From Bradyrhizobium sp. LMTR 3 (GTDB lineage Bacteria; Pseudomonadota; Alphaproteobacteria; Rhizobiales; Xanthobacteraceae), in NCBI RefSeq assembly GCF_001693485.1, contig NZ_MAXC01000005.1:1-64000 (forward strand): a stretch of 64,000 bases of DNA, given 5' to 3'. The position numbers and the translations under genes are program-made. Below are positions 1-64,000 of the stretch, one piece after another (the stretch's first letter is position 1; every line of letters begins with the position of its first letter). The notes beneath the pieces are model-generated. The model saw only the letters and a program-made list of their open reading frames with translations. It made no database searches and was not told where the DNA came from.

Positions 1-93
1 TATCCTCTTCCAACCCCATCAGGTGGCGGCCCTGCGCCGACCCCGCACAGAAGCGAGACCCCGGCGGGCGGACAACGCAAAGGGATTGACTAA
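1..93 (+). CDS. possible 3' end of an unidentified gene
   Basis: Frame 1 is open from the window edge to TAA at 91-93 and would encode about 30 residues rich in Pro, Gly and Thr. It stops just before the first palindromic repeat, as genes in this window often do. Frames 2 and 3 are also open across most of this stretch, so the call rests on position only. No family is recognisable. Confidence 0.2.
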   Translation, partial: YPLPTPSGGGPAPTPHRSETPAGGQRKGID

Positions 94-110
94 TCGAGGC
101 CCGTTACAGA

Positions 111-202
111 AGGGTGGGCAAAGCGCAAGCGTGCCCACCGTCAGCAGCGCGTTCGATGATGGATGGTGGGCACAGCGCTACGCGCCTTTTGCCCACCCTA
201 CG
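111..202. repeat. palindromic intergenic repeat, family A (copy 1)
   Basis: Imperfect inverted repeat with the outer arms AGGGTGGGCAAAGCG and CGCGCCTTTTGCCCACCCTA and the inner arms GTGCCCACC / GGTGGGCAC. The same architecture recurs at 5872, 9371, 12643, 14303, 58591 and 59391. Together with the next repeat it fills the gap between the left edge and htpX. Confidence 0.8.
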
Positions 203-230
203 CGACCTGATCGGCGCCGCACACTCAACT

Positions 231-329
231 GTCATTCCCGCGCACGCGGGAATCCAGTACGCTGCGGCTTATCGGTTCAATCACTGACGTCTCTGGAATA
301 CTGGATCACCCGCTTTCGCGGGTGACGAC
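231..329. repeat. palindromic intergenic repeat, family I
   Basis: Starts GTCATTCCCGCG and ends in CGCGGGTGACGAC. The inner arms GGAATCCAG and CTGGATCACC are related by inversion. This family has one copy in the window. It lies 41 bases beyond the htpX stop codon and could end htpX transcription. Confidence 0.65.
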
Positions 330-370
330 AGGTGAATGTGTGTCAGCGATCTCGCGACATGAACGAGGCG

Positions 371-1306
371 TTATCCCCACGGGCCGCGCGAAGCCGAGGG
401 GCGGCCCCACGGACCGCGACGCGGATAGTTGCCGCGCGCGTTGGTGGGGAACGTGCCGCCCTGCGCGCCAAGCTCCGCCGCGAGCTGCTGCAAGGCGGCG
501 ATGCGGTTCTCGGTCGAGGGGTGCGTCGTGAATAGATTGTCCATGCCCTGACCCGACAACGGGTTGATGATGAACATGTGCGCGGTTGCCGGATTGCGCT
601 CGGCTTCGACATTCGGCACGACATGCGCGGCGTTGGCGATCTTGGCCAGAGCGGACGCAAGCCACATCGGCTGACCGCAAATGCGCGCGCCGAGATCGTC
701 GGCGGCGTATTCGCGGGTCCGGCTGATCGCCATCTGCACCAGCATGGCGCCGAGCGGGGCCAGGATCATCATGGCAATCGATCCGATGATGCCGGGACCG
801 TTGTCGCGGTTGCCGCCAAAGAACATGCCGAACTGCGCCAGCATCGAGACCGCACCGGCGATGGTCGCGGTGATGGTCATCAGCAGCGTATCGTGATTTT
901 TGATGTGCGCGAGCTCGTGCGCGATCACGCCCGCGAGCTCTTCGCGGCTGACCGACTGCACCAGACCCGTGGTCACGGCGACCGCCGCGTTCTGCGGATT
1001 GCGGCCGGTGGCGAAGGCATTGGGCTGCGGCTCGTCCATCAGGAACACGCGCGGCATCGGCAGGCCGGCGCGGCCGGCGAGCTCAGCCACGAGATTAAAG
1101 AGGTCGGGCGCCGTGCGTTGGTCGACCTCATGGGCGCCGTACATCGACAGCACCATACGGTCCGAATTCCAGTAGGCGAAAATATTGGTCGCAGCCGCGA
1201 TCACGAGCGCGATCGTAGCACCGGTGGCGCCGCCGATCAGATAGCCGACGCCCATGAAGAGGCCGGTCAGACCGGCCAACAGAATGGCAGTCTTAAAATA
1301 GCTCAT
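371..1306 (-). CDS. htpX: HtpX-type M48 zinc metalloprotease
   Basis: Membrane-bound zinc protease of the inner-membrane quality-control system, which cleaves misfolded membrane proteins. The 311-residue product begins [12 protein letters not shown]. It has two hydrophobic segments in its first 55 residues, the metal-binding HELAH motif around residue 128 with another His three residues on, and two further hydrophobic stretches around residues 140-200, the usual M48B layout. An AAGGAG ribosome binding site sits about 8 bases before the ATG at 1306; an upstream in-frame start would place 16 poorly protein-like residues before it. The C-terminal tail is Gly/Pro/Arg-rich. It is divergent from the VOC gene. 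Confidence 0.93.
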
Positions 1307-1627
1307 TGTCGTCTCCTTGCCGCCCGCGGCGGATACGCCGGGCTGGCATCCCAAAGGTAGGAACTCACCCGAGACCGCTTCAAGATGCCGAGGTGCGTCG
1401 AGGCGCCGCGTTTGGCGACAGGAACCAACGCGCCAGCCGGATTAACGATCCGTAATCCGGTGGGATCGCGTGGCTTTTCGGCTACCGGACGAGGCTGCTT
1501 GTAGAACGCCCGCCCCGCCGTCTACATTGCCCGGCAACGAGCAGCGTGATGAGGCGCCCGGGAAAGTGAAGTGGGGCAATCAATTTGCGTATGTTCGTCC
1601 GGAAAAAACTGGGAGGAAATTGAAGCA
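1307..1627. other. divergent intergenic region htpX / VOC gene
   Basis: About 320 bases without a supported gene. The notable element is the promoter-like sequence at 1499-1526, described separately. A TTAACGATCCGTAATCCGG stretch near 1442 is the only other feature that stands out. There is no palindromic repeat here. Confidence 0.6.
1499..1526 (+). promoter_or_regulatory. sigma70-like promoter shared with the acyl-CoA dehydrogenase gene
   Basis: TTGTAG, 16 bases, then TCTACA. The 19-base run CCCCGCCGTCTACATTGCC is identical to the one at 3576-3594 before the acyl-CoA dehydrogenase gene, with the same spacer length and a related -35 box. The element lies about 100 bases before the VOC start codon. 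Confidence 0.5.
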
Positions 1628-2008
1628 ATGTTTTCGCATGTGATGATCGGCACCAACGACCTCGACAAGGCCAAGGCGTTCTATGACGCATTGCTCGGTA
1701 CGCTCGGTGTGCGGCCGGCGCGGGTCGACGGCCACCGCATTTTCTACATCACCAAGACCGGAATATTCTCGGTGACCAAGCCGATCAACGGCCAGCCCGC
1801 GACGCCCGCCAATGGCGGCACCATCGGTTTTGCGGCCGACTCGCCCGAGCAGGCCGACGCATGGCACGCGGCCGGCATCGCCAATGGCGGAACGAGTTGC
1901 GAAAATCCGCCGGGCATCCGCGAAGGCAGCACGGGCAAACTCTATCTCGCTTATCTGCGCGATCTCGACGGCAACAAGATCTGCGCGATGCACCGGCTGC
2001 CGGCGTAA
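1628..2008 (+). CDS. VOC (glyoxalase/bleomycin resistance) family protein
   Basis: A 126-residue single-domain VOC protein, of the metal-dependent superfamily that includes glyoxalase I, dioxygenases and resistance proteins. It starts MFSHVMIGTNDLDKAKAFYD, the typical first beta-strand and helix of the fold, and ends with the YLRDLDGNKICAMHR strand that normally carries the last metal ligand region. The start is set by GGGAGGAAA about 9 bases before the ATG at 1628. The exact substrate cannot be told. A small hairpin follows its stop, then the amidohydrolase gene on the same strand. Confidence 0.85.
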   Translation: MFSHVMIGTNDLDKAKAFYDALLGTLGVRPARVDGHRIFYITKTGIFSVTKPINGQPATPANGGTIGFAADSPEQADAWHAAGIANGGTSCENPPGIREGSTGKLYLAYLRDLDGNKICAMHRLPA

Positions 2009-2019
2009 ACGAAGATTGC

Positions 2020-2052
2020 AGGGTGGGTTTAGCCGAAGGCGTAACCCACCCT
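2020..2052. repeat. short hairpin repeat between VOC and amidohydrolase genes
   Basis: AGGGTGGGTTTAGCC and GGCGTAACCCACCCT form a near-perfect stem with a short GAA loop. It resembles a minimal version of the outer arms of family A. It lies 11 bases after the VOC stop and 41 bases before the next ATG. Confidence 0.6.
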
Positions 2053-2093
2053 ATGCAGCACAGGTTGCGGCACAATCGAAGGAACGTCGGGCC

Positions 2094-3428
2094 ATGAAGC
2101 GATCTGTCATCTCATTGGCGGCGTCCGTCGCGCTATTCGCAGCGATCGCACTGCCCGCCCACGCCGAGCTCGATGTCGCCACCCTGCAGAAGGCGATCGA
2201 AGCGTCGCTCGCAAGCGACTATCCGAAGCTCGACGCGCTCTACAAGGAAATCCACGCCCATCCGGAGCTGGCGTTTCAGGAGGTAAAAACCGCCGCGAGA
2301 CTCGCTGCGGAAATGCGCGCGCTCGGCTTTGAGGTCACCGAGAAGGTCGGCAGGACCGGGCTGGTCGCCATTTACAAAAATGGCGAGGGCCCGACGATCA
2401 TGGTGCGCACCGAGCTCGACGGCCTGCCGATGGAAGAGAAAACCGGCCTCGACTATGCGAGCCGCGACAAGGCCAACTGGAACGGGCGGGAGGTATTCGT
2501 CGCCCATAGCTGCGGCCACGACGTCCACATGGCGAGCTGGGTCGGAACGGCGAAGACGCTGCTCGGCCTGAAAGAGCAGTGGCGCGGCACGTTGATGTTC
2601 ATCGCCCAGCCGGCGGAAGAGATCGTGGCCGGCGCGCGCGCCATGATTGCGGACGGCCTGTTCACGCGCTTCCCCAAACCCGATATCGCCCTCGCCCTGC
2701 ATGCCGGTCCGTTCTCTCATGGCACGGGCTTCTATCGCACAGGAGTAGGCTCGTCCGCTGCCGACGGCCTCGATATAACATTCCACGGCCGCGGCGGTCA
2801 CGGCTCGGCGCCGCACACGACCGTCGACCCCGTGGTAATTGCGGCACGCTTCATTGTCGAAGTGCAAAGCGTGATCAGCCGCGAAAAGGACCCGACCGAA
2901 TTCGGTGTCGTGAGCATCGGCGCCATTCACGGTGGCACCGCTCCAAATATTATCCCCGACTCGGTGCGGCTCTCCGGCACCATTCGCTCCTACAAGCCCG
3001 AGGTTCGCGCCAAACTACATGCCGGGATCGAACGAACGGCAAAGGCGGCCGCGGCGATGTCGGACGCTCCCGCTCCCGACATCAAGATCGTCGAGGGTAC
3101 CAAGCCCGTCATGAACGATCCGGATGTGGTCGCAGCCACCGCAGACGTGCTGAAGGCGGCATTCGGCGATAAGTTCAAGATATCACCGCCGGGGACGGCC
3201 AGCGAGGATTTCTCCGAATACGCCGGCGCAGGCGTACCGTCGATGATGTTCAACATCGGCGTCTATGACCAGGAACGTATCGTCGCGGCACGCAACGGCG
3301 GCCCGCCGATACCGTCCAATCATTCGCCGCTGTTCGCACCGGTGCCGAGGCCGACCATCGAAACCGGCGTCACCGCGATGACGCTCGCGGTGCTCAGCGC
3401 GTTCGATCGGCACGCCAGGCGCAAATGA
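2094..3428 (+). CDS. exported M20D amidohydrolase (hippurate / N-acyl amino acid hydrolase type)
   Basis: A 444-residue metal-dependent hydrolase that removes acyl groups from N-acyl amino acids or related amides. Residues 1-24 form a Sec signal peptide (MKRSVISLAASVALFAAIALP, then AHA before the cut), so it should act in the periplasm. Metal-site motifs are visible in order: HSCGHDVHM near residue 140, PAEE near 173, ALHAGP near 203, then the dimerisation domain (HGRGGHGSAPH near 240) and SEDFSEYAGAGVPSM plus NHSP at the end. The ATG at 2094 is chosen for the signal peptide. Substrate range is inferred from the family only. Confidence 0.9.
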   Translation: MKRSVISLAASVALFAAIALPAHAELDVATLQKAIEASLASDYPKLDALYKEIHAHPELAFQEVKTAARLAAEMRALGFEVTEKVGRTGLVAIYKNGEGPTIMVRTELDGLPMEEKTGLDYASRDKANWNGREVFVAHSCGHDVHMASWVGTAKTLLGLKEQWRGTLMFIAQPAEEIVAGARAMIADGLFTRFPKPDIALALHAGPFSHGTGFYRTGVGSSAADGLDITFHGRGGHGSAPHTTVDPVVIAARFIVEVQSVISREKDPTEFGVVSIGAIHGGTAPNIIPDSVRLSGTIRSYKPEVRAKLHAGIERTAKAAAAMSDAPAPDIKIVEGTKPVMNDPDVVAATADVLKAAFGDKFKISPPGTASEDFSEYAGAGVPSMMFNIGVYDQERIVAARNGGPPIPSNHSPLFAPVPRPTIETGVTAMTLAVLSAFDRHARRK

Positions 3429-3436
3429 ATTTGAAT

Positions 3437-3520
3437 CGTAGGATGGGTGGAGCGGAGCGATACCCATCATGGCTCCGCGCAAGGGATTGATGGGTATCGC
3501 TCCGCTCCACCCATCCTACG
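3437..3520. repeat. palindromic intergenic repeat, family F (copy 1)
   Basis: Outer arms GTAGGATGGGTGGAGCGGAG and its inverse CTCCGCTCCACCCATCCTAC, inner arms GATACCCATCA / TGATGGGTATC. It starts nine bases after the amidohydrolase stop. A second copy is at 27752-27837. Confidence 0.8.
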
Positions 3521-3562
3521 CGCTTCCCACGACGCGGAAAATTGCGCGTCTACGCCCCGCGC

Positions 3563-3590
3563 TTGTGCAAGCCCCTCCCCGCCGTCTACA
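3563..3590 (+). promoter_or_regulatory. sigma70-like promoter of the acyl-CoA dehydrogenase gene
   Basis: TTGTGC, 16 bases, TCTACA, with the same CCCCGCCGTCTACATTGCC core as the element at 1499-1526. It lies about 65 bases before the start codon. Confidence 0.5.
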
Positions 3591-3655
3591 TTGCCGGCCA
3601 ACGAACCGAGCGCGCGCCCGCAGATGAATGGTCTGCGCAATGGGAGGAATAATCC

Positions 3656-4930
<1,275 letters not shown>

Positions 4931-5247
4931 GGGGAGTCCCCATCGGCAATCCCCGTGGGGCGCCCCCACCCCAGCCCTCCCCCGCAAGCGGGAGAGGGAG
5001 TAGAGCGCGCTGAGTGATCACACCGTGCGCAACAGCAACAACGTTAGATATGCGCGCCGCCGTTGTTGAACGTCGGTCGCTCAGCGCGCGAAAGTGCGCC
5101 CCCTCTCCCGCTTGCGGGGGAGGGCTGGGGTGGGGGTGCCTCCGCATACTCGCTCGCAGAGAGAATGCGCTATGCCCACTGCACCTTGCGTCCGCGCTGC
5201 GTGATGGGCACGCTGCGCTTTGCCCACCCTACGCGGAGCCTCCATAC
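4931..5247. other. intergenic region holding a family B repeat
   Basis: 317 bases between the acyl-CoA dehydrogenase and flavin-reductase-like genes. It contains the family B inverted repeat (4962-5139) and, at 5204-5233, a half copy of family A (GATGGGCACGCTGCG then TTTGCCCACCCTACG). No gene is supported. Confidence 0.7.
4962..5139. repeat. palindromic intergenic repeat, family B (copy 1)
   Basis: The arms CCCCCACCCCAGCCCTCCCC plus GCAAGCGGGAGAGGG (4964-5000) recur inverted at 5100-5138. The roughly 100 bases between the arms differ from the other copy of the same design at 6822-6999. Confidence 0.85.
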
Positions 5248-5868
5248 ATGCAATACGACCCCAGCGACCTAAAATCCCGCGAGCGCTACAAGGTGCTCAC
5301 CTCCTTCGTGCTGCCGCGGCCGATCGCCTGGGTGACGACGATTGGTCCGACCGGCGTGGTCAACGCGGCGCCGTTCAGCTTCTTCAACGTGTTCTGCGAG
5401 GATCCGCCGCTCTGCATGTTCGCCGCCAATCTGCGGCCCGACGGCCGCGTCAAGGATACCGTAATCAACATCCGCCGAACGGCCGAATTCGTCGTCAACA
5501 TGACCGACGAGCCGTTGGCGCTGGCGATGCATGAAAGCAGCGGCGATTTTCCGCCCGAGGTCGGCGAGCCGGACTATCTCGATCTCAAACTGGCGCCCTC
5601 GACCAAAATCGCCGTACCGCGGCTGGCCGACGCGCCGTTTGCGATGGAGTGCAAGACCTGGAAGGAGATCGACGTCAACGGCGACCGGCTGTTGGTGATG
5701 GGCGAAGGCATCCACTTCCATATCCGCGACGAATTATGGGACCACGCCGCGATGCGCGTGCACATGGAGCGCTATCACCCGATCGGCCGCATGTTCGCGG
5801 ATCGTTACTGCCGGACCGACGACCGCGTGGTGTTTCCGCCGGCGGAAGGGGCGAAGACAGCGGTCTAA
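5248..5868 (+). CDS. flavin reductase / FMN-binding split-barrel protein
   Basis: A 206-residue FMN-binding split-barrel protein of the DIM6/NTAB type. It either reduces flavin for an oxygenase or uses bound FMN directly. The segment LPRPIAWVTTIGPTGVVNAA followed by PFSFFNVF around residues 20-45 is the family signature for phosphate and isoalloxazine contacts. The ATG at 5248 has GGAG 9 bases upstream; an earlier in-frame ATG at 5014 would translate through repeat DNA and is rejected. It may supply reduced flavin to a nearby monooxygenase, which is inference only. Confidence 0.88.
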   Translation: MQYDPSDLKSRERYKVLTSFVLPRPIAWVTTIGPTGVVNAAPFSFFNVFCEDPPLCMFAANLRPDGRVKDTVINIRRTAEFVVNMTDEPLALAMHESSGDFPPEVGEPDYLDLKLAPSTKIAVPRLADAPFAMECKTWKEIDVNGDRLLVMGEGIHFHIRDELWDHAAMRVHMERYHPIGRMFADRYCRTDDRVVFPPAEGAKTAV

Positions 5869-5871
5869 TTT

Positions 5872-5994
5872 GTAGGGTGGGCAAAGCCAACGGGTCGCGC
5901 GAATGCGCGCCCGATGACTGGCTCCGCGTGCCCACCATTCCAACCACGTATGAAAATGGTGGGCACGGCGCAAGAGCGCCTTTGCCCACCCTAC
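5872..5994. repeat. palindromic intergenic repeat, family A (copy 2)
   Basis: Long version of family A, with GTAGGGTGGGCAAAGCCAAC and GGGTCGCGCGAATGCGCGCC in the left half and GGTGGGCACGGCGC...TTTGCCCACCCTAC in the right half. It separates two convergent genes. Its last four bases overlap the next gene: the terminal CTA at 5991-5993 is the TAG stop codon of the minus-strand hydrolase. Confidence 0.85.
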
Positions 5995-6749
5995 GCAGCC
6001 ACCGGCCTATGCGCACGCAGGAAAGAGCGGGTCTGCCGCACCGCGAGCGGCACCCGCTCTTTCGGGTCCTTCCACGGAAACAGGCTGACTTCCGCGTTCG
6101 GCGCCAGCAGCGCACTCTCCATGGCGACCGCGTAAGGATGCGCCGGGATGTCGTCGGGCAGGATCAGCACCGGCGTCTGGCATTGACGGACGAAATCGCG
6201 CGTCACGGTGAAGACGAAATCGGGATCGGTGCGATACATCTTCGTCAGGAATTTTTCCGCCTGCTCCATCGTGATGTCGCTCCGGCGTTTTGTCAGTTCC
6301 GGCGCCCAGCCGGTCATGTTGTTATTGTAGAACAGGTCGCGCATTTCCGGACGCGAGCCTGACGGCATCGCCAGCACGGCGGCGACGACACGATCCGGCG
6401 CGCGCTTGATCAGATTCCAGATCAACGGGCCGCCGATGCAGAAACCCAGCACCATGAATTTTTCAAAACCGAGGTGATCCATCAGGGCGAGCTGGTCGTC
6501 GGTGTGGGAATCCCAGGGACGCTCGATCTCGAGCGGGCCGGTGGATTGGCCGGGCGGCGCGTTGCGCAGGTCGTACGCGATGCAGCGGTATTCGTTGCCG
6601 AACTCCTTGACGGCATTGAAGGGCGGATAGTCGCCGGTGATGCCCGAGATGTTCGAATTCAATCCGCCGCCGGCGATCAATAGCAGCGGAAAGCCGGAGC
6701 CGGCTTCCTCGTAGTGGATGCGAACCGAGCCTTTTTCGAAGAAGCTCAT
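5991..6749 (-). CDS. alpha/beta hydrolase with Cys in the nucleophile elbow
   Basis: A 252-residue alpha/beta hydrolase. The oxyanion region is LLLIAGGGLNSN (residues 22-33). The nucleophile elbow reads GFCIGG (residues 102-107), so Cys104 takes the place of the usual Ser, as in dienelactone hydrolases and PHA synthases. A candidate acid is in LILPDDIPAHPY and the expected histidine region is near the C-terminus. The start MSFFEKGSVRIHYEEAG is the normal first strand of the fold. A further in-frame GTG 12 codons upstream is less likely. The substrate is unknown. It is convergent with the flavin-reductase-like gene. Confidence 0.85.
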   Translation of the reverse strand: MSFFEKGSVRIHYEEAGSGFPLLLIAGGGLNSNISGITGDYPPFNAVKEFGNEYRCIAYDLRNAPPGQSTGPLEIERPWDSHTDDQLALMDHLGFEKFMVLGFCIGGPLIWNLIKRAPDRVVAAVLAMPSGSRPEMRDLFYNNNMTGWAPELTKRRSDITMEQAEKFLTKMYRTDPDFVFTVTRDFVRQCQTPVLILPDDIPAHPYAVAMESALLAPNAEVSLFPWKDPKERVPLAVRQTRSFLRAHRPVAA

Positions 6750-6821
6750 GGCGGTTTTTCCTCTGCCCTGTTGGGCGCGCGGCACCTTGTTGGTTGTTTA
6801 TCGAGAGTCCCCGTGCGGAGA

Positions 6822-6999
6822 CACCCCCACCCCAGCCCTCCCCCGCAAGCGGGAGAGGGAGACGAGCGCGCCATGTGGCGAATAGCTTAGTTGAAGACGG
6901 ATGCGGGCGACAGACGTGGCCGTAATTGAACTCAAGTCATGCAGCAAGCACCGCTGCGCCCCCTCTCCCGCTTGCGGGGGAGGGCTGGGGTGGGGGTGC
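6822..6999. repeat. palindromic intergenic repeat, family B (copy 2)
   Basis: The same two inverted arms as at 4962-5139, with different sequence between them. It occupies most of the gap between the hydrolase start (6749) and the GST stop (7040). Confidence 0.85.
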
Positions 7000-7039
7000 C
7001 TCCGCACATTCGATCGCGGATGGGTTCCTGTAACAAGCC

Positions 7040-7933
7040 TCACCCCTTCGCGGGCTCGCCGATCTTGTCCTGCGTCCTGGTATCGAAATCGCTCGCATCG
7101 TGCCGCTCGTGCAACTGGCTTGCCGGGTCGCCGGAGATGCGGTTGACCATGCGCCCGCGCTTCACCGCCGGGCGCTTGGCGATCGCATCGGTCCAGCGCT
7201 GCACGTTCTTGTATTCATGCACCGACAGGAATTCGCCGGCGCCGTAGACCAGGCCCTTGGCCAGCGCGCCGTACCATGGCCAGGTGGCCATGTCGGCGAT
7301 CGTGTATTCGCTCCCTGCGAGATATTCGTTATCGGCCAAACGCCGATTGAGCACGTCGAGCTGGCGCTTCACCTCCATGGCGTAGCGGTCGATGGCGTAT
7401 TCGATCTTGGTCGGCGCATAAGCGTAAAAATGGCCGAAGCCGCCGCCGAGAAACGGCGCGCTGCCCATCTGCCAGAACAGCCACGACAGGCATTCGGCCC
7501 GCGCCGCGCCGCTCGCCGGCAAAAACGCACCGAACTTTTCGGCGAGATGCATCAGGATCGCACCGGACTCAAACACCCGGATCGGCGTCGGTCCGCTGCG
7601 ATCCATCAGTGCGGGGATTTTCGAATTCGGATTGACGGCGACAAAGCCGCTGCCGAACTGATTGCCGTCGATCTTGATAAGCCAGGCGTCGTACTCCGCA
7701 CCGCTGTGGCCGGCGGCCAGCAGTTCCTCGAACATCACCGTGACCTTGACGCCGTTGGGAGTGGCCAGCGAGTAGAGCTGGAACGGATGGCGGCCGACCG
7801 GCAGCTCCGCCTCATGCGTAGGGCCTGCGATCGGGCGATTGATGGCGGCGAACCGGCCGCCACTTTCCTTGTTCCAGGTCCAGACTTTCGGCGGGACGTA
7901 TTCGGCGGAATCGTTAACGGGGGCGTCGGTCAT
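7040..7933 (-). CDS. yghU: YghU-type glutathione S-transferase (disulfide-bond oxidoreductase)
   Basis: A 297-residue GST of the Nu class, whose known members (E. coli YghU/YfcG) reduce disulfides using two bound glutathiones. The N-terminal thioredoxin fold is recognisable from FQLYSLATPNGVKVTVMFEE (about residues 50-70), NPNSKIPALMD, and FESGAILMHLAEKFG. The helical domain carries LSWLFWQMGSAPFLGGGFGH and YTIADMATWPWYG. An N-terminal extension of about 45 residues before the fold is normal for this class. Start MTDAPVND at 7933 is preceded by GGAGCC. It is divergent from the aminotransferase gene. Confidence 0.9.
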   Translation of the reverse strand: MTDAPVNDSAEYVPPKVWTWNKESGGRFAAINRPIAGPTHEAELPVGRHPFQLYSLATPNGVKVTVMFEELLAAGHSGAEYDAWLIKIDGNQFGSGFVAVNPNSKIPALMDRSGPTPIRVFESGAILMHLAEKFGAFLPASGAARAECLSWLFWQMGSAPFLGGGFGHFYAYAPTKIEYAIDRYAMEVKRQLDVLNRRLADNEYLAGSEYTIADMATWPWYGALAKGLVYGAGEFLSVHEYKNVQRWTDAIAKRPAVKRGRMVNRISGDPASQLHERHDASDFDTRTQDKIGEPAKG

Positions 7934-8071
7934 TCGGCTAGGCTCCAGGCTTCTTGGCCGTCTCGCGATTGCGTGATCCGTCGCGCGGCAGCCGCTGCAA
8001 TCCATGTAAGGTTTCGTATCAGCACTGCAACCAAACAAAAAGCGCACAAAACTCAGGGGAGGAATGCGGCC

Positions 8072-8113
8072 ATGCTGCGTAGCAAGTGGAGGAGAAGCTC
8101 ACCATTGCGCTGA
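8072..8113 (+). other. 13-codon ORF with a strong ribosome binding site
   Basis: CAGGGGAGGA lies about 9 bases before an ATG that opens only 13 codons (MLRSKWRRSSPLR). It sits in the GST/aminotransferase intergenic region, 100 bases before the aminotransferase start. It may be a leader peptide, or the surviving start of a deleted gene. Confidence 0.25.
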
Positions 8114-8215
8114 AAATCTCGCGCCAGTGGCAAATGTACGCGGAGCAATGCTCCTGTGGCTGGCGTAGTCGAGATCGGCCATACTGGATGTGTCGCCACC
8201 AAAGAGACCATCCAA

Positions 8216-9367
8216 ATGCTCCCATCGCAGCGCGCCCGGTTCGAGATACCGCGCCAGATCTGCTACCTGAATGCCGCCTCTTACAGCCCGCTGCCGATTC
8301 GAACGCTGGAGGCCGGCCGCGCCGCGGTTCTCCGCAAGGGCGCGCCGTGGACGCTCGAGGCCTCCTTCGCCAACCAACAGCATGAACGCGCGCGCCTTGC
8401 TGCCGCCCGGCTGATCAACGCCGAAGCCGCCGATATCGCGCTGATTCCCTCGGTCAGTTACGGCGTTGCGACCGCCGCGAAGATGCTGCCGATCACCCGC
8501 GGCACGCGCGTGATCGTGCTGGAGAACGACCACTCCTCGCCGGTGCTCGAATGGCATACGCGGGCCGAGGCGGAAGGGTTCGCGGTCGAGACGATTCGGC
8601 AACCCGACGATGGCGATTGGACGTCGGCGGTGGTTGCCGCGATCGAACGATCCGGCGCACCACCGGTCAGCCTGGCCTCGATCTCATCGGTGCACTGGTC
8701 GGACGGTGGGTTGATCGACGTCGACAAGGTCGGCACGGCACTCCGGCAGCGGAGCGCAGCATTTCTCGTCGACGCGACGCAAAGCATTGGCGTGCTGACG
8801 ACCGACGTGAAGCGTCTCGACCCGGATTTTGTGGTCTTCCCGACCTACAAGTGGCTGCTCGGGCCCTACGGTCGCGCCTTTCTCTATGTTGCAAAACGCC
8901 ATCAAGGCGGTATCCCGCTGGAGCAGACCGCGTCCGGCCGTCGCAACGTGCGCGCCGAGAACGCGGTCTATTTCACGGACGTCGGTTACGTTGGCGATGC
9001 GCGGCGCTTCGACATGGGCGAGCGCGATCATTTCATCTCGATGGAGATGGCATCGATCGGCATGGAGATGATGGACGAATGGGGAGCGCCGACCATTGCG
9101 CAACGTCTCGCGATGCTGACGGAGCGGATCGCGCAAGGCATACGCGACATCGGCGTCCACGTTCCCGAACCTCATCTGCGAGCGCCGCATATCGTGAGCC
9201 TCGCCTTCAAGGGCGGAATGCCGGCGGGCCTCGTCGAAGGACTGGCAAGCGAAGGCGTCTATGTCGCACAGCGCCTGGGGCGCCTGCGTGTGTCGCCGCA
9301 CGTCTATAATGACGAAGCCGATGCCGACCGGTTCGTTGAGGTTTTGGGCAGGCGGCTGCGGGGCTGA
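8216..9367 (+). CDS. class V (cysteine desulfurase-like) PLP aminotransferase
   Basis: A 383-residue fold-type I PLP enzyme. Residues 15-40 read YLNAASYSPLP, the usual N-terminal substrate loop of class V enzymes. SSVHWSDGGLIDVDKVG and FLVDATQSIGVL (near 185) hold the Asp that contacts the pyridine nitrogen. The Schiff-base Lys is in FPTYKWLLGPYG near residue 210. No catalytic Cys loop of true cysteine desulfurases is obvious, so an aminotransferase, lyase or kynureninase-like role is more likely. The ATG at 8216 is preferred over a GTG 20 codons upstream. It is convergent with the BVMO gene. Confidence 0.85.
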   Translation: MLPSQRARFEIPRQICYLNAASYSPLPIRTLEAGRAAVLRKGAPWTLEASFANQQHERARLAAARLINAEAADIALIPSVSYGVATAAKMLPITRGTRVIVLENDHSSPVLEWHTRAEAEGFAVETIRQPDDGDWTSAVVAAIERSGAPPVSLASISSVHWSDGGLIDVDKVGTALRQRSAAFLVDATQSIGVLTTDVKRLDPDFVVFPTYKWLLGPYGRAFLYVAKRHQGGIPLEQTASGRRNVRAENAVYFTDVGYVGDARRFDMGERDHFISMEMASIGMEMMDEWGAPTIAQRLAMLTERIAQGIRDIGVHVPEPHLRAPHIVSLAFKGGMPAGLVEGLASEGVYVAQRLGRLRVSPHVYNDEADADRFVEVLGRRLRG

Positions 9368-9370
9368 CCT

Positions 9371-9496
9371 GTAGGGTGGGCAAAGCCAACGGGTCGCGCA
9401 AATGCGCGCCCGATGACAGGCTCCGCGTGCCCACTATTCGTGCTATCGAATCGGAGAGATGGTGGGCACGGCGCTTGCGCGCCTTTGCCCACCCTA
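9371..9496. repeat. palindromic intergenic repeat, family A (copy 3)
   Basis: Long version of family A, nearly the same as at 5872-5994, again between two convergent genes. It begins four bases after the aminotransferase stop and ends about 10 bases before the BVMO stop. Confidence 0.85.
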
Positions 9497-9506
9497 CGGC
9501 AGCCGC

Positions 9507-11165
9507 TTAGGACGCCGCCAGCTTGCGCGGCTGCTCTGTCCGCTCCATCACAAATCCCTGATAGCCCTTGGCTACGACGTCATTGCAGATCTGCCGGTAG
9601 GGCCCGACGCCGCCGATATAGGGCATGAAGATCCGCGGCTTGCCCGGGACGTTGGCGCCCATGTACCAGGAATTCGCCTGCGGATAGAGCGTGCCGGAAG
9701 CGACCTCGTTGACATGGGCTACCCATTTGTCCTCGGCTTCGGTGGCGGCCTCCATCGTATCGAGCCCGCGATCGCGCATGTAAGCGAGACAGTCGGTGAT
9801 CCAGTCGACATGCTGCTCGATCGACACGATCATGTTGGACAACACCGACGGGCTACCGGGGCCGGTGACGACAAAGAGGTTGGGAAAGCCCGCGCTCATC
9901 AGGCCGAGATAGGTGCGTGGACCTGCCGCCCATTTCTGGTTCAGCGTCTGGCCGTCGCGGCCCCTGATATCGATCTTCGCCACCGATCCCGTCATGGCGT
10001 CAAAACCGGTCGCCAACACCAGAGCGTCGACTTCGTAGTTTTTGCCGGCCACACGCACGGCGTTTTCGGTGATCTCTTCGATCGGATTCGACTTGATGTC
10101 GACCAGCGTCACGTTTGAGCGGTTGAAGGTCGCGAAATAATCGGTGTCGATGCAGATGCGTTTTGAGCCGATCGGATGGTTGTTCGGTTGCAATAGTCTT
10201 GCCGTTTCCGGGTCCTCGACAATGCCGGCGATCTTCTCGCGAACGAAATTCGCAGCGGTGTCGTTGGCGGCTTTGTCGAGCGCAAGATTGTTGTAGACCG
10301 ACATGAAGGTAAGCCCGCCGTGATTCCAGCGCGCCTCGTACTTCGCGCGGCGCTCGTTGTCGCCGTCATCGAGCGCGCCGCGATCGGGCATCTCGGTGTA
10401 GATGCCGTTTTTCGCCACCTCGCGGGCGAAGCGCCGGATCTCGGGATAGTTGGCGCGGAATTTCTGCCGCTCTTGTTCCGTCAGCGGCGCATTGCGGGCG
10501 GGAATCGAGAAATTCGCGGTGCGCTGGAATACCGTCAGACGGCTCGCCTGTTCGGCGATGACCGGCACCGACTGAATCCCCGACGATCCCGTGCCGATGA
10601 CGCCGACGCGCTGGCCGGTGAAATCGACTTCCTCATGCGGCCAGTGGCCGGTGTGGTAGACCTTGCCCTTGAACCGATCGAGACCCTTGATGTCGGGCAT
10701 CCGCGCGTTCGACAGGCAGCCGGTGGCGAGCACGACGAATTTTGCCGACACCGTTTTGCCGTCCGAAGTCGTTACCGACCAGAGGGAGGTCGCCTCGTTG
10801 AACTCGGCACGATCGACGCGGGTGTCGAACTGGATGTCCCTTCGCAGATCGAAGCGGTCGGCGACGTGGTTGGCGTATTTCAAAATCTCCGGCTGCGGTG
10901 CATAGCGCTCGCTCCAGTCCCACTCCTGCTGCAGCTCTTCCGAGAACGAATAGGAATACTGCATGCTCTCGACGTCGCAGCGCGCGCCGGGATAGCGGTT
11001 CCAGTACCAGGTGCCGCCGACGCCCGAGCCCTGCTCGTAGACCCGCGCCGTCATCCCCTGTCCGCGCAAGCGGTGCAGCATGTACATGCCGGCAAAGCCC
11101 GCGCCGACCACGACGACGTCGTAGGCCTCGGGCGATTTGGCGGCGGCGGACGGCATGGCGGACAT
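9507..11165 (-). CDS. Baeyer-Villiger type flavin monooxygenase
   Basis: A 552-residue NAD(P)H- and FAD-dependent monooxygenase that inserts oxygen next to a ketone. The first Rossmann motif is VVVVGAGFAGMY (about residues 17-28), followed by GVGGTWYWNRYPGARCD. The BVMO fingerprint F-x-G-x-x-x-H-x-x-x-W-P is present as FKGKVYHTGHWP near residue 165, and the second Rossmann motif GVIGTGSSGIQ follows. This set of motifs separates it from N-oxidising FMOs. Start at 11165 has GGGAG about 8 bases upstream. Substrate (cyclic or linear ketone) is not predictable. It is divergent from the NMO-like gene. Confidence 0.93.
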   Translation of the reverse strand: MSAMPSAAAKSPEAYDVVVVGAGFAGMYMLHRLRGQGMTARVYEQGSGVGGTWYWNRYPGARCDVESMQYSYSFSEELQQEWDWSERYAPQPEILKYANHVADRFDLRRDIQFDTRVDRAEFNEATSLWSVTTSDGKTVSAKFVVLATGCLSNARMPDIKGLDRFKGKVYHTGHWPHEEVDFTGQRVGVIGTGSSGIQSVPVIAEQASRLTVFQRTANFSIPARNAPLTEQERQKFRANYPEIRRFAREVAKNGIYTEMPDRGALDDGDNERRAKYEARWNHGGLTFMSVYNNLALDKAANDTAANFVREKIAGIVEDPETARLLQPNNHPIGSKRICIDTDYFATFNRSNVTLVDIKSNPIEEITENAVRVAGKNYEVDALVLATGFDAMTGSVAKIDIRGRDGQTLNQKWAAGPRTYLGLMSAGFPNLFVVTGPGSPSVLSNMIVSIEQHVDWITDCLAYMRDRGLDTMEAATEAEDKWVAHVNEVASGTLYPQANSWYMGANVPGKPRIFMPYIGGVGPYRQICNDVVAKGYQGFVMERTEQPRKLAAS

Positions 11166-11496
11166 GGAGACTCCCTGAAAAGTTCTTTTGGTTGATTGGC
11201 AGCATTCTATCGATAGCGCCAAAGCGCAAGACGCAAATCGGCGGCCGTGCTCTGCATATTTTGCGAGATGGAATTGCACGTTCCTCATGGTGAGGAGCGC
11301 GTCTTCGCGCGTCTCCGGACGATGCTGCGCATCGCCGGGCGAACCATGAGGCCACAGTCGGGCCTACATCCTTCGAGACGCCGCTTCGCGGCTCCTCAGG
11401 ACGAGGGTAAGGCGCTTGGCTTTCTGGTCTCCGATGGGCTAGCGTCGCGCGGAAAGCCGAGCAGCAATCACCGAATGCTGCCGCCGGGAGGTCACC
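11166..11496. other. divergent intergenic region BVMO / NMO with a family E repeat
   Basis: 331 bases. The left 115 bases probably hold the BVMO promoter, including an ATCGAT palindrome near 11208. The middle is the family E repeat (11283-11406). The right 90 bases carry the NMO promoter and ribosome binding site. This is the only divergent gene pair in the window with a palindromic repeat. Confidence 0.6.
11283..11406. repeat. palindromic intergenic repeat, family E (copy 1)
   Basis: CCTCATGGTGAGGAGCGCG...AACCATGAGG, then CATCCTTCGAGACGCCGCTT and CGCGGCTCCTCAGGACGAGG. These are two linked hairpin units related to those at 49497-49649 and 52211-52262. Confidence 0.75.
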
Positions 11497-12630
11497 ATGA
11501 AATCGCCAATCTGCGACATGCTGGGAATTGAATTCCCCCTGCTCGCTTTCAGCCATTGCCGCGACGTCGTTGCCGCTGTCAGTCGCGCCGGCGGGTTTGG
11601 CGTATTGGGAGCGACCGCGCATTCGCCCGAGACGATCGAACAGGAATTGAAATGGATCGACGATCACACCGATGGCAAGCCCTACGGGCTCGACGTGCTG
11701 ATCCCTGAAAACATTTCGACCGCGGGCGAAAAGGACGTCACCTGGAAGAGCCTGGAGGCGCGGATCTCGCCGCAGCATCGCGATTTCACCCGCAACCTGC
11801 TGAAGAAATACGGCGTCGAGCTGACGACGACCAATGTCGCCGACAACCAGCCGCAACCGTTCGACGCGCAGCGCGCGCTCGATGTGCTCGAGGTCTCGTT
11901 CCGCCATCCGATCAAGCTGATTGCGAACGCGCTCGGCGTGCCGCCGAAACAGATGATCGACATGGGCCGCAAGCATGGCGTGCCGGTGGCGGCGCTCGTT
12001 GGTTCGAAAGAGCATGCGCTGCGGCAGGTCGCTGCCGGCGTCGATATTTTGGTTGCGCAAGGTACCGAGGCCGGCGGCCATTGCGGCGAGGTTTCGACCA
12101 TGGTGCTGGTGCCCGAGGTGATCAAGGCGATCAGGCCGGTCCGCGACGTGCCGGTGCTGGCCGCCGGCGGCATCATGACAGGCAGGCAGATGGCGGCCTG
12201 CATGGCGATGGGTGCGGCCGGCGCCTGGACCGGCTCGGTGTGGCTGGCGACGGTGGAATCGGAGACCACGGAAATTTTCCGCGAGAAGATGATCGCGGCA
12301 TCCTCGCGCGACGCCGTCCGCTCCAAGGGCCGCACCGGCAAGCCGGCACGGCAATTGCGGTCGGTCTGGACCGATGCATGGGACCGCGGACCGGATAGCC
12401 CCGGCGCCTTGCCGATGCCGCTGCAAAGCATCATCAGCCGCGACGCCTTCAACTCGATCGACCGCGCGGCCGCCGCCGGCAATGTGCAGGCGCGCGATCT
12501 CGTGACCTACTTCGTCGGCCAGGGCGTCGGCCTGATCGACAGCGTGAAGTCGGCCGGCGCGGTGGTGCAGGAATTCAAGGAAGATTTTGCCGACGCGGTG
12601 GAGCATATGAACATGCTGATGGAGGAGTGA
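11497..12630 (+). CDS. nitronate monooxygenase / FabK-like FMN enzyme
   Basis: A 377-residue TIM-barrel flavoprotein of the 2-nitropropane dioxygenase family, which oxidises nitronates or acts on related substrates. The N-terminus (ICDMLGIEFPLLAFSHCRDVVAAV) replaces the usual P-I-x-Q-A-P/G-M start. The FMN phosphate site is clear in EAGGHCGEVSTM (about residues 190-202), PVLAAGGIMTGRQMAACMAMGA and the following GSVWLAT. His in GGHCG matches the catalytic-site region of the family. GGGAGGTCACC precedes the ATG directly. It is followed in the same direction by the thiolase-like gene, with a family A repeat between. Confidence 0.85.
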   Translation: MKSPICDMLGIEFPLLAFSHCRDVVAAVSRAGGFGVLGATAHSPETIEQELKWIDDHTDGKPYGLDVLIPENISTAGEKDVTWKSLEARISPQHRDFTRNLLKKYGVELTTTNVADNQPQPFDAQRALDVLEVSFRHPIKLIANALGVPPKQMIDMGRKHGVPVAALVGSKEHALRQVAAGVDILVAQGTEAGGHCGEVSTMVLVPEVIKAIRPVRDVPVLAAGGIMTGRQMAACMAMGAAGAWTGSVWLATVESETTEIFREKMIAASSRDAVRSKGRTGKPARQLRSVWTDAWDRGPDSPGALPMPLQSIISRDAFNSIDRAAAAGNVQARDLVTYFVGQGVGLIDSVKSAGAVVQEFKEDFADAVEHMNMLMEE

Positions 12631-12642
12631 TTGCGAAGCTCT

Positions 12643-12730
12643 TGTAGGGTGGGCAAAGCGAAGCGTGCCCTCCGGTTCGAGCAAGACGTTAGATGGTGGG
12701 CACGGCGCTACGCGCCTTTGCCCACCCTAC
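12643..12730. repeat. palindromic intergenic repeat, family A (copy 4)
   Basis: Short version of family A: GTAGGGTGGGCAAAGCGAAG then CGTGCCC, and GGTGGGCACGGCGCTACGCG then CCTTTGCCCACCCTAC. It lies between two genes of the same direction. Confidence 0.85.
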
Positions 12731-12756
12731 GAGATTAGAAAGCGAAACAAGAAGAA

Positions 12757-14271
12757 ATGTCCAACTCCTCCCTCCCCGAAGACCGCATTCCCGTCATCGT
12801 TGGCGTCGGCGAAATCGTCGACCGGCCCAAGGACATCGCCGCCGGCCTCGAACCGATGGCATTGCTCGAACAGGCGGTGCGGCGCGCGGAAGCCGATAGC
12901 GGCACAAAGCTGCTCGGCGAGCTCGGCTCGCTCGACGTCGTCAACTTCCTGAGCTGGCGCTATCGCGATCCCGAGAAGCAGCTCGCAGCAAAGCTTGGTG
13001 CTGCGCCAGCGCATTGCTATTACGGCCCGGTCGGCGGCGAGAGCCCGATCCGCTACATTCACGAAGCCGCAAAGCGGATCGCGCGCGGCGAGTGCAGCGT
13101 GGCGGTGGTCTGCGGCGCGGAAGCGCAATCCACCGCAACCAAGGCCGAGCGCGGCGGCATCGCCCTGCCATGGACGCCGTTCGCCCATGACGTCGAGGAG
13201 CCGAAGCGCGGTGCGGCGTTCCAGAAGCCGATGGCGGTGAAACTCGGGGTGTTCCGCCCCATCACCGTCTATCCGCTCTATGAATCCGCCACGTCAGCGC
13301 ATTGGGGCCAGACGCCGCGCGAGGCGCTCGCCGAATCCGGCGCGCTGTGGTCGACCTATTCGAAAGTGGCGTCAGAAAATCCAAATTCGTGGCTGAAGAA
13401 GCGTTTTGCACCTGAAGAGATCATCACGCCGACGCCGGAAAACCGATTGATCGCCTGGCCGTATACAAAGCTGATGGTGGCCAATCCGACCGTCAACATG
13501 GGCGGGGCCGTCTTGCTGACCTCCCTGGCGAAAGCGCGTGCGGCCGGCGTAGCCGAGGAGCGGTTGATCTATCCGATCGGCGGCGCCTCGGCGGAGGAGC
13601 CGCGCGACTATCTGGTGCGCGACCAGTTTTACGAAAGCCATCCGCAGAACGCGGTGCTGAAGGCGGTGATGGATCTTGTCGAAGGCGACGGCAGGAAATT
13701 CGACGCCATCGAGCTCTATAGCTGCTTTCCCTGCGTACCCAAGATGGCGCGGCGGACACTCGGCTTGGGCCCCGACGTGCAGCCGACGGTGACCGGCGGC
13801 CTCACCTTCTTCGGCGCGCCGCTCAACACTTATATGACGCACGCGGCTATTGCGATGGTGCGGAAACTGCGCGAAGGCGGCAAGCTCGGCCTGCTCTACG
13901 GCCAGGGCGGCTTCGTCACCAAGCATCATGGACTGGTGCTGTCACGCGAAGCGCCGAACGACATGCTCAAGCAGGACACCAGCGTGCAGGCCGAGGCCGA
14001 CCGCCATCGGCGTCCGGTGCCGGACTTCGTCACCGAGGCCTCGGGCAAGGGCAAAGTCGAGAGCTTTACCGTGATCTACAAGGGCAAGGGCGAGATCGAG
14101 CACGGCGTGGTGATGCTGCGCACCGAGCAGGATGCGCGGGCGCTCGCGCGTGTGCCGGCCAATGACGCCGCGACGCTCAAGCACCTGCTGGACATGGACC
14201 GCACCCCGGTGGGATCGGTCGGCGATATCGTTGCCGCGGATGATGGCGTGCTGGAGTGGCGGGCAGGATAG
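12757..14271 (+). CDS. thiolase-like protein type 1 (annotated acetyl-CoA acetyltransferase)
   Basis: A 504-residue thiolase-fold protein. Residues 10-400 cover the two thiolase halves (RIPVIVGVGEIVDRP, GECSVAVVCGAEAQST). About 90 C-terminal residues (KGKVESFTVIYKGKGEIEHG onward) look like the extra domain of thiolase-like protein type 1. The nucleophile Cys region reads YYGPVGGESP, with the only Cys several residues earlier (Cys87). The GHP motif position reads FGAPLNTYMTHA and the final CxG position reads LLYGQGGFVTKHHG. The standard Cys-His-Cys set is therefore not visible, and acyl-CoA binding without thiolysis is possible. The start ATG at 12757 has only a weak AAGAAG site. Confidence 0.85.
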   Translation: MSNSSLPEDRIPVIVGVGEIVDRPKDIAAGLEPMALLEQAVRRAEADSGTKLLGELGSLDVVNFLSWRYRDPEKQLAAKLGAAPAHCYYGPVGGESPIRYIHEAAKRIARGECSVAVVCGAEAQSTATKAERGGIALPWTPFAHDVEEPKRGAAFQKPMAVKLGVFRPITVYPLYESATSAHWGQTPREALAESGALWSTYSKVASENPNSWLKKRFAPEEIITPTPENRLIAWPYTKLMVANPTVNMGGAVLLTSLAKARAAGVAEERLIYPIGGASAEEPRDYLVRDQFYESHPQNAVLKAVMDLVEGDGRKFDAIELYSCFPCVPKMARRTLGLGPDVQPTVTGGLTFFGAPLNTYMTHAAIAMVRKLREGGKLGLLYGQGGFVTKHHGLVLSREAPNDMLKQDTSVQAEADRHRRPVPDFVTEASGKGKVESFTVIYKGKGEIEHGVVMLRTEQDARALARVPANDAATLKHLLDMDRTPVGSVGDIVAADDGVLEWRAG

Positions 14272-14302
14272 TTCTCGTGTCCCGGACGCGGCGCAGTAAA
14301 CT

Positions 14303-14429
14303 GTAGGGTGGGCAAAGCCACCGGGTCGCGCGCATGCGCGCCCGATGACAGGCTCCGCGTGCCCACCATCCACGACGCGATCTGTTGATAGATGGTGGGC
14401 ACGGCGCCAAGCGCCTTTGCCCACCCTAC
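14303..14429. repeat. palindromic intergenic repeat, family A (copy 5)
   Basis: Long version of family A between the thiolase-like gene and the convergent first chemoreceptor gene. It ends 43 bases before the chemoreceptor stop. Confidence 0.85.
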
Positions 14430-14472
14430 GGTTTACCGCATGCCGCGTTCCGTCCGGGGCACGATGGGACCC

Positions 14473-16221
14473 TCATGCCGCCCGCACCGTATCGAGGAAC
14501 TTGTCGACCTCAAGCTTGAGGCGGTTCGAGTCGGCAGAGAGCGATTGTGCCGCCGAGAGCACCTGCGCGGAAGCCGAGCCGGTCTCACTCGCCCCGCGCT
14601 GCACGTCGGTGATGTTGGCGGAGACCTGATGGGTGCCCTCCGCGGCCTGCTGCACGTTGCGGGAGATTTCCTGGGTGGCAGCGCCCTGCTCCTCCACGGC
14701 GGCCGCTATCGCCGAGGCGATCTCGGCCAGCCTTTGTATCGTGCCGCTGATCTCCTTGATCGCGCCCACCGACTCCTGGGTGGCGCCCTGGATACCGGTG
14801 ATCTGCTGACCGATCTCGCCGGTCGCCTTGGCGGTCTGTTCGGCAAGCGCCTTCACTTCGGATGCTACCACCGCGAAACCGCGGCCAGCCTCGCCGGCGC
14901 GTGCCGCCTCGATGGTGGCGTTGAGCGCCAGCAAGTTCGTCTGGCCCGCAATGGTATTGATGAGTTCGACCACGTCGCCGATGCGGCTTGCCGCCTTCGA
15001 CAATTCGCTGACACGTTCGTTGGTGATCCGGGCCTGGTCGACGGCTTCGCCGGCCATCCGCGCCGATTCCTGCACCTGACGGCTGATTTCGTTGACGGAA
15101 GACGACAACTCCTCCGTCGCCGAAGCAACCGACTGCACATTGGTGGAAGCCTCCTCCGAGGCTGCAGCCACCATCGTGGTCACTTCCTGGGCGCGTTCGG
15201 CGGTCGTTGTCAGCGTTCCCGCAGACGCTTCGAGTTCCGTGGAGGCGGACGATACGGTTTCGACGATCTCGCCGACGGCTGCCTCGAAGGCGTCGGCAAG
15301 GCGGACCATATCGGCCTTGCGCTGCTGAGCGGCGATCTGGTCCTGTTTCATCTTGGCTTCCGCCTCGTCGCGGGCTTTCTGCTCCGAGACGACCTTGAAT
15401 TTCTCGACGGCGCCGGCGACGGCACCGAGTTCATCCTTGCGGCCGAGGCCCGGCAGTACAACGGCGAAATTGCCGCCCGCGAGTTCGTCCATCGAGACGC
15501 TCAATGCGCGCATCGGCCGGGCAATCGTGAAGAACGAGAATATGCTGGTTCCGATCAGCAGGAAGATCGTGCAGAGGCCAATCGCCATGGATATCTGTTC
15601 AGCCGCCGCCATTTCGAGGGCGGCCTGGACCTTTTCCTTCTCCACGCTCTGCTTGGCGAAATCGGTGATTTGGTTGGCGAGCGATTCGAGTTCGGCCGCG
15701 ATTGGTAGTGTAACTTCGCGAGCGATGCGGATCGCTTCCTCGTTCAGCTTCACGATCCGCGATGTGGCGTCAGGGGCGCCCGCCGCAGCAATCGCTTCGT
15801 CCCGCGCCTTCACGATCTGCTGGGCTTCCTTCACGTAGTCTGAAGCTCTCGTCTTGAGCTTCTCGATGCGCGCGCGGTTCTCGGCGGCGTGCGACAGTTT
15901 CAGCATCTCGTCACTGAATTGACTCGCCGATTTCAGACCGGCGGCCAGATAGTCGTTGGCTCTTTGCAAATGCGCCGCAGTACCGGCGAGACGAATATCA
16001 CGAACACCGGTCTGCATACCGGCAATGGACGCCTTCGCATCCACTGAATCTCGCGCGACCGCCTGCTGCGCAGACATGCGAGCGTCCAGATCGCGCATTG
16101 CCGCATTTGCCCGCATTTGATTCGTCACCATCGCGGCAACGAGCAGGACGCCGAGGCCCGAGGCGATGCCGAGCTTGGCGCCGATCGAGAGATTGAAAAT
16201 GAGACGGAAGATGCTGGACAT
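14473..16221 (-). CDS. methyl-accepting chemotaxis protein 1
   Basis: A 582-residue transmembrane chemoreceptor that controls CheA kinase. TM1 is about residues 14-34. A mostly helical periplasmic domain of about 175 residues follows, then TM2 at about 210-232, HAMP ([20 protein letters not shown]), and the signalling domain with the hairpin tip [20 protein letters not shown]. No NWETF-like CheR tether is present; the protein ends [15 protein letters not shown] like the next three receptors. The ATG at 16221 lies five codons after an in-frame TTG, and neither has a good ribosome binding site. The ligand is unknown. Confidence 0.92.
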
Positions 16222-16474
16222 GGCTGGCGTTCTCAAGAAACAGGTGGTCAGGGAGCGGCGATACCGTCTGCTTCCCGCACGGCGGGATCACGGTGAAGAA
16301 GTGCCGGGCCAGACGTCTGGACGAGCCGGATCGTTGCGAACGATGGGCTCCTGTGGCAAAGCCACAGAGCGGCACTCATGCCTTCAACGTTCCATACGAT
16401 GGTTAATGGGGGACTAAGCCGACACCGCTCGAGGAACTGGTAGTATTACGGAAGCGCGGCGCGCTTTACCGGCA
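16222..16474. other. intergenic region upstream of chemoreceptor 1
   Basis: 253 bases without a gene. Two perfect hairpins lie side by side: ATCGTT-GCG-AACGAT at 16330-16344 and CTGTGGC-AAA-GCCACAG at 16351-16367. They could end the AraC transcript coming from the right or be regulator sites for chemoreceptor 1. Confidence 0.45.
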
Positions 16475-17443
16475 TCATGACGGCTCGCTCGTCTGCTTGC
16501 GCGCTGCCGACAGCGTCTGCTGCGGCGTTTCGCCAAACAACTCGCGATAGAGCGCGGTGAACTCGCCCATGTGCCAGAAGCCGTTCACCAGCGCGACCGC
16601 CTTCACCGACTGCACCGATGCGCCGCGCACCAGTTGTTGTCTAACATTCCACAGTCGCCGCAGCCGCATGTAGCGATGCATGCTCATGCCGCGAATGGCA
16701 ACCACGGCGTTATGCAGCGTCCGCACCGAGACCCCGAGTTGCCGCGCCACGTCGGCGCTGTACAACGTCTTGCCGGCGCTGTCGGCCACGAACTCGTCGA
16801 GCTTTCGGACCAGCGCCAGATAGTGGCTCAGACTGAGGCGCTTGGCTTCGGGTGTGGGCGATGCCGCAGCCATTGCCAGATCGACCGCCTGCAAAATCGA
16901 TTCTTCAACGTGCTCGATCACGTTCGGCTGTGCGAAGCTATCGGGCGAATGCGAAGCCAGCGTCAGGACATCGCGAACCGTCACCCGGAGTGTTTCGCAT
17001 CTATCCGGCAGCGTCGCGATCAATTGAGCACTATCGGCATCACCTGGCCAGCCGCGATCGTCGATGGAAGCAAAATTCACAAGCGCCACCAGATTGGCCT
17101 GCTGTTCCACGATCTCGCACGTCGCGGTGCCCTTGACCAGGAGCAAGGCCGGCGCGCGGGCTTCAACGCCGTTGATGATCAGCGAAGCCGCATCGTCCAT
17201 CGTGAAGCCGACGATCGCACCGGTCGTGGAATACTGCATCTGCAGAATTCGAGGGAACGTCCGCTGCAGATGGACCGAACAGGACTTCAGCTTCAACGAG
17301 GCGAAAGCGGCGGCGAAGTCCTTGGCGTCGATCGGAATGCTCTTGGCATCGCCCAGTGCTTCGATGTTCCGGAAACGATCGACGTCCAGAGACCGGCAAA
17401 CCTTTACGAATTCAGATTCAACTAGTTCATCAAGCAACGACAC
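16475..17443 (-). CDS. AraC-family transcriptional regulator
   Basis: A DNA-binding regulator of about 322 residues. The N-terminal two thirds look like the ligand/dimer domain of AraC proteins of the EutR/OruR type. The C-terminal part has the two helix-turn-helix units: SADVARQLGVSVRTLHNAVV and VNGFWHMGEFTALYRELFGE followed by TPQQTLS. I chose a GTG at 17443 (SLLDELVESEF follows). An in-frame ATG at 17635 would add 64 residues with no recognisable fold and less typical codons, but cannot be excluded. It lies between chemoreceptors 1 and 2 on the same strand and may regulate them. Confidence 0.82.
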   Translation of the reverse strand: MSLLDELVESEFVKVCRSLDVDRFRNIEALGDAKSIPIDAKDFAAAFASLKLKSCSVHLQRTFPRILQMQYSTTGAIVGFTMDDAASLIINGVEARAPALLLVKGTATCEIVEQQANLVALVNFASIDDRGWPGDADSAQLIATLPDRCETLRVTVRDVLTLASHSPDSFAQPNVIEHVEESILQAVDLAMAAASPTPEAKRLSLSHYLALVRKLDEFVADSAGKTLYSADVARQLGVSVRTLHNAVVAIRGMSMHRYMRLRRLWNVRQQLVRGASVQSVKAVALVNGFWHMGEFTALYRELFGETPQQTLSAARKQTSEPS

Positions 17444-17919
17444 GCGGCGGTCATCCGAGTCATCGGTAGCGATCGTCGCAACAACGAAAAAGAACGCTAG
17501 CCGGGATTGAGAAGGATCGTATGCGTCAACTTGACGATGGCGGGTGGGTGCCTCGATGCGCCTCCCCTTTGGATGAAGCGTGTTGAGTCCCGGCCGATCT
17601 TCATTGACGCAGAACACATGGCAGTCTTCCGGCATCAGACCTTCTGAAGACCTTCTGACATCAGATCGTCACGATGCCTCTGCGTCTTACCACTTTTTCC
17701 CGACTACGAAAGTTCGTTCGCCGCATTTTGTCCCAGTTTCACTCATTGCGATTGATCGGCACGTACCGCAATCTCAACTTTACGATCTAGGGATGTCTCC
17801 CGCTCCTCCTGCAGCCGAAAAACCGACTGCTCATGGCAATTCGCGTTTCTGATTCGGATCGCCAGCGATCGCGAAGCCGGCATCAGGAACCGGCTTCGAA
17901 CCGAATAGTCGGTGCGAGA
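17444..17919. other. intergenic region between AraC gene and chemoreceptor 2
   Basis: About 476 bases if the AraC start is 17443, or 284 if it is 17635. It is less GC-rich than the flanking genes around 17640-17800, as expected for a promoter region. A hairpin at 17873-17897 is listed separately. No further gene is supported. Confidence 0.45.
17873..17897 (-). terminator. hairpin downstream of chemoreceptor 2
   Basis: GAAGCCGG and CCGGCTTC form an 8-bp stem with a 9-base loop, starting 22 bases after the stop of chemoreceptor 2. There is no T-run after it, so it is a weak intrinsic terminator at best. Confidence 0.4.
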
Positions 17920-19620
17920 TCAGGCCGCCCGCACGGAATCGAGGAACCGGCCGACCTCGAGCTTGAGGCGGTTCGAGTCGCCCGACAGCGATTGCGCCGC
18001 CGCAAGCACCTGCGAAGACGCCGATCCGGTTTCGCTGGCGCCACGCTGCACGTCGGTAATGTTGGACGACACCTGCTGGGTGCCCATGGCCGCCTGCTGC
18101 ACGTTGCGGGAGATTTCCTGCGTCGCGGCGCCCTGCTCTTCCACGGCCGCCGCAATCGTCGACGAAATCTCCGACAGCTTCTCGATGGTGCCGCTGATCG
18201 CCTGGATCGCGTTCACGGATTCCTGGGTAGCGGCCTGGATGCCGGTGATCTGCTGGCCGATTTCGCCGGTGGCTTTTGCGGTCTGCTCGGCCAGAGCCTT
18301 TACCTCGGAGGCCACGACCGCGAAGCCGCGGCCCGCCTCGCCGGCGCGCGCCGCCTCGATGGTGGCGTTGAGCGCAAGCAGATTGGTCTGGCCGGCGATG
18401 GTGTTGATCAGTTCGACGACGTCGCCGATGCGGGTTGCCGCCTTCGACAATTCGCTGACGCGGTCATTGGTCGTGCGCGCCTGCTCCACGGCGTCGTTGG
18501 CCATCCGCGCCGATTCCTGAACCTGACGGCTGATCTCGGTGACGGATGACGCCATCTCTTCGGTGGCCGACGCCACCGACTGCACGTTGGTCGAGGCTTC
18601 CTCGGAGGCCGAGGCGACCGTTGTCGCAAGTTCCTGCGCGCGTTCCGCGGTCGACGTGAGCGTACCCGCCGACACCTCGAGTTGGCTGGATGCCGACGAC
18701 ACGGCTTCGACGATCCGGCCGACTGCTGCCTCGAAATCGTCGGCCATCTTGCTCATATCCGCCTTGCGGCTCGCCACGGCGCGGGTCTCGGCCGCATGCT
18801 GCTCGGCCTCCAGCGACTGGCGGGCGATAGCATTGCTCTTGAACACTTCGACAGCCTTTGCCATCTCGCCAACCTCATCGCCGCGTCCGACGCCGGGCAC
18901 CTCGACGGCAAGGTTGCCGCCCGCGAGATCGTTCATCGCAACCGTCATCCGCTGCAGTGGACCGGTGACGCTACGCGCCACGAAGATCGACACCACGAGC
19001 GTAAATAGCAGGACTACGCCGGCAACGATCAGCGAGCGCTGGGTCGAGGCCCAGGTCTGCGCCGTCAGGTCGTCGATGTAGACACCCGTGCCGACGACCC
19101 AGTTCCACGGGGCGAAGCCGACCACGTAGGACAATTTCGGCTGCGGCTTGTCGAAGCCGGGCTTCGGCCACTCGTAGGGAACGAAGCCGGAGCCATTCTT
19201 TCTGACGGTATTGACGAAATCGACGAACAACAGCTTGCCGTTGGGATCCTTGTAGGCCGAAAGATCGTTGCCATTCATCTCCGACCTGATCGGATGCATC
19301 ACCATTTTCGGATGCATGTCGTTGATCCAGTAATAGTCGTTGTTGCCGTACCTGAGCGTCGCGATCCGCGCCATCGCCCGCTTCTGGGCATCGGCGTCGG
19401 AAACGCCGCCCTTCTGCACCGCGGCATGCTCTTCCTTGATGATGCCGAGTGCGACATCGCCGAGGTGGCGCAGCTCGATCTGCTTCTGCTGGTTCAATCC
19501 CGATGCCAGTTCGCGCGAATCGAGAAAGGCGATGCCCAAGAGCCCGGCAAAGCTCAGGCAGATGAGGGCATAGATCTTTCGGCCAACCGTCAGCTTGGCC
19601 CGGCTTATCATTCCAAACAT
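17920..19620 (-). CDS. methyl-accepting chemotaxis protein 2, sCache_2 sensor
   Basis: A 566-residue chemoreceptor. TM1 is residues 14-34. Residues 40-190 form a single Cache domain, recognisable by [20 protein letters not shown] and [20 protein letters not shown]; in known receptors such domains bind small organic acids or similar molecules. TM2 is about 196-215, followed by HAMP and a signalling domain almost identical to its neighbours. It ends [15 protein letters not shown] and has no CheR pentapeptide. GGGAGATGAAGC directly before the ATG at 19620 fixes the start. Confidence 0.94.
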
Positions 19621-19670
19621 GCTTCATCTCCCACGCGACGACGGCGGTCGTGCGCCCCACTGCGCGGAAT

Positions 19671-19700
19671 CGTATATGTCAGGCGCTTTCTACCCGTTAA
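19671..19700 (-). promoter_or_regulatory. possible promoter of chemoreceptor 2
   Basis: On the minus strand TTAACG (19695-19700), 18 bases, TATACG (19671-19676), about 50 bases before the start codon, next to an AT-rich block at 19685-19740. The -35 match is only partial. Confidence 0.3.
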
Positions 19701-19773
19701 TTTTGCACTCAGTAGATATACGGGGTTTTAACCACACCCGCGGCCAGCGCGTCCCGCCACAGTTCCGAACGGC

Positions 19774-19806
19774 AAAAGGCCCGTCCCTGGTTGAGGGGCG
19801 GGCCTT
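19774..19806 (-). terminator. intrinsic terminator of chemoreceptor 3
   Basis: AAGGCCCGTCCC and GGGGCGGGCCTT form a 12-bp stem (one G-T pair) with a 7-base loop. On the minus strand the stem is followed by a T-run (19774-19777). It starts 27 bases after the stop codon of chemoreceptor 3. Confidence 0.7.
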
Positions 19807-19832
19807 CCTAGGTCTCGCGGCCTGCCGGCTGC

Positions 19833-21863
19833 TTATGCCGCCCGCACCGAATTCAGGAACTTGCCGACCTCGAGCTTGAGGCGGTTGGAGTCCGACGACA
19901 GCGACTGGGCCGAAGAGAGCACCTGCGTCGAGGCCGATCCGGTCTCGCCGGCCCCGCGCTGCACGTCGGTGATGTTGGCGGAGACCTGCTGGGTGCCGCG
20001 GGCCGCCTGTTGCACGTTGCGGGAGATTTCCTGGGTTGCGGCACCCTGCTCTTCCACCGCGGCCGCAATGGTCGAGGATATTTCCGACAGCTTCTCGATC
20101 GTGGAGCTGATCGCCTGGATCGCACCGACGGACTCCTCCGTCGCGGCCTGGATGCCGGTGATCTGCTGACCGATCTCGCCGGTCGCCTTCGAGGTCTGTT
20201 CCGCCAGCGCCTTCACCTCAGATGCCACGACGGCGAAGCCGCGACCGGCGTCGCCGGCACGGGCGGCCTCGATGGTGGCGTTGAGCGCCAGCAAATTGGT
20301 CTGTTCGGCGATGGTGTTGATGAGTTCGACCACCGCGCCGATGCGGGCCGCCGCCTTCGACAATTCGCTGACCCGGTCATTGGTGGTGCGGGCCTGATCA
20401 ACGGCCTCATTGGCCATCCGCGCCGATTCCTGAACCTGACGGCCGATCTCGGTGATCGACGACGCCATCTCCTCGGTGGAAGAGGCCACCGACTGCACAT
20501 TGGTGGAGGCTTCCTCGGAGGCCGCCGCAACCATAGTGGTCAATTCCTGGGCACGTTCGGCAGTCGTCGTCAGCGTGCCGGCGGCGGCTTCGAGTTGGGT
20601 CGATGCCGACGACACGGTCTCGACGATATTGCCGACCGCACCTTCGAAATCGTCGGCGAGCTTGATCATCTCGGCCTTGCGCCGCTGCGCCGCGATCAGA
20701 TCCTGCTGAACCTTGGCTTCGGCTTCCTCGCGCGCCTTGTGCTCGGCATTCTCGCGAATGACGGTCACCGTCTTGGCGAGATCGCCGATTTCGTCGCCAC
20801 GGTCGGCGCCGGGAATCTCGACGTCGAGATTACCGCCGGCCATCTCGCCCAGCGCACCGTTCAGCCGCGTCATCGGACGCGCGACCCCGAGGAAGGAGAA
20901 TGCCACCGAGGCGATCAGCGACGCGACGACGATGATCGCCATGATCAGGTTGATGCGATTGGCGCGCTCGGTATCGGCCATGACCTCGTCCTTGGAGGTC
21001 TTGGCATCCTTTTGCGCGGCCTCAACGGTTGTTTCCATCAGGTCGGCGACATCCGCGGCGGCCTTGACGGTGCGGTTGGCGATGATGTCGTTCTTGACCT
21101 GCTCGGTCTTTACCGCTTCCTCATTGGCGGCCAGGAAGCGCTTGACCGTCGAGGAAAGGTTGCTGACCACGACCAGCAATTCCCGGTCATCGGCCTCGCC
21201 GCGCAGCTTGTTGAACACGTCCTTCAGCGAGGCCTCGGTCTTGGCCATCTCCGAGACCAGGTTGGCATCGCCGGTTGCGCCGAGCTTCCAGGCGGCAGCC
21301 CGCAACGCGTTCACCTTTCCATCGGCCTGAAACAGCAAACGCTCGATCTCGAGGCGGTTGTCCAACTTCGCCATGGCCGGCAACTTCAACTGGGCATCGA
21401 CCGCCTTGGTCCATTCTTCCGAGATGACCGAGCGCTTGTCGATCTGCGCCAGTAGCGTGATCTGCGCCTTGGCGAGATCTTCCACGGCGGCGGTAAAGCC
21501 ATCCATCAAAGCCTTGATCTTCTGCAGCCGCTCCCTGGCGTCAGGCCGCTGCGCGGTTGCGAGCGCAGCGTCCAGCTCCTTCGCCCCACTCGCCTTGTAG
21601 CGCTGCAAATCGGCAATGGTCTTCTCGACCTCGGCGGAAGTCCTCGCCAGCCTGACATTGCCGGCCGCAAGCTGAATCTTGCGCAGGTCGATATGGGCGG
21701 AGAGCGAGTTGTCGGCCACCCGTTGCGACCAGGTGGCGCGCTCGCTGGCTTCCTCGATCCTCGATTCGGTGACCATCTGGTTGGCGACCATGCCGATCGC
21801 CAGCAGGACGCCGACCGCCCCGGCCAAGCCCAGTTTGTATCCGATACGGTTGAGCTTGATCAT
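19833..21863 (-). CDS. methyl-accepting chemotaxis protein 3, large helical sensor
   Basis: A 676-residue chemoreceptor. TM1 is residues 10-30 and TM2 is 305-327. The periplasmic part of about 270 residues is almost wholly helical, the size and character of the helical bimodular (HBM) sensors that bind TCA-cycle acids in McpS. That match is by size and composition only. HAMP follows ([20 protein letters not shown]), then a signalling domain with the tip [20 protein letters not shown] (Glu where the other three receptors have Gly). The C-terminus is [15 protein letters not shown]. Start [12 protein letters not shown] at 21863 is chosen because the upstream extension is not protein-like. Confidence 0.92.
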
Positions 21864-22054
21864 GTCGACGACCCCAATTTCTTCTGAATCAGTTTTCCGG
21901 ATGCGGAATTTACGACGCAAAGGAACCGGCAACCTTCGCGGGCGAATCCCGAAAGATACGGCGCAGCGTAGCGGGGACCGGTTAATTTCCGCTTGCGTGA
22001 AATTACGGACATCCAGCCGGGTTGTGGGGCTGCTAACTTCGCGCCACACGCGAA

Positions 22055-22087
22055 TAGGCCCGGCGCGCCTTCCGCGAGCCGGGCCCT
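22055..22087 (-). terminator. hairpin downstream of chemoreceptor 4
   Basis: AGGCCCGGC (22056-22064) pairs with GCCGGGCCCT (22078-22087) around a GC-rich loop. It starts 22 bases after the stop of chemoreceptor 4. Only a short T stretch follows on the minus strand. Confidence 0.5.
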
Positions 22088-22108
22088 TCGTCGACGGTCG
22101 GCCGGTTG

Positions 22109-23800
22109 TCAGGCTGCCCGGACCGACTCCAGAAACTTGCCGACCTCGAGCCTGAGGCGCTGGCTATCGCCCGAGAGCGACTGTGCCGCCGACAGCACCT
22201 GCGAGGAGGCTGCACCGGTCTCGCTGGCGCCGCGCTGCACATCGGTGATGTTGGTGGAGACCTGATGGGTGCCGCGGGCGGCCTGCTGCACGTTGCGGGA
22301 AATTTCCTGGGTCGCGGCGCCCTGCTCTTCCACGGCGGCCGCAATCGCCGAGGAGATCTCCGCCAGCCTTTCGATGGTGCCGCTGATTTCCTTGATGGCG
22401 CTAACAGAATCCTGGGTCGCGCCCTGGATGCCGGCAATCTGCTGGCTGATCTCGCCGGTGGCTTTTGCTGTCTGTTCGGCCAGCGCCTTGACCTCCGACG
22501 CCACGACCGCAAAGCCGCGGCCGGCCTCACCGGCGCGCGCCGCCTCGATAGTGGCGTTGAGCGCGAGCAGGTTGGTCTGGCCGGCAATGGTGTTGATGAG
22601 TTCGACGACGTCGCCGATCCGGCCCGCTGCCTTGGACAATTCACTGACCCGGTCGTTGGTGACGCGGGCCTGACCGACTGCGTCGGTCGCCATCCGCGCC
22701 GAAGCCTGCACCTGGCGGCCGATCTCGGTGACCGAGGAAGAAAGCTCTTCGGTCGCAGAGGCCACCGACTGCACGTTGGCGGAGGCTTCGCCGGAAGCCG
22801 AGGCCACGGCCGAGGTCAGCGTCTGCGAGCGCTCGGCGGTCGCCGACAGCGTGCCGGCCGACGCTTCGAGCTGCGTCGAAGCCGAAGATACCGTCTGCAC
22901 GATCTCGCCGATCAGGCTTTCGAAGTTGCGGGTGATGCCGTCGACCCGCCGGCCGCGCTCGATCTTGGCTTCGGCGTCGGCGGCGGCAGCCTCGTCGGCG
23001 GCTTTCTTCGCAATCAGCGCTTCCTTGAATATCTGCAAGGTATCGGCCATCGCGCCGATTTCGGTTTTCTCGCCCTGATGCGGCACTTCCGCACTCAGAT
23101 CGCCGTTACCCAGCGCCTGCATCGGCGTGACGATGGAGGCAATGCCGCTCGAGACGTCGCGAACCAGATAGACGCTGATGCCAACACCGATGATGACGGC
23201 GGCGCCGAGGATCAAGGCAAGCATCATGAGAGCGGCGGTGTAGCTGTCGGCCGCCTCCCTTGCCGCCTTGTCCGCGCCGGCATTGTTCAGGTCGATGCTC
23301 TTCTTCAGGACGGCGTCGGCATCGAGGCTGATCTTGTTGATGGTCGTGGTATTCAGGTCGTGGGCCTCGGTCGGGATATTCCCAACCGCCTTGCGCGACA
23401 GTTCCATTACCTCCTGGGTGCCCTTCCGGTATTTGTCCCACAGCCTCGACCATTCGGCATACAGCGCACGTTCCTCCGCCGAGGCAATCAGCGGCTCGTA
23501 CGCCGCGCGGATCTTGGTGTTGTTCTCGATGACGGCGGCGAGCGTTTTCTCCATCGCGAGCTTCTCTTCCAGCGTCTCGGACAGCATGTGCTCGCGGATC
23601 ACGTTGCGGTAGGTGATGGTGCCGGCGCGCAGGTCGCCCAGCACGCGGATACTCGGCATCCAGTTGGTGGCGATATCGACCGTGTTGGCGTTGATGGCGC
23701 GCATGTTCTTCACCGCGAGCAGACCCATGCCCGCCATCGCGACGAGCAGGAAGGCGACCACGGTGATGATCTTGGTGCGGATCGAATAGCGGGCGAGCAT
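22109..23800 (-). CDS. methyl-accepting chemotaxis protein 4, 4HB sensor
   Basis: A 563-residue chemoreceptor. TM1 is residues 11-31. Residues 32-188 form a four-helix-bundle sensor (4HB_MCP type) with the recognisable [20 protein letters not shown] stretch. TM2 is 189-211. HAMP is followed by an adaptor helix rich in Ala/Lys/Glu and the same signalling domain as its neighbours, ending [15 protein letters not shown]. Start [15 protein letters not shown] at 23800 has a GAGATT-type ribosome binding site. It is the first gene of the receptor series and lies 178 bases from otnK on the same strand. Confidence 0.93.
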
Positions 23801-23978
23801 GGGTGGAATCTCTTGATTTTGGGCGCGCGGGACGCCGTCTGGGAAAAGGCCCGGAATTTGGAAGGAAGGATGCCTGGCGGATATCAAACCCGACGCTTCC
23901 TCAGGTTGAGTTAATTCGCGTCCGTACAAATACCTACGCGACAGTTCTCACCAGGAAATGAATGTCGGCTTGACGCGA

Positions 23979-25256
23979 TCAGCGCATCAGCTTCAAGGCA
24001 TCGGAGAAAAATTCCGCCCCGCCGAAATTGCCTGATTTCAGCGCAAGCAGCATCTCGCCGTCCTCGGCGCCGACCGCGCGCAAGACCGGCACGCCTGCAG
24101 CGATTTCTTCGCCGACGAGAAAGCCCGGAATCCGCAGCCGATCGACGACGGCGCCCGAAGTTTCACCACCGGCGACCACCAATCGCCGCACGCCTGACCG
24201 CACCAGGCCTTCGGCGATATCGGCCATCGCCTGCTCGATGGCATGTCCGGCTGCATCGCGGCCATGTCGAGATTGCAGAGCTGCAACCTGGTCCGGCGTC
24301 GAACTGCTGGCGATCAGGATTGGACCATCGCTGATTCGGTCGCTCGCCCAGGCCAGTGCGCGGCGCGCCTCTGCCGGCCCCGCGATTATCTGCTCGGGAT
24401 CGAGATGCAGCACGGCCATGGTCTTTTCGGCATTGGCAATCTGCGCCAGGGTCGCCTGCGAGCAGCTCCCCGCAAGGCACGCAGCCGGTCCGCCGACCGG
24501 CGTGCCGGACACCGCGCTCGCGGAAGCCGCTTTGACCTTGCCGGAGGCAACCAGCGCCCGGGCAAGCCCGAGGCCAATGCCGGATGCGCCGACGGACAGC
24601 CGGTGATCCAGCGCGACGGCGCCGATGGTTTCCAGATCGCGGTGAAAGACCGCATCGATGATGGCCGCGCCGATCCCCTTTCCCGCCAGCTCCGCGAGAC
24701 GTCCGCGAACCGCCTCCGCGCCGCGCGTGAGGGTCGCGAGATCGACCAGCCCGACCTGCGTCCGGCTCTGGCGCGCCAGCACCCGCACCAGATTGGAATC
24801 ACGCATCGGGTTGAGCGGATGATCCTTCAGCGGGCTTTCGTTCAGCGGCACGGCCCCGACGAACAGGTTGCCTTGATAGACGGTGCGGCCGGTTTCCGGA
24901 AAGGCCGGCGTCACCAGCACGATCGCCTCGCCGGAGTCGGCGCGCAGCGCGTCCATCACCGGGCCGATATTGCCGGCGTCGGTGGAATCGAAGGTCGAGC
25001 AGATCTTGAACAGCACGTGACCGGCGCCGCGGGCGCGCAGCCATTTTTCGGCGGCGCGCGAACGGTCCACCGCGACGCCGGCCTCGATCGAGCGGCTCTT
25101 GAGCGAGATCACGACCGCATCGACCTCCGGCAGCGCCAGATCGTCTGATGGCACGCCGATGGTCTGCACCGTGCGCAGGCCCTGACGCGTCAGCGTGTTG
25201 GCGAGATCGGAAGCGCCGGTGTAGTCGTCGGCGATACAGCCAAGGGATAGTTTCAC
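23979..25256 (-). CDS. otnK: 3-oxo-tetronate 4-kinase (four-carbon acid sugar kinase, DUF1537)
   Basis: A 425-residue ATP-dependent kinase that makes 3-oxo-tetronate 4-phosphate in threonate and erythronate breakdown. The N-terminal substrate domain starts LGCIADDYTGASDLANTLTR with the conserved Asp pair, then FKICSTFDSTDAGNIGPVMD and VTPAFPETGRTVYQGNLFV. The C-terminal nucleotide-binding part carries VAGGETSGAVVDRL. Its ATG overlaps the otnI stop by four bases (ATGA), so the two are translationally coupled. The family, the length and all neighbours agree. Confidence 0.93.
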   Translation of the reverse strand: MKLSLGCIADDYTGASDLANTLTRQGLRTVQTIGVPSDDLALPEVDAVVISLKSRSIEAGVAVDRSRAAEKWLRARGAGHVLFKICSTFDSTDAGNIGPVMDALRADSGEAIVLVTPAFPETGRTVYQGNLFVGAVPLNESPLKDHPLNPMRDSNLVRVLARQSRTQVGLVDLATLTRGAEAVRGRLAELAGKGIGAAIIDAVFHRDLETIGAVALDHRLSVGASGIGLGLARALVASGKVKAASASAVSGTPVGGPAACLAGSCSQATLAQIANAEKTMAVLHLDPEQIIAGPAEARRALAWASDRISDGPILIASSSTPDQVAALQSRHGRDAAGHAIEQAMADIAEGLVRSGVRRLVVAGGETSGAVVDRLRIPGFLVGEEIAAGVPVLRAVGAEDGEMLLALKSGNFGGAEFFSDALKLMR

Positions 25257-26035
25257 GGCTTTGCTCCGGCATAGGGCTTGAACCAGCCGAGGCCATCGGT
25301 GGTTTTGCCGCGCGGGTTATATTCGCAGCCGACGAAGCCGCCATAGCCGAGCCGGTCGAGTTCAGTGAACAGGAACGGATAGTTCAGCTCTTCGCCGTCA
25401 GGCTCATTGCGCGAGGGAATGCTGGCGATCTGGACATGGCCTGTTATCGGCATCATCTCGCGCAGCCGCATGGTGACGTCGCCGTGGATGATCTGGCAGT
25501 GATAGATGTCGAACTGCAGTTTCAGATTCAGTATCTTCAGTTCGGTGATCAGGTCGCGCGCGAACGAAAAATCGTTGAGAAAGTAGCCGGGCACATTGCG
25601 CGGATTGATCGGCTCGATCACGACGTCCAGCCCATGGGGCGCGTAGAACTCGGCTGCCCATGCCACCGACTTGTAGAATTGTTCGACGGCCTTCGTGCTG
25701 CTGCGATCGGCGATTCCCGCCATCAGATGCAGCCGCTTGACGCCGGTCGCCTTCGCGTAAGGCAGCGCGGTCTCCAGGCTTCGCTTGAGATCGTCAAAGC
25801 GCTCCGGCAATGCGGCAAAACCCTTTTCGCCGGCGTCCCAATTGCCCGGCGGCAGATTGAACAGCGCCTGCGTCAGACCATTGCGCTTCAGCCGTTCGCC
25901 GACAGCCTCGGCCGGATGATCATAGGGAAACAGGAATTCGACCGCGGTGAAGCCCGCTCTTGCCGCCGCATCGAAGCGGTCGAGGAACGGGACCTCGGTG
26001 AACATCATGGAGAGATTGGCGGCGAAACGCGGCAT
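25253..26035 (-). CDS. otnI: 2-oxo-tetronate isomerase (hydroxypyruvate isomerase family)
   Basis: A 260-residue TIM-barrel isomerase that turns 2-oxo-tetronate into 3-oxo-tetronate. It begins MPRFAANLSMMFTEVPFLDR, the family start. The metal and catalytic Glu region is IEPINPRNVPGYF (near residue 145), followed by LQFDIYHCQIIHGDV and the final GFVGCEYNPRGKT. It is the middle gene of ltnD-otnI-otnK, 26 bases after ltnD and overlapping otnK by 4 bases. Assignment to OtnI rather than Hyi rests on this neighbourhood. Confidence 0.92.
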   Translation of the reverse strand: MPRFAANLSMMFTEVPFLDRFDAAARAGFTAVEFLFPYDHPAEAVGERLKRNGLTQALFNLPPGNWDAGEKGFAALPERFDDLKRSLETALPYAKATGVKRLHLMAGIADRSSTKAVEQFYKSVAWAAEFYAPHGLDVVIEPINPRNVPGYFLNDFSFARDLITELKILNLKLQFDIYHCQIIHGDVTMRLREMMPITGHVQIASIPSRNEPDGEELNYPFLFTELDRLGYGGFVGCEYNPRGKTTDGLGWFKPYAGAKP

Positions 26036-26061
26036 CGAAGGTCCCCTTCTTGATCTTGCTC

Positions 26062-26976
26062 TTACTTCGGCTCGCCCGGCAGATGCGTGCCGGTGACTTT
26101 TGCATACATGCGCGCGACCGAGGCATCATCGTCGCGGCCCATGCCGGCGGCCGACGTCATCAAAAACATCTGCAAGGCGGCAGCGGAGACCGGCACCGGG
26201 AATTTCGCCGAACGCGCCATGTCCTGGATGATGCCGAGATCCTTGACGAAGATATCGACCGCGCTGCGCGGCGCGTAATCGCCGTCAAGCACGTGCGGCA
26301 TGCGGTTCTCGAACATCCAGGAATTGCCGGCGGACGCCGTGATCACCTCGTAGACTTTTCGGATGTCGAGGCCCTGCTTGGCGGCGAATGCGATCGCCTC
26401 GGAAGCGGCGGCGATGTGCACACCGGCCAGCAACTGGTTGATCATCTTGAACGCGGCGCCCTGGCCGGCGGCGTCACCGAGCTCGTAGAGCTTTGCCGCC
26501 ATTGCGTCCAGCGCTGGCCGTGCCTTGGCAAACGCGGCCGGACTGCCGGATGCGAGGATGGTGAGCTCACCCTGCGCCGCGCGCTGCGCGCCGCCGGAGA
26601 TCGGCGCGTCGAGGTAGTGCCGGCCGGTTTCTTCCAACTGTTTGGCGAGACGCCGCGCGACATCGGGGTCCATGGTGGCGGAGGAAATGAACACCGCGCC
26701 TTTCGCCAGCGTTTCCGCAACGCCGCTGGCGCCAAACAGGATGGTCTCGGTCTGGGCGGCGTTGACGACGACGCTGACGACGATGTCGGCCGATTTTGCG
26801 GCTTCCGCCGGCGTTACCGCGCCCTTGCCGCCATCGGCGACGAACCGCTTGACCGTGTCAGCCGAAACGTCGCACCCGGTGACCTCTAGCCCCGCGCGGC
26901 GCAGCGAGGTCGCCATGCCATAGCCCATCGAGCCCAGCCCGATGACGGCGACGCGCGGTTTCGCGGATTCTGGCAT
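26062..26976 (-). CDS. ltnD: L-threonate dehydrogenase (beta-hydroxyacid dehydrogenase family)
   Basis: A 304-residue NAD-dependent dehydrogenase that oxidises L-threonate (or D-erythronate for close relatives) at C2 to 2-oxo-tetronate. The Rossmann motif is VAVIGLGSMGYGMATSL (residues 9-25). The substrate loop is DAPISGGAQRAAQGEL near 120, and the catalytic Lys is in GAAFKMINQLLAG near 170. Start MPESAKPRV at 26976 has GAGGAA 7 bases before it. It is the first gene of the operon and 120 bases from the divergent otnC, so one promoter region should serve both. Confidence 0.92.
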   Translation of the reverse strand: MPESAKPRVAVIGLGSMGYGMATSLRRAGLEVTGCDVSADTVKRFVADGGKGAVTPAEAAKSADIVVSVVVNAAQTETILFGASGVAETLAKGAVFISSATMDPDVARRLAKQLEETGRHYLDAPISGGAQRAAQGELTILASGSPAAFAKARPALDAMAAKLYELGDAAGQGAAFKMINQLLAGVHIAAASEAIAFAAKQGLDIRKVYEVITASAGNSWMFENRMPHVLDGDYAPRSAVDIFVKDLGIIQDMARSAKFPVPVSAAALQMFLMTSAAGMGRDDDASVARMYAKVTGTHLPGEPK

Positions 26977-27096
26977 GCGGCGGTTCCTCGATGGTTTCTG
27001 TTCAACGGCCCATTCGGCCGGCGGCTTGGCGTCCTTGCGTATCACGGCTTGGCCGCGCTGCCAAAGCGTGAGACAAGGCGGAAAAGAGGTCGGTCC
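26977..27096. promoter_or_regulatory. divergent control region ltnD / otnC
   Basis: 120 bases between two divergent genes of the same pathway. It contains both ribosome binding sites. I could not see a convincing operator, and no DeoR or GntR regulator gene is next to it. Confidence 0.5.
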
Positions 27097-27756
27097 ATGA
27101 GCGAAACAAGGCTCCGCGAGGAAATCTGCCGCTTCGGCCGCTCGCTGTTCGAGCGCGGGCTGACGCCGGGATCCTCCGGCAATATCAGCGTGAAGCTCGA
27201 TGACGGCGGCTGGCTGGTGACGCCGACCAATGCCTCGCTCGGTTTCCTCGATCCGGCCCGAATGTCGCGGCTCGGGCCCGACGGACGGCTGGTATCCGGC
27301 GACGCGCCAACCAAGGAAGTGCCGCTGCACACCGCGCTCTATCAGACCCGCAGCGCCGCGCGCGCCGTGGTGCATCTGCATTCGACCCATTCGGTGGCGC
27401 TGTCGATGCTGCCCGAGATCGACCCCCGCGCCGCGCTGCCGCCGATGACGGCCTATTACGTGATGAAATGCGGGCACACTGCGCTCGTACCCTACTATCG
27501 CCCCGGCGATCCGGCCGTCGCCGACGCCATCAAGGGACTGGCCGGGAAGTACTCCTCCGTGCTGCTCGCCAATCACGGCCCGGTGGTTTCGGGCGACACG
27601 CTGGAAGCGGCGGTGTTCGCCATGGAGGAACTGGAGGAGACCGCGAAGCTCTATCTGCTGCTGCGCGGATTGAACCCGCGGTATCTGTCGCCGGCGCAGG
27701 TGGAGGATTTGACTGAGGTGTTCGGGTTGACGCTGCCGGAGAACGGGCACTCGTAG
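27097..27756 (+). CDS. otnC: 3-oxo-tetronate 4-phosphate decarboxylase (class II aldolase family)
   Basis: A 219-residue zinc enzyme that decarboxylates 3-oxo-tetronate 4-phosphate to dihydroxyacetone phosphate. The phosphate-binding site is GLTPGSSGNISVKLDDG (near residue 25). The catalytic Glu is in TKEVPLH (near 75). Zinc ligands are in VHLHSTHSVAL (near 98) and LLANHGPVVSG (near 160). AAGAGGT precedes the ATG at 27097 by 6 bases; a TTG 16 codons upstream is less likely. Its TAG stop at 27754-27756 is formed by the first bases of the family F repeat. Confidence 0.92.
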   Translation: MSETRLREEICRFGRSLFERGLTPGSSGNISVKLDDGGWLVTPTNASLGFLDPARMSRLGPDGRLVSGDAPTKEVPLHTALYQTRSAARAVVHLHSTHSVALSMLPEIDPRAALPPMTAYYVMKCGHTALVPYYRPGDPAVADAIKGLAGKYSSVLLANHGPVVSGDTLEAAVFAMEELEETAKLYLLLRGLNPRYLSPAQVEDLTEVFGLTLPENGHS

Positions 27757-27837
27757 GATGGGTAGAGCGCAGCGAAACCCATCATCTCTCCGCGCAATGG
27801 AATTGATGGGTTTCGCTTCGCTCTACCCATCCTACGG
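27752..27837. repeat. palindromic intergenic repeat, family F (copy 2)
   Basis: CGTAGGATGGGTAGAGC...GCTCTACCCATCCTACG with the inner arms AAACCCATCA / TGATGGGTTT. It fills the gap between the convergent otnC and livF genes and supplies the otnC stop codon. Confidence 0.85.
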
Positions 27838-27839
27838 CA

Positions 27840-28544
27840 TCACAGCCCCAGATAGGCCCTCCTTACATCCGGATTGACGCTGATCTCCGCCGCGCTGCCC
27901 TGCATCAGCACGCGGCCGGTTTGCAGGATGTAGGCGCGGTCGGCGATTTCGAGGCATTCGGACATGCGCTGTTCGACGATCAGCACCGTCATGCCGGCGT
28001 CGCGGATGCGTTTGACGGCCTGGAAGATTTCATCGACCAGCTTTGGCATGATGCCCTGCGACGGCTCGTCGAGCATGAGTAGCCGCGGGCGCGTCATCAG
28101 GGCGCGGCCGATCGCCAGCATCTGCTGCTCGCCGCCGGAGAGCGTTTCGGCGCGCTGCTCCAACCGCTCTTGCAGGCGCGGAAACAGCTTGAACACGAGA
28201 TCAAGCGGTGCCTCGCGGTTCGCTTCGCCCCGATAGAGGTAGCTGCCGAGCCTCAAGTTGTCGCGCACCGAGAGACGCGGAAACAGCCGGCGGTTTTCCG
28301 GCACATAGGCGATGCCGCGCGAGGTGATGATGTGCTGCGCCATGCCGTCGATGCGGGTGCCGTCGAACGACACGCTGCCGGAGCGAGGTCGCTCGGCGCC
28401 CGCAATCGATTTCAGCAGCGTCGACTTCCCGGCGCCGTTGGCGCCGGCGACGCAAACGATTTCGCCCTTTGCCACCTCGATCGAGACTGCCGAGATCGCG
28501 ACCAGCCCCTGATAGGCGGTGGTGACTTCATGCACCGACAGCAT
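27840..28544 (-). CDS. livF: branched-chain amino acid type ABC transporter, ATPase LivF
   Basis: A 234-residue ATPase of a HAAT-type importer. Walker A is GANGAGKST (residues 34-42), the signature is LSGGEQQ, and Walker B is LLMLDEPSQGI. It starts 17 bases inside the end of livG and is the last gene of the transporter operon. The substrate is set by livK, not by this protein. Confidence 0.95.
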   Translation of the reverse strand: MLSVHEVTTAYQGLVAISAVSIEVAKGEIVCVAGANGAGKSTLLKSIAGAERPRSGSVSFDGTRIDGMAQHIITSRGIAYVPENRRLFPRLSVRDNLRLGSYLYRGEANREAPLDLVFKLFPRLQERLEQRAETLSGGEQQMLAIGRALMTRPRLLMLDEPSQGIMPKLVDEIFQAVKRIRDAGMTVLIVEQRMSECLEIADRAYILQTGRVLMQGSAAEISVNPDVRRAYLGL

Positions 28545-29259
28545 GACGGTCTCCCAGATAGGCGGTGATGACTTTCGGGTCGCGAACCACGTCCGCGGGC
28601 TTGCCCTCGACCAGCACCTTGCCGAGATCGAGCACGATGGCGCGGTCGACGAGCGGCATCACGATTTCCATGACATGCTCGACCATCAGCACGGTGACGC
28701 CGGTATCGCGCACCTTGCGCACCAGTTCGACGCCGGTCTTGGCTTCGACCGGCGTCAGGCCGGTGAGCACCTCATCCAGCAGCAGCAATTTCGGTTCGGT
28801 CGCGAGCGCACGCGCCACCTCGAGCCGGCGCTTTTCGGACGGGACGAGATCGCTGGCCAGCACATTGGCGCGCGGACCAAGGCCACAAAACTCCAGCACC
28901 TCATGCGCCTTGCGGCGGGCATCGCGCATCACGGTGGTGCGGACCAGCGCGCCGACGATGACATTGTCGATCACGGTCATGGTCTCAAAACTTTTCACGA
29001 CCTGGAAGGTGCGGCCGATGCCGCGCTGGCAGCGCTCCGCTGCCGGCAATGCGGTGACGTCCTCGCCGTCAAAGATGATCGAGCCTTGGGTCGGCGGCAG
29101 CACGCCCGCGATCAGGTTGAACAGTGTCGACTTGCCGGCGCCGTTCGGGCCGATCAGGCCGACGATCTCGCCGCGCCCAACCGAGATCGAGACGTCGCTG
29201 TTGGCGATCAGGCCGCCGAAGCGCTGCCAGACGCCGCGCGTTTCCAGAAGAGGCGTCAT
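28528..29259 (-). CDS. livG: branched-chain amino acid type ABC transporter, ATPase LivG (atypical signature)
   Basis: The second ATPase of the importer, 243 residues. Walker A is GPNGAGKST (near residue 36) and Walker B is LLLLDEVLTGLTP. Where the ABC signature LSxGQ should be, the sequence reads DLVPSEKRRLEVARAL, with no Gly pair, and the Walker B Pro is Val. AAGGAGG precedes the ATG at 29259 by 7-8 bases. The ATG overlaps the livM stop by four bases (ATGA). A dimer with LivF would have one standard and one altered ATP site. Confidence 0.93.
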   Translation of the reverse strand: MTPLLETRGVWQRFGGLIANSDVSISVGRGEIVGLIGPNGAGKSTLFNLIAGVLPPTQGSIIFDGEDVTALPAAERCQRGIGRTFQVVKSFETMTVIDNVIVGALVRTTVMRDARRKAHEVLEFCGLGPRANVLASDLVPSEKRRLEVARALATEPKLLLLDEVLTGLTPVEAKTGVELVRKVRDTGVTVLMVEHVMEIVMPLVDRAIVLDLGKVLVEGKPADVVRDPKVITAYLGDRHAVGA

Positions 29260-30263
29260 CGGACAGCCTCCTTGCGCTTGGCCGCAGACAGTCCTGCAAG
29301 GCCTTTGAACGAAAACAGGCCGATCAGCCCCTGCGGCCGCGCCAGCGAGATCGCGATGATCAGGCCGCCATAGACGATCAGGTCGACACCGCGACCGGAG
29401 CCCCCGACATAGGACCGCGTCAATTCGGTGAGCGGGATCAGGATCACCGCGCCCAGCATCGGACCCCATAGCGTGCCGATGCCGCCGAGCACCGCAGGCA
29501 ACGCCATCAGCAGCGAGAACTGAAAGCCCATGACGCTCTCGGGATCGATAAAGTAGACGAACTGCGCATAGAAGCTGCCGCCGATGGCGACCAGGAATGC
29601 CGATACCGCCGCCGCGCCCATCTTGGAATTGAACACGTCGACGCCGAGGCTTTCAGCGGCTTCCGGATTGTCCTTCACCGCGCGCCACCAATAGCCCCAT
29701 TTGGAATCCTCCAGCCACCAGGTGACGAACCAGGCGACGCAGGCAAGCGCCAGCGCGAAGTAGAAGTATGGCAGCTTGCTGCGTGGGAACTGGAATTTCA
29801 GCCAGCTATCGCCACGCGCCGGGATTTCGATCCCCATCGCAGCACCAGCCCAATCCCAGTTGTGGAACAGCAGCAGCCCGATCTCGGCAATGACGATGGT
29901 GGCGATGACGAAGTAGTGCCCGCGCAGCCGGAAGCAGGGATAGCCCAGCGCCATCGCAATCAGCGCGGAGATCACGCCGCCGCCGAGCATGCCGAACCAT
30001 GGCAGCACACCGAACTTGGTAAACAGCAGCGCGGTGGTATAGGCGCCAAGTCCGAAGTAGAGCGCGTGGCCGAGCGAGATCTGCCCGCAATAGCCGGAAA
30101 GGATATTCCAGCTTTGCGACAACGCACCCCACATCAGCGTCAGCACCATGATGTTCTGGACGTAAACGTCTTTGACGAACAGCGGAACGGTGGCCGCAAT
30201 CGCGGCGAGAACACAGGCAACGATGAGGTCGCGGCGGCGGCGTTCTGCGAAAGCGGTATCCAT
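29256..30263 (-). CDS. livM: branched-chain amino acid type ABC transporter, permease LivM
   Basis: A 335-residue inner-membrane permease with about nine or ten hydrophobic segments. It contains the family motif WNILSGYCGQISLGHALYFGLGAY (near residues 52-75) and RAVKDNPEAAESLGVDVFNSK, the loop that contacts the ATPases. Start MDTAFAERRRRD at 30263 shares one base with the livH stop. Charged N-terminal residues precede the first membrane segment. Confidence 0.94.
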   Translation of the reverse strand: MDTAFAERRRRDLIVACVLAAIAATVPLFVKDVYVQNIMVLTLMWGALSQSWNILSGYCGQISLGHALYFGLGAYTTALLFTKFGVLPWFGMLGGGVISALIAMALGYPCFRLRGHYFVIATIVIAEIGLLLFHNWDWAGAAMGIEIPARGDSWLKFQFPRSKLPYFYFALALACVAWFVTWWLEDSKWGYWWRAVKDNPEAAESLGVDVFNSKMGAAAVSAFLVAIGGSFYAQFVYFIDPESVMGFQFSLLMALPAVLGGIGTLWGPMLGAVILIPLTELTRSYVGGSGRGVDLIVYGGLIIAISLARPQGLIGLFSFKGLAGLSAAKRKEAVR

Positions 30264-31141
30264 CACATCGATCCGAACAGGCCGCGCGGCCGGACAAAAA
30301 CCACAAGGAGATAGACGGCATAGATGCCGACCGCCTTGAGCGACGGCGGCAGCAACATTGCGGTCGTGGCCTCGACGAGGCCGACGATGATGCCGCCGGC
30401 GAACGCACCAAACACGCTGCCAAAGCCGCCGAGCGCCACCGTCACATAGGCAATCAGCGCAAACGAGGCGCCGACATCGGGATAGATGTAAAAGAAGATC
30501 GCCATGACCGCGCCGGCGAGGCCCACCAGCGCCGCGCCGAGGCCCCAGCCCAGCGCAAACACCTTGTTCTTGTCGATGCCGACCAGCGCCACCGCGCCGG
30601 CATCCTCGCGGGTCGCTTCCAGCGCGCGGCCGAAATCGGTGCGGTTGATGAAGAGATAGAGCGCGCCGAACGCTGCAATCGCCACCAGTGCCCCGACCAG
30701 TTGCGGCACCGGCAGGTAAATCCCGGCGATCGAGACAGTTTTGCCGCCGAGCCAGGAATGGGTGACGCTGCGATAGTCGGGCGTGAAGAAGTATTGTGCC
30801 AGGCCGCGCATGACGATGGCGAGGCCAAAGGTCGAGAAAATCTGCACCATGCCGGCATTGGCTTTCGCGCGCACGGCAAAGCGCACAATCAATAGATACA
30901 CGACGGCCCCGAACACGAACAGGGCGGCGGCGACCAGCGGTGCCGACAGCAAGGGATCGATCGCAAAGAACACGAACAGGAAGAACGTCGCGTACATCGC
31001 GATCATCAGGAATTCGCCATGGGCGAAGTTCACGACGTCCATCAGCCCGAAGATCAGCGCGAGGCCGACGGCGATGAGGCCGTAAAGCAGGCCCATGAGC
31101 AGGCCGCTCGCCAGGCTTTGGATGATGGTTTCGGCTGTCAT
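30263..31141 (-). CDS. livH: branched-chain amino acid type ABC transporter, permease LivH
   Basis: A 292-residue permease with about eight membrane segments. The family motif is LMDVVNFAHGEFLMIAMYAT (near residue 35), and the ATPase-contact loop is RALEATREDAGAVALVGIDKN. Start MTAETIIQSLASG at 31141 is chosen because the upstream in-frame part is translated repeat DNA. It is separated from livK by 167 bases that hold the family H repeat. Confidence 0.94.
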   Translation of the reverse strand: MTAETIIQSLASGLLMGLLYGLIAVGLALIFGLMDVVNFAHGEFLMIAMYATFFLFVFFAIDPLLSAPLVAAALFVFGAVVYLLIVRFAVRAKANAGMVQIFSTFGLAIVMRGLAQYFFTPDYRSVTHSWLGGKTVSIAGIYLPVPQLVGALVAIAAFGALYLFINRTDFGRALEATREDAGAVALVGIDKNKVFALGWGLGAALVGLAGAVMAIFFYIYPDVGASFALIAYVTVALGGFGSVFGAFAGGIIVGLVEATTAMLLPPSLKAVGIYAVYLLVVFVRPRGLFGSM

Positions 31142-31160
31142 GGGTATGCCCCCATCGCAC

Positions 31161-31277
31161 GTCGTCCCTGCGAACGCAGGGACCCATAACCACCGGAGTT
31201 GCATTTGAAGGAAGGGCGTGAGGCCACGATGAAACCGATGCTCCCCGGCGTATGGGTCCCTGCGTTCGCAGGGACGA
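31161..31277. repeat. palindromic intergenic repeat, family H, inside the liv operon
   Basis: GTCGTCCCTGCGAACGCAGG then GACCCATA at the left, and TATGGGTCCCTGCGTTCGCA then GGGACGAC at the right. Each arm is itself a small hairpin (CCCTGCG-AA-CGCAGGG). It lies between livK and livH. Confidence 0.8.
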
Positions 31278-31308
31278 CGCTGCGTTTGTGATGTCTCTCC
31301 AGAAGGCG

Positions 31309-32559
31309 TCAGCCTTTCTTCATCGGCCAGACGGCTTCGGCGATGGCGGCCTGCGGCGGGAAGATGGTGACGAACTTGCCGCCGATATATTGCAGCAGCA
31401 CCGGGTCGGCGTCGTTGTTCTGGCCCAACTCGTCGAACTTCACGCGCTTCCAGGGCATGATGGTCTGCTCGCCCGGGATGTCGGTGGCGACCAGCGCCTC
31501 GCGGATCTTCTCGCCGTCGGTCGACTTGGCGCGATTGATGGCGTCCGCCATCACCAACAGCCCCATGAACTGGCGCGAGGTGAGGTCGTTAAAATCCTTG
31601 CCCGACTTCTCCTTGAACATGGCGTTGACCTTGCCGACCATCGGCCGCTTGGCGGCGAGATCGAGCGAGAAGCTGCCGCGCGAGATCACGCCTTCGAGCT
31701 TGTCGCCGACCGCATCATACAGCGCCTTTTCGGAGAAGCCGGCGTTCTGCGCCACGATCGCGTTCGGCTTGTAGCCGAGCTCGGCCATGGTCTTGACCAG
31801 CAGGATACCGTCGGTGGTGTAGCTCGAGGGCATCAGCACGTCGGCATTCGCCGTCTTGAGCTGCTGTACTTCCGCCGACAAGGACGGCGAGTTGGAGCGG
31901 TACTTGATGTCGGAGATGACCTTGTAGCCACGCTCGGAGGCCAGCTTGAGCTGGGTGTTGGCGGAGTCGGTGCCGAAAATGGTGTCCTCGTGGAACAGCG
32001 CCAGCGTGTCGATCTTGGTGCCCTTCTTCTTCATCGCATCGAAAAAGTTGAACATCGCGGCCGAGAACATCTCGTCATGCGGCGCGGCGCGGAAATAGAA
32101 TTTGAGGCCGCGCTTGTGCAGGCTCGGCGAGGAATTGTCTGCCGAGATGAACGGGACCTGGTAACGCTCGCAGATCTGGCTGACGGTGACGGCAACCGCG
32201 CTCTGATAGGTGCCGATGACGGCGCAGACTTTTTCCTGGGTGATCAGGCGCTCGGTCTCGGCGCGGCCCTTCTGCGGATCGGCCTGATGGTCGGCGAAGA
32301 CGAGGCGGATCTTGGCGCCGCCGAGGCCGGGTAATCCCTCGCCCTTCGCAAGCGGCAAGTCGAAATCGTGATTCTTGTTGATGATGTCGAGCGCAGTCTC
32401 GAACGACTTCTGGGCGTCGACGCCCATCTGCGCACTGGCGCCGGAGAACGGATAGATGACGCCGATCACCACTTCGGACGTTTGGGCGCGAGCGGCGATC
32501 GGGCCGAGCGCAGCGGCAGCAGTAGCTCCAAGCAAGACGTTACGGCGCGTGATGTTCAT
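31309..32559 (-). CDS. livK: ABC transporter substrate-binding protein (LivK type)
   Basis: A 416-residue periplasmic binding protein of the type I fold. The N-terminus MNITRRNVLLGATAAAALGP has a twin Arg and hydrophobic stretch ending near ARAQ, a Tat-type signal. The mature protein starts VVIGVIYPFSGASAQMG. The pocket region includes CAVIGTYQSAVAVTVS and FISADNSSPSL. The usual S-x-x-T pocket residues are replaced by TYQSAVA, so the ligand may not be a branched-chain amino acid. It is 82 bases after the DUF1445 gene in the same direction. Confidence 0.94.
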   Translation of the reverse strand: MNITRRNVLLGATAAAALGPIAARAQTSEVVIGVIYPFSGASAQMGVDAQKSFETALDIINKNHDFDLPLAKGEGLPGLGGAKIRLVFADHQADPQKGRAETERLITQEKVCAVIGTYQSAVAVTVSQICERYQVPFISADNSSPSLHKRGLKFYFRAAPHDEMFSAAMFNFFDAMKKKGTKIDTLALFHEDTIFGTDSANTQLKLASERGYKVISDIKYRSNSPSLSAEVQQLKTANADVLMPSSYTTDGILLVKTMAELGYKPNAIVAQNAGFSEKALYDAVGDKLEGVISRGSFSLDLAAKRPMVGKVNAMFKEKSGKDFNDLTSRQFMGLLVMADAINRAKSTDGEKIREALVATDIPGEQTIMPWKRVKFDELGQNNDADPVLLQYIGGKFVTIFPPQAAIAEAVWPMKKG

Positions 32560-32641
32560 GGCGATATCCTTTGTGGGTCGGCAACTATCGATGAAACGGG
32601 CGAAGGGTACGGTAAAGCCTCAATGAGCAGCACGGGCTGCA

Positions 32642-33493
32642 TCAAAGCACGGCAAGCGCTTTGTTCCTGAGATCGGTCACCAGCATCAATCCGGGCGCAT
32701 GCGTGATCGCAAACGGCACCTTGGCGGCTGCGATCACCGATTGCGGCGTCACGCCGCAAGCCCAGAACACCGGAATTTCGTCGGCCTCCACCGGCACCGG
32801 ATCCCCGTAGTCGGGTTTGGCGAGGTCGGCGATGCCGATCGATTGCGGAAGACCGATATGGACCGGCGCACCGTGCACCGACGGAAAACGCGAGGTAATC
32901 TGTATCGCGCGTATCGCATCCGCCGGCTTGAACGGCCGCATCGTCACCACCATTGGACCGGCAAACGGACCAGCAGGGCTGCAGGCGATATTGGTGCGGA
33001 ACATCGGCACGCGCACGTCGCGCTCGATATGGCGGATCGGGAGACCTTCCTCCAGCAGCGCCTCTTCGAAGGAGAACGAGCAGCCGAGCACGAAGGCGAC
33101 GAGATCATCGCGCCAGTGCGCCATGATGTCGGTCGGCTCTTCGACGATTTCGCCGTCGCGCCAGATGCGATAGCGCGGCAGGTCGGTGCGGATATCGAGA
33201 TCGAGGCCGAGCGCGGGAATGCGGGGGTCGCCGACGTCGGACATGCCGATGATCGGGCATGGTTTGGGATTGAGTTGACAGAACCGGTGAAACGCGGCCG
33301 CTAACTTCTCGGGCAGAATCGCAAGATTGCCCTGGACGAAGCCGTTGGCCACACCCGCTGTGTGAGTAGCCATGCCGTTGCGGCACGCATGCCGGGCTGC
33401 CACGCTGGGCGATAAATCTGGCCTATCGCGGCCCGTAGTTTCCGTCCTCGCCAAGCCGGTCATCGTTGTCCCCGCTTCCATTCTTATCGACAT
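32642..33493 (-). CDS. DUF1445 / YcsI family putative hydro-lyase
   Basis: A 283-residue protein of the YcsI/DUF1445 family, which includes mammalian D-glutamate cyclase and bacterial proteins annotated as putative hydro-lyases. Residues [47 protein letters not shown] and the repeated [12 protein letters not shown] and [12 protein letters not shown] are family landmarks. Several in-frame ATGs (33493, 33481, 33463) are possible. It is the first gene before livKHMGF and divergent from a LysR gene. The reaction here is unknown; a cyclic amide or hydroxy acid is suggested by the neighbours. Confidence 0.85.
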
Positions 33494-33513
33494 CTACTCC
33501 CGCATATGGCTAT

Positions 33514-33563
33514 GATAATGTCTAATCGTCTTTTCTAATCAAATTCGATAAATACTAATTATC
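33514..33563. promoter_or_regulatory. candidate LysR operator between DUF1445 and LysR genes
   Basis: An AT-rich 90-base divergent region. TCTAATC occurs at 33521-33527 and 33534-33540, ACTAATT at 33554-33560, and the outer pair GATAAT / ATTATC at 33514 and 33558 is inverted. The layout fits a regulator binding several turns of the helix. Confidence 0.45.
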
Positions 33564-33583
33564 AACCTGCGGGCCGAGGGTGC

Positions 33584-34501
33584 ATGACTGATTTCAAGGC
33601 AATTGAGACTTTCATGTGGGTGGTGACGCTTGGCAGCTTTCGCGGCGCGGCCCAGAAGCTGAACACGACGCAGCCGGCGATTTCGCAACGGATCGCCCAA
33701 CTCGAGCGCGAGGTGGGCGTGAAGCTCTTGCAGCGCGACCGTCGCATGGTGCTGCCGACGCCGAGCGGACGGCAATTGATGGTCTATGCCGAGAAGCTGA
33801 TCGGGCTGCGCTCGGAAATGCTCGCCGTGGTCGGCGATCGCTCGGCGATGCGCGGCGTGCTGCGGCTCGGTGTCGCCGAAACCATCGTACACACCTGGCT
33901 GCCGCAACTGATCAAGAGCGTCAATTACGCCTACCCCAACCTCTCGCTCGAGATCGAGGTCGACATCACCTCGAATTTGCGCAACCGGCTGTTGGCGCAG
34001 GAGATCGAACTCGCCTTCGTGCTCGGCCCGCTGACGGCGCCGATGGTCAACAACCGGGCACTGTGCGATTATCCGGTGGGTTTTACGGCCAGCCCCTCGC
34101 TCGGCCTCGGCAAGCAGGAACTGACGCTGCACGATCTGGCGAAGTTCCCCATCATCACGTTTTCGCGCCGTACCCAGCCCTATGAGATCGTGCGCTCCCT
34201 GTTCAACCGCCCTGACCTGCCGCCGATACGGCTGCATGCCAGCGCCTCGCTCGCAACCGTGATCCACATGGCGATCGAAGGTCTCGGTATCGCCCTGATA
34301 CCGACTGCGATCGTCGAGGACGACATGGCAAACGGGCGGCTACAATTGCTGTCGACCAATCTGGAGTTGGCGCCGCTGACGTTTTCGGCAAGCTGGCTCG
34401 CCTCCCCCGACACGGTCGCGGTGGAGCGCGTGGTCGAACTTGCGGCCAGCCTGGCCCGCGGCGGCGTCATTGTTGACGCGCCGCCGCAGGCGCGTCATTG
34501 A
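33584..34501 (+). CDS. LysR-family transcriptional regulator
   Basis: A 305-residue regulator. The winged helix-turn-helix is at residues 1-60 (AIETFMWVVTLGSFRGAAQK then LNTTQPAISQRIAQLE), and the effector domain is from about 90 to 295. GAGGG lies 5 bases before the ATG. Transcribed away from the DUF1445-liv operon and followed at 56 bases by the carbamoylase-type hydrolase gene, it is the natural regulator of both. The effector is unknown. Confidence 0.93.
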   Translation: MTDFKAIETFMWVVTLGSFRGAAQKLNTTQPAISQRIAQLEREVGVKLLQRDRRMVLPTPSGRQLMVYAEKLIGLRSEMLAVVGDRSAMRGVLRLGVAETIVHTWLPQLIKSVNYAYPNLSLEIEVDITSNLRNRLLAQEIELAFVLGPLTAPMVNNRALCDYPVGFTASPSLGLGKQELTLHDLAKFPIITFSRRTQPYEIVRSLFNRPDLPPIRLHASASLATVIHMAIEGLGIALIPTAIVEDDMANGRLQLLSTNLELAPLTFSASWLASPDTVAVERVVELAASLARGGVIVDAPPQARH

Positions 34502-34557
34502 AATGACCGAACAAGAACGAATAATCGCGCCTGCCACCTGATCTCCCGGAACAGTGC

Positions 34558-35808
34558 ATGACCAAGATCGGCTCCAATCTGCAAATCGATTCTGCCCGCC
34601 TGTGGGGCACGATTCACGAAACCGCCAAATTCGGCGCGACACCGAAAGGCGGCGTGCGGCGGCTGACGCTCGGGCCTGAAGACAAGCAGGTGCGCGACTG
34701 GTTCCGCGAGCGGTGCGAGGCCGCAGGGCTGGAAGTGCATGTCGACGCGCTGGGCTCGATGTTCGGCCTGCGCAAGGGGCGCGACATGTCGAAGGCGCCG
34801 GTTGGGCTCGGCTCCCACCTCGACACGCAACCGACTGGCGGCAAATATGACGGCGTGCTCGGCACGCTGGCGGCGCTGGAAGTGGTGCGCACGCTCAACG
34901 ACGCGGGAATAGAAACCGAGACGCCGATCTGCATCTGCAACTGGACAAACGAGGAAGGCTCGCGGTTTGCGCCGGCGATGATGGCTTCCGCCGCATACGT
35001 CGGTGATTTCACCACCGACGACATTTTGTCGCGCAAGGACGCCGAGGGCGTCACGGTGGCGGAGGCGCTCGACAGCATCGGGTATCGCGGTGACGCGCCG
35101 GTGGGTCGCCAAAAATTCTCCGGCTTCGTCGAGCTGCATATCGAACAGGGGCCGATCCTGGAGGCCGAGAACAAGACCATTGGCGTGGTCGATTCCGGCC
35201 AGGGAGTTCTGTGGTACGACGGCAAGATCACCGGCTTCGAGAGCCATGCCGGCTCGACGCCGATGCCGCTGCGCCGCGACGCGCTGGCGACGCTGTCGGA
35301 AATCGTGCTGGCGATGGAAGCAATCGCCAAGAAGCACGGGCCGAAAGCGGTCGGCACCGTCGGCGAGGCGGTGATCGCCAATCCCTCGCGCAACGTCATT
35401 CCCGGCGAGATCGCCTTCACGGTGGATTGCCGCAGCGCGGATGCTGCCATCATGGACGCGCTGGACAGGGATTTGCGCGACGCGATTGCCGAGATCGCGG
35501 CGCGACGCAAGGTCGACGTCCAGTTCGACCTGATCTGGCGCAAACCGCCGACCCATTTCGATCCCAAGCTGGTGGATGCGGTGGAGAACGCCGCAAAAAT
35601 GCTCGGCTATTCGCATCGCCGCATCACCTCCGGTGCCGGCCACGACGCCTGCAACCTCAACACCGTGATGCCGACCGCCATGGTGTTCGTGCCCTGCAAG
35701 GACGGCATCAGCCACAACGAGCTCGAAGACGCCACCCAGGCCGATTGCGCGGCGGGCGCCAACGTGCTGATGCATACCGTGCTGGCGCTGGCCGGCGTCG
35801 CGTCCTGA
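34558..35808 (+). CDS. Zn-dependent N-carbamoylase / allantoate amidohydrolase family hydrolase
   Basis: A 416-residue M20-type di-metal amidohydrolase that splits N-carbamoyl amino acids, allantoate, ureidoglycolate or related ureido compounds. Metal ligands are visible in VGLGSHLDTQPTGGKYDG (near residue 83), NWTNEEGSRF (near 127) and ELHIEQGP (near 190). The dimer-domain residues are in GFESHAGSTPMPLRRDA, and the final SGAGHDACN plus CKDGISHNE complete the family pattern. There is no signal peptide, so it is cytoplasmic. It lies between the LysR and 2-hydroxyacid dehydrogenase genes. Confidence 0.9.
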   Translation: MTKIGSNLQIDSARLWGTIHETAKFGATPKGGVRRLTLGPEDKQVRDWFRERCEAAGLEVHVDALGSMFGLRKGRDMSKAPVGLGSHLDTQPTGGKYDGVLGTLAALEVVRTLNDAGIETETPICICNWTNEEGSRFAPAMMASAAYVGDFTTDDILSRKDAEGVTVAEALDSIGYRGDAPVGRQKFSGFVELHIEQGPILEAENKTIGVVDSGQGVLWYDGKITGFESHAGSTPMPLRRDALATLSEIVLAMEAIAKKHGPKAVGTVGEAVIANPSRNVIPGEIAFTVDCRSADAAIMDALDRDLRDAIAEIAARRKVDVQFDLIWRKPPTHFDPKLVDAVENAAKMLGYSHRRITSGAGHDACNLNTVMPTAMVFVPCKDGISHNELEDATQADCAAGANVLMHTVLALAGVAS

Positions 35809-35835
35809 TATCAAACCAAGAAACGGGGGAATGCC

Positions 35836-36753
35836 GTGCGCGGAGTTTTCGTCGACGCCAATGAATCGCTGGCCGTGATCTTTGAGCGGCTTCAGAACCC
35901 CGGCGATCCCGAGGTGCGGATCAACCGGAATCCCGATATCACCTCGGATCAATATCCCGGGATACTCGACGGCGCCGAGATCGCGATCGTCGATCACACC
36001 GCGCTGCCGATCGATATCGCGAAGAAATGCACGGGGCTGAAGCACGTGGTGTTTCTCGGCACCGGCGCACGCAGCTACATGAATCCGGAAGAGCTCGCCG
36101 AACTCGGAATCCAGGTCCACCTGATCAAGGGCTATGGCGACACGGCGGTCGCCGAATGCGCTGTTGCGCTAATGTGGGAAGGCGCGCGCGGACTTGCGAA
36201 AATGGATCGCGGTATCCGGGCCGGCAATTGGCTGCGCGATGACGGCATGCAACTGACCGGCAAGACGCTCGGCCTGATCGGCTTTGGCGGCATCGCCGCG
36301 GAAGTGGCGCGGATCGCGATCGGCTCGGGCATGCGCGTCGTCGCCTGGAACCGGTCGCCGAAAAAACATCCGAAAGTCGAGTTCGTCGATCTCGACGAAC
36401 TCTTGACCGAGAGCGACGTCGTCTCGATCCATCTGTTGCTCAACGACGAGACACGCGGCCTGATCTCGCGCGCCTGCATCGAGGCGATGAAACCCGGCGT
36501 CATCCTGATCAACACCGCACGCGGCGCCATCGTCGACGAGGAAGCGATGATCGAGGCGCTGAAATCGGGCCAGATCCGCCATGCCGGCCTCGACGTCTTC
36601 AACATCGAACCGCTGCCGGCGGATCATCCGCTGACCAAACTGCCGAACGTGACGCTGTCGGCGCATTCGGCGTTCCGCACGCCGGAAGCGAGCGAGAATC
36701 TGATGCGCGCGGCGTGGGAGCATTGTCGAAGGATTGTTGTGAAGGGGAAATAG
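35836..36753 (+). CDS. D-isomer specific 2-hydroxyacid dehydrogenase
   Basis: A 305-residue NAD(P)-dependent enzyme that interconverts a 2-oxo acid and a D-2-hydroxy acid. The Rossmann motif is LGLIGFGGIAAEVARIA (near residue 148). The catalytic Arg is in NTARGAIVDEEAM, Glu in DVFNIEPLPADHP and His in LSAHSAFRTPEAS. It starts with GTG at 35836, preceded by GGGGGA, 27 bases after the hydrolase stop, so the two genes are probably cotranscribed. A glyoxylate- or tartronate-like substrate would suit the context but is not shown. Confidence 0.9.
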   Translation: MRGVFVDANESLAVIFERLQNPGDPEVRINRNPDITSDQYPGILDGAEIAIVDHTALPIDIAKKCTGLKHVVFLGTGARSYMNPEELAELGIQVHLIKGYGDTAVAECAVALMWEGARGLAKMDRGIRAGNWLRDDGMQLTGKTLGLIGFGGIAAEVARIAIGSGMRVVAWNRSPKKHPKVEFVDLDELLTESDVVSIHLLLNDETRGLISRACIEAMKPGVILINTARGAIVDEEAMIEALKSGQIRHAGLDVFNIEPLPADHPLTKLPNVTLSAHSAFRTPEASENLMRAAWEHCRRIVVKGK

Positions 36754-36758
36754 CCCTC

Positions 36759-36892
36759 TTCCTTCTCCCCTTGTGGGAGAAGGTGGATCGCTGACGCGCA
36801 GCGGCAGCGAGACGGATGAGGGGTCTGTCTCCGCGGAGAGAACCCCCTCCTCCGGCGCTTCGCGCCACCTTCTCCCACAAGGGGAGAAGGGA
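36759..36892. repeat. palindromic intergenic repeat, family G
   Basis: CCTTCTCCCCTTGTGGGAGA then AGGTGG at the left, and CCACCTTCTCCCACAAGGGG then AGAAGG at the right. The central part contains GGATGAGGGGTCTG and CCCCTCCTCCGGCGCTTCG. It separates the convergent dehydrogenase and tartrate dehydrogenase genes. Confidence 0.8.
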
Positions 36893-36897
36893 AGAAA

Positions 36898-37977
36898 TCA
36901 ATCCACCATCTCCGCCACCGCTTTGCCGCAGGCGACCGTATCCGCATTGCCGCCGAGATCGCGCGTGCGTAGCGTGCGTTCGCCCAGCGTACGCTCGATG
37001 GCGCCGACGATGGACTCCGCCGCCTGCTTCTCGCCGAGATGCTCCAGCATCATCGCGCCGGACCAGATCATGCCGATCGGGTTGGCAATCCCCTGCCCGG
37101 CAATATCTGGCGCCGATCCATGCACCGGCTCGAACACGGACGGAAAGTTACCTTCCGGGTTGATGTTGCCGGATGGCGCGATGCCGATGGTGCCGGTGCA
37201 GGCCGGGCCGAGATCGGAGAGAATGTCGCCGAACAAATTGGAGCCGACCACGACGTCGAACCAGTCCGGATGCAGCACGAAATTCGCGGTCAAGATATCG
37301 ATGTGGTACTTGTCCCACTTCACGCCTGGATATTTCTTCGCCATCGCCTCCACGCGCGCGTCCCAATAAGGCATCGTGATCGAGATGCCGTTGGACTTGG
37401 TCGCCGAGGTCAGATGCTTCTTCGGCCGCGACTGCGCCAGCTCGAACGCGAATTTCAGGATGCGGTCGACGCCGGTGCGCGTCATCACCGTCTGTTGCGT
37501 GACGAATTCACGGTCGGTATCGGGGAACATGCGGCCGCCGACGGAGGAATACTCGCCCTCAGTATTCTCGCGCACCACCCAGAAATCGATATCGCCGGGC
37601 TTGCGGTTGGCGAGCGGCGACGGCACGCCGGGCATCAGCCGCACCGGGCGCAGGTTGACGTACTGATCGAACTCGCGCCGGAACTTGATCAGCGAGCCCC
37701 ACAGCGAAACGTGATCGGGGATTTTCGCGGGCCAGCCGACCGCGCCGAAATAGATCGCATCATGATTGCCGATCTGCGCCTTCCAGTCCTCCGGCATCAT
37801 CTCGCCATGCTTTTCGTAATAGTCCCAGGACGCGAAATCGAAATGATCGAAATGCACGGCAACGCCGTGCTTTTTCGCCGCCGCCTCCAGCACGCGCAGG
37901 CCCTCGGGGATCACTTCCTTGCCGATGCCGTCACCGGGAATGACCGCGATCCGATACTGCTTTTTGGCGCTGCTCAT
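36898..37977 (-). CDS. tartrate dehydrogenase / D-malate decarboxylating dehydrogenase
   Basis: A 359-residue NAD- and Mn-dependent member of the isocitrate/isopropylmalate dehydrogenase family. The N-terminus is YRIAVIPGDGIGKEVIPEGL. The substrate Arg and Tyr region is VNLRPVRLMPGVPSPL and RENTEGEYSSVGGRMF, and the metal Asp region is GSNLFGDILSDLGPACTGTI. FEPVHGSAPDIAGQGIANPI binds NAD. The absence of the Ser of isocitrate dehydrogenase and the length support tartrate/D-malate specificity. It is convergent with the 2-hydroxyacid dehydrogenase gene and divergent from the SDR gene. Confidence 0.92.
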   Translation of the reverse strand: MSSAKKQYRIAVIPGDGIGKEVIPEGLRVLEAAAKKHGVAVHFDHFDFASWDYYEKHGEMMPEDWKAQIGNHDAIYFGAVGWPAKIPDHVSLWGSLIKFRREFDQYVNLRPVRLMPGVPSPLANRKPGDIDFWVVRENTEGEYSSVGGRMFPDTDREFVTQQTVMTRTGVDRILKFAFELAQSRPKKHLTSATKSNGISITMPYWDARVEAMAKKYPGVKWDKYHIDILTANFVLHPDWFDVVVGSNLFGDILSDLGPACTGTIGIAPSGNINPEGNFPSVFEPVHGSAPDIAGQGIANPIGMIWSGAMMLEHLGEKQAAESIVGAIERTLGERTLRTRDLGGNADTVACGKAVAEMVD

Positions 37978-38151
37978 CGAGAGTTTCCTTGTTGTCTTGC
38001 CCGGCCGCTAATGCCGGTTATTCGATTGTCTTGCAATGGACCAATCCTGCCTGCCGCGCAACGCTGCACTGCAATGTTGACCGAGACGGCGCCCGCCGCT
38101 TACCAATTTCGCTGACCGTCTTCTACCCTCCTCTCACCACACGAGAATCCC

Positions 38152-38928
38152 ATGGACCTGCATTTGCGCGGCAAGCGCGTCCTGATCACCGGCGCATCCA
38201 AGGGCATTGGCGCGGCCGCGGCCGAAGCCTTTGCCGAAGAAGGCTGCGACGTCATGCTGGCGGCCCGCAGCGGCGAGCAGTTGCAAGCGCTGACCGAGCG
38301 GCTGCGCTCGGCGCACCAGATCGGCGCGACCGCCCATGTCGTCGACTTGCGCAAGGGCGAGGACATCGCAAGGCTCGCCAAGGAAGCCGCCGATATCGAC
38401 ATTCTCGTCAACAATGCCGGCGATATCCCCGGCGGCTCGATCGACAAGATCGACGAGACGACATGGCGCCACGCCTGGGAGCTGAAGGTGTTCGGCTACA
38501 TCAATCTCACCCGCGCGATCTACGCGCAGATGAAGGCGCGTGGCGGCGGCGTCATCGTCAACGACATTGGCGCGGCCGGCGAAAAGTTCGACGCCAATTA
38601 CATCTGCGGCAGCGCCGGCAACGCGGCGCTGATGGCATTCACCCGCGCGCTCGGGGGAAAAAGCCTCGCCGACAATATCCGCGTGGTCGGCATCAATCCC
38701 GGCCCCGTCGGCACCGACCGCCATGTGACGCTCCTGAAGACGCGGGCGAAGAACCAGTTCGGCGACGAGAACCGCTACAAGGAATTCCAGAAGAACATGC
38801 CGCTCGGCCGCCCGGCGCATGCGCGCGAGATCGGTGACCTCATGGCGTTCCTGGCGTCGGATCGCTCGGGATATACGTCGGGGGTGATCTTTACGGTGGA
38901 TGGCGGATATACGGCGGGGTGGGGTTAG
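38152..38928 (+). CDS. short-chain dehydrogenase/reductase without the usual Ser and Lys
   Basis: A 258-residue SDR. NAD(P) binding is intact: LITGASKGIGAAAAEAF (residues 11-27) and ILVNNAGDIPGG (near 84). The catalytic region reads VIVNDIGAAGEKFDANYICG then SAGNAAL. The Tyr is present, but the Lys of YxxxK is Ser, and the Ser before it in the ISS position is Gly. The C-terminal VIFTVDGGYTAGWG is normal. It may bind a nucleotide and act differently from standard SDRs, or use other residues. The ATG at 38152 has GAGAA 5 bases upstream. The gene is followed by a family C repeat and the amidase gene. Confidence 0.88.
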   Translation: MDLHLRGKRVLITGASKGIGAAAAEAFAEEGCDVMLAARSGEQLQALTERLRSAHQIGATAHVVDLRKGEDIARLAKEAADIDILVNNAGDIPGGSIDKIDETTWRHAWELKVFGYINLTRAIYAQMKARGGGVIVNDIGAAGEKFDANYICGSAGNAALMAFTRALGGKSLADNIRVVGINPGPVGTDRHVTLLKTRAKNQFGDENRYKEFQKNMPLGRPAHAREIGDLMAFLASDRSGYTSGVIFTVDGGYTAGWG

Positions 38929-38941
38929 GCCGCGCTGCACT

Positions 38942-39059
38942 GTCATTGCGAGGAGCGAAGCGACGAAGCAATCCACGTGTCCGCTTGTGGAGCTATAGAT
39001 TGCTTCGCGGAGCCTGTCATCCGGCGGCGCTTTGCGCCGACCGGGTGGCTCGCAATGAC
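38942..39059. repeat. palindromic intergenic repeat, family C (copy 1)
   Basis: GTCATTGCGAGGAGCGAAGC then GACGAAGCAATC at the left, with GATTGCTTCGCGGAGCC and GGCTCGCAATGAC at the right. A CCGGCGGCGCTTTGCGCCG hairpin is inserted in the right half compared with the copy at 48099. Confidence 0.85.
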
Positions 39060-39180
39060 GGCCTAGCTAGGCCGCCATGCATTATCTCCGGTCGGCCACT
39101 ACTTCCATGCGTTTCCACTTTGCCGGAAAATGTTCTACAGCACGACCTGCGATCGAGAAAACCGAAGCAGGAGTATCGAA

Positions 39181-40602
39181 GTGGCTGATCAGGGGCTGGT
39201 GCGTGAGACGGCGGTTGCCATTGTCGGCAAGCTGAAATCGGGCGAGGTCACCCCACTCGACCTGCTCGACGTGCTGGAAAAGCGCATCGCCGAGGTCGAC
39301 GGCAAGGTCAACGCGCTGCCGACGCTGTGCTTCGACCGCGCCCGCAAGCACGCCACCGCGCTGATGAACAAGCCCGTCGCCGAGCGCGGCCTGCTCGCCG
39401 GTCTTCCGATCCCGATCAAGGACCTCACCAATGTCGCCGGCGTCCTGACCACGCAGGGCTCACCGATCTACAGGGACAGCATTCCGGCAAACTCAGATAT
39501 TCTGGTCAAGCATCTCGAAAACAATGGCGGGGTGATCTACGCGAAGTCGAACACGCCGGAATTCGGTGCCGGCGCCAACACCTTCAACGAAGTGTTCGGC
39601 CCGACGCGCAACCCTTTCGACACGTCACGCTCCGCCGCCGGCTCCTCGGGCGGCGCGGCGGTCGCGCTCGCGACCGGCACGGCCTGGCTGGCGCACGGCT
39701 CCGATATGGGCGGTAGCTTGCGCAATCCCGCGAGCTTCTGCGGCATCGTCGGATTGCGGCCAAGCATCGGCCGCGTCGCGCATACGGTAGCCGCGGCGGT
39801 CGATCGCAATCTCGGCGTCCAGGGCCCGATGGCGCGCAATGTCGAAGACATCGCGCTGCTGCTCGATGCCATGAGCGGCGAGCACCCCGCCGATCCGCTG
39901 TCGCTGCCGGTGTTGCCGAATTCGTTTCTCGCAGCCGTCCGCTCGGGCAATAAGCCGAAGCGCGTCGCCTATTCGCCCGATCTCGGCATCACGCCGGTCG
40001 ACGCGGAAGTCGCCGCCGTCACCCGCAAGGCGGCGCAGCGCTTTGCGGAGCTAGGGGTCATCGTCGAAGAGGCTCATCCCGATTTGCGCGAGGCCCATGA
40101 ATGCTTCCATGTGCTGCGCGCGTTCGACTTCGCGCTTTCCAAGGCGGCGCTGCTGCGCACGAAACGTGACCTGCTCAAGCCCGAAGTGATCTGGAATATC
40201 GAGGAAGGTCTGAAGCTGACGGTCGAACAGCTCGAACGCGCCGAGGCGCAGCGCGTCGCGATGACCGCGCGCACGCTGGAGTTCTTCGACAAATACGATC
40301 TATTGCTCGCGCCCGCCACGATCGTGCCGCCCTTCCCGGTCGAGAACCGCTACGTCGCCGAATGTGCCGGCAAGCAGTTCGACAATTATGTCGAATGGCT
40401 CGGCATCGTCTATGCAATCACGCTGGTGTGCTGTCCTGCTCTGTCATTGCCGTGCGGCTTCACGGCCTCGGGCCTTCCGGTTGGGCTGCAGGTGGTCGCG
40501 CCGCCGCGCGGCGAGGCGCAATTGCTTGCCGGAGCCAAGGTGCTGGAGGATATTCTGGGCGTGCGCGGCACGACGCCGATCGATCCGAGGGCGCCGAAGT
40601 AA
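39181..40602 (+). CDS. amidase (Ser-cisSer-Lys amidase signature family)
   Basis: A 473-residue amidohydrolase that splits amides, a family with members acting on many acyl amides and ureido compounds. The catalytic triad is visible: Lys80 in LPIPIKDL, cis-Ser155 in AAGSSGGAAVALATG and nucleophile Ser179 in GSDMGGSLRNPA. I take GTG at 39181 as the start, because AGGAG lies 6 bases before it. An ATG at 39130 would add 17 residues and has a weaker site. There is no signal peptide. It might act on the amide released by the nearby carbamoylase module, which is inference. Confidence 0.9.
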   Translation: MADQGLVRETAVAIVGKLKSGEVTPLDLLDVLEKRIAEVDGKVNALPTLCFDRARKHATALMNKPVAERGLLAGLPIPIKDLTNVAGVLTTQGSPIYRDSIPANSDILVKHLENNGGVIYAKSNTPEFGAGANTFNEVFGPTRNPFDTSRSAAGSSGGAAVALATGTAWLAHGSDMGGSLRNPASFCGIVGLRPSIGRVAHTVAAAVDRNLGVQGPMARNVEDIALLLDAMSGEHPADPLSLPVLPNSFLAAVRSGNKPKRVAYSPDLGITPVDAEVAAVTRKAAQRFAELGVIVEEAHPDLREAHECFHVLRAFDFALSKAALLRTKRDLLKPEVIWNIEEGLKLTVEQLERAEAQRVAMTARTLEFFDKYDLLLAPATIVPPFPVENRYVAECAGKQFDNYVEWLGIVYAITLVCCPALSLPCGFTASGLPVGLQVVAPPRGEAQLLAGAKVLEDILGVRGTTPIDPRAPK

Positions 40603-40632
40603 ACCAGGCGCGCTTACCGAGGGGCCCTTCAC

Positions 40633-41298
40633 ATGACCGATGAGAATGAGCCGCCGCCCGAGAGCAAGCTGACGCGCAGCAAGGAACGCTGGGCGCGAGA
40701 AGGCAAGTTCCTTACCGGGAAGACCTCCCGGCCTGAAGACCAACGGCTGCCGCCAGGGCAGCATCTGACCAGGGATTGGCCGACCCTCGATCTGGGACTG
40801 ACGCCCAATATTTCGCGCGAACGCTGGCGGCTTGACGTCTACGGCGCAGTCGAAAAACCGATCTTCTGGGATTTTGCGCAGTTCACGGCCCAGCCGCAGA
40901 GCAAGTTCGTATCCGACATCCACTGCGTCACGACCTGGTCGCGCTACGACAATCAATGGGAGGGGCTGGCAACGCGCGACCTCCTGGACATCTGCCGGCC
41001 GCGCGAGGAAGCGCGCTTCGTGGTGCTGCACTCCCATGACGGTTACACTACCAATCTGTCGCTGGAGGATTTCGCCGCCGAGGATGCCCTGCTCGCCCAT
41101 AGCTGGTCCGGTGCGCCGCTGGAGCAGGAGCATGGCGGCCCGGTGCGGCTCGTCGTGCCGCATCTCTATTTCTGGAAGAGCGCGAAATGGCTGCAGAGCA
41201 TCGAGTTTCTGGCAGAGGATGCGCCGGGCTATTGGGAAGTACGCGGCTATCACAACCGCGGCGATCCGTGGGCCGAGCAGCGCTATTCAGGCGATTGA
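40633..41298 (+). CDS. sulfite oxidase-like molybdopterin oxidoreductase
   Basis: A 221-residue cytoplasmic protein with the sulfite-oxidase molybdopterin fold. The Mo-ligand Cys is in SDIHCVTTWSRYDNQWEG near residue 99, and the later GGPVRLVVPHLYFWKSAKWL is the pterin-binding end of the domain. No signal peptide and no haem or dimerisation domain are present, so it resembles the YuiH type rather than true sulfite oxidase. It starts 30 bases after the amidase stop, and its end is 38 bases before the hydrolase-OsmC gene, so the two form a likely operon. Confidence 0.88.
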   Translation: MTDENEPPPESKLTRSKERWAREGKFLTGKTSRPEDQRLPPGQHLTRDWPTLDLGLTPNISRERWRLDVYGAVEKPIFWDFAQFTAQPQSKFVSDIHCVTTWSRYDNQWEGLATRDLLDICRPREEARFVVLHSHDGYTTNLSLEDFAAEDALLAHSWSGAPLEQEHGGPVRLVVPHLYFWKSAKWLQSIEFLAEDAPGYWEVRGYHNRGDPWAEQRYSGD

Positions 41299-41336
41299 AG
41301 CCAATTCCGAGCGAGAACAGCCGAGGGAGAACAGCC

Positions 41337-42560
41337 ATGCCGAGCGAACGCTTTCAATTCACCGGCGAAGGCGGCCATCAGCTTGCCGCTTCCCTCGATA
41401 TGCCTGACAGCCCGGTGCAGGCCTACGCGCTGTTTGCGCATTGCTTCACCTGCGGCAAGGAAGTGCTGGCCGCGAAACGCATTGCGACGGCGCTCACCGC
41501 AAAAGGCATCGCGGTGTTGCGGTTTGATTTCACCGGGCTCGGCTCCAGCGAGGGAGAGTTCGCCAACTCGACCTTCTCCTCGAACGTTGCTGATCTCGTC
41601 CACGCCGCCGATCATTTGCGCGAAACCCGCACGGCGCCCGCGATCCTGATCGGCCATAGCCTGGGCGGCGCCGCGATCCTGGCTGCCGCCGGACAAATCC
41701 CGGAGGCAAAGGCGGTCGTTACGATTGCCGCCCCCTCCGATCCCGTGCATGTCACGCATCTCTTCAAGGATCGCCTCGACGATATCCGCACGCACGGCAC
41801 GGTGGAGGTCCAGCTCGCCGGGCGGCCGTTTCACATCAAGCGCGAATTCCTCGACGACATCGCCGAACACAGCCTGGCGGCGCAGATCGCAAAACTTCAC
41901 AAGGCGCTGCTGATCATGCATTCGCCGACCGACGACACGGTCGGCATCGACAATGCCACCAAGATTTTCGCTGCCGCCAAACATCCCAAGAGCTTTGTGT
42001 CGCTGTCGGGCTCCGATCATCTGCTGAGCGGCAAACCGGACAGCGCCTATGTCGCCGGCGTCATCGCCGCGTGGGCCGAGCGCTATATCGAGCCCGCCGC
42101 GGCGCAGCCTGTTTCTGCCACGAGCGACGCGCCACGCAACGTCGTGGTGCGTGAAACCCGCAACAGCAAATTCCAGCAGATCGTCGCCACAGGTCCCCAT
42201 CAGATGGTGGCGGATGAGCCCGTTGCCGTCGGCGGCCAGGACAGCGGGCCCGGGCCGTATGATTTCCTGCTCGCCGGCCTTGGCGCCTGCACGTCGATGA
42301 CGATGCGGATGTATGCCGACCGCAAATCGCTGCCGCTGGACCGCGTCACCGTGACGCTGAAGCACAGCAAGATTCACGCAAAGGATTGCGCCGAATGCGA
42401 GACGCGGGAGGGCATGCTGGATCAGATCGACCGGGTGATCTCGATTGAAGGCGCGCTCGACGCCGATCAGCGCACGCGGCTGATGGAGATTGCGGACAAG
42501 TGCCCGGTGCACCGGACACTGACGTCGAAGATACGGATCGTGACGAGGGCTGCGGATTGA
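41337..42560 (+). CDS. bifunctional alpha/beta hydrolase - OsmC fusion protein
   Basis: A 407-residue fusion. Residues 1-260 form an alpha/beta hydrolase with the elbow GHSLGG (near 105) and a HCFTCGKEV motif near 37. Residues 270-407 form an OsmC-type thiol peroxidase domain with the first Cys in GLGACTSMTMRMYA and the second in DKCPVHRTLTSK. The Cys-only peroxidase chemistry suggests removal of organic peroxides or persulfides, with the hydrolase releasing or preparing the substrate. GAGGGAG lies 7 bases before the ATG at 41337. It is downstream of the sulfite-oxidase-like gene. Confidence 0.9.
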   Translation: MPSERFQFTGEGGHQLAASLDMPDSPVQAYALFAHCFTCGKEVLAAKRIATALTAKGIAVLRFDFTGLGSSEGEFANSTFSSNVADLVHAADHLRETRTAPAILIGHSLGGAAILAAAGQIPEAKAVVTIAAPSDPVHVTHLFKDRLDDIRTHGTVEVQLAGRPFHIKREFLDDIAEHSLAAQIAKLHKALLIMHSPTDDTVGIDNATKIFAAAKHPKSFVSLSGSDHLLSGKPDSAYVAGVIAAWAERYIEPAAAQPVSATSDAPRNVVVRETRNSKFQQIVATGPHQMVADEPVAVGGQDSGPGPYDFLLAGLGACTSMTMRMYADRKSLPLDRVTVTLKHSKIHAKDCAECETREGMLDQIDRVISIEGALDADQRTRLMEIADKCPVHRTLTSKIRIVTRAAD

Positions 42561-42594
42561 GAAGTAACCTCTCTCCCCGCGAAGAGGGAGAAGA

Positions 42595-43653
42595 TCAAAC
42601 GGCCGCCAGCGGCCGAACCCGCAGCGCGCCGCGGAGACCGGCGGCGGTGCCGACGAGGATGCCGGCGAAGGCAATCAGCGACGCAAGCGCCAGCGTGGAA
42701 AATCCCGTCAACCCCTGCCCGATCGAGCAGCCGAATGCCATCACGCCACCGATGCCCATCAGCGCGGCACCACTGCCGGAGCGCAGCATGTGACGCGGCG
42801 ACTGATAGCCTTCGAGTTGAAAGCGTCCGGTCAACAGCGCCGTCACGAGGCTGCCGGCGAACACGCCGAACACGGTGACGATGCCGAAATTGAGCGTCGA
42901 GCCCGTCGACAGCATGACATATTGAAGGGCGTCCGCGATCGGCGCGATGAAGGTGAGCGAGGTCACCGGCGTGGGATTGAAATCGTCGGCGCCGAGATAG
43001 CCGGTGGCAAACCAGCCCGCCGCCACCAGTAAGCCGATGACGAGACCCGCGGCGATCTGGCCCGGCGACCGCCGGAAAGCGGGATGCGCAAAGGCAAAAA
43101 TGATCAGCGCGGCCGAGATGACCGAGGCGGCCAGCATGCGCGCGGCCGTTGCGCTCAGGCCTGCGGCGGCGAACAAGGCCGGCACCGAATTCGCCGTGGC
43201 CGTGGTCTGCGACGCCCCGACCATCGCGATGCGCGACGGGGCGATCAGGCCCTTCAGCGTCATCTGGGCGAAGATCGCCAGCACGACCACCACCACGAAG
43301 GAGCGGAGATTGCCGCGCCCGAGCAGCACCAGCGCGCGCGAGCCGCAGCCGTTCGACAGCACCATGCCGTAACCGAACAACAGCCCGCCGAAGAACATCA
43401 CGGGCGCGGAGAATGACGGCTGCAGATAGATCGACTTGCCGACATCGACGAGGCCGCCCGCAGCCAGCAACTGCGTCATGGCCACCGCGACGCCGATCGC
43501 CAGCGCATAGGTGCGCACCAGCCGGCCATCGCCTTCAGCCCAAAAACCTCTGAGGCTACTGAGCAAGCAAAATCCGCTCAACAATCCGACCGATCCATAG
43601 ACGAGACCGATCAGCAATCCGCTGATGACGACGATATTGGCACTGTCCAGCAC
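42595..43653 (-). CDS. YeeE/YedE family sulfur transporter
   Basis: A 352-residue membrane protein with about nine hydrophobic segments and two YeeE/YedE repeats. Known relatives (YeeE/TsuA) import thiosulfate through a pathway lined with Cys. Here the Cys motifs are SGFCLLSS (near residue 28), LSNGCGSRALVLLGRGN (near 100) and AFGCSIGQGLTGFS (near 310), the expected set. The start is a GTG at 43653 with AGGGAAA upstream. Its end is 34 bases from the convergent OsmC fusion. It probably imports reduced sulfur. Confidence 0.9.
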   Translation of the reverse strand: MLDSANIVVISGLLIGLVYGSVGLLSGFCLLSSLRGFWAEGDGRLVRTYALAIGVAVAMTQLLAAGGLVDVGKSIYLQPSFSAPVMFFGGLLFGYGMVLSNGCGSRALVLLGRGNLRSFVVVVVLAIFAQMTLKGLIAPSRIAMVGASQTTATANSVPALFAAAGLSATAARMLAASVISAALIIFAFAHPAFRRSPGQIAAGLVIGLLVAAGWFATGYLGADDFNPTPVTSLTFIAPIADALQYVMLSTGSTLNFGIVTVFGVFAGSLVTALLTGRFQLEGYQSPRHMLRSGSGAALMGIGGVMAFGCSIGQGLTGFSTLALASLIAFAGILVGTAAGLRGALRVRPLAAV

Positions 43654-43887
43654 TAGTGTTTCCCTGTTCCCGCGCGGCCGATGCAGCGGTTACCGCTCAA
43701 ATAGGAAGCCATTTCAGCAGTTGCTAATATGTTGGAAATGTGCGCCCGTCCACGCCGCAACGATGCGGAGAATGAATCGCCCATCGAGGTCGGCGATGAC
43801 GAAATAAAATCATTGCGCATGGGCGGGGTGCGGCAGGTTTATTCCCCATGAAAAATTTGAATCCCGCGCCTCCTGCGAATGCCTGTT
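43654..43887. other. intergenic region upstream of the YeeE gene
   Basis: 234 bases holding the YeeE promoter region and the sequence after the zinc-less alcohol dehydrogenase-like gene. It is less GC-rich in the part 43690-43870. No palindromic repeat and no further gene are seen. Confidence 0.4.
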
Positions 43888-44907
43888 TCAAGGCCGCAGG
43901 ATCACCCGGTCGCGCGACGAGCCGGCGACCGCGAGGAACGCAGCGCGGGCCTGTTCCAGCGGATAGATCGCGGCCGGCTTGATCGGAAACGGCTTGAGAT
44001 GCCCGCTGGCAAATCCAGGCCCGAGTTCCCGCAGCACCGCGCCGGTCGCGATCGACGACAGGCCGAGGGTATCGATGCCGACATAGGTGTGCTGGCCGCG
44101 ATAGAACTCCAAAATATTGAACTGCACGATGCGCTCGATTGCAGCGATCAGGATCTGCCGCCCGCGCATCGCCAGCGATTGATGTGCGGCCTGGAAATAG
44201 GGATCGCCGACCGTGTTGAACACGATATCGGCGCCCTTGCCGCCGGTGAGTTCGCGCACGCGCGCCGCGACATCGGTTGCGGAAGCGTCGATGACTTCTA
44301 CCTTTGAATTGGCGTGGCCTTCGTAGGGCTCGCTCTTGCGCACCACGCCGATCACCCGCGCGCCGTGCCAGCTCGCGATCTGCACCGCCGCCTGCCCGAC
44401 CTTGCCGTTGACGCCCATGACCAGCAAGGTCTCGCCCGCCTTCGGAACGCCGGCGCGGCGCAAGCCTTCCATCGCGGTGACGAAGGGCACGCCGATGCCG
44501 GCCGCCTCTTCCCATGAAATGCCCTTGGGCTTCTCCACCACGGCGTCGGCTTCGACCACCAGATGCGTAGCGTGCGTGCCGTCCCGGCGAATACCGAGAT
44601 CGCCGGACGAACCAAACACCTCGCGCCCGATCCAACCGTCCGGCCCATCGATGACAACACCCGCATAGTCGCGGCCCGGCGTGCGCGGAAACACCGCATA
44701 GGGCATCAGCCCGGTCGCCGCCTTGACGTCGGACGGATTGACCGCTGCAGCCTTGACCTCGATCAGCAACTCATCGCCGGCACGCGACAGCGCGTGCGTT
44801 TCGATGACGGGCGCAAGTGAGGCAGCGTCGGCGACCTTTGCCGGCAGGCGGACGCAGCGGGCCTGCACCGTGACAGGTCGAACATCGGAATTTTCGGCAA
44901 CTGACAT
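43888..44907 (-). CDS. zinc-independent MDR / quinone oxidoreductase-like protein
   Basis: A 339-residue medium-chain dehydrogenase/reductase. The N-terminal domain includes VKAAAVNPSDVKAATG and FPRTPGRDYAGVV. The Rossmann part is LLVMGVNGKVGQAAVQIASW near residue 155. Neither zinc site of classical alcohol dehydrogenases is present, so it is of the quinone oxidoreductase type (NADPH-dependent reduction of quinones or enones). It is the last gene after paaK with a 31-base gap and probably shares its transcript, but is not a standard paa gene. Start MSVAENSDV at 44907 has GGGACT upstream. Confidence 0.88.
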   Translation of the reverse strand: MSVAENSDVRPVTVQARCVRLPAKVADAASLAPVIETHALSRAGDELLIEVKAAAVNPSDVKAATGLMPYAVFPRTPGRDYAGVVIDGPDGWIGREVFGSSGDLGIRRDGTHATHLVVEADAVVEKPKGISWEEAAGIGVPFVTAMEGLRRAGVPKAGETLLVMGVNGKVGQAAVQIASWHGARVIGVVRKSEPYEGHANSKVEVIDASATDVAARVRELTGGKGADIVFNTVGDPYFQAAHQSLAMRGRQILIAAIERIVQFNILEFYRGQHTYVGIDTLGLSSIATGAVLRELGPGFASGHLKPFPIKPAAIYPLEQARAAFLAVAGSSRDRVILRP

Positions 44908-44938
44908 TAGAGAGTCCCGCTCGGCTTCTGAGCAGGAG

Positions 44939-46270
44939 TTACCCTTTCGGCCGCTTGTCGTAAACACGTTTCGCCTTGCCGAGCGAACGTTCCAGCGTTT
45001 CCGGCGCCACCGCCTTGATGCGCGCGGTGATGCCGATAGTGTTCTTGATGAACAGCGCAACCTTTTCGGCGTGCGCCTGCAAGCCGCTACCGTCCCAGCT
45101 TTCGGGACGGGCTTCGGCGAGCACGGTCATCTCGTCCATGCGCCCTTCGCGCGTCAGTTCGATGATGAAATGGCCGCCGCACCAGTCGGTCGCCAGCAAC
45201 GCTTCCTCGATCTGGGTCGGGAATACGTTGACGCCGCGCAGGATGATCATGTCGTCGGAGCGGCCGGTGACCTTCTCCATGCGGCGCATGCCCGGGCGTG
45301 CGGTGCCCGGCAACAGCCGCGTCAGGTCACGGGTGCGGTAGCGGATGATCGGAAACCCTTGCTTGGTGAGCGAGGTGAATACCAGTTCGCCCTTCTCGCT
45401 GTCCGGCAACACCGCGCCGGTCTCGGGGTCGATCACCTCTGGATAGAAATGATCCTCCCAGATATGCAGGCCGTCCTTGGTCTCCACGCATTCCTGCGCC
45501 ACGCCGGGACCGATCACTTCCGACAGCCCGTAAATATCGGTCGCGTCCATGTCGAAGGCCTGCTCGATCTCCACGCGCATTGCATTGGTCCAGGGCTCGG
45601 CGCCGAAGATGCCGAACTTCAATGACGACTGACGCGGGTCGAGCCCCTGCCGCCTGAACTCGTCGAGAATGGCCAGCATATAGCTCGGCGTCACCGTGAT
45701 GATGTCAGGCTTGAAATCGTTGATCAGTTGCACCTGGCGTTCGGTCATGCCGCCGGAGACCGGCACCACGGTGCAGCCGAGTTTTTCCGCGCCGTAGTGC
45801 ACGCCGAGTCCGCCCGTGAACAGGCCGTAGCCGTACGAATTGTGAATGATCATGCCGGTGCGGCCGCCTGCGGCGCGGATCGAGCGCGCCATCACTTCCG
45901 ACCAGATATCGATATCGCCTTGCGTATAGCCGACCACGATCGGCTTGCCCGTTGTGCCCGAGGACGCGTGGACGCGGACCAGCTTTTCGCGCGGCACGGC
46001 GAACATGCTGAAGGGATAGTTGTCGCGGAGATCGGTCTTCGCCGTGAATGGGAATTTCGTGAGATCAGAGAGCTGCTTGAAATCGGAGGGATGCACGCCG
46101 GCCGCGTCAAACGCCTTCCTGTAATGGGCCACATTGTCGTAGGCGTGCCGGAGCGACCAGGCGAGGCGCTTGGTCTGTAGCGCCATGATCTCGTCGCGCG
46201 AGGCGCGCTCGGCCTCATCCAATTCAGCGCCGTAACCGCTTCCGCTGGATTTCAATCTTGCCATGGCCAT
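44939..46270 (-). CDS. paaK: phenylacetate-CoA ligase
   Basis: A 443-residue AMP-forming ligase, the first step of the phenylacetate pathway. The P-loop is VHASSGTTGKPIVVGYT (near residue 98), the adenine-binding stretch is DIYGLSEVIGPGVAQEC and the C-terminal hinge is GRSDDMIILRGVNVFPTQIE with the catalytic Lys in GKAKRVYDKR. GAGAGGAAC lies 8 bases before the first of two close ATGs (46270 and 46264). It follows paaI by 19 bases. Confidence 0.95.
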   Translation of the reverse strand: MAMARLKSSGSGYGAELDEAERASRDEIMALQTKRLAWSLRHAYDNVAHYRKAFDAAGVHPSDFKQLSDLTKFPFTAKTDLRDNYPFSMFAVPREKLVRVHASSGTTGKPIVVGYTQGDIDIWSEVMARSIRAAGGRTGMIIHNSYGYGLFTGGLGVHYGAEKLGCTVVPVSGGMTERQVQLINDFKPDIITVTPSYMLAILDEFRRQGLDPRQSSLKFGIFGAEPWTNAMRVEIEQAFDMDATDIYGLSEVIGPGVAQECVETKDGLHIWEDHFYPEVIDPETGAVLPDSEKGELVFTSLTKQGFPIIRYRTRDLTRLLPGTARPGMRRMEKVTGRSDDMIILRGVNVFPTQIEEALLATDWCGGHFIIELTREGRMDEMTVLAEARPESWDGSGLQAHAEKVALFIKNTIGITARIKAVAPETLERSLGKAKRVYDKRPKG

Positions 46271-46289
46271 GGCGTGTTCCTCTCGCTTG

Positions 46290-46748
46290 CTATTTTTGTT
46301 TGGTATCTTCGTCCGCGGCCGACAGCCACGTCCCGGCGACGGTGCGGGAATGGCCGCGGAATTCCGCAATCACGACATCGCCCGATGTGACGCGGACGTC
46401 ATAGATCCCGGAGCGACCGTTGCGCGAAACTTCCCGCGCGGTTGCGACCAGCACGTCGCCGAGCTTGCCCGGACGGATGAAGGCGATGTCGCATTGCGCG
46501 GCAACCGCGCGCTCATTGCGGGAATTACAGGCAAAGGCGAAGGTGGAATCGGCGAGGAGAAAAATGAAGCCGCCATGGGCGATGCGCTGGCCGTTGACCA
46601 TGTGCGGCTGCACCGTCATCGTCAGCGTCGCCTGCCCCGGCCCGACCTCGACAATTTTCATGCCGAGGCCCTTGCTGGCGTCGTCTTCCTTCCACATCGC
46701 CTCCGCGCAGGCGCGGGCGATCTCGTCGGGCGAAAGCGCGACGTTCAT
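46290..46748 (-). CDS. paaI: hydroxyphenylacetyl-CoA thioesterase
   Basis: A 152-residue hotdog-fold thioesterase that clears dead-end ring-hydroxylated CoA esters in the phenylacetate pathway. The family signature is VNGQRIAHGGFIFLLADSTF then AFACNS (residues 51-76), with the catalytic Asp in it. Its position between paaE and paaK settles the name. Confidence 0.94.
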   Translation of the reverse strand: MNVALSPDEIARACAEAMWKEDDASKGLGMKIVEVGPGQATLTMTVQPHMVNGQRIAHGGFIFLLADSTFAFACNSRNERAVAAQCDIAFIRPGKLGDVLVATAREVSRNGRSGIYDVRVTSGDVVIAEFRGHSRTVAGTWLSAADEDTKQK

Positions 46749-46894
46749 AGCGGGTTACCCGCTCTGCGAGACGGTTTCACGACGTTCTCTCCCTGTTACC
46801 GGGCTTGTTATCAAGCCTCGTTACGTAGTCGGTCAGTCTGGGAACGAAGCACCTGAGGTGTCAACGATCCCAAGTGTTTGCGTTAGCCATGTCC

Positions 46895-46996
46895 GTCATT
46901 CCGGGATGGTCCGAAGGACCAGACCCGGAATCTCGAGATTCCCCGATGCGCAATTGCGCATCTGAGGTCTGGTCCTTCGGACCATCCCGGAATGAC
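46895..46996. repeat. palindromic intergenic repeat, family D (copy 1), between paaE and paaI
   Basis: GTCATTCCGGGATGGTCCGA then AGGACCAGAC, with the full inverse ending ACCATCCCGGAATGAC at the right. The centre has TCTCGAGA and GCGCAATTGCGC palindromes. Confidence 0.85.
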
Positions 46997-47003
46997 GTTG
47001 TCG

Positions 47004-48083
47004 TCACACATGATCGTAGTCCACCACGACCTTGTCCGAGCACGGCCGCGCCTGGCAGGTCAGGATGAATCCCGCCTTCAGTTCCCACGGCTCCAGCGAA
47101 TAGTTGACTTCCATCTGCGCCTCGCCCTCGACCAGCTTGGCGCGGCAGGTCGAGCACATGCCGCCCTTGCAGGCGAACGGCAGATCCATGCCGGCGCGCA
47201 ATGCGGCGTCGAGAATGGCCTCTCCTTCGGCGACCGGCACCTCGCGGCGCTTGCCGTCGATGATCAGGGAGGCGATCGCCCTCGGCGGCGCGGACGGCTC
47301 GACAATCCTCTTCGCGCGCGGCTTGCCGCCGAATTCCGAGACAAAGCGCTCGACATGGATGCGATCCTCGGCAATGCCGATCTCGCGGCAAGTGGTCTCG
47401 ATGTCCTCGCTCATACCCATGGGGCCGCAGATGAAGACGTGATCGACACTCGAGGCTGATACCAGCGAGCGCAGCAGCACGCGCACTTTCGCGCCATCGA
47501 GCCGGCCATGCAGGATCGGGATATCCTGCTCCTCGCCCGAGATGACGTGGAACAGCGACAACCGCTGCATGAAGCGGTCTTTCAGTTCCTCGAGTTCTTC
47601 GAGGAACAGCATGTTTGACGTCGTGCGGTTGCCGTAAAACAGGAAGAACCGGCTATTCGGCTCGCGCGCCAGCACGCCCTTGACGATCGACAGGATCGGC
47701 GTGATGCCGCTTCCTGCGGCAAATCCGACATAGACCCTCGCCTCATCCGGCGCAGGGGCGACGCCGAAGCGGCCGGTCGGCGTCATCACGTCGAGCTCGT
47801 CGCCGGCCTTCAATTCGTCTGCTGCCCAGTTCGAAAACGCGCCGCCATCGACCTTCTTCACCGCGATGCGCAACTCGCCGTCGTCAGGCCCCGAGCAGAT
47901 CGAATAGGAGCGGCGCACTTCCTCGCCGTCCATCGTGGTACGCAAAGTGAGGTATTGTCCCGGCGCAAAACTGTAGTCGCCTTCCAGCTCCTTCGGGATC
48001 GCAAACGTAATCGACACCGCATCCACAGCCTCGCGACGGAGGTCGTTGACGGCAAGGCGGTGAAAGCGCGGCGCGACCGACAT
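47004..48083 (-). CDS. paaE: phenylacetyl-CoA 1,2-epoxidase, reductase subunit
   Basis: A 359-residue electron-transfer protein that feeds the PaaABC(D) epoxidase. The FAD domain is recognisable by GQYLTLRTTMDGEEVRRSYS (near residue 45), then the NADPH domain GFAAGSGITPILSIVKG and FICGPMGMSEDIE. The C-terminal 2Fe-2S ferredoxin domain has CKGGMCSTCRAKLVEG and a final LTCQARP. Start MSVAPRFHRLAV at 48083 has AGGGGA 5 bases upstream. Confidence 0.95.
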   Translation of the reverse strand: MSVAPRFHRLAVNDLRREAVDAVSITFAIPKELEGDYSFAPGQYLTLRTTMDGEEVRRSYSICSGPDDGELRIAVKKVDGGAFSNWAADELKAGDELDVMTPTGRFGVAPAPDEARVYVGFAAGSGITPILSIVKGVLAREPNSRFFLFYGNRTTSNMLFLEELEELKDRFMQRLSLFHVISGEEQDIPILHGRLDGAKVRVLLRSLVSASSVDHVFICGPMGMSEDIETTCREIGIAEDRIHVERFVSEFGGKPRAKRIVEPSAPPRAIASLIIDGKRREVPVAEGEAILDAALRAGMDLPFACKGGMCSTCRAKLVEGEAQMEVNYSLEPWELKAGFILTCQARPCSDKVVVDYDHV

Positions 48084-48098
48084 CAGCAGTCCCCTATC

Positions 48099-48182
48099 GT
48101 CATTGCGAGGAGCGCAGCGACGAAGCAATCCACACTTGTGTTGCTGCGGCTCCATGGATTGCTTCGCTTCGCTCGCAATGAC
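48099..48182. repeat. palindromic intergenic repeat, family C (copy 2), between paaD and paaE
   Basis: GTCATTGCGAGGAGCGCAGC then GACGAAGCAATCCA at the left and TGGATTGCTTCGCTTCGCTC then GCAATGAC at the right. It fills the paaD-paaE gap. Confidence 0.85.
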
Positions 48183-48194
48183 GGCATAATGGCC

Positions 48195-48698
48195 TCAATG
48201 ACACTTGAAATAATCAAAGGGTTCGCGGCAGGCCTTGCAACGCCACAGCGCCTTGCAGGAGGTCGAGCCGAACTCGGACAGCAGCTCGGTGTTTTGCGAG
48301 CCGCATTGCGGGCACGCCACCTGCTGTTCGCCGAACAGCGCGCGACGCGAGCGTGAGGCCTGCGGCGGGGCGATGCCGTATTCCCGGAGCTTGTTGCGGC
48401 CGTCGTCGCTCATCCAGTCCGTGGTCCAGGCCGGCGACAGCACGGTGCGGACCGTCGGGCGCGGCATTCCGGCGCGTTCCAGCGCCAGCTCGATTTCGAG
48501 CGCGATCATGTTCATCGCCGGACAGCCGGAGTAAGTGGGCGTAATCGCGACCTCAACGCGGCCGTCATGAACCTCAACCTCGCGCAGCACGCCGAGATCG
48601 GCGATCGTAAGCACCGGTATTTCGGGATCGACCACCTGTGCCGCCGCCTCCCAGGCGCGGCGGCGCAGATCGCTATCGCTGTGGATGGCCGTTACCAT
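48195..48698 (-). CDS. paaD: phenylacetyl-CoA epoxidase maturation protein
   Basis: A 167-residue protein with an N-terminal DUF59/MIP18 domain (VVDPEIPVLTIADLGVLREV, TYSGCPAMNMI) and a C-terminal zinc-ribbon with Cys pairs in ACPQCGSQN and WRCKACREPFDYFKCH. PaaD is needed for Fe-S or di-iron assembly of the epoxidase. It overlaps the end of paaC by seven bases. Confidence 0.95.
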   Translation of the reverse strand: MVTAIHSDSDLRRRAWEAAAQVVDPEIPVLTIADLGVLREVEVHDGRVEVAITPTYSGCPAMNMIALEIELALERAGMPRPTVRTVLSPAWTTDWMSDDGRNKLREYGIAPPQASRSRRALFGEQQVACPQCGSQNTELLSEFGSTSCKALWRCKACREPFDYFKCH

Positions 48699-49468
48699 GT
48701 CGCCCCCGGAAACGTCCGCTGCATCGATTGTAATTCACTCAGGAGATGGCCGAGATGCTCGCTGTGCCGCCCACTGCGGCCACCCTGCTGCATCCACTTA
48801 TTATCAGGCAGAACAAGCGTCGCTTCGTGGACGACATCCGATACCGCCTTCAGCCATTGCGGGCGCAAGGTAGCAGGGTCGATCGCAATGCCGGCATCGA
48901 TCAGGCCGCGCTCGCTGTCGTCGACCTCAAACATCTCGCCGGTGAAAGCCCAGAGCTCGTCGATCGCTCCTTGCGCGCGGCGGTGGCTTTCCTCGGTGCC
49001 GTCGCCGAGACGGACGATCCATTCCGAGGAATGCCGGACGTGATAGGCGCTTTCCTTTTCCGACTTCGCCGCGATCGCCGCCAGCGTTGCATCGGTGGAA
49101 CGCATCATCGCGCGCCAATAGAGATCGGCGAACGCAGCATAGAAGAACTGCCGCACCATGGTGCGCGCGAAATCGCCGTTCGGCTGTTCCAGCAGCAGGA
49201 GATTTCGGTACTGCCTGACGTCGCGGAGATAAGCGAACTTGTCCTCGTCGTTGCCCCTGCCCTCGACCTTGGCCGCGTAGGTATAGAGCTCGCGCGCCTG
49301 GCCGAGCAGATCGAGACCCATATTGGCGAGCGCCATGTCCTCTTCCAGCATCGGCGCATGGCCGCACCATTCCGACAGCCGATGGCCCAGGATCAACGCA
49401 TCGTCAGCGCGGCGCAGGGTGTAGAGCACCAGCGGCGTTTCGGAGACGGTGATGTTGGCTGCGGCCAT
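48692..49468 (-). CDS. paaC: phenylacetyl-CoA 1,2-epoxidase, structural subunit PaaC
   Basis: A 258-residue ferritin-like helical subunit which pairs with catalytic PaaA. Landmarks: LRRADDALILGHRLSEWCGH (residues 18-37), ALANMGLDLLGQARELYTYA, DLYWRAMMRSTD and HVRHSSEWIVRLGDGTEES. Its start is 192 bases after paaB because a family E repeat is inserted. Confidence 0.95.
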   Translation of the reverse strand: MAAANITVSETPLVLYTLRRADDALILGHRLSEWCGHAPMLEEDMALANMGLDLLGQARELYTYAAKVEGRGNDEDKFAYLRDVRQYRNLLLLEQPNGDFARTMVRQFFYAAFADLYWRAMMRSTDATLAAIAAKSEKESAYHVRHSSEWIVRLGDGTEESHRRAQGAIDELWAFTGEMFEVDDSERGLIDAGIAIDPATLRPQWLKAVSDVVHEATLVLPDNKWMQQGGRSGRHSEHLGHLLSELQSMQRTFPGATW

Positions 49469-49496
49469 ACTTTATTCCTGTCTATTCACATTCCGA

Positions 49497-49649
49497 CCTC
49501 ATCCTGAGGAGCGCCGAAGGCGCGTCTCGAAGGATGGGCTGCGAGTCCCGTTGCCGCCATCCTTCGAGACGCTTGCTTCGCAAGCTCCTCAGGATGAGGT
49601 CTGGGGCCTCATGGTTCGAGACGGCGCTGCGCGCCTCCTCACCGTGAGG
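49497..49649. repeat. palindromic intergenic repeat, family E (copy 2), between paaB and paaC
   Basis: Three linked hairpin units: CCTCATCCTGAGGAGCGCC, CATCCTTCGAGACGCTTGCT then CCTCAGGATGAGG, and CCTCATGGTTCGAGACGGCG then CCTCACCGTGAGG. Confidence 0.85.
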
Positions 49650-49660
49650 GGAGAAAGAGT

Positions 49661-49948
49661 TCACATATGCCCGACTTCGTCGGGCACGTCGTAAAACGTC
49701 GGGTGCCGGTAGATCTTCGACTCCGCCGGCTCGAACATCATGCCTTTCTCGGACGGATCGGACGCCGTGATCGCGCTCGACGGCACCACCCAGATCGAGA
49801 GGCCCTCGCCGCGGCGGGTGTAGATGTCGCGGGCGGCCTGCAGCGCCAGCGTGGCGTCGGTGGCATGCAGCGAGCCGACATGCTTGTGCGCCAGCCCGTT
49901 GCGGCTGCGGATGAAAACTTCCCAGAGCGGAATGTTCGGCGTCGCCAT
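49661..49948 (-). CDS. paaB: phenylacetyl-CoA 1,2-epoxidase, subunit PaaB
   Basis: A small 95-residue subunit of the epoxidase complex. It has the family start IPLWEVFIRSRNGLAHKHVG then SLHATDATLALQAARDIYTR, and ends with YRHPTFYDVPDEVGHM. It lies 11 bases after paaA. Confidence 0.95.
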   Translation of the reverse strand: MATPNIPLWEVFIRSRNGLAHKHVGSLHATDATLALQAARDIYTRRGEGLSIWVVPSSAITASDPSEKGMMFEPAESKIYRHPTFYDVPDEVGHM

Positions 49949-49959
49949 CGTTGGTCTCC

Positions 49960-50952
49960 CTACTCAGCGGCCTGCAAGGCGGCGCGCTGCCGGCGTTTCT
50001 CGGCATAGGCCATCGCTGCTTCGCGCACCCAGGCGCCGTCCTCATGCGCCTTGCGCCGCGCCGCCAGACGGTCGCGGTTGCAGGGACCGTTGCCTGCCAG
50101 CACCTGCTTGAACTCGTCCCAATCAATCGCGCTGTATTCCCAATTGCCGTTCGCGTTCTGCTTCATGCCGGGATCGGGAATCGTAAGCCCCAGGAACTGG
50201 GCCTGCGGCACGGTGGCATCGATGAATTTCTGCCGCAGCTCGTCGTTGGAGAAACGCTTGATCTTCCACTTGGTCGAGGTGTCGCTGTGCTGGCTGACCT
50301 GGTCGGGCGGGCCGAACATCATCAGCACCGGCCACCACCAGCGGTTCAGCGCGTCCTGCGCCATCGCCTTCTGCTCGTCAGTGCCGCGGCACAGCGTCAG
50401 CATGATCTCAAAACCCTGGCGCTGGTGGAAAGACTCTTCCTTGCAGACGCGGATCATCGCGCGCGCGTAAGGACCATAGGAGCAGCGGCACAGCGGGATC
50501 TGGTTCATGATCGCCGCGCCATCGACCAGCCAGCCGATGGTGCCGATGTCGGCCCAGGTCAGCGTCGGATAATTGAAGATCGAGGAATACTTTGCCTTGC
50601 CCGCGAGCATCGCGTCGACCAGCTCTTCGCGCGAAGAACCGAGCGTCTCGGCGGCGGCGTAGAGGTAGAGGCCGTGGCCGCACTCATCCTGCACCTTGGC
50701 GAGCAGCGCCGCCTTGCGGCGCAGCGACGGCGCGCGGGTGATCCAGTTGCCTTCGGGCAGCATGCCGACGATTTCGGAATGCGCGTGCTGCGAAATCTGC
50801 CGCGTCAGCGTCTTGCGGTAGGCGGCCGGCATCCAGTCGTTGGGCTCGATGCGCTCGTCGGCATCGATGCGCGCCTGAAACTGCGCAGCCCGCGTGGCGT
50901 CCTCAATGTGGCGGTCGTCGCCGTCGGACGTGTTGAGCGCCTGCGTGTACAT
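49960..50952 (-). CDS. paaA: phenylacetyl-CoA 1,2-epoxidase, catalytic subunit PaaA
   Basis: A 330-residue di-iron oxygenase subunit that epoxidises the aromatic ring of phenylacetyl-CoA. The ferritin-like di-iron ligands fall in [20 protein letters not shown] (near residue 90) and [17 protein letters not shown] (near 175). Start [13 protein letters not shown] at 50952 has GGGAGGT 6 bases upstream; an earlier in-frame start would lie inside the promoter. It is the first structural gene after paaX. Confidence 0.96.
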
Positions 50953-50980
50953 GGCGGACCTCCCGGAATTTATTGGGAGG

Positions 50981-51016
50981 AAATATATAACACAAATTAT
51001 GATATGCAATATATTT
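50981..51016. promoter_or_regulatory. candidate PaaX operator / paaA promoter
   Basis: An AT-rich block in otherwise GC-rich DNA, with a perfect inverted pair AAATATAT (50981-50988) and ATATATTT (51009-51016), between the paaX stop and paaA start. Its place fits a repressor site for PaaX and the promoter of the structural genes. Confidence 0.5.
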
Positions 51017-51027
51017 CTGTAACATAT

Positions 51028-51897
51028 CTACGGCCCGTCAAACCGCTTCGAAAGTTCCCCGCCGGGTTTCGGCAGGGACCCGCTTTCGTTGATCGCATGG
51101 CGGTCAAGCCACTGTTCGGACGCGGGAAGCAGCGCGCGATAGATCTCGCCACAGAGCGTTCGGGCGGCCCTGCCCGGCCAGTCCGCGGGCAATAGCGCGG
51201 TCGGCAGCAATGGGTCGCGCAGCACGACGCGACGGTAATGATGGATCAGGAGGATCCGTGCGGTGAACGCGTCGGCCTCGGTCAACCGCTCGCCGCGACC
51301 GAGCCAGCCGTGCAGCGGCTCGAAGGTCTTCATGAATTTCTGATAGGCGTCGGCGGTGCGATCGAGCGGCCAGCTTTCGCTGAGCAGACGCCGCCCGCTG
51401 TCGTCTTCCGCCGACACTTCGAGACGAATGGCGCCGGAGGCTTCCGCAGGCACCGGCACGCCCGACGGCGCCACCCATACGCCCGGTAGCGGACTGCCGA
51501 AACCAGCGTTCTTCAGCGCCTCGCGCGCGGCGTCGCGATCTCCGCCATTGCCGATCAGCAGCAGTTCAAATCGCCCGGTCCAGTCGGAGGCTGGCGGGCC
51601 GTATATGTGCCTGGTTGCGATATCAAATGTTTGCCGACCGCTCTGCACGAGCCGGTAGAAGCTGTTGCGACCGATTCTATTGCGCTCGAACCAGCCGTCG
51701 GCCGTCAGCCGCGACATCGCGGTGCGCACCACGCTGGCATCGATGTCGAGCTGCTCGAAAAATTCCAGCAGCGTACCGAGCCAGACCGAGCCGCCGCGCG
51801 GCACGATAGCATCGCCGAATACGGTGATGACGATCGATCCGGTGCGCGACGGTTCGCGCTTCAACTGCTGAATGATGCGGGCAAGCGGCGGCGACAT
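51028..51897 (-). CDS. paaX: phenylacetic acid degradation repressor
   Basis: A 289-residue repressor with an N-terminal winged helix (SVVRTAMSRLTADGWFERNR near residues 54-73), the middle PaaX domain and the C-terminal domain ending LLPADWPGRAARTLCGEIYR. PaaX proteins let go of DNA on binding phenylacetyl-CoA. The gene lies directly before paaA on the same strand, an arrangement that suggests self-control as well. Confidence 0.94.
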   Translation of the reverse strand: MSPPLARIIQQLKREPSRTGSIVITVFGDAIVPRGGSVWLGTLLEFFEQLDIDASVVRTAMSRLTADGWFERNRIGRNSFYRLVQSGRQTFDIATRHIYGPPASDWTGRFELLLIGNGGDRDAAREALKNAGFGSPLPGVWVAPSGVPVPAEASGAIRLEVSAEDDSGRRLLSESWPLDRTADAYQKFMKTFEPLHGWLGRGERLTEADAFTARILLIHHYRRVVLRDPLLPTALLPADWPGRAARTLCGEIYRALLPASEQWLDRHAINESGSLPKPGGELSKRFDGP

Positions 51898-52290
51898 GCG
51901 TCAAGGCATAGCGCGTTTTGCCGAGATGCAACAACGCTGATGCTGCAGCACGGCCGCATGGTTCGAGACGCGCTGCGCTGCCGCTCCTCGCTATGAGGGT
52001 CTAAAACATGATGAAATTAGGTTTGATTGCGACCAGGAAGAAGGTGAGCTCCCTCTCCCGCTTGCGGGGAGGGCTGGGGTGGGGGTGTCTCCACGGGCGA
52101 CGCTGCCCGAGCGGAGAGAGCCCCCACCCGGCGCTTCGCGCCGACCTCCCCCGCAAGCGGGAGAGGTGAAACGCGGATGCGGCCAAATCGATCTAACCAA
52201 TTATCATCGTGCTCAAGACCTCCTCCTGAGGAGCAGCCGTAGGCCGCGTCTCGAAGGATGAAGCCCCGAACTGCAGAGCGTGCGTACGGA
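51898..52290. other. intergenic region with nested repeats, lipase-like gene / paaX
   Basis: 393 bases. It holds a half copy of family E (51958-51997), a complete family B repeat (52051-52166), and another family E half copy (52211-52262). The spacer between them (52000-52045 and 52170-52205) is less GC-rich. No gene is supported. Confidence 0.6.
51958..52262. repeat. composite repeat: family B flanked by family E halves
   Basis: Left E half CATGGTTCGAGACGCGCTGC then CTCCTCGCTATGAGG; B arms at 52051-52088 and 52114-52166; right E half TCCTCCTGAGGAGCAGCCG then GCGTCTCGAAGGATG. Confidence 0.65.
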
Positions 52291-53061
52291 CTACCGATGC
52301 GGATTCGGGTAAACCACGCTGCGCCAGCCGCTTCGATCGAACGGCGACCACTTGCCTTCCGGCTGCGCCAGGCGATCGGCAACCGCATAGACCACGGCCG
52401 GGTGATGGCCCATGCCGCAATGGCTGCTTTCGACCTCGATGCTCTCGGATGTCGCTGACGTCTTTTCCATGCAGCCCTGCCAGGCGCAGATGCCGTCGGT
52501 GCGGCTGAAGATTGCGGTGGTCGGCACCGGCGGCGTCGCCGACAGCGCGCCGCCAAAACGGGGATCCTCTTCGTCGGCGCGACGGCCGCTCGCCAGCTCA
52601 TAGACGCGCCAGGCGTTGGTCGCCTTCGGGCCTGACGCAAACGGGCTGCCGAGCGTGATCACCGAGCGCACGCGCTCCGGCATCATCTTGGCAAGCTGAC
52701 GCGCATAGAGACCGCCGAGACTCCAGCCGACCAGCGAGACCTTGCGGCCGTGTGTGTCGTTCAACTCCTGCACCAGATCGACCATGGCGTTCTGCACGCC
52801 GTGGCGCAGGCCGAGGTTGCGCCCCTGACGCCAGCCGCTGACGGCATAGCCGCGCGTGCGCAGGAAGCTGCGCAGCGGTCGCGTCGAGGTGTCGGATGCA
52901 ACGAGACCGGGCAACACCAGCACGGGATGCCCGTCGCCGCGTGGCGCCAGACTCAGCAATGGCAGCGCCCCCAGAAACGCGCCGAGTTCGTGAATGGCAC
53001 GGCCCTCCAGAAGCATCAGGGTTCTGGACGGCGGCGAAAGCGTCTGTGCTGCAACGGACAT
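52291..53061 (-). CDS. lipase-like alpha/beta hydrolase
   Basis: A 256-residue hydrolase. The fold starts VLVLPGLVASDTSTRPL near residue 48. The nucleophile Ser is in SLVGWSLGGLYARQLAK near residue 114, with AIFSRTDGICAW near 190 for the acid, and HCGMGHHPAVVYAVAD near 215 for the His. It resembles esterase/lipases of the triacylglycerol lipase type, but no substrate is known. The second of two adjacent ATGs (53061) is preferred, since GGAG lies 5 bases before it and only 2 before the first. Confidence 0.85.
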   Translation of the reverse strand: MSVAAQTLSPPSRTLMLLEGRAIHELGAFLGALPLLSLAPRGDGHPVLVLPGLVASDTSTRPLRSFLRTRGYAVSGWRQGRNLGLRHGVQNAMVDLVQELNDTHGRKVSLVGWSLGGLYARQLAKMMPERVRSVITLGSPFASGPKATNAWRVYELASGRRADEEDPRFGGALSATPPVPTTAIFSRTDGICAWQGCMEKTSATSESIEVESSHCGMGHHPAVVYAVADRLAQPEGKWSPFDRSGWRSVVYPNPHR

Positions 53062-53247
53062 CATATCTCCTCTCGGGCTCGGCCCCTTGCGTCGCGGCAG
53101 CCGGCCACCGGTTCAGTTAGACGCCAACGCGGTAGAATCGTTCGGCACTGCAATATAGTTCCACAAAAAGCTAGGGAACCGGCTTTCCCCTTGCAAGCAG
53201 TGCAGATCACATCTCGGATAACTAAAAGCGTTGACGTGATGAAATAG

Positions 53248-54534
53248 TCACAGCAGCCGCAGCAGGTATTCGAGAGTGTACAGCGCCAATCCCGCTATCC
53301 CGCCGATCAGCGATCCGTTGAAGCGGATGTATTGCAGGTCGCGGCCGATGTTGATTTCGATCAGCGAGATCAACTGCCCCATGTCCCACGACTTCACCTG
53401 GTCGGAGATGAAGGTCGAGACGCCGCTCTTCTGTTCGGCGATCACGGTGCGCAATACCGCCACGAGCCCCTGGTTGATCTCGGTGCGCAACTCGGCATCG
53501 CCGGCCAGTGCCTCGCCCGCTTTCACGAACATGCGCACCAGATATTGCTCCAACACCTGGGTCTCGCCCGAGGCGCTGCGTTCGAAGAACGAGCGTGCGT
53601 TGGCCCAGATGTGGCGTGCGAGACCCGTCACTTCGGGACGCGCCAGGAGATCGCGCTTCAACCCCTCGATCCGCTCGGCGTAGCTTGGATCGGTGCCGAG
53701 GCGATCGACGAAGGTCATCACCATGCGATCGAACTCGCCGCGGAACGGATGCGCGGGATCGTTGCGGACTTCCTCGAAGAAGGCGGTGGCGGAAGCGACG
53801 ATCTTGTTCACCAGGAACTTGTCGGCGCGATAGAGCTTCAGCAGCGTCGGCAGTTCGGCGCGGATTTTTTCGCGGATCATCGCCATGGTTTCGGCCTGCG
53901 TCATGGTCTGATGCACCGCGCGCAGGATGTCATCGAGCAGGCCTGAATGCCGCCCCTCCTTCACGAATGCGCGCAGCGTTCCGGCCGCCAGCGGCGCGAG
54001 ATCGATCGACATCAGTTGCGCGGTGATGCGGCGGCTGACGAACGTCATCAGCCCGGAGGTCTCCGTCGCCGCCACCGCTTCGGGCAACAGCCGCAGCGCA
54101 AAGCGCGCAAGATCCTCGCTGCGTTTACGGTCGCGCAGCCAGTCGGCGATGAACGCGCCGAAATCGATTTGCCGCAGCTTGGCCTCGACGGGAGCAGCTT
54201 CCAGGAAATGCTTCTCGATGAATTCGCCGAGCTTGTCGGCGATGCGGTGCTGGTTGCTCTGGATGATTGCGGTGTGCGGGATAGGCAGTCCCAGCGGCCG
54301 TTTGAACAGCGCCACCACGGCGTACCAGTCGGCCAGGCCGCCAATGGTGGCAGCTTCCGCAAACGCCGCGATGAAGCCGAAGGCCGGATGCATCGGCAGC
54401 AGCGCTCGTGCGGCGAGGAAGATCGCAAACGTCGCCGCCAGCACCGACGTTGCCAAAATCTTCACGCGCCGCAACTCGGCGGCGCGGATCGCGTCGCCGG
54501 GGCTGTCAATGATGAAGGTGGCCGGAAGGGTCAT
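53248..54534 (-). CDS. DUF445 family membrane protein
   Basis: A 428-residue protein of the DUF445 family. It has one or two N-terminal membrane segments (ILATSVLAATFAIFLAARAL, residues 26-45, then AFGFIAAFAEAATIGGLADW then YAVVALF), a long helical middle, and a C-terminal hydrophobic segment (NGSLIGGIAGLALYTLEYLL). The family has no firmly known function; envelope stability or transport has been suggested. It lies between the phasin and lipase-like genes on the same strand. Confidence 0.9.
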   Translation of the reverse strand: MTLPATFIIDSPGDAIRAAELRRVKILATSVLAATFAIFLAARALLPMHPAFGFIAAFAEAATIGGLADWYAVVALFKRPLGLPIPHTAIIQSNQHRIADKLGEFIEKHFLEAAPVEAKLRQIDFGAFIADWLRDRKRSEDLARFALRLLPEAVAATETSGLMTFVSRRITAQLMSIDLAPLAAGTLRAFVKEGRHSGLLDDILRAVHQTMTQAETMAMIREKIRAELPTLLKLYRADKFLVNKIVASATAFFEEVRNDPAHPFRGEFDRMVMTFVDRLGTDPSYAERIEGLKRDLLARPEVTGLARHIWANARSFFERSASGETQVLEQYLVRMFVKAGEALAGDAELRTEINQGLVAVLRTVIAEQKSGVSTFISDQVKSWDMGQLISLIEINIGRDLQYIRFNGSLIGGIAGLALYTLEYLLRLL

Positions 54535-54589
54535 GACGGCTTTCGGAGAGCTACACCCACTTCAATCATAGCGCGATGCGCCCATCGCC

Positions 54590-54665
54590 GTCATTCCGGG
54601 GCGTGCGAAGCACGAACCCGGAATCTCGAGATTCCGGATCGCCGCTTCGCGTCGTCCGGAATGAC
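54590..54665. repeat. palindromic intergenic repeat, family D (copy 2)
   Basis: Short version of family D: GTCATTCCGGGGCGTGCGAA, with CTCGAGATTCCGG in the middle and CGTCCGGAATGAC at the right end. It lies between DUF445 and the phasin terminator. Confidence 0.8.
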
Positions 54666-54678
54666 AGGGATACCCGCC

Positions 54679-54708
54679 AAAAAAGAAGGCCCGCAAAAGC
54701 GGGCCTTC
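54679..54708 (-). terminator. intrinsic terminator of the phasin gene
   Basis: GAAGGCCCGC-AAAA-GCGGGCCTTC is a perfect 10-bp stem and is followed on the minus strand by at least six T. It begins 28 bases after the phasin stop. It is the clearest intrinsic terminator in the window. Confidence 0.9.
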
Positions 54709-54735
54709 GAAACGGCAGTTGTCAGCGGATCGCGA

Positions 54736-55212
54736 TCAGGCGGTCTTGGAGTAGACCTTGGCAAAGTTGTCCTGCGCGGTCTTGGCGCTGTCGGCGACGA
54801 GCTTGCCGAGATATTCGGTGGTGGCCTTCGCCCGCGTGACGAACACTTCGCCGCGCGCACGGACCAGGTCCGACTGGATCTGGGCGGCTTCGCTCAGCGA
54901 CTTCGCCGAAGCGAGCTTGTCGATGCCGGCGAAGAACGCTTCCGCGTCCTGGAAGAGCGCCTGCTGGATGTTGCGGCTGATCTTGGCGGCCTCGGAAACC
55001 GAACCGGCAACGGCGGTCTCGATCGCAGCGGTCGCCTTCTCCGAACCGGCATAAAGGTCGGCTGCGCGCTCCTTGGCGGTCTCGGTCTGCTTCTTCACGA
55101 ACTCACGGGCGGCTTCCGGAACTTCCAGGTTCTGGAGCTTGGTGAACGCCTCGGTGACGGGGGCGAAGGCATCCTTGACGGTGTTCAGCACGGAATTGGT
55201 TTCGGTGGTCAT
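54736..55212 (-). CDS. phasin (PHA granule protein)
   Basis: A 158-residue, almost wholly helical, Ala/Glu/Lys-rich protein of the phasin 2 family, which coats PHA granules. Landmarks: PVTEAFTKLQNLEVPEAARE, AADLYAGSEKATAAIETAVA and IQSDLVRARGEVFVTRAKAT then TEYLGKLV. Start MTTETNSVLN at 55212. It lies 250 bases downstream of the phaE-phaC-GNAT group on the same strand and has its own promoter region and terminator, as expected for an abundant granule protein. Confidence 0.92.
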   Translation of the reverse strand: MTTETNSVLNTVKDAFAPVTEAFTKLQNLEVPEAAREFVKKQTETAKERAADLYAGSEKATAAIETAVAGSVSEAAKISRNIQQALFQDAEAFFAGIDKLASAKSLSEAAQIQSDLVRARGEVFVTRAKATTEYLGKLVADSAKTAQDNFAKVYSKTA

Positions 55213-55282
55213 TGGGGGTCTCTCCATCCTCGGTTTGAGCTATGGGCTCACCCCGTCCGGATTGGCCCGGGGCACGTGTGTT

Positions 55283-55294
55283 GTGCCATAGTTA
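55283..55294 (-). promoter_or_regulatory. 12-base motif shared by two PHA control regions (copy 1)
   Basis: TAACTATGGCAC on the minus strand, about 70 bases before the phasin start codon. The identical 12-mer lies before phaE at 57627-57638. Confidence 0.35.
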
Positions 55295-55304
55295 ATGGTG
55301 CGTC

Positions 55305-55320
55305 GCAACATTAATGTTGC
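55305..55320. promoter_or_regulatory. perfect 16-bp palindrome upstream of phasin
   Basis: GCAACATTAATGTTGC, with TGCG and GCAC next to it. TGC/GCA-rich sites of this kind are bound by the PHA regulator PhaR in other alphaproteobacteria, so this is a candidate PhaR operator. Confidence 0.45.
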
Positions 55321-55458
55321 ACCGCGATATCACAAATTCGTGAAACGCCTAATGGATGAGCGGTCCGCCCAGAGAACCGGCAAAAGTTCCACTTTAGGCT
55401 AATGCCGGAGTCGCCCCATCTACTTTGCATGGGGTTGTTTTCGCGATTTTGGGTTTGG

Positions 55459-56052
55459 CTAGTGCTGCACGGCCCCCGGGAGCCCATAGGCTTCCATCTG
55501 TGCCCGAACCTGCGCCACATTGTGCCCGAGCACGACGATGTCGTGCTTTTTGCCGTCGACATCCCGGACGTGATCGCGCAGCAGGGCCTCGGCCCGGAAG
55601 CCAAGGCTCTCGAACAAGGCGATCGCCGCTTGCTGGTCGACGGTCATCTGCACCGACAGCTTTTCCAGCCCGGCGCCCAGCGCCAGCGCAAACGTTTCCT
55701 GCGATAGCGCCCGGCCGACCCCCTGCCCGCGGACATCAAGCGACACCACCATCCGGATCTCGCCGACATGGGGCGACCATGAATGCGGGTCGCGCACCAG
55801 CGTGCCGCAGCCGACCACCGTCCCCGCCTTCACCGCCAGCAGGCTTACGATCTGGCCGCGCTCGATCTCGTTGATCCAGGCCGAGAGCACCTTTGGCTGG
55901 CTGATGTTGCGCGGCAGAAACAAGAGATCATGCGTCGGGAGCTTTTGCGCAAATGCCAGCACGGCGGCTTCGTCCGCCCGCCCCATCATGCGGAATTCGA
56001 TCTCTCCGGAATCGGTCTTGACGTGGCGCGGATAGGAACGTGTCTCGCTCAT
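55459..56052 (-). CDS. GNAT-family N-acetyltransferase
   Basis: A 197-residue acetyl-CoA-dependent acyltransferase. The acetyl-CoA binding motif is VSLDVRGQGVGRALSQETFA (near residue 105), followed by AIALFESLGFRAEALLRDHV. Its ATG overlaps the phaC stop by four bases (ATGA), so it is translated together with the PHA synthase. The substrate is unknown; a link to PHA metabolism, for example modifying the synthase, is possible but only inferred. Confidence 0.88.
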   Translation of the reverse strand: MSETRSYPRHVKTDSGEIEFRMMGRADEAAVLAFAQKLPTHDLLFLPRNISQPKVLSAWINEIERGQIVSLLAVKAGTVVGCGTLVRDPHSWSPHVGEIRMVVSLDVRGQGVGRALSQETFALALGAGLEKLSVQMTVDQQAAIALFESLGFRAEALLRDHVRDVDGKKHDIVVLGHNVAQVRAQMEAYGLPGAVQH

Positions 56053-57131
56053 GTTGATCTCTTACCTAGCCAGGAATCCAGTTTCGGCCACAGCCGCTTG
56101 ATCGCGTTGGCGCCGGCGACGAGGCTGACGTGACCGCCCTTGAGGATCACCTCTTCCTTGTCGGTCGAACCGATCTTGGCGATCAGGTGCTTGGCCGCAT
56201 CATAGGGCACGATGTGGTCGTGTTCGGCGACCGCATGCAGGATCGGCACCTTGATCCTGGAAATATCCGCCGCACGCCCGCCGACCGACATGTTGCCGTT
56301 AAAGAGCTTGTTGTCCCACATCAGGTTCTTGGTGATGTCGCGGAAATACTCGCCCGCCAGTGGCAGCGTATCCGTCGCCCAGCGGTCGAACATCCGGTAC
56401 GACTTCACGAACTCGTCGTTCCAGATGTTTTCCCACAATTGCACCTGGCTGACGGTGCGCGACGCCGGCCGCAGCATTTCAAACGAGGACAGGATCATTT
56501 CGGGCGGCACATTGCCGACGCTATCGACGAGGCGATCGACGTCGAAATAGCGGCGGTCCGAAAAGTTCTGGAACAGCTTCATCTCGCGGAAATCGATCGG
56601 CGTGGTGAAGCAGATCAAATTCTTCATCGGCCCGTCATGGAAGATCGAGCCGTACAAGAGCGACAGCACGCCGCCGAAGCAATAGCCGATCACCGTAACG
56701 TCCTGCTCGCCGGAATCCTGCTGCACGCGGCGGACGCAGTCGGGGATGAAGTCGAGGACGTAGTCCTCCATCCGCAAGGATTTTTCTTCCGGCTTCGGCG
56801 CGCTCCAGTCCAGCATGTAGACGTCGTAGCCGCGCTTCAGCAGAAACTCGATAAAACTCTGGCCGGGCACCATGTCGAGGATGTAGCCGCGGTTGGTGGT
56901 CGCCATCACGATCAGGATCGGCACGCGGTAGATTTCGTCCGCAATCGGCCGATAGTGATAGAGGTTCATGGTGCCGCGGGCGGCCAGAATGTCCTTTGGC
57001 GTCGAGCCGAGCGAAGGGCCGGAGGTAGAAAAATATTCGACGCCCTTGATGCTACGCTGGATCGCGCGCTGCACCTCGGACTGGACCCGCTCCGAAATGG
57101 AAGCGAGATCGAGACCCGCGGGAGCGTTCAT
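56049..57131 (-). CDS. phaC: class III type PHA synthase, catalytic subunit
   Basis: A 360-residue polyhydroxyalkanoate synthase that joins 3-hydroxyacyl-CoA units into granule polymer. The lipase-like box is TVIGYCFGGVLSLL near residue 145 with the nucleophile Cys. The catalytic Asp is in AVAEHDHIVPYD near 305 and His in LKGGHVSLVAGA near 335. The length (about 360) is that of class III PhaC, which works with a PhaE partner, and not of the 600-residue class I enzyme. Start MNAPAGLDLA at 57131 overlaps the small phaE-like gene by four bases. Confidence 0.94.
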   Translation of the reverse strand: MNAPAGLDLASISERVQSEVQRAIQRSIKGVEYFSTSGPSLGSTPKDILAARGTMNLYHYRPIADEIYRVPILIVMATTNRGYILDMVPGQSFIEFLLKRGYDVYMLDWSAPKPEEKSLRMEDYVLDFIPDCVRRVQQDSGEQDVTVIGYCFGGVLSLLYGSIFHDGPMKNLICFTTPIDFREMKLFQNFSDRRYFDVDRLVDSVGNVPPEMILSSFEMLRPASRTVSQVQLWENIWNDEFVKSYRMFDRWATDTLPLAGEYFRDITKNLMWDNKLFNGNMSVGGRAADISRIKVPILHAVAEHDHIVPYDAAKHLIAKIGSTDKEEVILKGGHVSLVAGANAIKRLWPKLDSWLGKRST

Positions 57132-57508
57132 TTCTGCTCTCCCTCCGCGGGCGGACGCTTGGTGCGCGGCGGCCGCGGCGTGCCGTAGCCGCTCTCCGGC
57201 GCCAGCGAATTGTGGTGCACCTGATGCAACAACGCCTTGATCTCGTTGAGCTGGCCCTCGATCGCTTGCAGCCGCTCCGCCATGCCGACGAGCTGCGCCC
57301 GGCTCGGCAGGTTCATCGCCAGCAGGTATTTCTCCATCAGTTCGCCGAGCTGCTTCTGCGCGCCTGCGCTGACGCCGCCGACCTGGTTCATCATTTTTGA
57401 GAATTCGGGCGAGGCCATCGCCTGGTTGGCAAAGGAGTTGAACCCCTTCTCCATCTCCCCGATCATGGTCTGCCAGATCACGGCAGGATCGTTGCCTTTG
57501 TCGGCCAT
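57128..57508 (-). CDS. phaE: PhaE-like small subunit of the PHA synthase
   Basis: A 126-residue helical protein. Residues 1-90 are predicted helices (MIGEMEKGFNSFANQAMASP, ELMEKYLLAMNLPSRAQLVG then MAERLQAIEGQLNEI), and a Pro/Arg/Lys-rich tail follows. It is shorter than classical PhaE but has its MNLPSR-type motif and the coiled coil after it. Gene order and a four-base overlap with phaC support the role of partner subunit. Start MADKGND at 57508 has GAGAGGG upstream. Confidence 0.82.
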   Translation of the reverse strand: MADKGNDPAVIWQTMIGEMEKGFNSFANQAMASPEFSKMMNQVGGVSAGAQKQLGELMEKYLLAMNLPSRAQLVGMAERLQAIEGQLNEIKALLHQVHHNSLAPESGYGTPRPPRTKRPPAEGEQK

Positions 57509-57626
57509 TGGCGCCCTCTCCCGAAAGATTACGAGCGCTTGCCACGCTTCGCTTGTGTTTGGCCCATACCACACCGTTGCAGCGGGCCGGTCAACCGCGG
57601 CGACGTCTTCTGCGGTGCGGGAAACC

Positions 57627-57638
57627 GTGCCATAGTTA
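57627..57638 (-). promoter_or_regulatory. 12-base motif shared by two PHA control regions (copy 2)
   Basis: TAACTATGGCAC on the minus strand, about 120 bases before phaE and in the divergent region with the alpha/beta hydrolase gene. It is identical to the motif at 55283-55294. Confidence 0.35.
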
Positions 57639-57672
57639 CTGAAGCCAGATAACACTTGAGGGAAGACACGCG

Positions 57673-58587
57673 ATGCTCGCCCATCAGCCGCCTCAGATCG
57701 CCCGCGCCAACGGCATCGACATTTGCTACGAGATTTTCGGCGATCCGGCCGCGGAACCGATGCTCTTGATCATGGGGCTCGGCGCCCAGATGATCCATTG
57801 GGATGACGATTTCTGCCGCCAGCTCGCCGCGCGCGGCTTTCGCGTCATCCGCTTCGACAACCGCGACATCGGCAAATCCTCCCACCTTTCCGGCGGCAAG
57901 CGTTTGACTGCACTCGAACTCTTGAAGCAGCGGTTCCTGAAGATCCCGGTCGCGTCGACCTACAAGCTGATCGACATGGCCAAGGACACCGTCGGCCTGA
58001 TGGACGTGCTCGGTATCAAATCGGCGCACCTCGTCGGCGCGTCGATGGGCGGCATGATCGCACAGGAAGTCGCGCTCTCATTCCCGCAGCGGGTGCGCTC
58101 GCTGACCTCGATCATGTCGACGACGGGCAACCCCAAGCTCCCGCCACCGACGCGGGAGGCGAGCGCCGTGCTGATGGCGCCGCCGCCGCGGACGAAGGAG
58201 GAGTATTTCGACCGGTTCGCCCAGACCTGGAAAGTGCTGCGCGTCGGCTCGTTCCCGGAAGACGAGGCCCTCGACCCAGCGCGTGCCGCCCGCACCTACG
58301 AGCGCGGCCTCAATCCGAACGGCGTCGGCCGGCAGTTGCGGGCGGTGCTCGCCTCCGGCAGCCGCAAGGAACGGTTGCATCACCTGAAGATCCCGACGCT
58401 CGTCATTCACGGCACCGTCGACCCGCTGGTGCGCCCCGAAGGCGGCAAGGATACCGCGGCATCGATCCCCGGCGCAAAGCTCCTGATGATCGAAGGCATG
58501 GGCCACGCGTTGCCGATCCCGATGTGGCCGCAGATCATCAACGCGATCGCCGGGCACGCGCAGGGTGCGGCGGCGAAGGCGGCGTAG
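57673..58587 (+). CDS. alpha/beta hydrolase divergent from phaE
   Basis: A 304-residue hydrolase. It starts with NGIDICYEIFGDPAAEPMLL, then IMGLGAQMIHWDDDF (oxyanion region) and RFDNRDIGKSS. The nucleophile Ser is in LVGASMGGMIAQEVAL near residue 123, Asp in VIHGTVDPLVRPEGG near 245 and His in GMGHALPIPMW near 277. GAGGGAAG lies 8 bases before the ATG. The place next to phaEC suggests an esterase or depolymerase-like role in PHA metabolism, but the sequence does not prove it. Confidence 0.88.
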   Translation: MLAHQPPQIARANGIDICYEIFGDPAAEPMLLIMGLGAQMIHWDDDFCRQLAARGFRVIRFDNRDIGKSSHLSGGKRLTALELLKQRFLKIPVASTYKLIDMAKDTVGLMDVLGIKSAHLVGASMGGMIAQEVALSFPQRVRSLTSIMSTTGNPKLPPPTREASAVLMAPPPRTKEEYFDRFAQTWKVLRVGSFPEDEALDPARAARTYERGLNPNGVGRQLRAVLASGSRKERLHHLKIPTLVIHGTVDPLVRPEGGKDTAASIPGAKLLMIEGMGHALPIPMWPQIINAIAGHAQGAAAKAA

Positions 58588-58590
58588 CCA

Positions 58591-58682
58591 GTAGGGTGGG
58601 CAAAGGCGCACTTGCGCCGTGCCCACCATGCATCCAAATAGCCGGTGGAAATGGTGGGCACGCTTCGCTCTGCCCACCCTAC
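58591..58682. repeat. palindromic intergenic repeat, family A (copy 6)
   Basis: GTAGGGTGGGCAAAGGCGCA and GGTGGGCACGCTTCGCTCTG then CCCACCCTAC, between two convergent genes. It begins three bases after the hydrolase stop. Confidence 0.85.
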
Positions 58683-58686
58683 CTTC

Positions 58687-59361
58687 TTAACTCTTCGTCG
58701 CGATCCAGATCACGTGGCGCACGCCGCGGCCTTTGCCGGTGGCGCGAATGTTGACTTCATTGACGTCGAAGCCCGCGGTGCGAAGACGTTTTGCGAATGC
58801 GGGATTGGGTCCTGACGACCATACGGCCAGGATGCCGCCCGGTCGCAGTGCGGCGTGCGTCGCACGCAAGCCAGCAGCGCTGTAGAGAGCATCGTTGGCC
58901 TCACGAGTAAGCCCCTCCGGTCCATTGTCGACATCGAGCAGAATGGCATCGAACGTCGAACGATGCGACCGGATGATGTCGGTGACATCCGTCTCGCGAA
59001 TGCTGACGCGGGAATCGTCCAAGCTGTCGCCAAAGATTTCCGCCATCGGGCCTCGGGCCCAATTGACTACCGCCGGCACCAGCTCCGCCACCACGATCTG
59101 CGCTTGATTGCCGAGCCCGGCGAGCGCGGCACGCAGCGTAAAGCCCATGCCCAATCCGCCGATCAGTACATGCGGCTTAGCGACGTTTTCGATCTTCTTC
59201 GCAGCGAGCGTCGCGAGCGCGGCTTCCGAGCCCGACAGGCGACTGTTCATCAACTCGTTGCTGCCCAGCTTGATGGAAAACTCCGTGCCGCGGCGCATCA
59301 GGCGGAGTTCGCTGCCGGTGCCAGGAATGCGGGCGGTGTCGAGCTTTTCCCAGGGAATCAT
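58687..59361 (-). CDS. spermidine synthase-like methyltransferase-fold protein
   Basis: A 224-residue protein with the SAM-binding Rossmann fold of spermidine synthase-like proteins: VLIGGLGMGFTLRAALAGLG (residues 66-85), VVAELVPAVVNWARGP (near 92), DAILLDVDNGPEGL (near 140) and LRPGGILAVWSSGP (near 175). The polyamine-binding residues of true spermidine synthases are not clear, so the substrate is open. It is convergent with the alpha/beta hydrolase gene. Confidence 0.85.
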   Translation of the reverse strand: MIPWEKLDTARIPGTGSELRLMRRGTEFSIKLGSNELMNSRLSGSEAALATLAAKKIENVAKPHVLIGGLGMGFTLRAALAGLGNQAQIVVAELVPAVVNWARGPMAEIFGDSLDDSRVSIRETDVTDIIRSHRSTFDAILLDVDNGPEGLTREANDALYSAAGLRATHAALRPGGILAVWSSGPNPAFAKRLRTAGFDVNEVNIRATGKGRGVRHVIWIATKS

Positions 59362-59390
59362 GTGGAAGCTTTAGCATAGTCCGCAGAACC

Positions 59391-59476
59391 GTAGGGTGGG
59401 CAAAGCGAAGCGTGCCCACCAACTTCGACGTGCGCAAGCATGGTGGGCACGGCGCTACGCGCCTTTGCCCACCCTA
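59391..59476. repeat. palindromic intergenic repeat, family A (copy 7)
   Basis: Short version of family A, nearly the same as at 12643-12730. It lies between the spermidine-synthase-like gene and the P450 gene, both on the minus strand. Confidence 0.85.
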
Positions 59477-59496
59477 CGATTTACGATTTACAAGAT

Positions 59497-62400
59497 TCAT
59501 CCGCCCGCCCAGACGTCCAGCACGTAGCGGTTCTTGGTGCCGAGATCGTCGATCCAGCGCAGGCCGGCATCGGCGTCGGCGCCGGACTTTTCGCGATAGA
59601 TCGCAACCAGCGCGGCCTTGACGTCCGGCTCCATCTTGCCGCCGTCGCCGCAGACATAGACGATCGCGCCCTGCTCGATCAAGCTCCAGACCCGGTTCTT
59701 TTGCGCCGCCACCTGATGCTGCACATAGGTCTTCGGCCCGTCGGCGCGCGAGAAGGCGGTGTGCAGCTCAGTGATGCCGTCGATCGCGAAGGCCTTCAGG
59801 TCATCCGCGTAGAGAAAGTCCTGTTCGGGATGGCGGCAGCCGAAGAACAGCATCGCCGGGCCGAGCTTCGCGCCCTGCGCCTTGCGATGCGCGCGCTCCT
59901 GCAGGAAGCCGCGGAACGGTGCCAGCCCCGTACCGGGACCGATCATGATCACGGGCTGGGCCGGATCGTCCGGCAGCCGGAAGCCGGCCTTGGTCTCGCG
60001 TATGGTCGCATGCACGATATCGCCGACGCGGCGGCCGGACAGATAGTTCGAGCAGACGCCCTTGTAGACGCCACGCCCCGAACTCGCGGGCGATTCCACC
60101 ACGCCGACCGTGACGCTGCAGCGCGACGGATCGATCGAAGGCGACGATGAGATCGAATAGTAGCGCGGCGCCAAGACCGACAGCATTTCCAGATAGGCGT
60201 GGAATGGCAGTTCGCAGGCCGGATGCTCTTCCAGGAGATCGAACACCGACTTGCGCCTGGCCAGCACGTCCGATCGGTAACGTTCGGTGGAAGCATCGTC
60301 GTCGCCGACGTAGCCGAGCAGCTTCGGCTTGGTGACGGGACAGCGCGTGTGTTCCGACATGATCTGGATCTGCTTGCGGGTCGCGATCTGCTGCAACTCG
60401 ACGAACTCGGTCAGCAACCTCCCAACCGACACGGCATCGCCCACCGGCAATTGCGCGCGGCGGCCTTCGGCTACGTGCAGCCGGATCTGGTCGGCGGGGA
60501 GGAAGCCAAAACGGCGCGCGACGGAATCGACCAGCGCCGGATCGTTGCGCGGCACTACGCTCAGGTGGTCACCGACGCGGAAGGTGACGCCCGGCGGCAA
60601 TTCCACCTCGATGTGGCGGGTCGAGCGGTCGGAAGGACTGGCGCCGGCCTTGTTCTGCAGTTCGGAATTCACCAGCACCTTCATCGGCGCGACGCCGCCC
60701 TGCGCGACGATGGTGTGAACGGCCGATGGCGCCACCGGCTCGATCGAATAAAGCGGCGCGTCGTCGGCGCTGCGAGCGAAGCCGGAATCGACCCCCAGCT
60801 CCTTCATGGCCGCGGGTGCTGCCGCCGCGAACCATTTTTCGAACTGGCCGTCGAGATCGCTGCGGGCGTCGCCCTCGCCGCGGCCGTAGAGGCTGCGCGC
60901 ACCGTGCGCCGCCAACTGCTCGTCGATCATGCGCGGCACGGATTGATAGGTCGCAGCCCAGTCGCTGTTGCCGCAGCCGAACACGGCGTATCGTACCTTG
61001 GCGAATGCGTCTTTTGGCAGGCCGCTGTCCAGCCACTTGACGAACTGCGTGGCGTTGTCGGGGGCTGCGCCATTGTAGGAAGCGCAAAAGATCATCAGCG
61101 CGCCCTGCTCCGGCAGTTTGCCGACGTGATCGTCGAGCGCGCCGAGTTTTGTGGCGAAGCCGTTGACCTCGGCGAGGTCAGCCACCCGCGTCGCCAGCTC
61201 TTCCGCGGTGCCGAGATTTGAGCCATAGAGCACCAACAGCGGCGTGTTGTGGCCCGGGCGGGTCCGCGCCTGCGGCGCCGCCGCGCTTGAGGCAGCGGCC
61301 GCAACAGCGGTACGGCCGGCGAAGGCGCCACGGTCCTTGTCGGCGCGCGGGCGCACCTTGATCTTGAAACCATCCGGCTTGACGGTGAGCGTTTCCTTCA
61401 GGTGCATCTGGTAGCGATGCACATCGATCAGCTTGAAGCGCTGCAGGATCATGCCGATCGCCAGCGCCGCCTCGTGCATCGCAAAGCCGCGGCCGATGCA
61501 GGCGCGCTGGCCGTTGCCGAACGGCTTCCAGGCATTGATCGGCCGCTTGGCCTCGGCCTCGCGGCTGAAATTCTCGGGATCGAAGACGTCCGGGTTCGGA
61601 CCCCAGACGCTGGGGTCACGGTGCAGCGCCATCACGAGCACGGTGATGAACGTATTCTTCTTCAGCTTGTACTTGCCGCCGCCGATGGCCTCGTCCTGAA
61701 GCGGCGTAATGCCATAGGCGGGCGCCGGCGGCCACATCCGCAGCGCTTCCTTCAACACTTGCGTGATGTAAGTGAGCTGCGTGACCTGCTGATAGGTCGG
61801 CTTGGCGTTGATGTCCGGTCCGAGCACCCGGTCGACTTCCTCATAGGCCTTTTTCAGCACCTCCGGATGCTTGAGCAGCGCGTAGATCGTGCACGAGAGA
61901 AGTCCGCTGGTGGTCTCGTGGCCGGCAATCAGGAAGGTGTTGATCTGGTAGCGGATGTTGATGTCGTCGAGCTGCTCGCCGGTCGAGCGGTCGATGCCGG
62001 TCATCATCGCGCCCAGCATGTCCTTCTTGGCCTCAGTGGCTTCCGCATTGCCGCGGCGCTCGGCGATGATCTCGTCGACCATCTTGTTCATGAAGGCGAC
62101 GTCCTGGGCCAGCGTCTTGCGCCGCTTCTGCATCCACAGATTTTCCAGCGGCAGCCCGCGGGTCATCATGATGGTCTCGAGCGAGCGCACGAGCGACTCC
62201 ACGAACGGGTGATAGTCGCGGCGGTAGAACGAATTGAAACGGTAGTCGAAGCCGCAGAGACCAATCGTGTCGAGCGTCAGCGCCGTCATGTCGTGCACGA
62301 CGTCGATCTCCTCGTCGGCGTTGAGCCGCTCCCATTTCTTCACGAGTTGCTCGGCGATATCGACCATGCTCGGGTGATAGGATTGCATCGCGCGGTTGCC

Positions 62401-62736
62401 GAACGGCTGCAGCAGGATGTTGTGCGCCTTGCTCCAGTTCGGCTCTGTCGTGTCGGCGGTAAACAGCCCGTCGCCGCCGACGGCACGAACTCGGCGCAGC
62501 GAACCGCGCACCGTCTTGTCGAAACGCTTCTCGTCGGAGAGTTCGTCGATCAGAGCGTGGCCGGAGACAATCACGATCGGCGCGCCCATCATGTCGAGCC
62601 AGAAGATCGGTCCGAGTTCCTTGGACAGCTTGACCAGATGCTGCACCGGCGCGTTCGGGTCCAGCGACAGCATGTTGCCGACGACGGGCTTCTTCGGCGG
62701 ATGCGGGATCGGACTGAGTTTATTGGTGGACGCCAT
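59497..62736 (-). CDS. self-sufficient cytochrome P450 - NADPH reductase fusion (CYP102-like)
   Basis: A 1079-residue P450BM3-type enzyme that needs only NADPH and oxygen to oxidise its substrate. Residues 1-465 form the haem domain, with oxygen-activating Thr275 in AGHETTSG, ExxR at Glu330/Arg333, and haem Cys413 in PFGNGQRACIGRGFA. An Ala-rich linker (470-495) leads to the flavodoxin domain (LLVLYGSNLGTAEELATRVA near 500), then the FAD domain (RYYSISSSPS) and NADPH domain (GPGTGLAPFRGFLQER), ending with the stacking Trp1077. Phe92 matches Phe87 of BM3, but BM3 Arg47 and Tyr51 are Ala52 and Ile56. AGGGGAGAC is upstream of the ATG at 62736. Confidence 0.96.
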   Translation of the reverse strand: MASTNKLSPIPHPPKKPVVGNMLSLDPNAPVQHLVKLSKELGPIFWLDMMGAPIVIVSGHALIDELSDEKRFDKTVRGSLRRVRAVGGDGLFTADTTEPNWSKAHNILLQPFGNRAMQSYHPSMVDIAEQLVKKWERLNADEEIDVVHDMTALTLDTIGLCGFDYRFNSFYRRDYHPFVESLVRSLETIMMTRGLPLENLWMQKRRKTLAQDVAFMNKMVDEIIAERRGNAEATEAKKDMLGAMMTGIDRSTGEQLDDINIRYQINTFLIAGHETTSGLLSCTIYALLKHPEVLKKAYEEVDRVLGPDINAKPTYQQVTQLTYITQVLKEALRMWPPAPAYGITPLQDEAIGGGKYKLKKNTFITVLVMALHRDPSVWGPNPDVFDPENFSREAEAKRPINAWKPFGNGQRACIGRGFAMHEAALAIGMILQRFKLIDVHRYQMHLKETLTVKPDGFKIKVRPRADKDRGAFAGRTAVAAAASSAAAPQARTRPGHNTPLLVLYGSNLGTAEELATRVADLAEVNGFATKLGALDDHVGKLPEQGALMIFCASYNGAAPDNATQFVKWLDSGLPKDAFAKVRYAVFGCGNSDWAATYQSVPRMIDEQLAAHGARSLYGRGEGDARSDLDGQFEKWFAAAAPAAMKELGVDSGFARSADDAPLYSIEPVAPSAVHTIVAQGGVAPMKVLVNSELQNKAGASPSDRSTRHIEVELPPGVTFRVGDHLSVVPRNDPALVDSVARRFGFLPADQIRLHVAEGRRAQLPVGDAVSVGRLLTEFVELQQIATRKQIQIMSEHTRCPVTKPKLLGYVGDDDASTERYRSDVLARRKSVFDLLEEHPACELPFHAYLEMLSVLAPRYYSISSSPSIDPSRCSVTVGVVESPASSGRGVYKGVCSNYLSGRRVGDIVHATIRETKAGFRLPDDPAQPVIMIGPGTGLAPFRGFLQERAHRKAQGAKLGPAMLFFGCRHPEQDFLYADDLKAFAIDGITELHTAFSRADGPKTYVQHQVAAQKNRVWSLIEQGAIVYVCGDGGKMEPDVKAALVAIYREKSGADADAGLRWIDDLGTKNRYVLDVWAGG

Positions 62737-62773
62737 TGTCGAAGTGTCTCCCCTGCCTAATCCCATCCACGCC

Positions 62774-62853
62774 GTCATTCCGGGGCGAGGCGAAGCATCG
62801 AACTCGGAATTTCGAGATTCCGGGTCTGGTCCTTCGGACCATCCCGGAATGAC
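62774..62853. repeat. palindromic intergenic repeat, family D (copy 3)
   Basis: GTCATTCCGGGGCGAGGCGA at the left, a TCGAGATTCCGGG centre, and GGTCCTTCGGACCATCCCGG then AATGAC at the right. It lies between the epoxide hydrolase and P450 genes. Confidence 0.85.
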
Positions 62854-62900
62854 GGCGCAAGTTTCCGCTCGCTTTCGCAATGACGGCCGATTATGCGGAC

Positions 62901-63896
62901 CTAGCCAAATCTTTTTCTACGCCATTCGATCAGCTTGCTACTGACCTCGTCCGGCTTTTCCTGCTGCGTCCAATGGCCGCTGTCGCGCACGAGATATTTC
63001 TCGAGGTCCGGCACCAGCTTCTCCATCCCCTCGGTCGCCGATGGCGGCAGCACCGCGTCGTTCTCGGCCATGATCATCAGCGACGGCACGCGGACGGTAT
63101 GGTCGAGCCCTTCCGCGCGCTCCCAGTTGCGGGAAAAATTGCGGTACCAGTTGATGCCGCCGGTGAAGCCGGTCTTGGTGAAGGTGTCGACGAATACCTG
63201 CTTTTCTTCCGCCGACAGGATCGGCGTGCGCGGATCGTGCTTGGCATCGTAATTCGCGATCATCTGTGGAAACGCCAGATTGAGACGCGCTGATGCGCCG
63301 ACACCCGCAATCGGCTGCTCCTCCGGCGTCCCCGGGGGCCGTGCCACCGGCCTGCGCATGAACGCGTCAAAGGTCTGCTCGACGCGGCTGCCGAAGATCC
63401 TGTCAGGCTCGCGGCCAGGGTCCTGGAATTGCACGATGTACATTTTGTCGCCGAAGCGCTGCCGAAACAGCTCGATCGGATCGGCCGGCATGCGATCCCA
63501 ATGCGGGGTGTTGACGCCGACGACACCGGCGACGCGATCGAGATGACGCAGCGGCATCTGCCAGACGACGAAGCCGCCCCAGTCGTGGCCGACGAAGATC
63601 GCCTTGTCGATTTGGAGATGATCGAGCAGACCGACGAGATCGCCGGTCAGATGCTCCATGTCGTAATCCTCGACCGGCTCGGGGCGGTCGGTCGCGCCAT
63701 AGCCGCGCTGATCCGGCGCAATCACCCGGATGCCGGCCTCGCTCAGCGCCTTGATCTGGTGCCGCCAGGAGAACGCGATCTCCGGCCAGCCATGGCAGAG
63801 GATGACCGGCGGCTTGTCCGATTTGGGCCCCGCCTCGTAATAGCCCATGCGAATACCGTTCACCTCGGCGAATTGCAGCGGCGGCATTTCAATCAT
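62901..63896 (-). CDS. epoxide hydrolase (alpha/beta hydrolase)
   Basis: A 331-residue hydrolase of the epoxide hydrolase group. The oxyanion motif is ILCHGWPEIAFSWRHQ (near residue 32), and the nucleophile is Asp in IFVGHDWGGFVVWQMPL (near 105). The lid contains NWYRNFSRNW with the possible epoxide-activating Tyr, and the final His is in VRDSGHWTQQEKP. An Asp nucleophile rather than Ser fits epoxide or haloalkane substrates. It starts 9 bases after the preceding gene and is transcribed toward the P450 gene, so epoxides made by the P450 may be its substrates (inference). Confidence 0.9.
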   Translation of the reverse strand: MIEMPPLQFAEVNGIRMGYYEAGPKSDKPPVILCHGWPEIAFSWRHQIKALSEAGIRVIAPDQRGYGATDRPEPVEDYDMEHLTGDLVGLLDHLQIDKAIFVGHDWGGFVVWQMPLRHLDRVAGVVGVNTPHWDRMPADPIELFRQRFGDKMYIVQFQDPGREPDRIFGSRVEQTFDAFMRRPVARPPGTPEEQPIAGVGASARLNLAFPQMIANYDAKHDPRTPILSAEEKQVFVDTFTKTGFTGGINWYRNFSRNWERAEGLDHTVRVPSLMIMAENDAVLPPSATEGMEKLVPDLEKYLVRDSGHWTQQEKPDEVSSKLIEWRRKRFG

Positions 63897-63905
63897 GTCA
63901 GCCCC

Positions 63906-64000
63906 CTATTCAGCGGCGCTGGTCATGCTCGGCGGCGGCGCGAACGCCGCCTCCAGCGCTTCAAATTCGACCGGGAGCATGTCGCAGAGAATCTGGACAT
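63906..64000 (-). CDS. 3' end of an unidentified gene upstream of the epoxide hydrolase
   Basis: The minus-strand frame from the window edge ends with TAG at 63906-63908 and gives about 30 residues, with ILCDMLPVEFEALEAAF before a tail of Pro, Ser and Ala. It is 9 bases before the epoxide hydrolase start, typical for an operon. The fragment is too short to name. Confidence 0.55.
   Translation of the reverse strand, partial: VQILCDMLPVEFEALEAAFAPPPSMTSAAE

Follow-up and report, generated by a model that had tools for sequence, protein, structure and literature searches.

A probable 5-oxoproline uptake module of DUF1445, a Liv-type importer and a divergent LysR gene in Bradyrhizobium sp. LMTR 3

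In Bradyrhizobium, a DUF1445 gene followed by a complete Liv-type importer (livKHMGF), together with a divergent LysR gene, probably constitutes an uptake module for 5-oxoproline (pyroglutamate) that relies on the 5-oxoprolinase PxpABC in trans, a reading to which we assign a probability of roughly 0.8. Pyroglutamate forms spontaneously as glutamate and glutamine break down. In the proposed mechanism, LivK would bind 5-oxoproline on the periplasmic side and LivHMGF would import it; the LysR protein, its likely sensor, would work through the DNA site GATAA-N7-TTATC; and PxpABC, encoded elsewhere in the genome, would turn the imported compound into glutamate. We infer which ligand LivK binds, that transport is inward, that the site is bound by LysR, what the effector of LysR is, and that pxpBCA is controlled jointly.

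The window is a stretch of 64,000 nucleotides of Bradyrhizobium sp. LMTR 3, whose genome comprises 7.83 Mb. The features under study are as follows.

27840..28544, minus strand: LivF-type ATPase (from the ORF list and comparison with the loci of relatives)
28528..29259, minus strand, start approximate: LivG-type ATPase
29256..30263, minus strand, start approximate: LivM-type permease
30263..31141, minus strand: LivH-type permease (start codon at 31141 taken from the sequence)
31309..32559, minus strand: LivK-type substrate-binding protein, relative of SAR11_0655 (8wch)
32642..33493, minus strand: DUF1445 / D-glutamate cyclase family protein (PF07286, NF003969; profile match)
33494..33583, no strand: divergent promoter region between DUF1445 and LysR, with the block GATAA-N7-TTATC and then, on the DUF1445 strand, ttgATtA.AAA..AcGATTAGACaTTAT
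33547..33563, no strand: likely LysR operator GATAAATACTAATTATC, exact GATAA-N7-TTATC (pattern search of the genome and relatives)
33584..34501, plus strand: LysR-family regulator, likely responsive to 5-oxoproline (profile and sequence comparison)
34558..35808, plus strand: M20 hydantoinase/carbamoylase-family amidohydrolase, apparently a lineage-specific addition
35836..36753, plus strand: D-2-hydroxyacid dehydrogenase family protein

The initial annotation had described a DUF1445-livKHMGF set facing a LysR-carbamoylase-dehydrogenase set, and open reading frames and profile matches located each named gene where it had been claimed. DUF1445, LivK, LivH, LivM, LivG and LivF run leftward and likely form a single operon, while LysR, the M20 amidohydrolase and the dehydrogenase all run rightward. 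Next come a tartrate dehydrogenase, which scores 619 bits on TIGR02089 (cut-off 470), then an SDR and finally an amidase. Left of LivF, at 23979-27756, lie OtnK, OtnI, LtnD and OtnC, all above the NCBIfam cut-offs. Since OtnC converges on LivF, the otn genes are a separate unit outside the livKHMGF operon. Between livK and livH, a short GC-rich repeat occurs twice in opposite orientations, at 31155-31190 and 31250-31280 (tatgggtccctgcgttcgcagggacgacg and its reverse complement), and looks like a dispersed palindromic element.

LivK bears on the identity of the cargo. Over the whole protein it is 44% identical to SAR11_0655, whose structure (PDB 8wch) was solved with L-pyroglutamate and was the nearest structure in a fold test, and at such a distance ligands can shift. 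In a phylogenetic tree that included two identical rows and left out 11 of the 24 paralogs of the same genome, LivK grouped with SAR11_0655 and with the LivK of locus L097 (729 bits to 8wch), apart from the leucine-type LivK proteins, with support of 100/99. This clade excluded E. coli LivK and LivJ as well as the own paralogs that had entered the tree. The telling change is Gln271, which aligns with Glu226 of E. coli LivK, a residue we take to be the ammonium site. The initial annotation had argued against a branched-chain amino acid ligand from the stretch TYQSAVAVTVS; here the argument fails, since its serine aligns with Ser79 of E. coli LivK, which presumably holds the carboxylate, and is kept, so that the stretch alone is no argument against an amino acid. 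The conclusion that the ligand is not a plain branched-chain amino acid is nevertheless supported by Gln271 and the separate clade, and the proposal of a cyclic amide as cargo, with 5-oxoproline among its candidates, agrees with the ligand of 8wch. A single-sequence fold model of LivK was discarded for its pLDDT of 37.

The second line of evidence is the DNA site between the divergent genes. An unusual AT-rich operator had been proposed there, and indeed the gap at 33494-33583 is 59% A+T against about 37% in its surroundings and contains an exact GATAA-N7-TTATC. Across the genome's 7,834,745 bases this pattern was found in 2 places and the reversed control in 0, too rare for chance to explain. 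The site at 33547-33563 is likely the operator of the LysR protein. For comparison with relatives of the window locus, we used the best 80 out of 350 DUF1445 loci in named records, with denominators counting the contigs that reach far enough; the nearest named loci were from Bradyrhizobium, with DUF1445 99% identical. The operator block was defined by aligning the window with 45 of these 80. Among the best 80, the site was exact in 56 and carried one mismatch in 13 of the 69 relatives bearing LysR, and was within one mismatch in none of the 10 lacking it, the 80th having too little sequence, so in these relatives the site and the LysR gene are present or absent together. All 10 LysR-less loci come from metagenome-assembled genomes. 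In 40 loci outside the lineage (681 kb), the exact site was found 5 times, always between LysR and DUF1445 (L089, L092, L098, L106 and L107), which stand there in tandem, not back to back. Among the 15 outside loci with an adjacent LysR, all alphaproteobacterial, a one-mismatch site lay between the two genes in L099, L100 and L101, and none within one mismatch was found there in 7. The other exact site of the genome is at C52:20443-20459 (1501-1517 of the 3-kb locus L169), where two overlapping ORFs of at least 150 aa are present; it was set aside for want of a metabolic link, one ORF having a DnaJ-like end by eye and the 3-kb locus showing no metabolic gene.

Importer and 5-oxoprolinase do not share a cluster in this genome: its single PxpA belongs to a complete pxpBCA on another contig (C10), and none of the ORFs listed near pxpBCA encodes a transporter or DUF1445. 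PxpA was present in 59 of 60 Bradyrhizobium genomes. A similar site recurs 127-205 bases before the start of pxpB, where our own genome and 20 others, out of 58 with PxpA, had it exactly in 7/21, with at most one mismatch in 20/21 and with at most two in 21/21, although these genomes share ancestry and are not 21 independent cases. The own pxpB site has GATCA, not GATAA, as its left half. As background, 16 of 3381 tiles of 420 bases from the loci of relatives contained a site with one mismatch at a place other than the operator. All 21 genomes carry the LysR gene (74-100% identical). In LysR-less genomes with pxpB, the GATCA-form site was kept in 3/5 and lost in 2/5, so another regulator may use it. 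A separate HyuA/HyuB-type gene pair was seen near a LivK paralog on contig C50 (6401-10125 of L154), possibly a second lactam or hydantoin system of the same genome.

The neighbourhood is well conserved. Counted in those of the best 80 of 350 relatives that extend far enough, LivK lies near DUF1445 in 68/73, LysR in 66/74, M20 in 68/69, the dehydrogenase in 65/69, OtnC in 59/60, tartrate dehydrogenase in 67/68, the SDR in 64/67 and the amidase in 54/65. These counts support the proposed conserved uptake module; most of the 80 are Bradyrhizobium, so that synteny within the genus contributes to the conserved order. The complete L-threonate/erythronate catabolic set likewise keeps its place next to the uptake module in almost every one of the best 80 of 350 relatives that reach it. 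In six loci (L031, L035, L042, L047, L048 and L052), the liv genes are absent and OtnC directly follows DUF1445. Six LysR-less genomes (L031, L035, L047, L051, L053 and L056) were searched whole: five had no LivK at E 1e-80, and the sixth had one at 41% identity. The importer-less relatives retain DUF1445, together with M20 and the dehydrogenase wherever the contig extends (that of L052 stops too soon). The metagenome-derived locus L036, which lacks LysR and operator, still has its liv genes, and the M20 gene beside DUF1445 there (9193-10032) is shortened.

Outside the lineage, a DUF1445 match was found in 53 of 241 alphaproteobacterial genomes, our own included. We compared 40 of the 58 outside matches, counting neighbours within 9 kb of DUF1445, and found pxpA in 5/40, a fused OplAH-type gene in 6/40, TRAP DctM in 21/40, and LivK in 3/40; LysR lay within 2 kb in 15/40. 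By the criteria used, under which OplAH-like matches of 26-34% identity (L093, L095 and L119) were excluded, 29/40 had no 5-oxoprolinase, which counts against the 5-oxoproline reading. All three Liv loci carry a lactam-opening enzyme beside the importer and DUF1445: pxpABC in L097 and L090, and a fused OplAH/hydantoinase-type enzyme in L092. The nearest PDB relative of the L092 enzyme bears the name N-methylhydantoinase, so hydantoins are possible there, and only pxpABC points cleanly to 5-oxoproline. A recurrent arrangement is LysR, DUF1445, a transporter (TRAP or Liv) and a 5-oxoprolinase of either kind. The window LysR is 45-48% identical to the LysR proteins that accompany DUF1445 in clusters from other families (L084, L089, L090, L092 and L106). 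In a PDB comparison, the TRAP receptors of two DUF1445 loci matched 2pfy and 2pfz, which we take to be DctP7 and DctP6, weakly at 42-52 bits. Locus L090 also has a second binding-protein gene (9426-10190, PF00497-like by eye) between DUF1445 and pxpBCA, with no adjoining permease ORF seen.

The enzymes beside the importer bear on what else it might carry. DUF1445, the only copy found in the genome, matches PF07286 at 224 bits (gathering cut-off 25); going by the name of the family, it may convert 5-oxo-D-proline and D-glutamate into each other. The M20 protein exceeds the subfamily cut-offs of hydantoinase/carbamoylase models (TIGR01879, 448 vs 204 bits; NF006769, 672 vs 452 bits) and stays below the equivalog cut-offs for AllC (TIGR03176, 267 vs 598 bits) and ErtE (NF058540, 359 vs 520 bits); the dehydrogenase reaches the cut-off of none of the NCBIfam models listed. 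Matches to M20 at E 1e-140 or better occurred in 16 of 397 genomes, our own included, all in the same taxonomic order, and M20 was seen beside DUF1445 in the lineage of the window only. Four M20 orthologs from outside the family (L156-L159, 56-66% identical) had no DUF1445 at their loci, and the two whose surroundings were read proved uninformative as substrate clues, L157 adjoining a Dpp-type peptide transporter and L159 an aminotransferase gene. Judged from these comparisons, M20 and the dehydrogenase appear to be an added branch that follows LysR in this lineage only. That DUF1445 and M20 replace the ATP-dependent 5-oxoprolinase in the Bradyrhizobium cluster, giving a third, ATP-free opening of 5-oxoproline or of a closely related compound whose product the dehydrogenase would draw off, seems to us a speculative and improbable extension.

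The model of the initial annotation, in which the importer takes up a ureido compound or hydantoin that M20 and DUF1445 break down, must be weighed against 5-oxoproline uptake. M20 belongs to the carbamoylase/allantoate amidohydrolase group by its 672 bits to NF006769, follows LysR and accompanies DUF1445 in nearly all of the best 80 of 350 relatives; the L092 enzyme could be a hydantoinase; and some importer-less relatives retain DUF1445, M20 and the dehydrogenase, the last two of which the 5-oxoproline model leaves unexplained. Yet an M20 relative with at least 45% identity lies within 9 kb of DUF1445 in 0/40 outside loci, whereas importer and LysR recur there with a 5-oxoprolinase, which speaks against a ureido cargo handled with the carbamoylase. 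The proposed ureido compound linked to a hydroxy acid is also disfavoured by the L-pyroglutamate held in 8wch and by the PxpABC or fused OplAH/hydantoinase-type enzymes of the outside Liv loci, and we regard this model as unlikely. A comparably low probability attaches to the import of mainly 5-oxo-D-proline, opened by DUF1445 to D-glutamate: PF07286 is named after D-glutamate cyclase and DUF1445 accompanies the importer both in this lineage and in loci L090, L092 and L097, but the crystal ligand of the LivK relative is the L form, and PxpABC is described for 5-oxo-L-proline (PMC13274462).

The remaining readings are far less probable still. The Liv-type architecture and the labels of several close LivK relatives, called branched-chain amino acid importers in their source records, would suggest an ordinary importer of that kind; the clade without E. 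coli LivK/LivJ and the own paralogs in the tree, the change of Glu226 to Gln and the ligand of 8wch make this very unlikely. Import of threonate or erythronate for the adjoining otn genes would fit their passing the NCBIfam cut-offs, the nearness of OtnC in the relatives and the finding that no transporter of their own was seen at positions 24-44 kb of the window, but outside the lineage the importer adjoins a 5-oxoprolinase and the otn genes are a separate, convergent unit, so we consider this just as remote.

The structure 8wch already represents a Liv-type protein that binds pyroglutamate. What is new is the Bradyrhizobium member, the likely LysR site that reaches over several families, and the split between importer and 5-oxoprolinase. 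A Liv-type ABC importer with a LysR gene and a defined DNA site would thereby be recognized across Bradyrhizobium and other alphaproteobacteria where databases label 'branched-chain amino acid transport', DUF1445 gains a testable pathway, and GATAA-N7-TTATC can serve as a marker for finding the regulon.

Our literature search by topic found no Liv-type 5-oxoproline importer. The DUF1445 papers found reported nothing, by titles and the starts of abstracts, on a function in 5-oxoproline uptake. YcsI is associated with pxp genes; it and the mitochondrial D-glutamate cyclase have PF07286 in common with the window DUF1445, whose link to 5-oxoproline rests on neighbourhood. SAR11_0655, from a group whose binding proteins are reportedly treated in a Nature paper of 2024, belongs to the same clade and has livHMGF and DUF1445 as partners in a SAR11-like genome; there pxpABC stands beside the importer, whereas here it is elsewhere and M20 and the dehydrogenase are the neighbours. 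The introduction and discussion of PMC13274462 name the APC carrier PxpT/YcsG and TRAP receptors as 5-oxoproline transporters, and no Liv-type importer. According to this paper, pxpTABC of Corynebacterium glutamicum combines an NRAMP-like APC carrier, 5-oxoprolinase and a divergent GntR repressor (PMC13274462), thus resembling our predicted system in having uptake devoted to 5-oxoproline, a 5-oxoprolinase and a regulator encoded divergently, but with an APC carrier and GntR in place of a Liv-type ABC importer and LysR. DctP6 and DctP7 of Bordetella pertussis, given there as TRAP receptors for 5-oxoproline near a eukaryotic-type 5-oxoprolinase (PMC13274462), are like the predicted window system in capturing 5-oxoproline in the periplasm and unlike it in belonging to an unrelated transporter class.
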